A stretch of DNA of 43,954 bases from positions 1-43,954 of the forward strand of contig JAAOXS010000023.1 in the NCBI GenBank assembly GCA_018220985.1. The letters run 5' to 3'. Source of the stretch: Nanobdellota archaeon (lineage in GTDB: Archaea; Nanobdellota; Nanobdellia; PEZQ01). The position numbers and the translations under genes are program-made. Positions 1 through 43,954 of this stretch are shown piece by piece. The notes beneath the pieces are model-generated. The model saw only the letters and a list, made by a program, of their open reading frames with translations. It ran no database searches and had not been told where the DNA came from. Every line of letters starts with the position of its first letter. Within the stretch, counting starts at the first letter, position 1.

Positions 1-3000
1 CCCAAATTATCCGAAACATTAACCTCAAACAACCTAGACAAAGTCCAAGCCTCAACATCCAAATCAACACGAGCATCAACCAATTTGGGTTTAGTAAAGT
101 AATAAAAAATTTCATCCACCAAAGTTATATTTTCCCAATAATAGCTATCATTTGATTTAAATGTAACATTATAATAACCTGGACTTGCTTCTTGAGTTGG
201 TGACCAAGTACACTTATACACATTAGCACCCACCATTTCTACATTAGAACAAGTAGTATAATAATTTGATGTTGAAACATTATAAGTAATGTTATTTACT
301 GAAATACTCATAGCAGATCCACAGTCATTATCAATATATCCTTGTAAAAGAATTGATTGGGGATAAGTGTAATTTTCACTACCATCAGGCAAATCAATAA
401 CACCATTTAAATCCCCCCTAACAAATAAGTTTCTTGACAAAAAAGTTGATGTATCATTTTGTTTATAACAACTTAATTCTGAAGCATTCACCTCTGCTTT
501 CCATTGTTGCTCACCAACTTGAAATTCAGGAGCACCCGAATAATCATCTTGGCAAGTTGCATTAAATGAAAGATTAGCATAACCACCCGCACTTGTTAAA
601 ATAATAAAATTACTATCAGTGTAATAATTATCAGTGTTATTTGTAGTAGTAATTGAATATTTTATTGGAAAACTTGATAAATCAGTTCCATTAATATCAC
701 GAACGTAAAAAGATAATAATCTTGTTTGACTGCCAGTTCTATTTGCTATCTCCCCCTGCCCTGCAATGTAATTCATTAAAACAGTATTTTTTTCAACTGC
801 AAAACCTTGCGTTGAAGTACTATTAGTTGTTCCATTCATGTCTGTAGCATTAAAGAAGAAATATCTGCTATCATCCACACCAGTACAATTATATTCTTTA
901 GTAAAATTAAGAGTCTGCCAATTACCATCATCAATTGTGTAATTATCTTCACCAATAAGTGTCCACGGTCCTGAAGAATCATTACTATCCCATAAATAGA
1001 CAGTTACATTGTTAACTCCAGTTGTGTTAACTGTAACATTAAACTTAAAAGTTGTACTACCCCACTCACCAGTTGAAACATTTATTGATGCATTTTCAAG
1101 AGGAATTTTATAAGATGAAACTTTAACTTCAAAACTGTCAAGACCATTAGTCTCATTTTCCACCAAGCCAGTAACGTTGTTTACCATTTTAATCATGAAT
1201 TGCCAGGTCGCAGCATCAGATTCAGTGAAATTTCTATACCAGTAAACAATTTGATTTTCACAATTAGTGCATTTTATTGGAGTTTGATTTATGCAAGTGA
1301 TTAATGGACATTCAGACCAAGAACCACCTCCTTTTTTCAAAAACAGTTTAACATCCATTTCAGTAGAATCTCCTGACGTGGCGTTTACTGAAAAATTCCA
1401 ATTTTCAACAGTGTAAAAATCATTATCTGGAACCACTGCTTGTCCGAAAACTTTTCTGTAAGCATTTAAGTAGAAAGCGTTTTCAAGCGTGTAAGTTCCA
1501 TTCCAATAATTTAATGTTTCACTTCCTTCAGAATATGAAGTCATTGTCACATTATACCATCCTGTTGGAGCGCTTAATGGAAGCGTACTTGAACAAGAAG
1601 CACTGCTTGTAGGCGTACAATTATAAGTTGATGCACCATTTTCAATTGAGAAATTAACTGCGAAAGAATTATAGTCTGTTTTCGTGTTATCACAATCATC
1701 ATTTATTGTTCCAGTATAAGTTATACTATCCAAATATTGTGTGTAATTCGTGTTCCCATCAGGACTTGTCATTTGAGAATTTGAAAGGTTTCCTTTTAAC
1801 CAGAAAGGTAAAGTGCCCCATTCCAGACTTTCAAAAGTAATGTTATCTTTGTAGTATTGTGAGTTTGAACTGCCTGATTTCCAATAGTTTTGTCCAACAG
1901 AAAAAATTGCTTTACACCATGTTAAAGCATCATTAGTCATTTCACGGTTTAAATAACCTGTTGAATTTGGAAAATCATAAACATAATCTAAAGTATCATT
2001 ATCATTATATTTTGAAATTGCAATAAACGCTGTTGGCGGAGATTGAGTAAGATAATACGCAGTAGTATCATTGTCAGTATCATAAAAATAAGTTGTGAAA
2101 TTGTAAGTTTGTGAACGATTAATTGTAATATTGAATTCATGTGTTTTATTATCGACTTGCAAATTATCTTTTTCAATTTCAAAATAGTCTTCAGTAGCTG
2201 AAAAACTTGTATTACCAGTATAAGCACTTGAAGAGCTGTCAGTTCCATTAAAGAAAAAGAACACATCAGAATCAATATCAGATTCATTAAAAGTGACTGT
2301 TATATTAATGTTTTTGGAGTTGGTTAAGTTAGTATCATTAGCATACGCATAACCCCCATAAATCCAACTATCTGCAATACCATGTTTGTACCAAGCCAAT
2401 ACAGTCACGTTATCACCACTATCACCATTAGGGTCTAAAACATCAACGCTGAAATTAAATGACTCACCCCAACCTCCCGGATTAGGGTAAACTGTTTCAT
2501 TTCTCAACACAGGGCGAACAGACTCCCAGCACCAAGTATAATTTACTTGAAAAGTGTCAATTAGTAAAATAACTGAACCTGGATTATTACCATAAGCTGC
2601 TGATTGAATACTAGTACAATTCCAATCACTTTCAGTCCCATTATAACCATTACTCTCACTTAAAGAACAAGTGTTTGGAGAGCCAGCATTACCTGTTGCG
2701 CAAGTCCAAGCAGGACCAACAGAGCCACTAGCAGCAATCACAGGCGCATAAGCATTGTAAGTTGTAAAAGTGCCTGAACTGGGTGTAATACAATTTTTCT
2801 CTATTTGGTTGGATATTCTTTGAAACGCGTCACCAGAAGAGGAAGATGAACCTCCAACATTCAGCATTCGCGTATACGTTGTTATGTTACGCATATAACA
2901 ACCTTCCAAACCCGGGCAGACATAACCAAAATCCCAAGTATCATAAAAAAAAGCAAAAGTACCTGTACCTTTAGCAGCTGCAGCACTCCAAATAATATCA

Positions 3001-4586
3001 TCAACATAATAAGTACATGGATTAGCCTGCAAATCCCACTCATCCTCAGAAAGCATTGGAACAGTCCAACTAATCGTGTCAGGCACACCATTACCATTTA
3101 AATCTTCAAAAGTCACGTTATACTTGTTCAAATTAATATCTTTAGAATCATAAACAACTAAAGGTTCACTAAAAGAAGAAACACTACTATTCAACCTGCG
3201 TAAAGTTAAAAAACCATAAAGCTCCTCAGGAAAACCAGTACTAACACGAATACTAGTATAGTGAACATTATCATCACCAACAACTTTTATTTTCTTCCTA
3301 AAACCATCAATAGGATTTACTTCAATAACTGACTCTTCAACTGAAAATGGCGCAGGAGTTTCATAAAATATTTCTAACAAATCATCACTTAACAATTCTA
3401 AATTGTAAAAATCGTTTTTATCATCAGAATAAATTTTTGTTAACTTATTCTTAATTTTAGACACATCCACTTTCGAATTTTTAGGCAATGTAAGTTTAAA
3501 ATCATCTTTTATAGCACTTTTTAATTTAGATGATTCAATTGTTTTCTTCCACTTAACAGGCTCACCCACTTTAGCAGATAATTGTTCAACACTAATATTC
3601 AAATCAAAATCAGTACAAGGAACATTAATTGAAACACTAATTGATTTATCCTCAAAATCAAGCAAGTTCACAGAAGCATTATAAAAACCACATTGAGTCA
3701 CATTCAACAACCAAGAAACATTAACTTCATTATGTACATCAAAAACAACTTTCTTAACAACATCATCAGTAAAAATTTCATCAGGAACATCAAGTCTCAC
3801 AACTCGCGCTTCAGAATCATAATAATCAGAAACAACAAGAACAGTAAGATTAACAATTGAATCCGAAACAAATTCTGAAACAACATTATTCAAACTAGAA
3901 TGTTGAATAATCGCAAAAGAATCAATTAACAATTCAGGCCTACCATAATCCACCAATAGTTCACCATGATAAGCGTAAATTGCTTTCCAAACATAACTAC
4001 CTTCTAATTCTAATTGAAAAGAAAGATTATAAACTTCATTAAAATTCGAAGCGTTAAAATTCAACACTTCACCACTAGGCAAATGCATAAGAACAAATTC
4101 CACCCTATCAATTAGTTCAGGATTAAAAACACCAACTGACAAATTTACAAAATCGCCAACAAAACCAAAACTCGCATCAACATCATAAGTATCAATTGCG
4201 TTAAGATACGCATCATTCAATTTTTTATCATATTCAGATGAATCAACAAAAATACTTTCATTACCTTCATAAAATAACACATAATTTGTATTGTTCAACT
4301 CATTGAAGAAAACAATAACACCATCATCACCAGTTACATTCGTAAATATTTTATCACCAACCACCCATTTAATTAATTGGTTTTTTATAGGTGTTCCATT
4401 ATCCAGCAATAATTTTGCATAAATAACATTATCTTCTTCAATAACTTCAATCTTAGAACTTGCCCATACTTCAAAAACAGCTGATGTTTCCAAATAGTTC
4501 AAAGAATTTATAACAGCATTAACTGAAGGAATAAGAATTAATAAAAACAGTATAAGAAAAATTACTAATTTATTATTCAGAATCAT
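1..4586 (-). CDS. Giant secreted surface protein, at least 1528 aa, C-terminus beyond left edge of window
   Basis: Not in the ORF track because it runs off the window. Reading from ATG at 4586 (minus) gives MILNNKLVIFLILFLLILIPSVNAVINSLNYLETSAVFEVWASSKIEV..., a signal peptide followed by an apparently continuous frame to position 1 (...FEVNVSDNLG). Very rich in N-x-S/T sequons; contains DLNGNGVPDTISWTVP and Ig-like repeats. Confidence 0.85.
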   Translation of the reverse strand, partial: MILNNKLVIFLILFLLILIPSVNAVINSLNYLETSAVFEVWASSKIEVIEEDNVIYAKLLLDNGTPIKNQLIKWVVGDKIFTNVTGDDGVIVFFNELNNTNYVLFYEGNESIFVDSSEYDKKLNDAYLNAIDTYDVDASFGFVGDFVNLSVGVFNPELIDRVEFVLMHLPSGEVLNFNASNFNEVYNLSFQLELEGSYVWKAIYAYHGELLVDYGRPELLIDSFAIIQHSSLNNVVSEFVSDSIVNLTVLVVSDYYDSEARVVRLDVPDEIFTDDVVKKVVFDVHNEVNVSWLLNVTQCGFYNASVNLLDFEDKSISVSINVPCTDFDLNISVEQLSAKVGEPVKWKKTIESSKLKSAIKDDFKLTLPKNSKVDVSKIKNKLTKIYSDDKNDFYNLELLSDDLLEIFYETPAPFSVEESVIEVNPIDGFRKKIKVVGDDNVHYTSIRVSTGFPEELYGFLTLRRLNSSVSSFSEPLVVYDSKDINLNKYNVTFEDLNGNGVPDTISWTVPMLSEDEWDLQANPCTYYVDDIIWSAAAAKGTGTFAFFYDTWDFGYVCPGLEGCYMRNITTYTRMLNVGGSSSSSGDAFQRISNQIEKNCITPSSGTFTTYNAYAPVIAASGSVGPAWTCATGNAGSPNTCSLSESNGYNGTESDWNCTSIQSAAYGNNPGSVILLIDTFQVNYTWCWESVRPVLRNETVYPNPGGWGESFNFSVDVLDPNGDSGDNVTVLAWYKHGIADSWIYGGYAYANDTNLTNSKNINITVTFNESDIDSDVFFFFNGTDSSSSAYTGNTSFSATEDYFEIEKDNLQVDNKTHEFNITINRSQTYNFTTYFYDTDNDTTAYYLTQSPPTAFIAISKYNDNDTLDYVYDFPNSTGYLNREMTNDALTWCKAIFSVGQNYWKSGSSNSQYYKDNITFESLEWGTLPFWLKGNLSNSQMTSPDGNTNYTQYLDSITYTGTINDDCDNTKTDYNSFAVNFSIENGASTYNCTPTSSASCSSTLPLSAPTGWYNVTMTSYSEGSETLNYWNGTYTLENAFYLNAYRKVFGQAVVPDNDFYTVENWNFSVNATSGDSTEMDVKLFLKKGGGSWSECPLITCINQTPIKCTNCENQIVYWYRNFTESDAATWQFMIKMVNNVTGLVENETNGLDSFEVKVSSYKIPLENASINVSTGEWGSTTFKFNVTVNTTGVNNVTVYLWDSNDSSGPWTLIGEDNYTIDDGNWQTLNFTKEYNCTGVDDSRYFFFNATDMNGTTNSTSTQGFAVEKNTVLMNYIAGQGEIANRTGSQTRLLSFYVRDINGTDLSSFPIKYSITTTNNTDNYYTDSNFIILTSAGGYANLSFNATCQDDYSGAPEFQVGEQQWKAEVNASELSCYKQNDTSTFLSRNLFVRGDLNGVIDLPDGSENYTYPQSILLQGYIDNDCGSAMSISVNNITYNVSTSNYYTTCSNVEMVGANVYKCTWSPTQEASPGYYNVTFKSNDSYYWENITLVDEIFYYFTKPKLVDARVDLDVEAWTLSRLFEVNVSDNL

Positions 4587-6276
4587 CACCTACAATAAAC
4601 GATATCAAATCATTTACAACACCTTCCCTGTCAACTCTGAAAATATTTTTGGCAACTGAAAACTCCAACAAAGGTTTATCATCAGTAATTAATTGAACAT
4701 TATCAGAATAACCGTGTAAATCTTCATCAGCAAACATTAACAAGAATTCAATTCTATCAGCAGCATCTTCTGACTCAAAAAATTTAGGTAAAGAACTGTG
4801 AAGTATTACACTTGAAAGCATTTCACGGGATTCAGAGTCAAGTAAGTAAAAATTCTTAGCAATATTTTCCAATACAAACTCACTATCAGAACCAACAAGT
4901 ATCAATTCAGTAGGGTATGGACCTTGCCGTTCTTCTTTTCTAACATTAGCAAAAATCAGAATATTCTGGAACACTGAATTAAACGTAGCGTAAAAACTTT
5001 TGAAATCGCTAATGCTTAATTCATAAACAGGAATCCACTGAACAAACAAACCATTCTCATTCAAGTGGCGTTTAGAAAGTTCAAAAAATTCTTTAGAAAA
5101 TAATGAACTTGAAAAATCCTGCCAAGGGTCACTAGGTTCAGGAATGATAATGTCAAAATTTTCTTTTGATTTTAATAAATAATTTCTACCATCATCAAAA
5201 ACAAGTTCTATATTATTATTATTCAAAACATCTCTGTTAACATCACTAAAAAATTCAATAGTATCAAGTATTAAAGGCTCTATTTCAACAACTGAAGTAT
5301 CAAGACTAATTGCAAGGTGCCCTGCAGTAGTGCCAGTTCCTAACCCAATAATTAACGCATTACTAGGATTATCATGAAGCAGTAATGGAAGATAAGCCAA
5401 AAGATAATTCACACGCATATCAGTAACGCTTGTCCCACCCTGACCCTTACCATTAATCAAAAGAGACCTTACTTCACCACCCTCTTCCACAACATCAATG
5501 GTTGCGTATAATCCTTCATCATGAAATAATATTTTTTGAGAGAATAATGGTTCCCCTTCAAATAATAAAGCCCTATAAAAACCATTTTCGTAAATGTTAT
5601 AAACATCATAATTTGAGAATGTTGAAACACCAACAAGTATCAAAAATGCAAAAGGTATCAAAATAATTGTTTTTTTGTTAAATGCTGCTAACATAGAAAA
5701 AGCAAGTAAGTTAAGAACACCCCCAAATAACACAGCATTATTCACGCCAATAAAAGGTATCAACAATAACGAAGTTATGCTCGCACCAATAACAGCCCCA
5801 AAATTATTAAATGAGTATAACTCTCCAATATTAGTTTTTACATCTTTCTTTTTGTAAGAATCAACAAACACAGGCCAAGTCATGCCCATCAAAATTGTTG
5901 GAATAGATATTATCACGAAAACAAGCAAAAAAAGAAGTGGCATGAATATTTCAAAATTATAATAAAAAATTGTTAATTGTTTGTAAATTAACGGCATGAA
6001 ATTAAATGTCATCAAAGAAAGCATTGCAGTTATTGCTATGCAAAATTGGATGAACATTAACAATTTGTACGAATCAATTTTTTTTAATAATTTAGTTGAA
6101 ATTATTGAGCCCAATCCCAACCCAAGCATAAAGCAAGCAAAAATAATTGAAACTGTATAAACTGTTGAACCGAGAAGCATTTGAATTGGACGTATCCAGC
6201 TAATCTCATATATTAAAGCAGCCATACCCGAAAAAAGAGTTGCTAAAAGAATTAAATGGTTTTTCTTAATCTTCAC
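4573..6276 (-). CDS. Membrane-fused spermidine synthase-like protein (multi-TM N-terminus plus SpeE/methyltransferase-like C-terminus)
   Basis: N-terminal hydrophobic helices with YEISWIRPIQMLLGST and MGMTWPVF; C-terminal Rossmann segment ALIIGLGTGTTAGHLA...VVEIEP...DDGRNYL...IIPEPSDPW typical of membrane-fused spermidine synthase-like proteins. Confidence 0.85.
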   Translation of the reverse strand: MKIKKNHLILLATLFSGMAALIYEISWIRPIQMLLGSTVYTVSIIFACFMLGLGLGSIISTKLLKKIDSYKLLMFIQFCIAITAMLSLMTFNFMPLIYKQLTIFYYNFEIFMPLLFLLVFVIISIPTILMGMTWPVFVDSYKKKDVKTNIGELYSFNNFGAVIGASITSLLLIPFIGVNNAVLFGGVLNLLAFSMLAAFNKKTIILIPFAFLILVGVSTFSNYDVYNIYENGFYRALLFEGEPLFSQKILFHDEGLYATIDVVEEGGEVRSLLINGKGQGGTSVTDMRVNYLLAYLPLLLHDNPSNALIIGLGTGTTAGHLAISLDTSVVEIEPLILDTIEFFSDVNRDVLNNNNIELVFDDGRNYLLKSKENFDIIIPEPSDPWQDFSSSLFSKEFFELSKRHLNENGLFVQWIPVYELSISDFKSFYATFNSVFQNILIFANVRKEERQGPYPTELILVGSDSEFVLENIAKNFYLLDSESREMLSSVILHSSLPKFFESEDAADRIEFLLMFADEDLHGYSDNVQLITDDKPLLEFSVAKNIFRVDREGVVNDLISFIVGDDSE

Positions 6277-6850
6277 TCAAACCACCTCTCAATAAAAAAA
6301 CACCAATTAACAAATTAATTAATACTGCAATAATTGAAGTGGTTGTTAATCCTAATGCAGGAATTAAAGCAAAACCTGTAAGCAATGAGCCTGCAACGGC
6401 TCCAAAAGAATTTACAGCATATAATTCGCCAGCACCTTCACCGTTCTTATCTTTCTTCAAAAACGCTTTGTTAACAATAGGCCATGTTGCACCCATCATC
6501 ATTGCGGGAATCACAAGTATTGAAAAACATATTATTAATTGCAATATATTATTTGAAATTAAAACATACAATAGAGGTAGTATTTCAAATGCGAAAATTA
6601 ATAAAACAGCATAAATCGATATTAAGATTTGAATAATACCAAATGTTATTAATGATTTGTACTTGATTTTAACTCTTGAAATTATCAAAGCACCTAATGC
6701 AAAACCACTTAGAAAAGCTGTAAGAAGCAAAGATGCTGATTGAATTGTCGAACCAAAAATTAGTTGAAGTTCCCTTGTCCATACAATTTCGTACACGAAA
6801 GTGGTAAATCCTGTAGCAAAAAACATGAAAAGTAAAAATTTCTTACTCAT
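6266..6850 (-). CDS. Membrane protein homologous to the TM domain of the adjacent spermidine synthase-like protein, lacking the SpeE domain
   Basis: FVYEIVWTRELQLIFGST, MGATWPIV and GELYAVNSFGAVAGSLLTGFALIPALG align with LIYEISWIRPIQMLLGST, MGMTWPVF and GELYSFNNFGAVIGASITSLLLIPFIG of the 567-aa neighbour. Confidence 0.8.
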   Translation of the reverse strand: MSKKFLLFMFFATGFTTFVYEIVWTRELQLIFGSTIQSASLLLTAFLSGFALGALIISRVKIKYKSLITFGIIQILISIYAVLLIFAFEILPLLYVLISNNILQLIICFSILVIPAMMMGATWPIVNKAFLKKDKNGEGAGELYAVNSFGAVAGSLLTGFALIPALGLTTTSIIAVLINLLIGVFLLRGGLSED

Positions 6851-7766
6851 AACCTACCCCCACTTGTACTTCGTCCAGTCCAAGGTTTAATTCCAAAGAA
6901 CTTCTTACAGTTATGTTAATTGTGAAAGAAGACTCTTTTTCTAAAACCCCAATTTCTTGTTTTAAACCACCTTCAAAAACTTCAAAGAAATCAGGTAAAA
7001 ACCATTCAACAACAACATTTTTTGCAATGCCACCATTATTTCTTATTATACCTGAAAATTCAATTAGTTCACCGCGAACTATTTTTTTAGGGATTAATAA
7101 TTCAACAATAATTTTAGATGTTAAACACACTATTTCATTTATTTGCGTGCAATTCTCCACTAAGACCACAGTACAGTTCTCATAAGTTGAGTTGAACGGA
7201 GAACAAAAAGTTTCACTAGAACAAAAAATCTCATTAAGCGTTTCATTGAAATTGCATAATTCAAAAACAGAACAATTCTCATTAAGAACAGTCAAGTTTT
7301 CGCAAACAGTATTGTTAAAAGAATAACATTCATCTTTAGTTATGTTCTCACAAAAATCACCAAAGATTTCTGTAGCATTAATAACAAACACATCATAACT
7401 CTGGTTCGTATTAAAAACGATTTCAGCAGGGTTAACAGAAGAAGTTCCTGAACTAACAAAAAACTCATCCTTCAAAATCCAAGAACCATCATCTTCAACC
7501 CAAAATTGAACATTGAAAGCGTTGCTTTCAGAATCGTAAACAGAAACAGTGAAGTTAGTTGAGTTATCTTCAAATTCAATAACTGATTCGTTTAAGAAAA
7601 CAACACTACTCTCAGCAAAGGTTACAAGACCTGTAATACTCGCGAAAGGGCTTAAAAAATCATTATCATCAAGACTAAAAATGTTACTTGCGGAGTACGC
7701 TATTACGACTAACAGTAAGACTACTGTCAGTACTTTTCCTAACCCTCTCCCAATCGGGCTTTTCAA
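6843..7766 (-). CDS. Secreted/membrane protein with Cys/N-glycosylation-sequon-rich segment and CARDB-like C-terminal domain
   Basis: N-terminal hydrophobic segment VLTVVLLLVVIAYSAS; repeated CENIT/CENLT/NCTVV/NCTQ segment; C-terminal VRGELIEFSGIIRNNGGIAKNVVVEWFLPDFFEV Ig-like domain. Confidence 0.65.
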   Translation of the reverse strand: MKSPIGRGLGKVLTVVLLLVVIAYSASNIFSLDDNDFLSPFASITGLVTFAESSVVFLNESVIEFEDNSTNFTVSVYDSESNAFNVQFWVEDDGSWILKDEFFVSSGTSSVNPAEIVFNTNQSYDVFVINATEIFGDFCENITKDECYSFNNTVCENLTVLNENCSVFELCNFNETLNEIFCSSETFCSPFNSTYENCTVVLVENCTQINEIVCLTSKIIVELLIPKKIVRGELIEFSGIIRNNGGIAKNVVVEWFLPDFFEVFEGGLKQEIGVLEKESSFTINITVRSSLELNLGLDEVQVGVGYE

Positions 7767-7808
7767 TTCAACTCAACCTTCAACTTCACTGTGGACTCGT
7801 GAACTTAC

Positions 7809-8570
7809 TCACGAGATAAGCATAATTTCAACAAGAGAACGCAAACGTTCTCCAACCCCTTTTTTCACTTTCTCACCTTCCAAAATTAAGGCAAGCTCAT
7901 CAAATTTTCTTGAAGTTTTACTCTTTGGTTTATACAAATTAATTGGTAAATTCTTACTTAAACTTCTTATTATATTACCATCAAAATGTATTGAAATACT
8001 TACTGGTATACCTGTTAATTTTTCAATATCAGCCACTTTCAAAGAGTGCTGACGACGCACCATATTCATCACAATCCCAACTATATTCGCATTATTCTGA
8101 GCTAATACCTCCCTTAAACGCAGAACATCAAAAACACAAGGTTGTGTAGGATTCATAACAATCAAAACTTCATCACAAATAGATAACGTTGCTATACCTT
8201 CTCTTCCAAAACCAGGAGCAGCATCAAGAAGTACAAAATCATACTGTTCAATTCCTCCAAGAACAGATTTTAAATTCTTCAAATTATCATTATTATTACT
8301 AATTGTTGACAAAGAACCTGGAATAACATCAACACCCGAAGAATGATTGAAAATAGCGCTCTCAAAAGAAGATTTACCTGAAATTAAATCATTAATTGTG
8401 AAAACATAATTGTAAATTCCAAAATGAAAATTTAAATGAGGAGTAGTAGGGTTAAAATCAACTAACAAAACTTTCTTACCATTCTTAACAAGCGACACTG
8501 CAAGATTTGAACTAACAGTTGTTTTACCAACACCACCCTTCCCAGAAACTATTCCAATAACACGCGTCAT
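7809..8570 (-). CDS. MinD/ParA family ATPase
   Basis: Deviant Walker A GIVSGKGGVGKTTVSSNLA, VLLVDFNPTTPHLNFHFG, FVLLDAAPGFGREG; amphipathic-looking C-terminus GVGERLRSLVEIMLIS. Confidence 0.9.
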   Translation of the reverse strand: MTRVIGIVSGKGGVGKTTVSSNLAVSLVKNGKKVLLVDFNPTTPHLNFHFGIYNYVFTINDLISGKSSFESAIFNHSSGVDVIPGSLSTISNNNDNLKNLKSVLGGIEQYDFVLLDAAPGFGREGIATLSICDEVLIVMNPTQPCVFDVLRLREVLAQNNANIVGIVMNMVRRQHSLKVADIEKLTGIPVSISIHFDGNIIRSLSKNLPINLYKPKSKTSRKFDELALILEGEKVKKGVGERLRSLVEIMLIS

Positions 8571-10234
8571 TTCTCACCTTCTTTCTTCTCTTCAGCAGGC
8601 TTTTCCCCTTCCTCTTTCTTAGGCGCTTCTTTCTTATCCTTACCACCATCCTCTTTTGAACCGCCTTTCTTAACCAAACCTTTAAGCTTATTCGGAATTG
8701 ACTTAATTTTTTCAGGTAATGATTTTTTTGTAGCTTCCTTTACTTTTTCATTTTTTTCTTTTTCTTCCTGACGCTCCTTAACTTCTTTAACAACATTGTC
8801 AGATTGTAATTTCACACCTTTCTCACCTAACTGGTCTTTAATACTATTAAGACGCTCTTCACTTTTTGACTTTATTTCATCAAAAGAATCCTGAGAAATC
8901 TTACCTGACTTAAATTCCCCCTCAATAGATTCCAAAAACATACGCGTACGCTCCATTTTTTCCATTAAACCTTTAACAGTCTCAGCTTCCATTTTCTTTT
9001 TAACTTGCTCCATTAATTCAGGCCCTTTAATACCACCCTCGCGCAAACGAACAACCACACCAGGAGGCTCAACTTCCCTCCGAATATTCTTCATTATTTC
9101 AGTAGCGTACACACCCATCAACCTATCAAACTTCTTTCGAGAATAATGATTGTAAATAATTAAAGTAATCATAAAAATAACAAATAATAATACAAAACCA
9201 ATAATAACAGCAACATTTGAAACGCCACTTACTAAATTAGAACTTTCAAAAGAAAGTTCTCTTGATTCTCTTAAAATTTCATTAGCATTTGATAGCGCTA
9301 AAGACGCTTCAGTATAACGCGCTGAGCGCAAATACTGGCGTGCAAATTCAATCTGAACCTCCGCTTCAGAAACAAAACGTAAAGCTTCAGTAGCATTCTT
9401 TCCTTCAAGAATTAATTTTTGAATCTCCAAACGATAATCAGCAATTTCCAACTCCAATAAATTAATATCATAATTGATTAGTTCATGTTGCCCTGAAAAC
9501 GTGTGAAGAGAAAACTCGTGATAATTCCATTCACCTTCAGAAGTTACAACCATCAATGTAAAAGGATAATCAGCAGTCTCAGCATCAGGTAAAATGGAAA
9601 TTTCCATTGTGAATGATAATTCTTGAGCTGGATTGAATTCAGGATAGCTTAATGGAGCAATAGTGAACCAGTCAGAATTCGAACCTTCAACCAAAAAAGA
9701 AACATTATGATACGTATCATCACCCGTATTTTTTATTTTTGGACGAACATACTTTGGCTTGCCTTTTTCAGCAGTTATATCTTTCTCAATATTGGATATT
9801 TGAATAGTTTCTATTAGTGTACTTTGACTTTTGGGCAGAACATAAAAACTTGCACCTGTAGAAACAGCAGTAGATGATTCATCGAAATTAACACTAACCC
9901 TCAAATAATAATTTTGAGAAATTTGTGTTGAAAAAATATAAATTTCACGGTCAAGCGTCTTACTGTAAGGCGCATCCCCTGTTGATAATGTTGAAGATTC
10001 ATACGCCCACCGTTTTCCATCTTCAGATTCAACCCAATAAGAAATAACACCCTTACTCGCGTTCCCAGAAGTTTTATTTATGTTAATTGTAAAAGGTAAA
10101 AAATCTCCTTGATAAACTTTAACATTACCTAACTCAATTGATATAATACCATCAGAAACTTCTGAAAAAACAGGGTTTACACATGTAAAAAACAACAAGA
10201 CTACCACCACTAAAAATGATTTTTTCATCCCCAA
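8567..10234 (-). CDS. Type I membrane protein: Ig-like (NEW3-type) ectodomain, helical hairpin, TM, long charged cytoplasmic tail
   Basis: Signal peptide, beta-rich ectodomain, INLLELEIADYRLEIQKLILEGKNATEALRFVSEAEVQIEFARQYLRSARYTEASLALSNA helical segment, TM VAVIIGFVLLFVIFMITLIIYNHY, Lys/Glu-rich tail. Confidence 0.7.
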   Translation of the reverse strand: MGMKKSFLVVVVLLFFTCVNPVFSEVSDGIISIELGNVKVYQGDFLPFTININKTSGNASKGVISYWVESEDGKRWAYESSTLSTGDAPYSKTLDREIYIFSTQISQNYYLRVSVNFDESSTAVSTGASFYVLPKSQSTLIETIQISNIEKDITAEKGKPKYVRPKIKNTGDDTYHNVSFLVEGSNSDWFTIAPLSYPEFNPAQELSFTMEISILPDAETADYPFTLMVVTSEGEWNYHEFSLHTFSGQHELINYDINLLELEIADYRLEIQKLILEGKNATEALRFVSEAEVQIEFARQYLRSARYTEASLALSNANEILRESRELSFESSNLVSGVSNVAVIIGFVLLFVIFMITLIIYNHYSRKKFDRLMGVYATEIMKNIRREVEPPGVVVRLREGGIKGPELMEQVKKKMEAETVKGLMEKMERTRMFLESIEGEFKSGKISQDSFDEIKSKSEERLNSIKDQLGEKGVKLQSDNVVKEVKERQEEKEKNEKVKEATKKSLPEKIKSIPNKLKGLVKKGGSKEDGGKDKKEAPKKEEGEKPAEEKKEGEK

Positions 10235-10266
10235 AATATATTCAGGAAAACAATATTATTAAAGGT

Positions 10267-11904
10267 TTAGATAACTCCAGGACCCTCTTTTCTAAGATTG
10301 TTTAAGTACTTATTAAACAATGTTTTTTTACGTAAAAAAAACAAACCTGCAAATAAAAAAACTATGAATAACATTATTAAAAAAATAAAAGAATTATCCG
10401 AATTCTTTTCGGAAAAATACGCGTCAAACAATAATAAACTTTCATTAAGAACGATATCCACTTTCTCTTTAGCAAGGTATAAATCACTATTAACATGATT
10501 TGAAGCTTCGTCAAGAAGTATTTTCAATTCACTTATCTTAAAAACGTCTTCATCACTCTCCGAATTTGATAAAATATTATTCTCAAATATTGATAACATA
10601 ATGCTTAAATCACTGATTTCTTGAATTAATATTTCAGCATTAAGTTCTGAAGATTTAACATTAATAACCAATGATTCTTCACCCCGAGTATTTCTAACTT
10701 TAAGAATAATAAAACCTTCAGAAGAATTATCAGAAAAAAGTTTTACTAGAAAAGGAACAGTTATTCCCGAATCTAAATTTGAATAATATTTTGGGAAAAA
10801 ACTTGTAGAAAAATCAGTTGAAGTTTGTTCAAGTTTAAGTATGGTTGAAGGGAATTCATCACTAACAGAAATAACAAAAAAATGGTCTAATCCAATAGGA
10901 ATTCTTGAAAAATTACTATATTGCACAGTGAGACCTGTAAAAGTTGTTTCACAAGAACTTCGTGGATAAACTTCAACAAAAACTTTGACAATATCTTCAA
11001 AACCAAGATGAGATATTAATAATTCTGATTCATAACTTCCAGGAGATAATTCTTGAATTTCAAAACGAATATCTTTATACTCTTCAGATTCTAAAACAAT
11101 TTTATTTGAAATAATTGAAATTATAGAATTTGAAGGAAAAACACTAATGTTTAATTCTTCGAAACCCCCATTTTTTAAACGAATAGTTGAAAAATCCTTT
11201 TTATCAGGACATGTCTCAATGTAAGAATGTTGAGGCTCAACTAAAAGAAAAGGCCCTTTTCTCTCATCAAGTTTTAATAAAATACTTTTTTCAGAATTGA
11301 AAAGATTAAATGATATTTCTTTATTCTCATAAACATTACTATCAGTTATTAAAGTATATACGCCCAATGGTAAAAAATTAGAAAACCAGTAACCTTTATT
11401 AACGACACCAAAATCAACAATTTCTCCTTCAGAATTTAATAACGAAATGTTAAACGTGTGTGGGACTTCCTCACTAAATAATGATTCAACAACCAACCTA
11501 CCTAATTCAGTTCTAACAGTTACTGAAATATTCAAAACCAAAAATTGACCTTTAAAACTTGTTAATCTAATACTACCATTATACACACCCTCAGATGTTT
11601 CTTCAGGGATATTAATCTTAAATGAAACTTTTTGAGATTCTTGCGATGAAATCAAAAAATAAGTATCAAAAAAATTTATCCAATGTTCAAGTTCTCCAGC
11701 AGAAAACACTGTAAAACTTGTTGATTCATTACCTGAAAAAGCATTTATGTAAATTTCAAAATTAGTTGATGATTTTGGAATCATTGTTAATTCTATTGGA
11801 CTTTGTTCAAAAACAAGAATGGGCTCCTCTGCTTTTGCAATTAAAATCATTTGAAATATTACAAATAAAAACGAAATTATCTTAATTTTTTTAGCATCCA
11901 CCAT
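10267..11904 (-). CDS. Type I membrane protein with Ig-like ectodomain, juxtamembrane helical segment and C-terminal TM
   Basis: N-terminal hydrophobic signal; beta-rich ectodomain; ISELKILLDEASNHVNSDLYLAKEKVDIVLNESLLLFDAYF helical segment; TM NSFIFLIMLFIVFLFAGLFFL and basic tail. Confidence 0.7.
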   Translation of the reverse strand: MVDAKKIKIISFLFVIFQMILIAKAEEPILVFEQSPIELTMIPKSSTNFEIYINAFSGNESTSFTVFSAGELEHWINFFDTYFLISSQESQKVSFKINIPEETSEGVYNGSIRLTSFKGQFLVLNISVTVRTELGRLVVESLFSEEVPHTFNISLLNSEGEIVDFGVVNKGYWFSNFLPLGVYTLITDSNVYENKEISFNLFNSEKSILLKLDERKGPFLLVEPQHSYIETCPDKKDFSTIRLKNGGFEELNISVFPSNSIISIISNKIVLESEEYKDIRFEIQELSPGSYESELLISHLGFEDIVKVFVEVYPRSSCETTFTGLTVQYSNFSRIPIGLDHFFVISVSDEFPSTILKLEQTSTDFSTSFFPKYYSNLDSGITVPFLVKLFSDNSSEGFIILKVRNTRGEESLVINVKSSELNAEILIQEISDLSIMLSIFENNILSNSESDEDVFKISELKILLDEASNHVNSDLYLAKEKVDIVLNESLLLFDAYFSEKNSDNSFIFLIMLFIVFLFAGLFFLRKKTLFNKYLNNLRKEGPGVI

Positions 11905-13778
11905 GTTAAAAACCTCTTCTTAATAATTGAATTATATTCTATTAATTTATTTTTTTTCTTAAATAATATAAAAATAAAAAACATAATTAACACGCTAAAA
12001 ATTAAATAAACTAATAAATAATTTTGTTTCTCAATTGAAAAATTTTTTATTAAATCCACGAAAATAGTGAAATCTTCAGCAATTGCTCCAAGCCAAGCGT
12101 TTGCAATAAGTATATTCTCCGCGTCAAGAGCTGCTTCAACAGCAATAAGTTTTTCTTCAATTAAATTCAAATAATTCTCAGCATAAATCGTATCTCCACC
12201 CTCAATTTTAAATTTGTTAATCTGATTTTTAAAAGCATTAAAAGAAGAATTAAAATCTAAATATTCTTCGCGTAATTCATTAATAGTAAGTTCATCACTT
12301 ATAACTTCGTACACTAAAGTTCGAATAGTGCTATACGTTTGCGTTGTTAATTTAAGACTAATGTCCTTTATATTTGTCTCACTTAAAGGTTCAAGTTCTA
12401 TTAAAAAGTTTTTAGACTCGTTAATTTTTAACTCAGTATACTTATCCGGAAAAATAGAAACAGAAATGTTTTCAAAATTTTCAGCTGACAATCTTATATC
12501 AGTTAAATCAACTTCACCATCATTTTTAACACTTAAAAAAAATCGCTTAGAGTAACCCATTTTAACTATAATCCTACTCAAATCTTCTTCAGCAATGCTT
12601 GTTAATCCTTGACTTAATTCAAAATAAGTATTATTCACATTTATAAACAAATTAACAGAAGGTTTAGGTAAAGAAATTAACGTAATATTTCTTAAATCAG
12701 TAACTTCTGAAGAACCTGTTGAATCAGGTGAAAAATCACCAACCAAAACAGTTATTGGTAATGACGCATCAGACCATTTTGCATCTGCCTCAATATAACC
12801 TCCATAAATACCTCCATCCCACTTAGCTAAAACATAAATTGACACATTAACATATGACCCTGGAGCAATTTCATCAATTTCAGTATTACCCACAATCCTA
12901 AATAATTGATTATCCGTAGAATTAAGGTTTATATTTGTTTCAATACCAGTACCAACATTAGTTAATGCAACTTGAATAACGCCATCTTGCAATAAATTAA
13001 AAGTCATATATAATTGATCTGGCAACCACTCAAGTTTTGGTGTTCCCTTAAGTTCAGATGATAGTTTATGTAAAGCTTCTGAAATTTTAACACTATAACC
13101 TTTCAGCATATAACCCGTTTTTCTTATACTAAAAAGCAAATAATCATTATAATCATAAAAATGAGTATAATATATTCCATTCTCATCAGTATAACCTCGT
13201 TCATTAACACTCATATTAAAATAAACAGTTACTTTTGCGTTCTCTAAAGGTTGCCCTGCATTATCAGTGACGTTCACAAGAACACGACCAATTGAATCAT
13301 TAACTATTTGAATAGTTATATTAGTATAATTAGAAATACCTGATTCAACAACTGTAACATTAAATAACCCATTATAATTCCCTAACGTAAAATTAAAAAA
13401 AGTATCATCACTTGAATTAGTATTATTATGATCGTCTACGTAAAAAGAATCAATGTATAACGTATAATAATGCGTTTCATTAATTGAAAATGAATCTTCC
13501 CAACGAGAAAGATCACAAATTTGAGTTATGTTATCAGTAAAATTAAAAATAACATTTGTTTTCTTATTTCCCTCATATGCTGAAATATCAAATTTTCTAT
13601 AATCACTTGTACCTGGAAGCATTTTTATAAGAATTTCATCATACCCTAACAGAAAAGAATACGGTTTTTTTAATACTACCGTTGTTAAAGGTACGTTAGC
13701 AGAGTAATCAATACTACTAACAATATTAAATAAAAGAAATAAACTGACCAATAAAAGAATGCTTATTCTATACTTCAT
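11877..13778 (-). CDS. Type I membrane protein with carboxypeptidase-regulatory-like/Ig-like domains, helical segment and C-terminal TM
   Basis: Signal ISILLLVSLFLLFNIVSS; GRVLVNVTDNAGQPLENAKVTVYFNMSVNERGYTDENGIYYTHF; helical INELREEYLDFNSSFNAF...AENYLNLIEEKLIAVEAALDAENILIANAWL; TM YLLVYLIFSVLIMFFIFILF, basic tail. Confidence 0.7.
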   Translation of the reverse strand: MKYRISILLLVSLFLLFNIVSSIDYSANVPLTTVVLKKPYSFLLGYDEILIKMLPGTSDYRKFDISAYEGNKKTNVIFNFTDNITQICDLSRWEDSFSINETHYYTLYIDSFYVDDHNNTNSSDDTFFNFTLGNYNGLFNVTVVESGISNYTNITIQIVNDSIGRVLVNVTDNAGQPLENAKVTVYFNMSVNERGYTDENGIYYTHFYDYNDYLLFSIRKTGYMLKGYSVKISEALHKLSSELKGTPKLEWLPDQLYMTFNLLQDGVIQVALTNVGTGIETNINLNSTDNQLFRIVGNTEIDEIAPGSYVNVSIYVLAKWDGGIYGGYIEADAKWSDASLPITVLVGDFSPDSTGSSEVTDLRNITLISLPKPSVNLFINVNNTYFELSQGLTSIAEEDLSRIIVKMGYSKRFFLSVKNDGEVDLTDIRLSAENFENISVSIFPDKYTELKINESKNFLIELEPLSETNIKDISLKLTTQTYSTIRTLVYEVISDELTINELREEYLDFNSSFNAFKNQINKFKIEGGDTIYAENYLNLIEEKLIAVEAALDAENILIANAWLGAIAEDFTIFVDLIKNFSIEKQNYLLVYLIFSVLIMFFIFILFKKKNKLIEYNSIIKKRFLTWWMLKKLR

Positions 13779-13780
13779 AT

Positions 13781-14407
13781 TTATTTATTTGTAATTCGCG
13801 AATTATTAATTTTCCTTTTTAGAATAATAAACCCTACAAAAAAAGTTATCACCAAAATCATTAAAAAAAAATAAAAAATAAAATCATCAAAAAGGTAATT
13901 AAAATATGATAATTTATTAATAATTTTAACATCAATTACTAATTCTGTTTGTATGCCTGGAATTATTAAACCAGAATCCAACGGGCAAAAAGCATTAGCT
14001 GTTAATATTATTTGTTTTGAAGTACTAACTATTTCATTTTTATGTGCGCGAATAGTCACATACACCTCTTCTGAGGGTATTGGTATACCAGTTAATGGAT
14101 GAGGAACACTTGATTGTGATGAAGAAAAGTTAGGGCGTAATACTATATCATTTTCTTTATTAAGATTCACACTAATAAACAAATCAGTTTCTTCAAAAGA
14201 AATATTAACTAATGTTAAACCAGTGCCATAATAATTATACATACTCCAAGGAATAATAACTTCACCACCTGGAAAAATACTTATCTGAGTGTGTAATGGA
14301 GTACTACCAAAACTACATTTCGGCATTTCCTCTGCAAAAGCAAAACTTACAAAAAATAAAACAAACCCTAACAAAAATTTTCTAAACATTTTCTCAATAA
14401 GTACCAT
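13781..14407 (-). CDS. Small membrane-anchored secreted protein with one Ig-like domain
   Basis: Signal LLGFVLFFVSFAFA; beta-rich ectodomain; C-terminal TM FIFYFFLMILVITFFVGFIILKRKINN. Confidence 0.6.
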   Translation of the reverse strand: MVLIEKMFRKFLLGFVLFFVSFAFAEEMPKCSFGSTPLHTQISIFPGGEVIIPWSMYNYYGTGLTLVNISFEETDLFISVNLNKENDIVLRPNFSSSQSSVPHPLTGIPIPSEEVYVTIRAHKNEIVSTSKQIILTANAFCPLDSGLIIPGIQTELVIDVKIINKLSYFNYLFDDFIFYFFLMILVITFFVGFIILKRKINNSRITNK

Positions 14408-15692
14408 TAACTTTTACATTAATAGTTGAAGTATAATTTCCCTCCTCCAAATAACGATTAAGATATAACCACCAATAAACAGAATAAGTTGAATTTCCCT
14501 CATTAACAAATTCATCAACAACGTTAAAATCTGAAACCATTTGCGTTTTATTCCCATCACTCGAATTAGAATATGAAAGATTGCCACTACCAATTATAAT
14601 AGTACCATTTGATGTTAGAAAAGTAAGATCCTGACTGCTTAACCAAATACTTAAAGGAAAATTTGCTTCAATTGAAATGTTCATTGGAAAACCTTCAACA
14701 TTATTTGAACAAAAAGTATTATTCCCTGCATTCGCTTGAGCGAATTCATCATTAGGGTATAATAAACCAAAACAAATTGGCACACCAGATAATGTTACAA
14801 TCAAAACATCATCCCTAACTAAAACAGGAATATTAGGTGAAGGTGTTTCTTCACCAATATTTCCATTTGAATCATTAACCCATGAATTATTAATATATAA
14901 CGTGCCATATTCAGAACCGACAAATAAATTTGTTTCATAAGTACTATTTCCTCCACCACAATTACTTGTAGTATTACTTGTGGAAACATTTACAACAATC
15001 CCATTTGGGTATGTTGCTGTAATCCACGTTTGACTTATATTATATGTTCCTTTTATCACAGTGTGGTTAACACATATTGTTTTGTTAGGAGCAATTCCAG
15101 TAATGTTTACATCAGTTCCACTAATAATCGGATCACTAGTGTTATAAGTTAAATAAACCTCAACACCATCAACCATTATTATATCACCTAACTCAGCGTC
15201 TGTTGTACTCAGAACTAAATATTGTAATTTAACTCTAAAATTATTAACATGAGAAATTGTTGAAACGCTAGTTGAATAATTACCATACGTGCTTAATGAA
15301 AAAATAGGTTGTAAATTATCAACACTTATCCAAGATGACCCCCCATTTAATGAATAACTAAGTTTCACATAATCATCAGCCCAACTAATACTCGTATTCA
15401 ATCTTATTGCAAATTCAAGAGATAATATATCAATATTTTCTAACAAAATATCCTCAAAAGAAATACCATACGCTTCCCAACCCTGAAATATATTATTACT
15501 TTGAGTTGATTGCAAAATAGCTACGGAATCATCAAAAGACCCTAATAAATTTTCGGGATTTGTAATTTGTATTTGTTGTATGACATACGAATCATTAATG
15601 TACAAAGTAGTGTACTCAACAATAGCATTACCCAAACTTATGATTAACAATACTAATGGCAAAACCAAAAATAAAAACAACACCCCCCTCAT
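14394..15692 (-). CDS. Secreted sequon-rich protein without C-terminal TM
   Basis: Signal LFLFLVLPLVLLIISLGNAIVEYT; many N-x-S/T sequons; overlaps downstream gene start by 14 nt. Confidence 0.6.
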   Translation of the reverse strand: MRGVLFLFLVLPLVLLIISLGNAIVEYTTLYINDSYVIQQIQITNPENLLGSFDDSVAILQSTQSNNIFQGWEAYGISFEDILLENIDILSLEFAIRLNTSISWADDYVKLSYSLNGGSSWISVDNLQPIFSLSTYGNYSTSVSTISHVNNFRVKLQYLVLSTTDAELGDIIMVDGVEVYLTYNTSDPIISGTDVNITGIAPNKTICVNHTVIKGTYNISQTWITATYPNGIVVNVSTSNTTSNCGGGNSTYETNLFVGSEYGTLYINNSWVNDSNGNIGEETPSPNIPVLVRDDVLIVTLSGVPICFGLLYPNDEFAQANAGNNTFCSNNVEGFPMNISIEANFPLSIWLSSQDLTFLTSNGTIIIGSGNLSYSNSSDGNKTQMVSDFNVVDEFVNEGNSTYSVYWWLYLNRYLEEGNYTSTINVKVNGTY

Positions 15693-15708
15693 ATTAAGTT
15701 ATTAATGA

Positions 15709-17502
15709 TTACTTATTTTTAAGCTCTTTCTTAACAAGTTCAGCAAGTTTTTTCCCATCAACTTTACCCCTAAACTCTTTCATTAATTCACCCATAACAA
15801 CTGCAAAACCTTTAACACCACATTTTTTAACAACTTGCTTAACTTTACGATTTACCAATAAATCACTTATTGATTCATAAGAATTAATAGCTGTTTCAAC
15901 AGAGTTTCCATTTAAGACAACAGAAATTATATCCCTAACAGCTTCTTTACTAATTTTACCTTGCTTCAACGCACTGAAAATTTTTTTGTAATCCTCCTTA
16001 TTTAATTTATCTTTCCCGAAAAGAATTGTTGAAGCAATAATACGCGCATTACCAAATTCGCTGAATAAATCTTCAAACAAACTGATTTCACGGGATTTCA
16101 TGATTTGACTTGCTAACTCTTTTGTTAAACCATTACCAATTAAAGTTTTTAATTCGTTCTCAGGAGTCTGAGGGAGAGACGAATAAATATCCTTCAAATA
16201 ATCTTCAGATATTATAAATGGTTTTAAATCAGTCTCAGGATATAATCTCGCGGCACCAGGCATAGGTCTCAAAAAAGTTGTTGTTCCATTTTGAAGAGCG
16301 TTACGAACTTCTTTAGGAACACCTTTAAAACAAGCTAAAGCCCTTTCAAAAACAGATTTCAAAGATTCCCTAGCAACTATTTCATCAGCAATAACAATAA
16401 CAAACCCATCATTTTTTTTGCATAACAACATCTTCTCAAGAATTATAACATTATTAATCCCATAACGCGGAAGTTCATCAGAATGAATAATCCCTTTAAC
16501 ACCACCATAAATTTTAGCGTAATCAGAAAATTCCGTTCCTAAACGCTGATCAGGATTAATTTCTTTACCAATCAAACCTTTAAAACCTGAAAGCTTAATA
16601 GCATAACATTCTTTACCACCAATAATTTTACTTTTAGAATTAACAAACAATTTTGAAACATTTATCATATTAAAAACGGGCTTCTTATTCTTCTTAATTT
16701 CAGATTTTATTTTTAAAAGCTCTTGCTGCCTAATTATTTCATTATCAATAACTTTAGGCATACTACGTAAATCTTGAACACCCTTAATTTCAACTCTTTC
16801 ACCACCACGAATTGAAACATTAACATCCTGACGAATAGTTCCAATGCCCCTCATAGCTTTACGAGTCATACGAGTTATTAAACCAATTTTTTCAGCTGTT
16901 TCTTTAGCGTGCTGAGCACTAACAATATCTGGCTCAGTTCTTAATTCAATTAATGGAATTCCAAGACGATCCAACCTGTAAAAAACGCTTTTTGACGTCT
17001 CTTTTATTTTACGAGCAGCATCCTCCTCCAAATATAAATAAGTTATCCTAACTTTCCCTTCACTTGTTTCCACAAAACCATTTTCAGCAATAAGAGCTGT
17101 TCTCTGAAAACCACTTGTATTACTCCCATCAACAACTGTTTTTCTCATAACAAAAAATTCATCAATAGGAGTCATATTCGTCATTAAAGCCACTTGCAAA
17201 GCAGTTGTTAAAGCTTCAGAATTCACTTTGTGAGGTGGCTCCTCATCAATCTCAACTAAACAATTTTCATTATTGTAACCCTCATAAACAAAAGTTTTAT
17301 TTTTTATCTCCTCAAGCTTAGCTGCAACATCCACTTCACCTAATTCACCAGCAACAGGAGTAAGTTTTCGTTTAACACGATAATCAGGCTCATCAAACCT
17401 TAAAATTGAGGGGCATGGACAAAAAAGTTTACCAACATTTAATTGAACATGAATTTCAAGACCGCACTTAAAACCAATTTTTTTATAATCAATTCCCATC
17501 AT
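15709..17502 (-). CDS. gatE: Glutamyl-tRNA(Gln) amidotransferase subunit E
   Basis: GFKCGLEIHVQLNVGKLFCPCPS, RGIGTIRQDVNVSIRGGERVEIKGVQDL, RPMPGAARLYPETDLKP; YqeY-like tail. Directly downstream of gatD. Confidence 0.97.
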   Translation of the reverse strand: MMGIDYKKIGFKCGLEIHVQLNVGKLFCPCPSILRFDEPDYRVKRKLTPVAGELGEVDVAAKLEEIKNKTFVYEGYNNENCLVEIDEEPPHKVNSEALTTALQVALMTNMTPIDEFFVMRKTVVDGSNTSGFQRTALIAENGFVETSEGKVRITYLYLEEDAARKIKETSKSVFYRLDRLGIPLIELRTEPDIVSAQHAKETAEKIGLITRMTRKAMRGIGTIRQDVNVSIRGGERVEIKGVQDLRSMPKVIDNEIIRQQELLKIKSEIKKNKKPVFNMINVSKLFVNSKSKIIGGKECYAIKLSGFKGLIGKEINPDQRLGTEFSDYAKIYGGVKGIIHSDELPRYGINNVIILEKMLLCKKNDGFVIVIADEIVARESLKSVFERALACFKGVPKEVRNALQNGTTTFLRPMPGAARLYPETDLKPFIISEDYLKDIYSSLPQTPENELKTLIGNGLTKELASQIMKSREISLFEDLFSEFGNARIIASTILFGKDKLNKEDYKKIFSALKQGKISKEAVRDIISVVLNGNSVETAINSYESISDLLVNRKVKQVVKKCGVKGFAVVMGELMKEFRGKVDGKKLAELVKKELKNK

Positions 17503-17511
17503 TTTTTTTTT

Positions 17512-18810
17512 TTAATACAGAAAAGTCTTGTACAAAGATTTCTTATTTATTTCACCTACCAAATTAGTTTTCATTAAACGCTCAACATCTTTTCGCTTAC
17601 TTGTTTGCCCTAAAACCCAAGCTAGCTTAATGTAAGCAGTTTCAGGAAGCATGTCACCACCATTAATAACACCCAAATCATTAAGCTTTCTTAAACCTGA
17701 ATAAACAAGCTCATTAGTCCGCCCGTACAAACATTGCGAAGTCTGAACGAAAAACAATTTTTTACAATATTTTTCAATAATTGGAATCCAATCCTCATGC
17801 ACATGACCAAAACCAGTGCCTTCAAAAACAATTCCCTTAACCCCATTTTTAACATGAAAATCAATAATTCTAGGGTCAGAATTCGGATACGCCTTAATTA
17901 ACGCAACTCCATTAAATAAACACGCATTTACTTCAGTACACCCACCGCGCTTACGGTAATGTTTATTAAGAATTTCTAATTGGCCGCTCGGCCAAATTTT
18001 TGCTAAGGGTTCATCATTAACTGGTCTGAAAGCATCTCTGCGTTCAGTGTGCATTTTCCTAACTTTTGTACCACGAATTGCTAAACAATAATCATCATCG
18101 CTTGAACCGTGCATTACAACACTAACTTCAGCAATATCACTTAAACAATAGTGAACTGCGCATAACAAGTTTTGAACACCGTCAGCGCTACCCCTATCAC
18201 TTGAGCGCTGAGCGCCAACAATTGCAATTGGTTTTTCAAGATTATTAAACATGAAAGAAAGCGCTGCAGACGTGTAATGCAATGTATCAGTACCATGAGT
18301 TATTATTATGCCATCATATTTTTTTATTTCCTTTCCAATTATTTTTGCAAGCTCTGAGTAATGAGAAAACATCATATTCTCACTCATCACGTTAAAAGGC
18401 TGTAAAATTTTAAGATTAGAAATTTTAGAAATTTCAGGATTCATACTCAAAAAATCTTCAGGTTTTGAAAGAGCTATAACACCACCGGTTTCATAATCAA
18501 CTCTTGAAGCAATAGTTCCGCCAGTTGCGATTAAAAGAATTGTTGGAAGCTGATTCTTACTTTTCATAGTGCGAGTTATTGTTTTTGTTTTTTTACTTTT
18601 CTTTACCAAGCATATTTCCTTAATTTTACTAAAACTGATTCCAACATTGTAACCATTATCCAATTTTAAAACAAGCGATAATGGATTATCCTCAAAACTA
18701 GGCATCAACCTACCACTAAGCGTTTTAGAAGAAGTAATAACCTTTATTTCATCTGGAACATTTATTTTTCCTATGGAAAGTTTTCTTATTTTCTGCGAAT
18801 ACGAAACCAT
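17512..18810 (-). CDS. gatD: Glutamyl-tRNA(Gln) amidotransferase subunit D (asparaginase-like)
   Basis: LLIATGGTIASRVDYETGGV, IIITHGTDTLHYTSAALSF, GAQRSSDRGSADG. Confidence 0.97.
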   Translation of the reverse strand: MVSYSQKIRKLSIGKINVPDEIKVITSSKTLSGRLMPSFEDNPLSLVLKLDNGYNVGISFSKIKEICLVKKSKKTKTITRTMKSKNQLPTILLIATGGTIASRVDYETGGVIALSKPEDFLSMNPEISKISNLKILQPFNVMSENMMFSHYSELAKIIGKEIKKYDGIIITHGTDTLHYTSAALSFMFNNLEKPIAIVGAQRSSDRGSADGVQNLLCAVHYCLSDIAEVSVVMHGSSDDDYCLAIRGTKVRKMHTERRDAFRPVNDEPLAKIWPSGQLEILNKHYRKRGGCTEVNACLFNGVALIKAYPNSDPRIIDFHVKNGVKGIVFEGTGFGHVHEDWIPIIEKYCKKLFFVQTSQCLYGRTNELVYSGLRKLNDLGVINGGDMLPETAYIKLAWVLGQTSKRKDVERLMKTNLVGEINKKSLYKTFLY

Positions 18811-18990
18811 AATTATTGTATAATCTTTTAAAGCATTTTAAGTTTTTCAGAAACCAGTATACAGTGTTACAGAAATATATTTAAACAGTTATTAGCCAAA
18901 GAATAATTAGAGCATTATTTTTTATGACAGTAATAACTTTCTTCCAAATTTTCAAAACAATTATTTAAGTGTATATGTTAACACACATAA

Positions 18991-19020
18991 ATGCTTTTTA
19001 TAGGGAACGTAATAACGTTC
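18991..19020 (+). promoter_or_regulatory. Putative ftsZ promoter/leader: TATA-like atgctttttata followed by gaacgt-aata-acgttc inverted repeat
   Basis: TATA-like tract ~18991-19002 and inverted repeat 19005-19010/19015-19020 in the gatD/ftsZ divergent intergenic region. Confidence 0.4.
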
Positions 19021-19051
19021 AAATATATAACCATTATGGTTTTAAAAAAAA

Positions 19052-20146
19052 ATGGGGGTACAAAAAAAAATGGATTTCATAGTTCAAAGCGCATTAAGCA
19101 AAGACAACGAAGGTATTATTAACTTGGAAGCCGGACTTGAAAGTCAGGCAACAATCAAAGTTATTGGAGCAGGAGGCTGCGGCAATAACATGGTTCACTG
19201 GTTATTCCACAAAGGAGTGTCTGGAGCTGAAATAATCGCTATGAACACGGATAGTCAGCATTTAGACGCACGAGATGCTGATGTTAAAATATTAATTGGC
19301 AAAGAACTAACAAGAGGACTTGGCGCAGGAGGTTATGCTGAAATAGGAACTAACGCTGCAAGAGAAAGCTCTAATGAAATTAAAGAATCATTAAGAAACA
19401 CGGATATGCTCTTCATCTGCGCAGGCCTTGGAGGAGGAACAGGAACAGGTTCTTCACCAGAAATTGCCAAAATAGCAAAAGACTTAGGGTCAATTGTTAT
19501 TGGAACTGTAACTATGCCTTTCAAAATTGAAAGAGCAAGAATTGAAAAAGCGGAGTTCGGACTAAGTCAACTAAGACAAGTGTGCGATACAGTCATAGTT
19601 GTTGACAATAATAGATTAGTCGAACTCGCAGGTAATTTACCTGTTGAAAAAGCGTTTGCAGTTGCAAACGAACTCGTATCAACAATGATTAAAGGAATTG
19701 TTGAAACAATTGCGTTACCATCACTTGTTAACTTAGACTTCGCTGATGTTAAAGCAATAATGAAAAGCGGTGGCGTAGCAGCAATAGGCGTTGGCGAAAG
19801 CGACACTGAACGAAGAGTGGAAGAAGCAGTTAGTAAAGCAATGCAAAATCCTTTGCTTGACGTAAGTTACAAAGGAGCTGACGGCGCATTAATTCATATT
19901 ACCGGAGGCCCTGACTTAACCTTAGAGGAGGTTAACAAGGCAGGTGAGTTAATTACAGAAAGCCTTGATCCGGATGCGAATGTCATTTGGGGTGCTAGAA
20001 TACTTGATGACATGAAAGGAAAAATAAGAGTTATGGCAATTATCACTGGAGTCAGGTCACCATACATCCTAGGCGCTCTTGATTTTACAAAACCATCTCT
20101 TGAAGCTGAAAAAGTGTCTGACGAACTAGGCATTCGAATGATATAG
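19052..20146 (+). CDS. ftsZ: Cell division protein FtsZ (start may be ATG at 19070)
   Basis: [51 protein letters not shown] tubulin signature, T7-loop-like region [15 protein letters not shown]. Confidence 0.95.
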
Positions 20147-20174
20147 AACTTAGGGAATTAAAAACAACAACAAA

Positions 20175-20199
20175 TGTGCAGCCTATCACGGGCTGCACA
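20175..20199. terminator. Perfect 9-bp inverted-repeat hairpin between convergent ftsZ and nitroreductase
   Basis: tgtgcagcc (20175-20183) / ggctgcaca (20191-20199), 7-nt loop, followed by ccccacttttct. Confidence 0.6.
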
Positions 20200-20229
20200 C
20201 CCCCACTTTTCTAAAAAACTACAAAAAAA

Positions 20230-20787
20230 TTAATCAGTCTTTCTCTTACCATACTTGTTAAAAAAACACTTGTACTCAACTTCTTTCCGTTTAGGCTTAG
20301 GAGGGTCCGCTGCTTTATCACCAACAACAATCACTGCATGAACATCACGATTATCAGGAATTTCAAGAGCGCACTTAATCTCCTTCTCTTGAAAAGCACC
20401 CACCCAGCACGCGCCTAAACCAACAGCGTTAGCGGCTAATAATAAATTCTGAACAGCCGCTGAAGAATTTTGAATTGAGTAAAATTCGCCACGATTGCCG
20501 TAAATGCGCTTAACTCTGTCCGTGTCGGATAATACGATAATAACCATTGGAGCATCACTAATCCAGAATTGCGTATTGCAAGCACTGGATATTTCCAAAA
20601 TTTTCTTCTCATCATCCACCACCAAAAACTCCCAAGAATCAAGATTACCAGATGATGGCGCTGCATGAGCTGCTTCAAGAATTGCGTAAACCTTATCCGT
20701 TGGCACAGGATAATTAAAGAAATGCCTAACAGACCTGCGTGAATGAATATTTTCCAAAGCATCCATAACAATTATTAAAAACATCAT
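20230..20787 (-). CDS. Nitroreductase family protein (start probably ATG at 20766)
   Basis: MDALENIHSRRSVRHFFNYPVPTDKVYAILEAAHAAPSSGNLDSWEFLVV; AAVQNLLLAANAVGLGACWVGAF. Confidence 0.92.
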   Translation of the reverse strand: MMFLIIVMDALENIHSRRSVRHFFNYPVPTDKVYAILEAAHAAPSSGNLDSWEFLVVDDEKKILEISSACNTQFWISDAPMVIIVLSDTDRVKRIYGNRGEFYSIQNSSAAVQNLLLAANAVGLGACWVGAFQEKEIKCALEIPDNRDVHAVIVVGDKAADPPKPKRKEVEYKCFFNKYGKRKTD

Positions 20788-20829
20788 AATACTAAAAGTT
20801 TATCTAAACAAACACGATAATACTAAATT

Positions 20830-21084
20830 ATGGACTTCGTGATGATTATCGGATTTATAGCAACAGTAATTGTTCTAAGCGCATCACTACCTCAAATAAT
20901 TCAAATCTGGAAAACAAAAAAAACAAGGGACATATCATTAGGTATGTATTTCACACTCTGCGTTGGAATGGCTGCCTGGCTATTTTATGGAATACTACGA
21001 GAAGACATAGTGTTAATCACGTCAAACACAATAGGGTTTGCACTCTACGCATCAATACTATTTTTAAAAATAAAATACGGTTAA
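20830..21084 (+). CDS. SemiSWEET-like PQ-loop transporter
   Basis: 84 aa, three hydrophobic helices, SLPQIIQIWKTKKTRDISLGMYFTLCVGMAAWLFYGIL PQ-loop signature. Confidence 0.85.
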   Translation: MDFVMIIGFIATVIVLSASLPQIIQIWKTKKTRDISLGMYFTLCVGMAAWLFYGILREDIVLITSNTIGFALYASILFLKIKYG

Positions 21085-21087
21085 GAA

Positions 21088-22752
21088 ATGAAGTACTCGA
21101 AACTCGCGGAGTTATACGAACAGCTTGAAAACACTAGTAAGAACCTTGAAAAAACCAGTCTCATAAGCGAATTCTTAAAAATAGTTGAAGAACAAGACAT
21201 TAAAGAAATAATCTTACTAATTCAAGGCAGAGTCTTTCCTAAACACTCTGAAAAAGAAATAGGAATAGCAAACAACCTTGTCGTAAAATTGTTGAAAAAC
21301 GCTTCAGGCGCAACTGAAAAAGAAATAAAACAAACATGGAACAAAACAGGAGATTTAGGCATAACCGCTGAACAAATACTGAAGAAGAAAAAACAAATCA
21401 CGCTAAAAACAAAAGAACTAAGTGTTCAAGATGTGATTACTGCAATCAGTTCTTGCGCTGAAATAACAGGTAAAAACGCGATTTCAAAAAAAATAAATGT
21501 GTTATCAGAAATTCTTAGTTTTGCAAAACCAATAGAAGCAAAATACATTGTGCGAACAATCCTAAACATGTTACGCGTAGGCGTTGCATCCGGACTAATG
21601 AGGGACGCCATAAGCACATCATTCGATATTGAAAAGGAACTAATCCAAAAAAAATATGATTTAACAACAGATTTCGGGGAAATAGCTCTAACACTAAAAA
21701 CAAAAGGAAAAAAAAGCCTTGAAAAAATAAAAATGAGAATAGGAACCCCTGTTCAAGTCATGTTATACAACTTAGCTAAAAACGTTGAAGAAGGATTTAA
21801 AATGACGGGAAAACCAGCGGCAATCGAATTCAAATACGACGGGATGAGAATGCAAATTCACAAAGAAGAAGATAATGTTATTATTTTCACGCGCAGACTT
21901 GATAATGTAACAAAACAATTCCCCGACGTTGTGAAAGCAATTAAACAAACTGTAAAAGCGAAAACTTGCATTCTCGATGCTGAAGCAGTTGCTTACAATC
22001 CAAAAACAAAAGAATACTTACCATTTCAATACTTAAGCAAAAGAATAAAGCGAAAAAAGGACATTCTTGAAATAATAAAACAAATACCAGTTGTCATCTA
22101 CGTTTTTGACGTGATAAACTACGAAAACGAAAACGTCATGCTAAAAAAGTTTGATGAAAGACGTGCAATAATAAAAAAAATAATAACACCTAAAAAAATG
22201 ATTCTTGATTGCGCTGAACAACTAATAACCTCATCAAAAGAAGAATCTGAAAAATTTTATTCCAAAGCACTATCTTTAAATGAAGAAGGCATTATGATGA
22301 AAAACATTGAATCAACGTACATCCCCGGACGACGAGTTGGTTCAGGTGTGAAAATAAAACCAGTAATGGAAACACTTGACTTAGCAATCATCGGCGGGGT
22401 TTGGGGAGAAGGTAAAAGAAGCAAATGGTTAAGCAGTTTCATACTCTCCTGCAAAAAAGGAAACGAATACTTAGAAATTGGTAAAATGGGTTCAGGGTTC
22501 AGTGAAGAACAATTCGCAAAAATAACAAATCAATTAAAAAAAATTATAACACGCGAAACAGGCAGGAAAGTCTATGTTAAACCTGAAATAATTGTTGAAG
22601 TCGCTTATGAAGAAATACAGAAAAGCCCGACTTACTCATCAGGTTTTGCACTACGATTTCCCAGATTAGTTAATATTAGAGATGACTTGTCAACACCTAA
22701 CAAATTAGAAAAAATAAGCAGGATATACTCATCACAAAAAAAGGTTTTCTAA
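21088..22752 (+). CDS. lig: ATP-dependent DNA ligase
   Basis: Adenylation motif AAIEFKYDGMRMQIHK, FDVINY, EEGIMMKN, VGSGVKIKP. Confidence 0.96.
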   Translation: MKYSKLAELYEQLENTSKNLEKTSLISEFLKIVEEQDIKEIILLIQGRVFPKHSEKEIGIANNLVVKLLKNASGATEKEIKQTWNKTGDLGITAEQILKKKKQITLKTKELSVQDVITAISSCAEITGKNAISKKINVLSEILSFAKPIEAKYIVRTILNMLRVGVASGLMRDAISTSFDIEKELIQKKYDLTTDFGEIALTLKTKGKKSLEKIKMRIGTPVQVMLYNLAKNVEEGFKMTGKPAAIEFKYDGMRMQIHKEEDNVIIFTRRLDNVTKQFPDVVKAIKQTVKAKTCILDAEAVAYNPKTKEYLPFQYLSKRIKRKKDILEIIKQIPVVIYVFDVINYENENVMLKKFDERRAIIKKIITPKKMILDCAEQLITSSKEESEKFYSKALSLNEEGIMMKNIESTYIPGRRVGSGVKIKPVMETLDLAIIGGVWGEGKRSKWLSSFILSCKKGNEYLEIGKMGSGFSEEQFAKITNQLKKIITRETGRKVYVKPEIIVEVAYEEIQKSPTYSSGFALRFPRLVNIRDDLSTPNKLEKISRIYSSQKKVF

Positions 22753-22804
22753 CTAAACTTTCAAAAATCAAAACCTATTTAATAAACCAAGTCATCTGAA
22801 ATTA

Positions 22805-23575
22805 ATGCGTATGGACACTAAAAAATTAGCAGAACTGAAACACGTTTTCAACATTAATCTTTACGAAGTAAAACTGTGGACTGCGCTACTATGTGAAGGA
22901 ACCGCCTCTGCAAGCAAATTAGCAGAACTCTCAAACGTGCCTCGTTCACGAACTTATGATGTTTTAGAAACCCTTGAAAAAAGAGGTTTTGTAGTTGTTA
23001 AATTAGGAAAACCAATTGAATACGTTGCAGTCCCACCTGAAGACATTGTTGAAAAAGTGAAAAAAGAAATAGAAAACGAAAAAGAAACAAAATTAACCGC
23101 TGCTGAAAAAATAAGGAATACAGAAATTTTTAAAGAACTAACCCAACAATACAAACAAAGTAATTTAATCAACGTGGACTTAACACAACCAATAGCGATT
23201 AAAGGAAGACGTAACATTTACTCAAAACTAGCAAATATGATATTAAAATCTCAAAAAAACGTGCTAATAGTAAGTGATGAAAAAGGCATAATACGAAAAA
23301 TCTACGAGCTTAATGATGCTTTAATAAAAGCAAAAGAAAACGGTGTGAACATAAAAATCGCTTCAAAACTTTCAAGAAAAAATGACAAAATAAAAAAGAT
23401 AAGAAACTTATTCGAAGTTAAAGACATAAAAAACGTTGACATGCGCTTCGTAATCGTTGACGACCATGTCGCACTATTCACTCATGCAAGTGATGAAATA
23501 CCACACTCAAATGAAACATGCGTAATAATGAAAAGCGCTTTCATGGGAAAAGCATTAAAAAATATATTATTTTAA
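22805..23575 (+). CDS. TrmB-family transcriptional regulator
   Basis: N-terminal wHTH: NLYEVKLWTALLCEGTASASKLAELSNVPRSRTYDVLETLEKRGFVVV; C-terminal PLD-like/TrmB segment. Confidence 0.9.
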   Translation: MRMDTKKLAELKHVFNINLYEVKLWTALLCEGTASASKLAELSNVPRSRTYDVLETLEKRGFVVVKLGKPIEYVAVPPEDIVEKVKKEIENEKETKLTAAEKIRNTEIFKELTQQYKQSNLINVDLTQPIAIKGRRNIYSKLANMILKSQKNVLIVSDEKGIIRKIYELNDALIKAKENGVNIKIASKLSRKNDKIKKIRNLFEVKDIKNVDMRFVIVDDHVALFTHASDEIPHSNETCVIMKSAFMGKALKNILF

Positions 23576-24451
23576 AGACGTTCTCAAAAACAAATCATTA
23601 CTTGGAAATAATAATCCTCGCGAAAAATCTTGTTCAACACCAGCTAACAAGTCAAGAACGGAAAAACTTTGTGAATTCTCAACATACTCTAATGTATCAG
23701 CGCCTAACAAAACTTTCAAATAAAATTCAGCTTCCTCAAAACCACCTAACTCATCAACCAAACCAACAGTTAAAGCATCCAATCCCAAAAAGATTTTCCC
23801 AGTAATAACTTGTTTAACAGACTTGTCTGATAAATTTCTTAACTGAATAACATCACTTGAAAAAACTTGAAAAGTCTTATTTATTAAATCATCAAAAACA
23901 GCTTGCTCCTCAACAGTGATATTCCTATAAGGCGAACCGAAATCCTTCATATCACCACTTACAGCGCGAACTTCTGAAATGCCATATTCTTCCATTAAAC
24001 CTTCAAAAACTAAATAACTACCAATAACACCCACACTGCCAACCATTGAAAGAGGATTAGCGAAAACGTAATCGCTTGAAGCAGCAGCCCAATAAGCACC
24101 ACTCGCGCCAACTTCACGAATAACTGTAACAATCGGTTTTGAAAAACTCTTAATCTCATCAGCTAACTCGTAACTTGCTACAACACCACCACCACCTGAA
24201 TTAATATCTAAAATAACAGCTTTTATTTCTGAATCACCATCAGCACTTTTTAATTGAGAAATAATGGAATCAACACTGCTAACACCCATTAAAAAATCAG
24301 ACCCCACACTTAACTCTGTGTGAACCTGAATTCTTGCAATTTTAACAACGCCAAGAACGCTTGAATAAAAATTTGGAAGCGCAGTTGCTAAAAGAGTTAT
24401 TATAATACCCATAACCAGAATGAAAACAGCGTAACGAGCGAACGTGTTCAT
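23567..24451 (-). CDS. Signal peptide peptidase SppA-like serine protease (S49)
   Basis: N-terminal TM; LDINSGGGGVVASYELADEIKSFSKPIVTVIREVGASGAYWAAASSDYVFANPLSMVGSVGVI. Confidence 0.92.
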   Translation of the reverse strand: MNTFARYAVFILVMGIIITLLATALPNFYSSVLGVVKIARIQVHTELSVGSDFLMGVSSVDSIISQLKSADGDSEIKAVILDINSGGGGVVASYELADEIKSFSKPIVTVIREVGASGAYWAAASSDYVFANPLSMVGSVGVIGSYLVFEGLMEEYGISEVRAVSGDMKDFGSPYRNITVEEQAVFDDLINKTFQVFSSDVIQLRNLSDKSVKQVITGKIFLGLDALTVGLVDELGGFEEAEFYLKVLLGADTLEYVENSQSFSVLDLLAGVEQDFSRGLLFPSNDLFLRTSLK

Positions 24452-24485
24452 AACTTAATTTTAACAACGCGTTAGATTAAATAGT

Positions 24486-25046
24486 TTATTGCAAAAAAAT
24501 AACTAACGCTTCAACCTTACTTTTTAACGCATCTAAACTCGCATCATTGCGAATAACTAAGTCAGCTAATTCCTCGCACAAATTTATTAATTGACCTGAA
24601 CTCCCTTGACCCTCACCCTTATGAATTTTCGTTAACTTAACAAAACCATCCCAATCCTTTAAATCACACTCACGATTTCTACGCTTTATCCTCTCAAAAC
24701 GAGTCTTAGCACTTGCACGCAAATTAATTAATGTAAAATCATTACCAAAAACTTTTCTTAAAACTTGAACCTCTGCAGGATTATTAATTGCGTCAATGAT
24801 AAAAGGAGGATTATTATTTTGAACAATTCTTTCAGCAAGAACACCACCCCCATGCTCAGCTCTTAACTTATTACCTAATTTTATAAGCATTTTTCTCGTA
24901 ATTTCAAAACCTTGACTTCTTAATTCCTCACGTAAAATATCTGACAACGAAAAAGTTGGAAAACCAGTTAAATCTTTTAAAAAATTTTTGAACACACCTT
25001 TACCAGAACCTTGAAAACCAGTAATTCCAATAACTTTTGCCATCAA
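24486..25046 (-). CDS. UPF0200/dephospho-CoA-kinase-like P-loop nucleotide kinase
   Basis: KVIGITGFQGSGKGVFKNFL P-loop; FIIDAINNPAEVQVLRKVFGNDFTLINLRASAKTRFERIKRRNRE. Confidence 0.75.
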   Translation of the reverse strand: MMAKVIGITGFQGSGKGVFKNFLKDLTGFPTFSLSDILREELRSQGFEITRKMLIKLGNKLRAEHGGGVLAERIVQNNNPPFIIDAINNPAEVQVLRKVFGNDFTLINLRASAKTRFERIKRRNRECDLKDWDGFVKLTKIHKGEGQGSSGQLINLCEELADLVIRNDASLDALKSKVEALVIFLQ

Positions 25047-25084
25047 GTTTTAAAAAAGAGTAAGTGTACAAAAGGATTATTGTT

Positions 25085-26569
25085 ATGAAAAAAATAATCA
25101 GCGCACTTAAATCAGGTAAAATAAAAAATAGACATGACTTGGATAAATGGAAAAAAAAACAAGGTAAACTTGTTAAGAACTCTGAAATACTTGAAAAATT
25201 AAGCGAACCCGACAAAAAAAAATATTTACACTTACTAATAAAAAAACCCGGACGAAGATTAAGCGGGGTTAGCGTTGTTGCAGTAATGACTAAACCCTTT
25301 CCCTGCCCTCACGGTAAATGCGTTATGTGCCCTTCAGTGAAAGGAGTTCCTGAATCTTACACTGGAACAGAACCTGCTGCGATGCGAGGGAAAAAAAGGA
25401 ATTACGACCCATACTTACAAGTTTTTGACAGGTTAAAACAATATTACTCCACAGGACACACGCCAAGCAAAATTGAATTAATCATCATGGGAGGAACATT
25501 CCCCTCATTCAATAAAGAATACAAAGATTTCTTCATTTCACGCTGTTATCAAGCATTAAACGATTACCCGAAAAAATCATTAAAAAAAATCTCGCTTGAA
25601 ATTAGTAAAAAAGAAAATGAAAAAGCAAAACATCGCTGCGTAGCATTAGTTATTGAAACCAGACCAGACCATTATAACATTAAAGAATTGTTAAATTATG
25701 GTTGCACTCGCGTTGAGTTAGGCGTTCAAAGCTTACACGCAAATGTCTTAAAAAAAATAAATCGCGGACACGGAATTAAAGAAATTGTTAAAGCAACAAA
25801 AGAATTACGCGACGCAGGGTTTAAAGTAGATTATCATATGATGCTAGGATTACCCGGAAGCAGTTTAGAAAAAGATGTTCAAAATTTTAAAAAATTATTC
25901 ACGAACCCTAAATTCAAACCTGACGGATTAAAAATTTATCCCACACTCATAATTGAAAACAGTGAATTGTACAAATGGTTTGTTAAAGGAAAATATAAAC
26001 CAATAAATGATGATTACGTTTTTAAAACTTTAACACAAATCATACCACTAATCCCAAAATACGTTCGCGTGAAACGCGTTATGCGTGATATTCCCTCAAC
26101 ACAAGTTTTTAAAGGCCCGGTAAAAAGTAATGCGCGAGAACTCGTTTTGAAAAAAGTAAAGTGCAATTGCATTAGGTGCAGAGAAGTTGGAAGAAGAATA
26201 GTTAAAAACTGTGAAACAAGTTTGAACACGCTCTTTTATAAAGCTGCAAGAGGAATAGAATTTTTTGTTAGCGTGGACACTTTAGATGATGCACTTATCG
26301 GATTTCTAAGACTGAGAATTACAAAAAATAAAGCAATTATTCGCGAAATACACGTGTACGGCTCTCAAACCCCAGTAGGGCAAAAAGGACTTGAATTCCA
26401 ACACAAAGGCGTGGGCAAAAACTTGTTAAAAAAAGCAGAAGAAATAGTTAAACAAAACAAATTAAATGAGATTAGCGTATTATCAGGAATAGGCGTTAAA
26501 GAATACTACAGAAAGCAAGGATACACTGACAATGGTTTTTACTTAACCAAAACCTTAAAACAACCTTAA
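25085..26569 (+). CDS. elp3: Elongator protein 3-like radical SAM/GNAT tRNA U34 modification enzyme
   Basis: PFPCPHGKCVMCPSVKGVPESYTGTEPAAMRG radical SAM cluster region; IIMGGTFPS; C-terminal GNAT FQHKGVGKNLLKKAEEI. ORF track starts 25064; ATG at 25085 (MKKIISALKSGKIK) is likely. Confidence 0.95.
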   Translation: MKKIISALKSGKIKNRHDLDKWKKKQGKLVKNSEILEKLSEPDKKKYLHLLIKKPGRRLSGVSVVAVMTKPFPCPHGKCVMCPSVKGVPESYTGTEPAAMRGKKRNYDPYLQVFDRLKQYYSTGHTPSKIELIIMGGTFPSFNKEYKDFFISRCYQALNDYPKKSLKKISLEISKKENEKAKHRCVALVIETRPDHYNIKELLNYGCTRVELGVQSLHANVLKKINRGHGIKEIVKATKELRDAGFKVDYHMMLGLPGSSLEKDVQNFKKLFTNPKFKPDGLKIYPTLIIENSELYKWFVKGKYKPINDDYVFKTLTQIIPLIPKYVRVKRVMRDIPSTQVFKGPVKSNARELVLKKVKCNCIRCREVGRRIVKNCETSLNTLFYKAARGIEFFVSVDTLDDALIGFLRLRITKNKAIIREIHVYGSQTPVGQKGLEFQHKGVGKNLLKKAEEIVKQNKLNEISVLSGIGVKEYYRKQGYTDNGFYLTKTLKQP

Positions 26570-26622
26570 ATAAAAGAAAAACTTTATTAAACGCATAAAT
26601 AATAAAAAAAATGTCAAAAAAC

Positions 26623-26695
26623 AGCCCCGTAGTGTAGAGGCCAAGCATACGTGCCTTTGGAGCATGTGACCCAGGTTCGAATCCTGGCGGGGCTA
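26623..26695 (+). tRNA. tRNA-Gln(TTG)
   Basis: AGCCCCG...CGGGGCT acceptor (A1-U72), anticodon arm CGTGC-CTTTGGA-GCATG with anticodon TTG, T arm CCAGG-TTCGAAT-CCTGG; CCA not encoded. Confidence 0.93.
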
Positions 26696-26697
26696 CT

Positions 26698-26731
26698 CAC
26701 AACCTTTTTTCTTGTAAGAAAAAAGGTTGTG
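26698..26731. terminator. Perfect 16-bp inverted repeat with T6/A6 tracts, candidate tRNA-Gln (bidirectional) terminator or 3' processing signal
   Basis: cacaaccttttttctt (26698-26713) - gt - aagaaaaaaggttgtg (26716-26731), starting 3 nt after the tRNA. Confidence 0.6.
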
Positions 26732-26816
26732 CAAAAAAGAACTTTAGAATCAATTTCATAAAAAAAAAAAAATGCTATTTTAAATACATTTTCTTTATTA
26801 AAAAAAAGGTGGGATT

Positions 26817-27347
26817 TTAAAGAAGTTTTTTTAACTCAACTATCTCTTTTTCAATTCGTTTCCTTTCCTTATTAGCCTTGTTCACAAGCTTTTTCGTATC
26901 AACCAATTTTAAAGCCACAGCGCAATTCGTACAAGTAAAATTATTATTAAAAGCTTGAGTGAAATTAAAATTCTCCCTGCACGAAGAGCACATGTAAGTC
27001 TGATTATCACCATCACCCCTACCCGAATCCAACTTCTTAATCTCTTTCTCCTTATCCTCAACTATTTGCTGAACAAGCTTCTCAGGATAAAACTTCCAAT
27101 GATAAATGTACCAACCCTTCTTAATATCCCTCTGCCGATTATACAAAACAAGATTCTTAGAATAAAACTTGTAAAGAATGCTTCGCAACTTGTTAATATT
27201 AATTTTGATATCCCCAGCAATATCGTACTCACTCTTAACCTTTGTAATTGGCAAAGATTTTGCCACTTTAACAGCGTTAAGACCAGCTAAATCTTCAAGA
27301 TAACCCTTAACCAACGAGTTGTTGAATATCTTAGTCTTTGACGCCAT
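26817..27347 (-). CDS. tfe: Transcription factor E (TFE, TFIIE-alpha homologue)
   Basis: wHTH GLNAVKVAKSLPITKVKSEYDIAGDIKININKLRSILYKFYSKNLV, KGWYIYHWKFYPEKL, zinc ribbon CSSC...CTNC. Start at MASKTKIF (27347) rather than the ORF-track start at 27434. Confidence 0.92.
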   Translation of the reverse strand: MASKTKIFNNSLVKGYLEDLAGLNAVKVAKSLPITKVKSEYDIAGDIKININKLRSILYKFYSKNLVLYNRQRDIKKGWYIYHWKFYPEKLVQQIVEDKEKEIKKLDSGRGDGDNQTYMCSSCRENFNFTQAFNNNFTCTNCAVALKLVDTKKLVNKANKERKRIEKEIVELKKLL

Positions 27348-27384
27348 AATCATTAATTGTGAATTAAGGTAATAAAAATGTTTT

Positions 27385-28539
27385 TCAGAGAATAAACGGC
27401 CCCACCAAGTTAATAATGAATAAACCAGTAACAAACCAGAAAAATAAAGATGAAATTTTAGCTGCTAAACCCTCATTTTTAACAAAATAAAGCAAAGTGT
27501 TATGAAAAATTTGCCCACCATCAGCAATCCATAAAGGCACAAAATTAACAGCGCCAACTGCCAAACTAAGAAAACCAATCCAAGTTAATAATTTGTAAAA
27601 CATTATTAACAAATCACTGAAAACCCAAATTTTTTCTCCAAAACTCGTTTTTTCAATGTTATCAGTAAAAGTTACTCCCATATAAGCTCGCGAAGCATTA
27701 TCAGGACTCTCAGTTAAAAAAACGTTAAAATCACCCTCACTTGTTGAAAGAACAACTTGATCACCAGGACTTGTCGCGTCAAGATATTCTTTAAAAGCTG
27801 TTGAACCACTTACAACAGTACTATTAACACTTGTAACAACCAAATCATAAGTTAAACCAGATTCCTTTGCAGGAAAACCATCAGACACGCCTGTAATCAA
27901 CACGCCGTCCGCTTCAAAAACTAATTCGACAACAGGATTCATAACATAACTAACTAATAAAAAACAAAAAGCGAATAAAACAAGATTAGCCATTGGCCCT
28001 GCAGCTGATATTCTCATTCGCTGCATCTTACTTTTTTTCAATAATTTCTTCTCATCAAATTCCACGAAAAACACTGGAATAAAAAATAAGAATCCGAAAC
28101 CGTCATTTTTTGGTTTAACCCCTTCAGCGGCGCCGACAATGGCATGACCGAACTCATGAATGAACGCGATAATGATTAAACTAATTATACCATACCAAAA
28201 AGGTACGAAAAAAGTGCTTCCTGGTAATCTAACACCAGGTATTAGTAATCCTACTTGCGCGGTCGTAACTTCTTTTGTTAATATTTTCACAGCGCTTTCC
28301 GTGAGCATTACTGGTAGTAAGAACATGAAGTAAAAACCAACGATTATTCCAATTGTTGCAAAAACTTTTAACGCGAACTCGTATTTTCTTCCAAAATCGT
28401 ACATTTGCTTTAAGCCTAATTTCATTTTGTACAAAAAGATTATGCCATAATATTTTTGGAACTTTGAACGATTACGGAAAACGAATATTAGCACTATTGC
28501 GTAAAAAATGAGTGCGCTTCCCAAGTCAAACCATTCCAT
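27385..28539 (-). CDS. Site-2-protease-like membrane zinc metalloprotease (M50) with PDZ domain
   Basis: HEFGHAIVGAAEGV zinc site, PDZ-like LITGVSDGFPAKESGLTYDLVVTSVNST, NFVPLWIADGGQIF. Start at MEWFDL (28539) or the 28554 of the ORF track. Confidence 0.93.
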   Translation of the reverse strand: MEWFDLGSALIFYAIVLIFVFRNRSKFQKYYGIIFLYKMKLGLKQMYDFGRKYEFALKVFATIGIIVGFYFMFLLPVMLTESAVKILTKEVTTAQVGLLIPGVRLPGSTFFVPFWYGIISLIIIAFIHEFGHAIVGAAEGVKPKNDGFGFLFFIPVFFVEFDEKKLLKKSKMQRMRISAAGPMANLVLFAFCFLLVSYVMNPVVELVFEADGVLITGVSDGFPAKESGLTYDLVVTSVNSTVVSGSTAFKEYLDATSPGDQVVLSTSEGDFNVFLTESPDNASRAYMGVTFTDNIEKTSFGEKIWVFSDLLIMFYKLLTWIGFLSLAVGAVNFVPLWIADGGQIFHNTLLYFVKNEGLAAKISSLFFWFVTGLFIINLVGPFIL

Positions 28540-28740
28540 GAAAACAATACGCACAAGTAAATAATAAAAAGGTTAAGGTAAAAAAAAAGTGTTAAAGATG
28601 TTCGTCATAATTGGAATGCAAATAATATTTACTTAATAAACTGAAAACACTAATTATTGAGTGGATTAGGTAAGGTTTCACACCTGTTTTTCTATCCTCT
28701 AAACGTTTAGGTTTCCCTACATTTCGGTATGTTGCTGTTA

Positions 28741-28815
28741 TGGGCCCAACGGGATTTGAACCCGCGACCCCTTGGTTAAAAGCCAAGTGCTCTAGCCAGG
28801 CTGAGCTATGAGCCC
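28741..28815 (-). tRNA. tRNA-Lys(TTT)
   Basis: Minus strand GGGCTCATAGCTCAGCCTGGCTAGAGCACTTGGCTTTTAACCAAGGGGTCGCGGGTTCAAATCCCGTTGGGCCCA; anticodon loop CTTTTAA = TTT; no encoded CCA. Confidence 0.95.
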
Positions 28816-28874
28816 ACACCAAAGTTGAACGGCTTGGTTAGTATTTAAAAATAACGGTTGATTACTAAAATAAC

Positions 28875-30437
28875 ATGAGTGAAAGTTTGTTCTGGGCAGA
28901 CCAGGAAGCAAGAAGGGTAATAGCTCACAGTGGTGATAAAAAAGAGTACGTGTGCGCTTCAGGAATCACTCCCTCAGGCACAGTGCATATAGGAAATTTC
29001 AGAGAAATCATTACCGTAGACTTAGTAGTAAAAGCACTTGAAAACATTGGGAAAAAAGTACGCTTCATTTATTCATGGGATGACTTTGACAGATTAAGAA
29101 AAATACCGGCAAACTTCACAAAACAAGAACAAAAAAATTTGAAAGAACACTTATACGAACCAGTAGGGGAAATACCAGACCCAACAGGAACTCACAAAAC
29201 GTACGCAAGACTAATACAAAAACCATTAGAAGAAGATGTTAAAGAACTTGGCATAAAACCAGAATTCCTCTACCAACACGAACTATTCAGGAAATGCGTT
29301 TACGCCGAAAAAATAAGAACAGCACTACAAAAACGAGAACGAATACGGCAAATAGTAAACCAATACAGAAAAAAACCACGACAAGAAAACTGGTACCCCT
29401 TAGAATTATACTGCGAAAAATGCAACAAAGGCACAACAACAATAACGCACTACAACGAAGAATATTCCATCTCATACAAATGCGATTGCGGATACGAAAA
29501 CACAATTGACTTTAGAAAAAAAGGCATACTAAAACCATTATGGCGAGTTGACTGGCCTATGCGCTGGGCGCACTACCATGAAGATTTCGAACCAGCAGGA
29601 ATAGACCATTTCTCAGCAGGAAGCTCAAGAACAACTGGAATAGAAATAGTCAACAAAATATTCGATTACAAAGAACCTTACGGATTCTCATATGACATAA
29701 TAACACTAAAAGGCCAGCAAAAAAAGATGAGCAAAAGTAAAGGAAACATAATCAGCATACGTGATGCTTACAACATTTACTTACCAGAAATAGTACGGCA
29801 CATGTTTGCAGGAACAAAACCTAACAGACCATTCTCAATAAGTTTTGACGATGACTTATTAAAAATATATGACAATTTTTACAAAACAGAAAGAATAGCT
29901 TTTGGAAAAGAACAAGTAAGTAAAAGAGATTCTGCGCACTGGAAAAGCGTTTACAACTATTGTTACGGACAGAGAATGAAAAAACCAACAACGCTACCAG
30001 TTCAACCAAGCTTCAGACAACTCAGCGACACTTACCAAACATTCGACGATGAAAAAAGAACAGTTCAAGAATTAAACGGGAAAACCTCATTTGACAATCA
30101 TAGACTAAAACAAGAAGTTAAAAGAGTAAAACACTGGCTGGAAAACCACGCTCCGAAAGAATACGTTTACGAAATAACAAATAAAAAACCAAAATTGAAC
30201 AAAACAGAAAAAGACGCGTTAAAAAAATTCGCAGAACTAATCATTTCAAACAAAACAGAAGATGAAGTGAAAAAAACGTGCAAAACAATTTTTGACAACT
30301 ACGAAATAAAACCAAAAAAATTTTTTGAAACATTCTACTTAACACTTTTCGGAAAACAAAAAGGCCCTCGCCTCGCACAATACATTCTCGCACATGACGT
30401 GAAAAAAATTAGTGAAATAATAAAAAAATTAGTATAA
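28875..30437 (+). CDS. lysS: Class I lysyl-tRNA synthetase
   Basis: GTVHIGNFREI (HIGH-like), zinc motif CEKC...CDCG, KKMSKSKGN (KMSKS), AGIDHFSAGSSRTTG. Confidence 0.96.
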   Translation: MSESLFWADQEARRVIAHSGDKKEYVCASGITPSGTVHIGNFREIITVDLVVKALENIGKKVRFIYSWDDFDRLRKIPANFTKQEQKNLKEHLYEPVGEIPDPTGTHKTYARLIQKPLEEDVKELGIKPEFLYQHELFRKCVYAEKIRTALQKRERIRQIVNQYRKKPRQENWYPLELYCEKCNKGTTTITHYNEEYSISYKCDCGYENTIDFRKKGILKPLWRVDWPMRWAHYHEDFEPAGIDHFSAGSSRTTGIEIVNKIFDYKEPYGFSYDIITLKGQQKKMSKSKGNIISIRDAYNIYLPEIVRHMFAGTKPNRPFSISFDDDLLKIYDNFYKTERIAFGKEQVSKRDSAHWKSVYNYCYGQRMKKPTTLPVQPSFRQLSDTYQTFDDEKRTVQELNGKTSFDNHRLKQEVKRVKHWLENHAPKEYVYEITNKKPKLNKTEKDALKKFAELIISNKTEDEVKKTCKTIFDNYEIKPKKFFETFYLTLFGKQKGPRLAQYILAHDVKKISEIIKKLV

Positions 30438-30526
30438 ACACTTGAACAAAGCATAACAGTATTTAAAGAAATAGAAAAAGTTAAATAAGCCACGAGAATC
30501 AATTTTATGGAGAGAGGGGGATTATA

Positions 30527-30769
30527 GTGGCATTAGCCGTTAAAAGAGATAAGATAACACTACTTTTGGATTGGATGTATCAAACTTACGTCGTATCCGA
30601 GCAGGAACAATTATGCGAAGAAATTGAGTGCTTATTAAAGAACGAAATCAAATGGATGCGCCGAAAACAATTAAAACAAGTTTATCGGGGTTGGGTTAAG
30701 GAAAACAAAGAACTCCCACGATTTAGAACTATTGAAAAACAAGTAAAACAAGTGATTACAATATTCTAA
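30527..30769 (+). CDS. Small hypothetical protein, GTG start
   Basis: 80-aa ORF; preceded by purine-rich ggagagaggggg (SD-like); no recognised family. Confidence 0.55.
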   Translation: MALAVKRDKITLLLDWMYQTYVVSEQEQLCEEIECLLKNEIKWMRRKQLKQVYRGWVKENKELPRFRTIEKQVKQVITIF

Positions 30770-30799
30770 AAAAAAAACCTTTTCCTTTTTTTTTAAAAT

Positions 30800-30973
30800 T
30801 TAACCCTTAGCACGCGTTTTATTCTTAGGCCTGAAAGCTTTACCATCACAACGCCTGCACTTAACAACTTTTTTCTTAACTTTCTCATAAGAAGCCCTAA
30901 TCTTACTCTTACACTTGTAACAAATGTAAACGTCTTTGAACATTCTTTTCTCAGCTTCAGGAAACTTAGCCAT
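30800..30973 (-). CDS. rpl40e: Large ribosomal subunit protein eL40 (57 aa)
   Basis: Not in ORF track (too short). Translation MAKFPEAEKRMFKDVYICYKCKSKIRASYEKVKKKVVKCRRCDGKAFRPKNKTRAKG matches the eL40 FPEAE...CxxC...CxxC...LRPK-type pattern. Confidence 0.88.
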   Translation of the reverse strand: MAKFPEAEKRMFKDVYICYKCKSKIRASYEKVKKKVVKCRRCDGKAFRPKNKTRAKG

Positions 30974-31006
30974 AACGAGTTCAAAAAAAGAACGAGTTTA
31001 AAAAGG

Positions 31007-31477
31007 TTACTTTTTTGGTCGATTATACTGCTTAACCCCTTTTTTAACTTCAATAAAAGAAACTCTGAGCATTGAAGAACCAAGTTGAACTCGAACAGTC
31101 TTCTTATTATTGTTAATCAACAAAAAACGAACAAAACACTTAGAACACGGGCCATGATTGCTAACTGAAACGCTTAAACCAAGATTGAATAATTCTTGCT
31201 TAGGGTAAACCATTGCGAACAAGTAATTTGGCACGTTCAACTCTTCAACAGTCGTGCACAAAACTTGCTCACCTCCTTTCAAATCAAAAAAACGCTCAAC
31301 ACCCTCTTCAACATCAATCACAAAAATTTTTTCACGATTAATGCCTAACTTAAAAATGGAACCGAGTCTTAAATCAAAACCCGCTGCTTCAGGTTTTTTT
31401 AATTCAAACTCGCTAAGACCAACAACTATTTTCTCCTGCTTAACCAATTTTAACAAAACATCTTCGCCAAGTATCAT
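31007..31477 (-). CDS. dCTP deaminase/dUTPase-fold protein (possibly catalytically divergent)
   Basis: MILGEDVLLKLVKQEKIVVGLSEFELKKPEAAGFDLRLGSIFKL resembles the Dcd N-terminus; catalytic-region motif degenerate. Confidence 0.7.
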   Translation of the reverse strand: MILGEDVLLKLVKQEKIVVGLSEFELKKPEAAGFDLRLGSIFKLGINREKIFVIDVEEGVERFFDLKGGEQVLCTTVEELNVPNYLFAMVYPKQELFNLGLSVSVSNHGPCSKCFVRFLLINNNKKTVRVQLGSSMLRVSFIEVKKGVKQYNRPKK

Positions 31478-33390
31478 GAATACAATAATAACTTTATGAA
31501 TCTTTTAATATAATAAACTATTTTCTCAAACAAACTCATCTCAACATCCACGCGCAAAAAATAATTGTACTGCTCACCGAAAATGTCAACAATGATTAAT
31601 TCTAAATCAATACTCATTCCTGCGAGTTCAACAGGTATCAAAAACGAATTTGATTTCTTAAACTCTTTTGACTCTGAAAAATCCCCACTTGAAATAGAAA
31701 GAATACTAGTACGCGGTTCAAAATTTTTCTCCAACAAAACAGTTAAGTTATAAAACTCACCTGAAACATTGTAAAAAGCTGAAATATTGATTTCAGGCGT
31801 TTCAATATTCTCCAAAACAAAAGAGTAAGATTCTAAAAGTAAACCATTATTGTAAACTGAAATTTTTTCATTATGAACGCCTTGAGTAGAATAATTAAGC
31901 GGTATTTGAATAGTAAAATAATTATTAATACTTAAAGAAGGCACGTTAAAAACAAGATTATGATTTGGAATTCTAACCTCCAACAAATCTAAAATCATAT
32001 TACCATCATTAAAAAAGGAAACATTCAACAAAGAAGTATAATCATAAAACTTATCACTAAAATTAACTTCAACTGAAACATGAGGGTTCTCAACCAAATC
32101 ATTTTCGTTTAAAAAAAATTCGACATCACTAAAAGAAGATTGAGCAACACCATGATAATTTGTAACATTCAAAACAAACTCATTAGAAAAAGGAGTTCTA
32201 ACCCGAATAGGGTGAATAAAATAACGATTTTTTTCAACACCACCAGGCGTTTTAAAAATTAAACGAGCAACACGCGTACCTCCATCAACGAGAAGATAAT
32301 TAATAAAATTAAGTAATTCCAATTCTTGAGTTGTAACAACTTGTAACGGAAGAATAATTGACTTTTTCAAAGGCGAATTCAAAGTAAGAGTTAAAACAAC
32401 ATAATCATTTTCATAATACTTATCCCTATCCAACTCACCTGTAATAAAAAATATTTCATCCTGCTCTTCGAAAGAATCTAAATTAATAATTATATCAGGA
32501 TTATTCGCTGTTAAAGAAGCGTCACGATGCTTGTAAGAAACACTTGACATAATGAATTCCGGTGAAGAACTCGTCATAAACTTTATATGAGAAACATCCA
32601 CGAAACCGTACTGCCCCCACGTAGGATCAAAAGGCACCCACTCATCAGATAAATAAACTTCAATGTACGAATGAGGGCCGTAACCTTCAAGAGCTTCTGC
32701 TTGAACGTACCCATGAACAAAACGAACAGGCACGCCAATAGAACGTATTAACGCAGCTGTTAAAACGGAAAACTCATCGCAAGTTCCCTTCTCATTTGCG
32801 TAAACCCATTTAGCGTCAAGCAAATACTCACCGCCAACATCCAAATCATAAGTAACGTAATCATGAACGAAATCAGCAATTCTCAACACAGCTTCAGCCT
32901 TATACTTCACGCCCTCAACAATCTTGCTTGCCTTACTCTTCATTTCAAGACTGGGATTCACGTAATCATCAAAAACCAAGTATTCCTGCAACTCAAAAGA
33001 GTAATTAATATCATTAAGTAATTCTAAATCATCCAACCAAAAAAGTTTTGCAGGATTAACAAAAGAAATAACAGCATTATACACCACATCTTGATTCAGT
33101 GTTGGCGCGTTAATAACGAAAAAGTTCTCAGCACCTAAAACGACATCACCGCCAACAAGAGAATCAACATTAACGCTCTCTTCTTGAGGTACGAAAAAAG
33201 ATTGGAAAGCCAAATCTTGAATTTCAGGATTTGCACCAGTAACTTCATAATCAATTATTCCAGAAGCAGTAACTGAAAAAGTTGCGGAACCTTGAGCTAA
33301 CAAATCAGTTTCAGCGAATCCTGCGCTAACAAAAGCGAACAGTAATAATAAAAAAGCATACCTACCCATAACATAAATATAATAAAACAA
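31474..33390 (-). CDS. Secreted transglutaminase-like domain protein (start probably MGRYAFLLL, 33369)
   Basis: Signal peptide; GTCDEFSVLTAALIRSIGVPVRFVHGY...GPHSYIEVYLSDEWVPFDPTW (Cys-His-Asp triad); downstream Ig-like region; amphipathic C-terminus. Confidence 0.85.
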   Translation of the reverse strand: MFYYIYVMGRYAFLLLLFAFVSAGFAETDLLAQGSATFSVTASGIIDYEVTGANPEIQDLAFQSFFVPQEESVNVDSLVGGDVVLGAENFFVINAPTLNQDVVYNAVISFVNPAKLFWLDDLELLNDINYSFELQEYLVFDDYVNPSLEMKSKASKIVEGVKYKAEAVLRIADFVHDYVTYDLDVGGEYLLDAKWVYANEKGTCDEFSVLTAALIRSIGVPVRFVHGYVQAEALEGYGPHSYIEVYLSDEWVPFDPTWGQYGFVDVSHIKFMTSSSPEFIMSSVSYKHRDASLTANNPDIIINLDSFEEQDEIFFITGELDRDKYYENDYVVLTLTLNSPLKKSIILPLQVVTTQELELLNFINYLLVDGGTRVARLIFKTPGGVEKNRYFIHPIRVRTPFSNEFVLNVTNYHGVAQSSFSDVEFFLNENDLVENPHVSVEVNFSDKFYDYTSLLNVSFFNDGNMILDLLEVRIPNHNLVFNVPSLSINNYFTIQIPLNYSTQGVHNEKISVYNNGLLLESYSFVLENIETPEINISAFYNVSGEFYNLTVLLEKNFEPRTSILSISSGDFSESKEFKKSNSFLIPVELAGMSIDLELIIVDIFGEQYNYFLRVDVEMSLFEKIVYYIKRFIKLLLYS

Positions 33391-33401
33391 TAATATAAAA
33401 A

Positions 33402-34001
33402 ATGCTACGAAACATTTATGACTTCAACACGAGAACACCCCCAAAAAATTTGGGATACGCAAATTACTTTATAGTATTAGAAAACAAATATGAAAAAACA
33501 AAAAAAATAACTGGCGTTGAAATAAAACCGAAAACAGTAAATGAACTAAATAAACAAGTTAAAAAATTTAAGAACGCTAATTTCATAATACTAACAACAC
33601 AAGATTACGAAATAAAAAGAAAAGCAGTTGATAACTCTCTTGTTGACGCAATAGCTCATAACGAATTAGAAAAAAAGAGAAGTAAAAGAAATTACAGGTA
33701 CTCTGGAATCGACCACGTAATCGCAAAAAAGTGCGCTGAAAACAATGTGAGCGTGAACATTTGCTTTAACGATTTCTTAAACGCGGAAAATAGGGGAATA
33801 ATTCTTGGCAGGATGAAACAAAATGTAAGACTGTGTTTAAAATATGGAGCGCCAATAATCATTTCAAGCGGTGCGGAAAAAACAAGCGAACTCGTACCAC
33901 CAGATAACTTAACAGCATTCGCAGAATTCTTAGGAATGAACAGAAAACAATCCCTTGAAAGTGTAAGCAGAGTCGCTGAAAAAATAATTAAAAGAAAATG
34001 A
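33402..34001 (+). CDS. rnp3: RNase P protein subunit Rpp30 (Rnp3)
   Basis: YDFNTRTPPKNLGYANYFIV, DAIAHNELEKKRSKRNYRYSGIDHVIAKKCAENNVSVNICFNDFLN...YGAPIIISSGA. Confidence 0.88.
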   Translation: MLRNIYDFNTRTPPKNLGYANYFIVLENKYEKTKKITGVEIKPKTVNELNKQVKKFKNANFIILTTQDYEIKRKAVDNSLVDAIAHNELEKKRSKRNYRYSGIDHVIAKKCAENNVSVNICFNDFLNAENRGIILGRMKQNVRLCLKYGAPIIISSGAEKTSELVPPDNLTAFAEFLGMNRKQSLESVSRVAEKIIKRK

Positions 34002-35227
34002 GAAAAACTAAAGAAGAATTCAAACTCCTTTGGTTCTTTTACTTAAGCGAATTTTTTGAAGGAATAGGTTTTAACTTAATAAGTGGGTTTAGCATAATAT
34101 ATTTTCTAACTCTAGGGTTCACACCACTCCAAATATCCATTTTTGAAGTTTCAATGCTACTATCAACAATACTTTTTGAAGTTCCAACAGGAGCTTTTGC
34201 AGATGAATATGGAAGAAAAAAAACAGTAATATTAAGTGCTCTAATAGCAGGAATTGGATTTTTCTTAATACCCCTATCTGAATCATTCATTATAATAATA
34301 CTAATACATGTGTTATGGGGTTTGTCAACAGCATTGAATTCAGGTGCCGATAGTGCTTGGTTCATTGATTACACAAACAAAAACAAAAAAGGACTACTTC
34401 AAAAAGCATTATCTCGCGTAGAGCAAATAAGTTCGATAGCGGGAATAATAGGTGGATTTCTTGGTTCAGCAATTTTATTAATAACATCAAACGTGTTAGG
34501 GTTTGAATTTATATTAGGCGTTAAAACATTATTCATAATAGTTGGCATAATGTTACTATTAAGCACGCTAATCCTCGCGTTTTTTGGCAAAGAACATTTT
34601 AAGAAAAGAAAAAAGAAAACAAGTGCGATAAAATCAAATATTCAAACTTCAAAAAAAGGATTCAAGTACGCGATAAATCACCCAATAATTTTTAAAATAA
34701 TTATTGCAACATCCATGATTTATTTTGCTTCAGCACTAATAACTTTAGGATACCAGCAATTCTTAAAATATGAAATAGGACTTGAAGCAGAATACTTTGG
34801 AATTTACATTGGTGTTACATCAATTTTCGTAACAATACTTTACAGCTTTAACGAGTTCTTCTTAAAAAAAAGTGGAAGCGAAAAAAAGTATTCAATGATA
34901 CATGCGATAATATTAGGATTTTCACTTATTATTTCAGTAATCACAAACAATCCGATAATATCACTACTATCATTCTCAGTTTATTTCATAACATTCTCAA
35001 CAGCGCGACCAATAAAAACAAAATGGCTTAATGATCATGTAACATCAAAAATAAGAGCAACAGTAGGGTCAGTTGAAAGCATATTTTACTGGGTTGTAAC
35101 AATACTAGGCAACCTCATACTATATGGTTTAGTAACAGAATTTTTTGGGCTAAGAGTAGCATTTTTAATAAGCGGAATCATAACAATAATTGGAGGCGTA
35201 ACTTACGCAACCATAAAAGAAAAATGA
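33998..35227 (+). CDS. Major facilitator superfamily transporter
   Basis: ~12 hydrophobic helices; GAFADEYGRKKTVILSALIAGIGFF MFS loop motif. Confidence 0.88.
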   Translation: MRKTKEEFKLLWFFYLSEFFEGIGFNLISGFSIIYFLTLGFTPLQISIFEVSMLLSTILFEVPTGAFADEYGRKKTVILSALIAGIGFFLIPLSESFIIIILIHVLWGLSTALNSGADSAWFIDYTNKNKKGLLQKALSRVEQISSIAGIIGGFLGSAILLITSNVLGFEFILGVKTLFIIVGIMLLLSTLILAFFGKEHFKKRKKKTSAIKSNIQTSKKGFKYAINHPIIFKIIIATSMIYFASALITLGYQQFLKYEIGLEAEYFGIYIGVTSIFVTILYSFNEFFLKKSGSEKKYSMIHAIILGFSLIISVITNNPIISLLSFSVYFITFSTARPIKTKWLNDHVTSKIRATVGSVESIFYWVVTILGNLILYGLVTEFFGLRVAFLISGIITIIGGVTYATIKEK

Positions 35228-35550
35228 AATATTTGAAATCAACTTTACGAGAAAAAAAAAGGTACGTTCCATTCACAATATCAGAAGAAACAATTTTTGA
35301 AAGCTTTGAAAAAGAATTCAACAAACAATTCAAAGAACTATTAGGCACTGAAGGATTCGCAGAAGCGAACCCTTTATTAATACATAATTTATGGAAAAGC
35401 ACATCAGGAGTTCTACGCGTAAACCACAAACACGTGGTAAGCTCCAAAGTCGCTCTAACACTAATAAGAAAAATTGAAAACAAAAAAATCCTTGTAATAA
35501 CAAACAAGGTTTATGGAACACTAAAAAAACTAAAAATAGAGGTGAAATAA
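35224..35550 (+). CDS. rnp2: RNase P protein subunit Pop5/Rpp14 family (Rnp2)
   Basis: LREKKRYVPFTISEETIFESFEKEFNKQFKELLGTEGFAEANPLLI...GVLRVNHKHVVSSKVALTLIRKI; located between rnp3/MFS and psmA. Confidence 0.8.
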   Translation: MKYLKSTLREKKRYVPFTISEETIFESFEKEFNKQFKELLGTEGFAEANPLLIHNLWKSTSGVLRVNHKHVVSSKVALTLIRKIENKKILVITNKVYGTLKKLKIEVK

Positions 35551-35554
35551 TCAA

Positions 35555-36262
35555 ATGGAAGGATTACCAAGTCGAATGGGGTATGATAGGGCAATAACTG
35601 TTTTCTCACCTGATGGTAGAATACTACAAGTAGAATACGCGCGAAAAACTGTTAATCAAGGAACACCCGCGTTAGGAATAACCTATAAAGATGGCGTATT
35701 ACTTTTAGCAATTAGAAAAGTTCTTGACAAACTAACAGTCATTGACAGCATAGAAAAAGTAGCACCAGCAGATGACCATATAGGAATAACAATGGCAGGA
35801 CTAATAGGGGACGGACGAATACTGATTGATAGGGCAAGACAAGTAGCTCAACGTCATAAAATAACTTACGACGAGCCCATGGACGTTATTAACCTAGTTA
35901 AAGACATTTGCAACTACAAACAACAACACACACAGTACGGTGGAATAAGACCTTTTGGAATATCATTACTAATTGCAGGGTTTGATGAAAAACCAAGACT
36001 TTTCGTTACAGAACCATCAGGAATATACTTTGAATATAAAGCAACAGCAATAGGCGAACGCTCAGCTGACGTTATGAAACATCTTGAAAAAAACTATAAA
36101 GAAGACCTGACGCGAAGCCAAGCACTAAAATTAGGTGTTGATGCATTAAAAAGCGCTCTGAAAACAACTTTTGAAGAAGATAAATTGGACATAGGTATTA
36201 TTGACAAAGAAATTGGAAAATTCAAAAGATATAGTTTAACTGAAGCGAAAAAATTAAAGTAA
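35555..36262 (+). CDS. psmA: Proteasome subunit alpha
   Basis: GYDRAITVFSPDGRILQVEYARKTVNQGTPALGI; GLIGDGRILIDRARQVAQRHKITYDEP. Confidence 0.97.
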   Translation: MEGLPSRMGYDRAITVFSPDGRILQVEYARKTVNQGTPALGITYKDGVLLLAIRKVLDKLTVIDSIEKVAPADDHIGITMAGLIGDGRILIDRARQVAQRHKITYDEPMDVINLVKDICNYKQQHTQYGGIRPFGISLLIAGFDEKPRLFVTEPSGIYFEYKATAIGERSADVMKHLEKNYKEDLTRSQALKLGVDALKSALKTTFEEDKLDIGIIDKEIGKFKRYSLTEAKKLK

Positions 36263-36295
36263 CATTTAATTGAACTTAATTCCAAAGAACTATTT

Positions 36296-37087
36296 ATGAA
36301 ACGCGCAATAATTGTAGCGTTATTATTCATAACTAGCGCTATTGCTCAAGAAACAATACCATTCACTGACAAAAATTTAGCAACACTAGGTCCAAGCTTC
36401 ATAATAAGACCCGAAATAAAAATTCACAGCACAACACTAGGTGAAACAAGTTATTTCACAGTTAACATTAGCAATCCAGGCACTGTAAGCTTTCCTCAAA
36501 TAAGCATTCTAACAAATGAAACGTACTTGCAAAGAGCAACAGGAACGTTCAGCTTAAAAAAAGAAGAAGCTAAAACATTCAAGTTAAGTGTGAAAACAAA
36601 CAGTTCAGGAATTTTCATAAGTAACTTAAACTTTTCAAGTTATGATGTAAGAACAAGCATAAAACTAATTGTGCTCTCAAACGCGAATAATAACACTCCA
36701 AAAATAGTGTTAAGCAACACAGGATACAACACGCTTGAAAAAATTAACGCACTAATAACGATACCTAACAGTATTAACTCTTCAAAACTTTACTACGGGT
36801 TAATCAACTTAGAAGGAGAAGTTATGGGAGTAATGTCAAAAACAGTCCTCTCAAATGAAGAAATAAGTATTTCAATACCAATACCTAAAGAAGCAATTCC
36901 TGGAAAATACTTATTCTTCACATCACTTGACCAGCAAAGCTTTTCAGGAAAAATTATTGAAATCACAACACTAATCTCAATTCAAACACTAATAATCCTT
37001 GGACTATTGATTGTAGGAGTAAGCGCACTCTTTCAAGCAGGTAAACTACGTAAAAAAGAAAACCAAGTTAAAAACTTAATTGAGTAA
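36296..37087 (+). CDS. Membrane-anchored secreted protein with Ig-like domain and C-terminal TM
   Basis: Signal AIIVALLFITSAIA; ETSYFTVNISNPGTVSFPQISILTNE; TM IQTLIILGLLIVGVSALFQAG. Confidence 0.65.
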   Translation: MKRAIIVALLFITSAIAQETIPFTDKNLATLGPSFIIRPEIKIHSTTLGETSYFTVNISNPGTVSFPQISILTNETYLQRATGTFSLKKEEAKTFKLSVKTNSSGIFISNLNFSSYDVRTSIKLIVLSNANNNTPKIVLSNTGYNTLEKINALITIPNSINSSKLYYGLINLEGEVMGVMSKTVLSNEEISISIPIPKEAIPGKYLFFTSLDQQSFSGKIIEITTLISIQTLIILGLLIVGVSALFQAGKLRKKENQVKNLIE

Positions 37088-37486
37088 CTGTAATCTCGTC
37101 GCGTTAATTATTATGAACTCATCAGTTCTCTGATTTACAGTAATAGCATAATCACAATAACTATCTTTGTTCTCTAAAGCATTCTTATCAATAAAAATCA
37201 AATAATCATCTTCACCGACTTCTTCAGGTAAATAAGCGTAAGTATAATCACCACCACCAACCATAACCATTGCACCGGTAATACCATCCCTAACAGCTAT
37301 TACAACTTCAGAATTCGTGAGCAACGAGTAAATTCGCGAACCTTTGTCTTGAAGAACAGAAAAATCAGTGTCACCGCAAAAGTTTTCGTAAACTTTAACA
37401 CCTGTATCAAAATTATTTCCAGAAATGCAACCCGAAAACAAAATTAACGTGATTAACAAAAATTTCTTCATAAAAAATAATAGCAT
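37076..37486 (-). CDS. Putative lipoprotein
   Basis: MKKFLLITLILFSGCISGNNFDTG: short signal with lipobox-like LFSGC. Confidence 0.55.
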   Translation of the reverse strand: MLLFFMKKFLLITLILFSGCISGNNFDTGVKVYENFCGDTDFSVLQDKGSRIYSLLTNSEVVIAVRDGITGAMVMVGGGDYTYAYLPEEVGEDDYLIFIDKNALENKDSYCDYAITVNQRTDEFIIINATRLQLLN

Positions 37487-37619
37487 TGTTTTCGTATTAA
37501 GATTTTTCTATTATTCTAAATCATACAAAAAAAATACTAATTTCTGACAAATACAATTATTACACAAAAAAAATTATCAAAAACTCTTATAACACGAAAA
37601 AAACATTAGTAACATAATA

Positions 37620-38327
37620 ATGGAAATAATAGAATTAACCAATATTAGTAAATCATACGGAAAAACAAAAGCAATAAAAAACGCATCACTAACAGTTAAT
37701 AAAGGAGAAATTTTCGGACTCGTCGGACCTAACGGAGCTGGAAAAACAACACTCGTAAAAATACTAACAGGACAAACCAAACCTGATAAAGGCGAAGTAA
37801 CAGTTCTTAAAAACAACATTGTGAAACACCCTGTTAAAGCAAGAGAGAAAATTGGCATAATACCCGAACAAGAAACGCCACCTAGTTTTTTGAATAGTGA
37901 AGAATACTTACAATTCTGCGCTCAAACAAGAAAATTAACAAATCAAACAGATAACATTAGAGAATGGCTTGAATTCTTAGAATTCAAAAATGAGAAAAAC
38001 AAGTTAAGTAAAGACTTATCCCGCGGAACACGACAAAAATTAATGATAAGTCAAGCGTTCTTTTTCAAACCTGAAATCGTATTCATAGACGAACCATTAG
38101 TGAATTTAGACCCGCTAATTCAACGAAAATTCAAAAAATACTTACGCAAATACGTGAAAAAAGGTGGAACAGTATTCTTATGCACTCATGTTCTTTCAAT
38201 GGCAGAAGAAGTTTGTGACACAGTCGGATTCATCAATGAAGGAAACGTGATTAAAACTGAAAACGTAAAAAAATTGTTGAAACAGTACAAGAACTTGGAA
38301 AGTGCGTTTATGAGGATAATCAAATAA
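37620..38327 (+). CDS. ABC transporter ATP-binding protein
   Basis: GLVGPNGAGKTTLVKILTGQ, LSRGTRQKLMISQAF, IVFIDEPLVNLDP. Confidence 0.95.
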   Translation: MEIIELTNISKSYGKTKAIKNASLTVNKGEIFGLVGPNGAGKTTLVKILTGQTKPDKGEVTVLKNNIVKHPVKAREKIGIIPEQETPPSFLNSEEYLQFCAQTRKLTNQTDNIREWLEFLEFKNEKNKLSKDLSRGTRQKLMISQAFFFKPEIVFIDEPLVNLDPLIQRKFKKYLRKYVKKGGTVFLCTHVLSMAEEVCDTVGFINEGNVIKTENVKKLLKQYKNLESAFMRIIK

Positions 38328-39730
38328 TGCTATTAAAAGAGTTATTACGCGAAGAATGGCGAATGCACTCAACAATGTTTGGAAACACGAATTTCATATT
38401 ATTCTCACTTGTAATATTCGGGCTTTGCGCATTATTCGCATTGATAACTCCCCTATTCATATCATCAAAAAGTATTCTCTCATTCTCCCACTACTTGTTC
38501 TTCGCACTGGGAATATCAATAGGAAGTTTTGGACTATCCGGCAGGGAAGTTTTAAACAAAAGATTCGGCGAAATAAGTTTTATAGCTTACTCTTCAAAAA
38601 TACTTCCAGTGAGCGTGAAACAAATATTCTTAAATTTCGCGTTAAAAGACTTAATGTACTACACATTTTTTTTTATAATACCTTTTTGCACAGCGTTCAT
38701 AATATCTTCAGCAATAACAACCATAACCATCACGCAAGCATCACTCATGTTTATTACAATACCTTTAACATTCTTTTTCGGATTGAGTTTAAGTTTTTTA
38801 ATGACAACAATTTACTCACGTTCAAAAATAATCATACAACTAATAATCGGTTGCTCAATTGTTTACGTTTTTCTTAACTTAGGATTTTTCACGCAAGAAA
38901 TTGTTTATGAGAACATGCTACCACCATTACAACTATTTTTTAATCCAACAATGAAAATGCTTATTGTAAACATCACGCTAAGCGCAGGACTATTTCTTAT
39001 TTCAACACTATTATTCAACTTCGAATTTAAAGCAAAAGGGAAAGGGCATAAAACATTATTCAGAGCAAGTAAAAAACCATCAGCTATAAAAGCATTCATG
39101 CTAAAAGATTTTATAGACTTACATAGAAGCCAAGGCGGTTTTGGAAAAATCCTATTCTCATTCCTAATACCAATCCTAATTATTGAAGTGATGATGAGTT
39201 TTGTACTAAAAATATTTTCAGTAAGCGGAGAAGGATTACTCATATTATTCTCAGTTATTATTGGCGTAACAGCTTCAACAATTTACAATTGGCTTGCAGA
39301 ATTTGACAATGCAAAAAAATATTTAAACCTGCCAATAAACCCTAAAAAAATTTGCTTATCAAAAACAGGACTGTCCATAATACTTGGAATAATCAGTGGC
39401 TCAGGACTATTAATCATTTCATTCTTATTCTCAGAAGCGTCAATAACGAGTTTAGGATTCTCCTTCATAATATTCACAAGCGTTTTTGCAATCACACTAT
39501 CAGTGCTCGTGTACTTAACTGGATTAAACCCCAACACACTACTATTTGATGCGAAAACATTTCTTAAATACATGTTAACACTCGCACCAATAATTGTTTT
39601 CTTCATGCTACAAGCATTCTCTTACTCAAAAATAAACCACTTATTCCTAATACCCGCACCAATAATTTTAACAACAATTTCAATAGCCTTATTCAAAAAA
39701 AGCATGAAAAAAATCACTATTTTTGAGTAG
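38327..39730 (+). CDS. ABC transporter permease
   Basis: Multi-TM protein coupled by 1-nt overlap to the ATPase gene. Confidence 0.8.
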   Translation: MLLKELLREEWRMHSTMFGNTNFILFSLVIFGLCALFALITPLFISSKSILSFSHYLFFALGISIGSFGLSGREVLNKRFGEISFIAYSSKILPVSVKQIFLNFALKDLMYYTFFFIIPFCTAFIISSAITTITITQASLMFITIPLTFFFGLSLSFLMTTIYSRSKIIIQLIIGCSIVYVFLNLGFFTQEIVYENMLPPLQLFFNPTMKMLIVNITLSAGLFLISTLLFNFEFKAKGKGHKTLFRASKKPSAIKAFMLKDFIDLHRSQGGFGKILFSFLIPILIIEVMMSFVLKIFSVSGEGLLILFSVIIGVTASTIYNWLAEFDNAKKYLNLPINPKKICLSKTGLSIILGIISGSGLLIISFLFSEASITSLGFSFIIFTSVFAITLSVLVYLTGLNPNTLLFDAKTFLKYMLTLAPIIVFFMLQAFSYSKINHLFLIPAPIILTTISIALFKKSMKKITIFE

Positions 39731-39764
39731 TAACATTTAAAAACCATACAAAATTTGGAAAAAT

Positions 39765-40253
39765 ATGTCTGGAATAGAAGTAACTAAAGTAAATAAAAAT
39801 GAATACTTGCAAAAATTGAATAAACATATAATGCAATATTTAGAAAGTAATGTTAACGGTTTTAAATCAGATGCTTACAACATATTGCAGGCAACGCAAG
39901 AAATAAAAGAAAAAAAAATAACACCGGATAATTTAGATAGTTTATTATTAGATTTTCGAACAGCTCTTGATCAATTAAATTTAGTAAGAATGCTCGGAAT
40001 AGATAGTTTAAAAATCAATTTAGACAAAGCTAATAAATCATCTGAATCAGAAAAATCATTCTACGTCTGCAAAAAAGAAGATCGTACAAAATTTATGATT
40101 ATACCCAAAAAAAATGATAAGAATATTGAATCACATATTTTTAAAAATTGGAAAAATTCCACTTCAGGAATACTGCCAGAATTAACAAGTAATATTTCAA
40201 AAAATATAACACCTATAAACAACTTAAGAACGGTTCCAGGGCAATACGTATAA
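39765..40253 (+). CDS. Hypothetical protein
   Basis: 162-aa ORF with normal-looking composition; no recognised family. Confidence 0.5.
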   Translation: MSGIEVTKVNKNEYLQKLNKHIMQYLESNVNGFKSDAYNILQATQEIKEKKITPDNLDSLLLDFRTALDQLNLVRMLGIDSLKINLDKANKSSESEKSFYVCKKEDRTKFMIIPKKNDKNIESHIFKNWKNSTSGILPELTSNISKNITPINNLRTVPGQYV

Positions 40254-40496
40254 TCAAATCATTCTTCAACAAACGCATAAATTTTCTTTCTTCTTTTTTA
40301 ATAAAAAAATTGAAACGGCATTTATTAAAAACAATTTCTCTAACAAAGCTTTGCACAAAAAGTAATTCATAAATACTATAATGTATGATTTTCTACCTAA
40401 TGAAAAACCAATACTATAGTATACGCACAACGACTAATTATGCAAAGCCCTCTAACAAAAAACCTATTAATATAATAAACACTATATTAAATAAAT

Positions 40497-41186
40497 ATGA
40501 TTGGTTTAAGCACTAAGTGTTTTCCACGCGACAAGTGGATGCAAGCTTTTAGTAAAGCTGGAATAAAATGTGTAGAAATAAATTTTGAAACAAATAGTTT
40601 TCCGAACAAGATTAAACAAGCAAAAGAAGAAATGAAACAACTAACAACATACTTCCAAATCAGTGCAAGCACACGAGAAGGAAAAATATTCAGTGATAAC
40701 AAAAACTTACGTAAAAGCCAAGAGCAAAGATTATTAGGAGAAATCAGCATTTGCAAAGCGATTAAAGCAAAAGAACTTATAATAAAACTTGATAATGAAG
40801 AATTTCACAAACGAACAACACTAAACTTTGTGAAAAGACTGAATAGGCGCTCAAAATTTAATGGTGTGCAAATAATAATTGAAAACAATGCGAGAGGACG
40901 TTTCAGCAACACAGTCGACATGGACTTCATAACCACGCAAGCGCATGGCTCAAGTATTTGTTTAAACACGCGTAATTTAGAAAAAAGCGGGCAAGAATGG
41001 GATGAATTCGTAAAACCATTAAACACTAAAATAAAATACGTTCACGTAACACACCAAACATCACCAGAATTAATAAATTTGATAAGGCAAGAATGCACTC
41101 CAAAAAAATGGATGATAAATGACGATAATATTGAAAATGCCATAAAAACATTACAATTCTTAACAATACACGGCGTAAAATTATGA
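40497..41186 (+). CDS. Sugar phosphate isomerase/epimerase-like (xylose isomerase-like TIM barrel) protein
   Basis: MIGLSTKCFPRDKWMQAFSKAGIKCVEINFET; VQIIIENNARGRFSNT; ICLNTRNL; IKYVHVTH. Confidence 0.65.
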   Translation: MIGLSTKCFPRDKWMQAFSKAGIKCVEINFETNSFPNKIKQAKEEMKQLTTYFQISASTREGKIFSDNKNLRKSQEQRLLGEISICKAIKAKELIIKLDNEEFHKRTTLNFVKRLNRRSKFNGVQIIIENNARGRFSNTVDMDFITTQAHGSSICLNTRNLEKSGQEWDEFVKPLNTKIKYVHVTHQTSPELINLIRQECTPKKWMINDDNIENAIKTLQFLTIHGVKL

Positions 41187-41626
41187 TACGAGAATTCCAA
41201 AAAAGTGACGCGGAAGCGTGGTGTAATATTCGAAAGCAGAACTTGCTCGAAGTGAATTCCAAAAATTACCCGCAAGAAATAATTACATTACTCTTATGCC
41301 AAAACAAACCAGAGAACGTTCTGAAAAAAATCAAAACCAGACTAATGCTTGTTTACGAAAAAGAAAAAAAAATATTAGGCACAATCTCATTAACAAAAGA
41401 TGGGGAAATTAAAAACTTGTTTGTGAAACCTGAACTGCAAAGAAAAGGCATTGGAAAAAAATTGTTAAAAACTATTGAAAAAAGTTTTGAAGGAAAAATA
41501 TTCTTGTACGCGAGCACCACCGCCCAAAAATTTTACGAAAAAAACGGTTACAAAAAAGAACATGAAGAAGTAGACGAGATTAATGGAAAACAATACAAAG
41601 TCATGTTCATGACAAAACAAGTTTAA
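41183..41626 (+). CDS. GNAT family N-acetyltransferase
   Basis: KNLFVKPELQRKGIGKKLLKTIEKSF...ASTTAQKFYEKNGYKK. Confidence 0.92.
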   Translation: MIREFQKSDAEAWCNIRKQNLLEVNSKNYPQEIITLLLCQNKPENVLKKIKTRLMLVYEKEKKILGTISLTKDGEIKNLFVKPELQRKGIGKKLLKTIEKSFEGKIFLYASTTAQKFYEKNGYKKEHEEVDEINGKQYKVMFMTKQV

Positions 41627-42090
41627 ACATATTCATACGGTTTACTGTAACTTATTTTCCTTATTTTTAACACTTCTAATTTTTTAAGAACTGTTTTAAG
41701 TCCACGCATTCCAACTTGAAAAACTTCAGGTGTGTGAACCCATCCAAGACCTAAAGATTTATCTTTACATTTAAGAAACGCACCCCCTTCTTGTACTTCA
41801 ATTGAAAAAGTATACCATCTCTCTCTTTTAAAATCCCAACTACTAATAAAACCCTTTCCGAAAAATGATTCATTATCCTCCTCAAAATAAGTAATTCCTT
41901 TATTTTTATTCATGCGAGTAATGTCAACCAAACCATTAATTCCTCTTTTTTCAAGAATATCAATTTTCTTAGAATCCTCGCCAAGAATAGATTCTATGTT
42001 GGAATTATCACGTAAAAAATCTTTTTTATGAACAAGGTTATCGGATAATTGGAAAGGATACATCTCGGAACTCATTGAAAGATAATACAA
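41623..42090 (-). CDS. Hypothetical protein
   Basis: 155-aa ORF with plausible globular composition; no recognised family. Confidence 0.5.
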   Translation of the reverse strand: MYYLSMSSEMYPFQLSDNLVHKKDFLRDNSNIESILGEDSKKIDILEKRGINGLVDITRMNKNKGITYFEEDNESFFGKGFISSWDFKRERWYTFSIEVQEGGAFLKCKDKSLGLGWVHTPEVFQVGMRGLKTVLKKLEVLKIRKISYSKPYEYV

Positions 42091-42179
42091 CTAAAATACT
42101 AATAAAAGAATTTACATAACACAAACATCATAATGTAAACAATAAATTCACACACAATATGATAAAATATTAGAACACG

Positions 42180-42914
42180 TTAAGAGTTTAATTCATCCAC
42201 AAAATTAGAATAAAAATTATTTGAAGAAGAATCACTACTTTTATTAATTAAATCAAAAACTTGCAACAAATTACGCGCAGGCACTCCCTGAACACACTTG
42301 TTCACACGCTCAAAAAACTTACGAGTCACGAGAACACGATTAAACAAACCAGCCGCGCCCCAATCCTTATCCACACGAGAACATAGAACGCACACATCAT
42401 CATCCTTAAAACCTAAGTCTTCAACAACGAAATCGAAAAACGCAGGTTCACCCCTAACCAAATCAGGAACCATAACCACTTTAAAAAAATAATCACTCAA
42501 ACCAAACTTATCAATAACCCTATCAACCAACTCGCCACCACCACTCTCCGCAAGAACTATTTTAAAACCCAAAATTTCCGCGCGCTTCAAAAAATCAATA
42601 GCATCAGGATACAGAACAGACGAGTTAGCAAAAAAAACGCGAAACTTCTCCAATAAACCATTAATCACACTAGGCACGGGATGTACGCCCAACTCAACTA
42701 ACACATGCTTCCAAAACTTCAACCAAAAACTCTTACCATTACCAACAACCAAAGGCCTAACCCTCATCTCAATTTTCGCGTAATCCTCCAAACTAACACT
42801 GAACTTGGCATTACTCTGGCGAAGAGCCATCCACTGAAGTTTAACAATACCCTCATAAGACTTGGAAATGTCAATGAGCAAACCATTCAAATGAACAATC
42901 AAATACTTAACCAT
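42180..42914 (-). CDS. HAD-superfamily-like protein lacking canonical catalytic Asp residues
   Basis: YLIVHLNGLLID at the HAD motif I position (canonical FDLDGTLID), helical cap, KIVLAESGGGELVDRVIDKFGLSDYF, VCVLCSRVDKDWGAA at motif IV. Confidence 0.7.
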   Translation of the reverse strand: MVKYLIVHLNGLLIDISKSYEGIVKLQWMALRQSNAKFSVSLEDYAKIEMRVRPLVVGNGKSFWLKFWKHVLVELGVHPVPSVINGLLEKFRVFFANSSVLYPDAIDFLKRAEILGFKIVLAESGGGELVDRVIDKFGLSDYFFKVVMVPDLVRGEPAFFDFVVEDLGFKDDDVCVLCSRVDKDWGAAGLFNRVLVTRKFFERVNKCVQGVPARNLLQVFDLINKSSDSSSNNFYSNFVDELNS

Positions 42915-42965
42915 CCCCCCTCAAACAAGACTTTATTAAAGCAAGAAATAAAAGCATTATTACAC

Positions 42966-43337
42966 ATGAGAATAACAAATGAAAACGAACTTGAAGAATT
43001 CTTAAAAAAAACGGGTTGGCAGAGCTTTGAAAAACTTGTAGCAAACATTTTTGAAGAACACGGCTACAGCACAAAAATTAACACAGTGCTAAAAAACACG
43101 CAAATTGATGTGATAGCAAAAAAATACGGCAAAAAAATAGTGATAGAATGCAAAAAATGGAAAACGAACAATTCAACAAAAATAAAAAAAGAAACTACCA
43201 AACAAAAAAGACGAGTAGAATTAATCAACGCTGATGAAGCAATAATTGTCACATTAAAAGAATTCAAAGAAAAAGAAATAAACAAAGTGAAAATAGTACC
43301 TTTAAATAAACTAAACAATTATTTAAACTTAGAATGA
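42966..43337 (+). CDS. Mrr/Holliday-junction-resolvase-like restriction endonuclease-fold protein
   Basis: MRITNENELEEFLKKTGWQSFEKLVANIFEEHGYSTKINTVLKNTQIDVIAKKYGKKIVIECKKW (E...D...ExK). ORF-track start at 42705 is an upstream extension antisense to the HAD gene. Confidence 0.8.
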   Translation: MRITNENELEEFLKKTGWQSFEKLVANIFEEHGYSTKINTVLKNTQIDVIAKKYGKKIVIECKKWKTNNSTKIKKETTKQKRRVELINADEAIIVTLKEFKEKEINKVKIVPLNKLNNYLNLE

Positions 43338-43954
43338 AAATACTCGTGGTTGGGGATTTGCACGGGAAAAAAATAAAAATAAAAAATGATAATTTTGACA
43401 CAATCCTCTGCGTAGGAGATTTCTGCGATGATAAATTAAAAAAAATTATATTTGAAGAAATCAAAGAAAAACAAAAAAATCCTAAATACAACAAAAGATG
43501 GTATGACATAATTGGAAAAGAAAACGCGAAAAAAGAAATACAAAACTCACTAAAAAAAGGTCGTGAAGTATTAGAATACTTAAATTCTTTCAACAAACCA
43601 ACATTCATTGTCCCGGGAAATTGGGATTTCGCTAAATTTGAAAAATCAAAATGGAAATATTATCAAATTAATCATTTCAAAAAAATTCTTGAAGGACTTA
43701 AAAACATTAAAAATATTCATAACAAAAAAATAGAATTCTCAAATCATACAATCATTGGTTATGGAAAAAATTGGGAACCTGAAATTCCAGACAAAAATAG
43801 GGAAAAATGGTACGAGCAAAGGGTAAAGGATTGGATGAAAAATAATTATGAAAAACAAACAAAAATCAATGATACATTATTTAAAATAGCAAAAAAACCA
43901 ATTATTTATTTAACTCACAACTCACCACACAACACACCATTAGATAAAATAAAC
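43334..43954 (+). CDS. Metallophosphoesterase, truncated by window end
   Basis: MKILVVGDLHGKKIKIKNDNFDTILCVGDFCDDK...TFIVPGNWDF...PIIYLTHNSPHN; ATGA overlap with upstream nuclease stop; absent from ORF track. Confidence 0.85.
   Translation, partial: MKILVVGDLHGKKIKIKNDNFDTILCVGDFCDDKLKKIIFEEIKEKQKNPKYNKRWYDIIGKENAKKEIQNSLKKGREVLEYLNSFNKPTFIVPGNWDFAKFEKSKWKYYQINHFKKILEGLKNIKNIHNKKIEFSNHTIIGYGKNWEPEIPDKNREKWYEQRVKDWMKNNYEKQTKINDTLFKIAKKPIIYLTHNSPHNTPLDKIN

Follow-up and report, generated by a model that had tools for sequence, protein, structure and literature searches.

The ten minus-strand genes at the left end of the window (the whole stretch analysed, 43,954 nucleotides) probably encode a surface attachment organelle of three linked modules: a giant surface protein, adhesins with chaperone-usher-like folds, and a scaffold of three Ig proteins (A, B and C) together with a MinD ATPase. 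The window is one entire contig (C16) of a DPANN-type archaeon whose assembly, G000, totals 661,534 bases over 24 contigs at 84% completeness. An earlier note had proposed a surface machine tied to MinD and without recognisable named parts. The machine itself is supported by a gene order kept across families, by the pairing of C with MinD and by the MinD clade. The absence of named parts is not, as the giant is SPEARE-type and the proteins at 14394 and 13781 have chaperone-usher-like folds according to AlphaFold and Foldseek.

All ten open reading frames, running from 15692 to the left edge, were found where the earlier note had placed them (Table 1). The gene ends are tightly packed or overlapping as described (gaps of -14, +2, -28, +32, -4, +42, -8, -11 and -17 bp), and this spacing of -28 to +42 bp is operon-like. 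Every surface protein has a predicted N-terminal signal or transmembrane (TM) segment, and the four described as anchored (13781, 11877, 10267 and 8567) also have a predicted TM segment at the C terminus. The run of ten genes is thus real, but it is not the complete locus: the left-most gene, encoding the giant, is truncated by the contig edge, and the remaining half of the locus is most likely that found on contig C5.

Table 1. Genes of the surface locus in the window; L048, L050, L051 and L010 are loci of the relatives named in the text
Feature	Coordinates	Strand	Evidence
Subunit (SUB), two-domain, secreted: variable N-terminal domain and C-terminal pilin-like domain (~residues 285-432)	14394..15692	-	BLASTP, alignment A5, fold of relative
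CHAP: signal peptide, one PapD-like Ig domain, TM	13781..14407	-	AlphaFold, Foldseek, gene neighbourhood
Scaffold A: Ig ectodomain, juxtamembrane helices, TM, short tail	11877..13778	-	Orthologues in L048 (5e-38) and L050 (1e-47)
Scaffold B: Ig ectodomain, TM, short tail	10267..11904	-	Orthologues in L048, L050, L051, L010
Scaffold C: NEW3-like Ig domain, helices, TM, long conserved cytoplasmic tail	8567..10234	-	Full-length orthologues in 4 other genomes
MinD paralogue: deviant Walker A KGGVGKT, C-terminal amphipathic-looking helix	7809..8570	-	TIGR01969, tree, alignment
Cys/sequon-rich secreted protein: N-terminal TM, ITGL motif	6843..7766	-	Sequence
Half-MFS membrane protein of the fused MFS/spermidine-synthase family	6266..6850	-	NF037959 1.1e-10
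MFS half with spermidine-synthase-like domain (SpeE)	4573..6276	-	PF01564 1.9e-15
Giant surface protein, SPEARE-type, N-terminal 1,529 aa, running off contig end	3..4589	-	35% identity, 6e-56, to part of the Jingweiarchaeum giant

Scaffold C was used as a query against 58 relatives, and full-length C was recovered in four genomes of other families, with MinD adjoining each time: Ca. Jingweiarchaeum tengchongense (L048/L053), Ca. Haiyanarchaeum thermophilum (L050/L054), Guaymas Nanoarchaeota MAG B33_G15 (L010/L055) and Parvarchaeota MAG Meg22_46 (L051/L056). Among a sample of 383 genomes of the class, full-length C is restricted to these four and G000, and all four keep the locus order. A single Jingweiarchaeum contig carries the entire locus, with SUB-CHAP-SUB-CHAP-A-B on one strand and C-MinD-LamG protein-large SUB (adhesin)-giant-coiled coil-coiled coil-D315 on the other; the G000 contig reads, on a single strand, large SUB-CHAP-A-B-C-MinD-Cys-rich-(SpeE pair)-giant. 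Orthologous locus proteins are ~23-47% identical across most of their length, so the common order does not reflect recent synteny. GatD and GatE lie beside the G000 locus and are absent beside those of the relatives. The clustering of the ten genes therefore exceeds chance, as their order is kept in other families and the flanking genes are not shared. The SpeE pair, which had been counted as part of the machine, is absent from the relatives' loci and peculiar to G000. A genome of the same family, G001, is without full-length C, CHAP and the HerA tail described below.

The gene following MinD in L051 is similar-looking to the Cys/sequon-rich gene of the window. The protein encoded by the latter carries an example of the motif [ILV]TG followed by a hydrophobic residue, A or N, which often takes the form ITGxA. 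Of 203 secreted-type proteins, counted with duplicates, 29 contain this motif in the 35 residues after the N-terminal TM segment, against an expected 2.4-2.9%, and it is perhaps an unusual processing site. The motif was considered as a donor-strand signature and dropped, because a signal-peptidase site explains its enrichment equally well. Elsewhere in the window, positions 36296-37087 encode a small protein with a signal peptide, an Ig-like domain and a TM segment, a layout similar to that of CHAP, after a proteasome alpha-subunit-like gene.

It is very likely that this conserved locus contains a SPEARE-type giant. Both a very long extracytoplasmic part with adhesion/Ig domains and a TM segment followed by a HerA/VirB4-type ATPase with Walker motifs were found, the latter on one contig in Jingweiarchaeum and, for G000, through the end of contig C5 alone. 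In Jingweiarchaeum the giant is encoded by an open frame of 12,056 aa, which ends in NEW3-type domains, a TM segment and a HerA-like ATPase (PF05872, 2.6e-10; PF01935, 2.7e-8); the relatives' frames range from 2,422 to 12,056 aa, and that of G000 reaches 1,529 aa at the contig edge. The only such HerA tail of G000 is a 5'-open reading frame at the right end of C5 (L219:12917-14899), which is 53-57% identical over ~620 aa to the tails of four giants, with intact Walker A (GGTGSGKT) and Walker B (VYDEVHRLL) motifs. It is followed by a coiled-coil gene (7e-46) and then D315 (9e-62), as in the relatives. Judged from these sequences, the C5 frame is most likely the C terminus of the G000 giant, with C5 and C16 adjoining inside its gene. 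The best-scoring HerA tails in the 383 genomes (E < 1e-185) belong to the five core genomes, G028 and G158; the last two carry C-like proteins, and every genome with a top HerA tail has C or a C-like protein.

Several further features of the giant genes were observed. D315, the last gene of the conserved set with giant-HerA and coiled coil, encodes an uncharacterised family of ~300 aa with no Pfam match over cut-off (members L161:654-1601, L219:8829-9734, L222:5688-6566 and L224:9580-10488). The two Jingweiarchaeum HerA tails (L161:3725-5164 and L049:2867-4306) are identical along a stretch of ~75 aa and show 61% identity overall, as if by gene conversion or under strong constraint. L049 is a second locus of that genome, in which giant-HerA is followed by a coiled-coil protein, then by a C-tailed protein of 1,712 aa and finally by MinD. 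The 12,056-aa frame (L048:1-4392) starts with a winged-helix-like stretch before its N-terminal TM segment, if the upstream start codon is used.

The SUB proteins include small members of ~180-217 aa and larger ones such as that of the window, which matches L048:4523-6706 by BLASTP (1e-13); the latter protein in turn matches the small-subunit profile at 3e-6. The fold was modelled with AlphaFold on the Jingweiarchaeum relative L048:10303-10854, using 13 sequences, and the model has a mean pLDDT of 85.5, with the beta domain mostly above 90. Among its top 50 Foldseek matches in the PDB, 38 are chaperone-usher pilins (CsuA/B, CS20, PapA, CupE, FimA and Caf1); the rest comprise two cannula-type tubes and ten glycosidase domains. 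The best match is CsuA/B (6fq0_B; probability 1.00, E 1.9e-3), and none passes E 1e-3. The Ig-like fold of pilins is thus seen on the model of the relative, and the SUB proteins are likely to share it. In the large SUB of G000, the pilin-like domain is C-terminal behind a different N-terminal domain, which is the two-domain layout of tip adhesins such as FimH and CsuE. No small, rod-type SUB was found in the G000 genome at its 84% completeness, and consequently display of an adhesin in place of a fibre may apply here.

In all nine members, a CHAP gene lies directly downstream of a SUB gene. The CHAP model of the window (pLDDT 83.7) consists of one Ig domain with a long last strand running straight into the TM segment. 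PapD-like pilus chaperones account for 21 of its 50 PDB matches in Foldseek, including CsuC of the 6fq0 complex; the others are further Ig-like folds, among them glycosidase, MSP and HYDIN domains and some pilus subunits, so the fold alone is no proof of chaperone function. PapD chaperones are periplasmic and have two domains and an invariant Arg/Lys cleft; CHAP has one Ig domain and a TM segment, and alignment A6 contains no invariant Arg or Lys. No outer-membrane usher was detected by Pfam among the genes of the locus, and PDB sequence searches with the SUB and CHAP profiles returned weak glycosidase or chance matches only. The models and gene pairing make it somewhat more probable than the opposite that CHAP is a membrane-tethered, strand-donating chaperone.

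The SUB-CHAP pair recurs beside other giants in a second locus type of other families, and the components are homologous by profile (5.8e-6 and 2.2e-16). The giants of this second type (L149:7750-9141, L151:8546-10162 and L157:7782-11309) end in a SUB-like domain, a conserved LLVAxIPxKK segment and a duplicated helix-turn-helix-like domain, which suggests surface proteins with DNA-binding tails. L148:10149-12233 is an A-like scaffold whose cytoplasmic tail reads like an OB fold; the SUB-CHAP locus to which it belongs has a different MinD, encoded on the opposite strand.

Assignment of the 7809 product to the MinD/ParA ATPases agrees with its match to TIGR01969 (E 3.5e-50, though below the curated cut-off), the signature Lys of its deviant Walker A motif and a C-terminal, putatively membrane-targeting helix judged by eye. 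The proposal that MinD is linked to the machine through cytoplasmic tails is supported for one tail, that of C (~190 aa, ending in a helical motif that resembles SHOCT by eye); the other three anchored proteins have tails of only ~10-30 aa. Seven loci retain C and MinD as a pair, and in four of the five core loci the two genes overlap by the same 4 bp. In the tree, the MinD of the window groups with the other MinDs that adjoin a C tail in a single clade (support 100/98). No other MinD gene among those examined has a C tail as its neighbour. This adjacency and the separate clade support MinD as a dedicated partner of C. Together with the roles of MinD elsewhere, they tip the balance slightly towards MinD positioning the assembly through C.

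The proposed machine would work as follows. The giant would expose thousands of residues outside the cell and carry one TM segment and a HerA/VirB4-like ATPase inside, and since ATPases of this family form hexameric rings, a single ring could hold several giants. Each secreted pilin-like subunit, in some cases equipped with a binding domain at its N terminus, would be made together with its own membrane-tethered PapD-like Ig protein. CHAP would donate a strand to the unfinished fold of SUB and then either pass SUB on to the following subunit or retain it at the membrane for display. The Ig proteins A, B and C would form a scaffold, the cytoplasmic tail of C would bind the dedicated MinD, and MinD would place the assembly at one site on the membrane. 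Donor-strand complementation, ring formation and a function in adhesion or cargo transfer are what we infer from the parts. Only tentatively can the whole be read as an archaeal donor-strand adhesin or pilus that is assembled by single-Ig tethered chaperones, coupled to the ATPase-tailed giant and placed by MinD, forming one polarised organelle with which a DPANN cell holds and exchanges with its host.

An unlikely alternative is a SPEARE-type apparatus for secretion or DNA transfer, in which a type IV-secretion-like channel at the site of contact is built from the giant and its ATPase, with SUB/CHAP and A/B/C serving only as accessory adhesins. Nanohaloarchaeal SPEARE giants share the layout and are proposed to act in secretion (PMC10266531), and the HerA tail matches T4SS-DNA_transf at 1.1e-4, just over its cut-off. 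However, six of the seven system genomes tested are without a VirB4/TraG partner ATPase over cut-off and the match in G158 is on another contig; no VirB6/8/9-like genes were recognised in the locus, and coiled-coil genes stand where nanohaloarchaea are reported to have a second downstream ATPase. Somewhat more doubtful still is a WxL-like display in which secreted WxL-like beta-sandwich adhesins are held permanently at the membrane by the Ig+TM proteins without forming a fibre. The G000 locus, with just one large SUB and one CHAP, would fit this arrangement, as would the resemblance of scaffold B in L048 to the WxLIP host-binding domain (PF11797, E 6.9e-6), although this match is below the curated cut-off and the fold matches of SUB are pilins. 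Membership of a WxL cluster was rejected, as the SUB proteins have no WxL-domain Pfam match at E < 1.

Surface genes often cluster, and an FtsZ gene lies at 19052-20146, as would be expected if independent surface genes stood together by chance and MinD served in cell division. This is highly improbable given the order kept across families, a MinD clade that tracks the C tail and the presence of three further MinD-like genes of comparable strength in the G000 genome. The least probable explanation, a type IV pilus or archaellum locus, is already contradicted. The genome does encode T2SSE-type ATPases, and MinD-like proteins affect archaellum positioning in haloarchaea according to PMC11588486, PMC11621097 and PMC6509185. 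All of these ATPases are encoded on different contigs. Within the locus itself there is neither a T2SSE/T2SSF gene nor a Pfam match to type IV pilins, and the SUB fold is chaperone-usher-like; a type IV pilus was ruled out, as its machinery is missing from the locus.

The preferred reading, an attachment organelle of three modules, shares parts with several known systems. Haloferax MinD2 and MinD4 resemble the MinD of the locus as archaeal homologues that influence the positioning of surface machinery; to our knowledge, they are not encoded beside a tail protein. Nanohaloarchaeal SPEARE giants with a VirB4/TraG-like ATPase have been described, with a proposed role in secretion (Hamm 2019, PMC6642349; PMC10266531). 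Compared by published layout, they and the present giant have in common a giant ectodomain with adhesion/Ig domains, a C-terminal TM segment, a cytoplasmic VirB4/TraG/HerA-type ATPase and a coiled-coil region. The locus differs in having pilin-like/CHAP pairs, scaffolds A-C and a dedicated MinD alongside the giant, and coiled-coil and D315 genes after it in place of the second VirB4 of nanohaloarchaea. Bacterial Csu archaic chaperone-usher pili (CsuA/B-CsuC) are similar in predicted subunit fold, PapD-like partner fold, two-domain adhesin layout and a chaperone-like gene beside each subunit gene; here, in contrast, the partner is a single-Ig protein with a TM anchor, the locus has no usher, and the system is archaeal. 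Archaeal threads and cannulae are likewise filaments of beta-sandwich subunits, and cannula structures are among the SUB matches, but no thread structure is in the top 50. Donor-strand linkage has been demonstrated for threads (Saci_0406), in whose locus neither a chaperone nor an usher could be assigned (PMC9715654). The WxL/WxLIP clusters of Firmicutes combine a small protein, a large protein with a C-terminal display domain and a TM-anchored Ig partner that is predicted to donate a strand (PMC10599100), but no giant ATPase or MinD is described there.

A term search of the Jingweiarchaeum description paper returned archaellum and pilin genes and no mention of SPEARE or surface proteins. No paper joining these parts was found in a search that left subscription journals and preprints mostly beyond reach. 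The combination of a giant, pilin-like subunits, putative tethered chaperones and a putative positioning ATPase is provisionally considered new, as far as found. SPEARE giants are a leading candidate for the means by which host-dependent DPANN archaea grip their hosts, a question that is still open, but they previously had no defined set of partners. The locus supplies such a set, made up of pilin-like adhesins and the chaperones paired with them, the scaffolds, the coiled coils, D315 and MinD. Furthermore, CHAP is a candidate for the chaperone of archaeal donor-strand assembly that was sought and left unassigned in the study of threads (PMC9715654).
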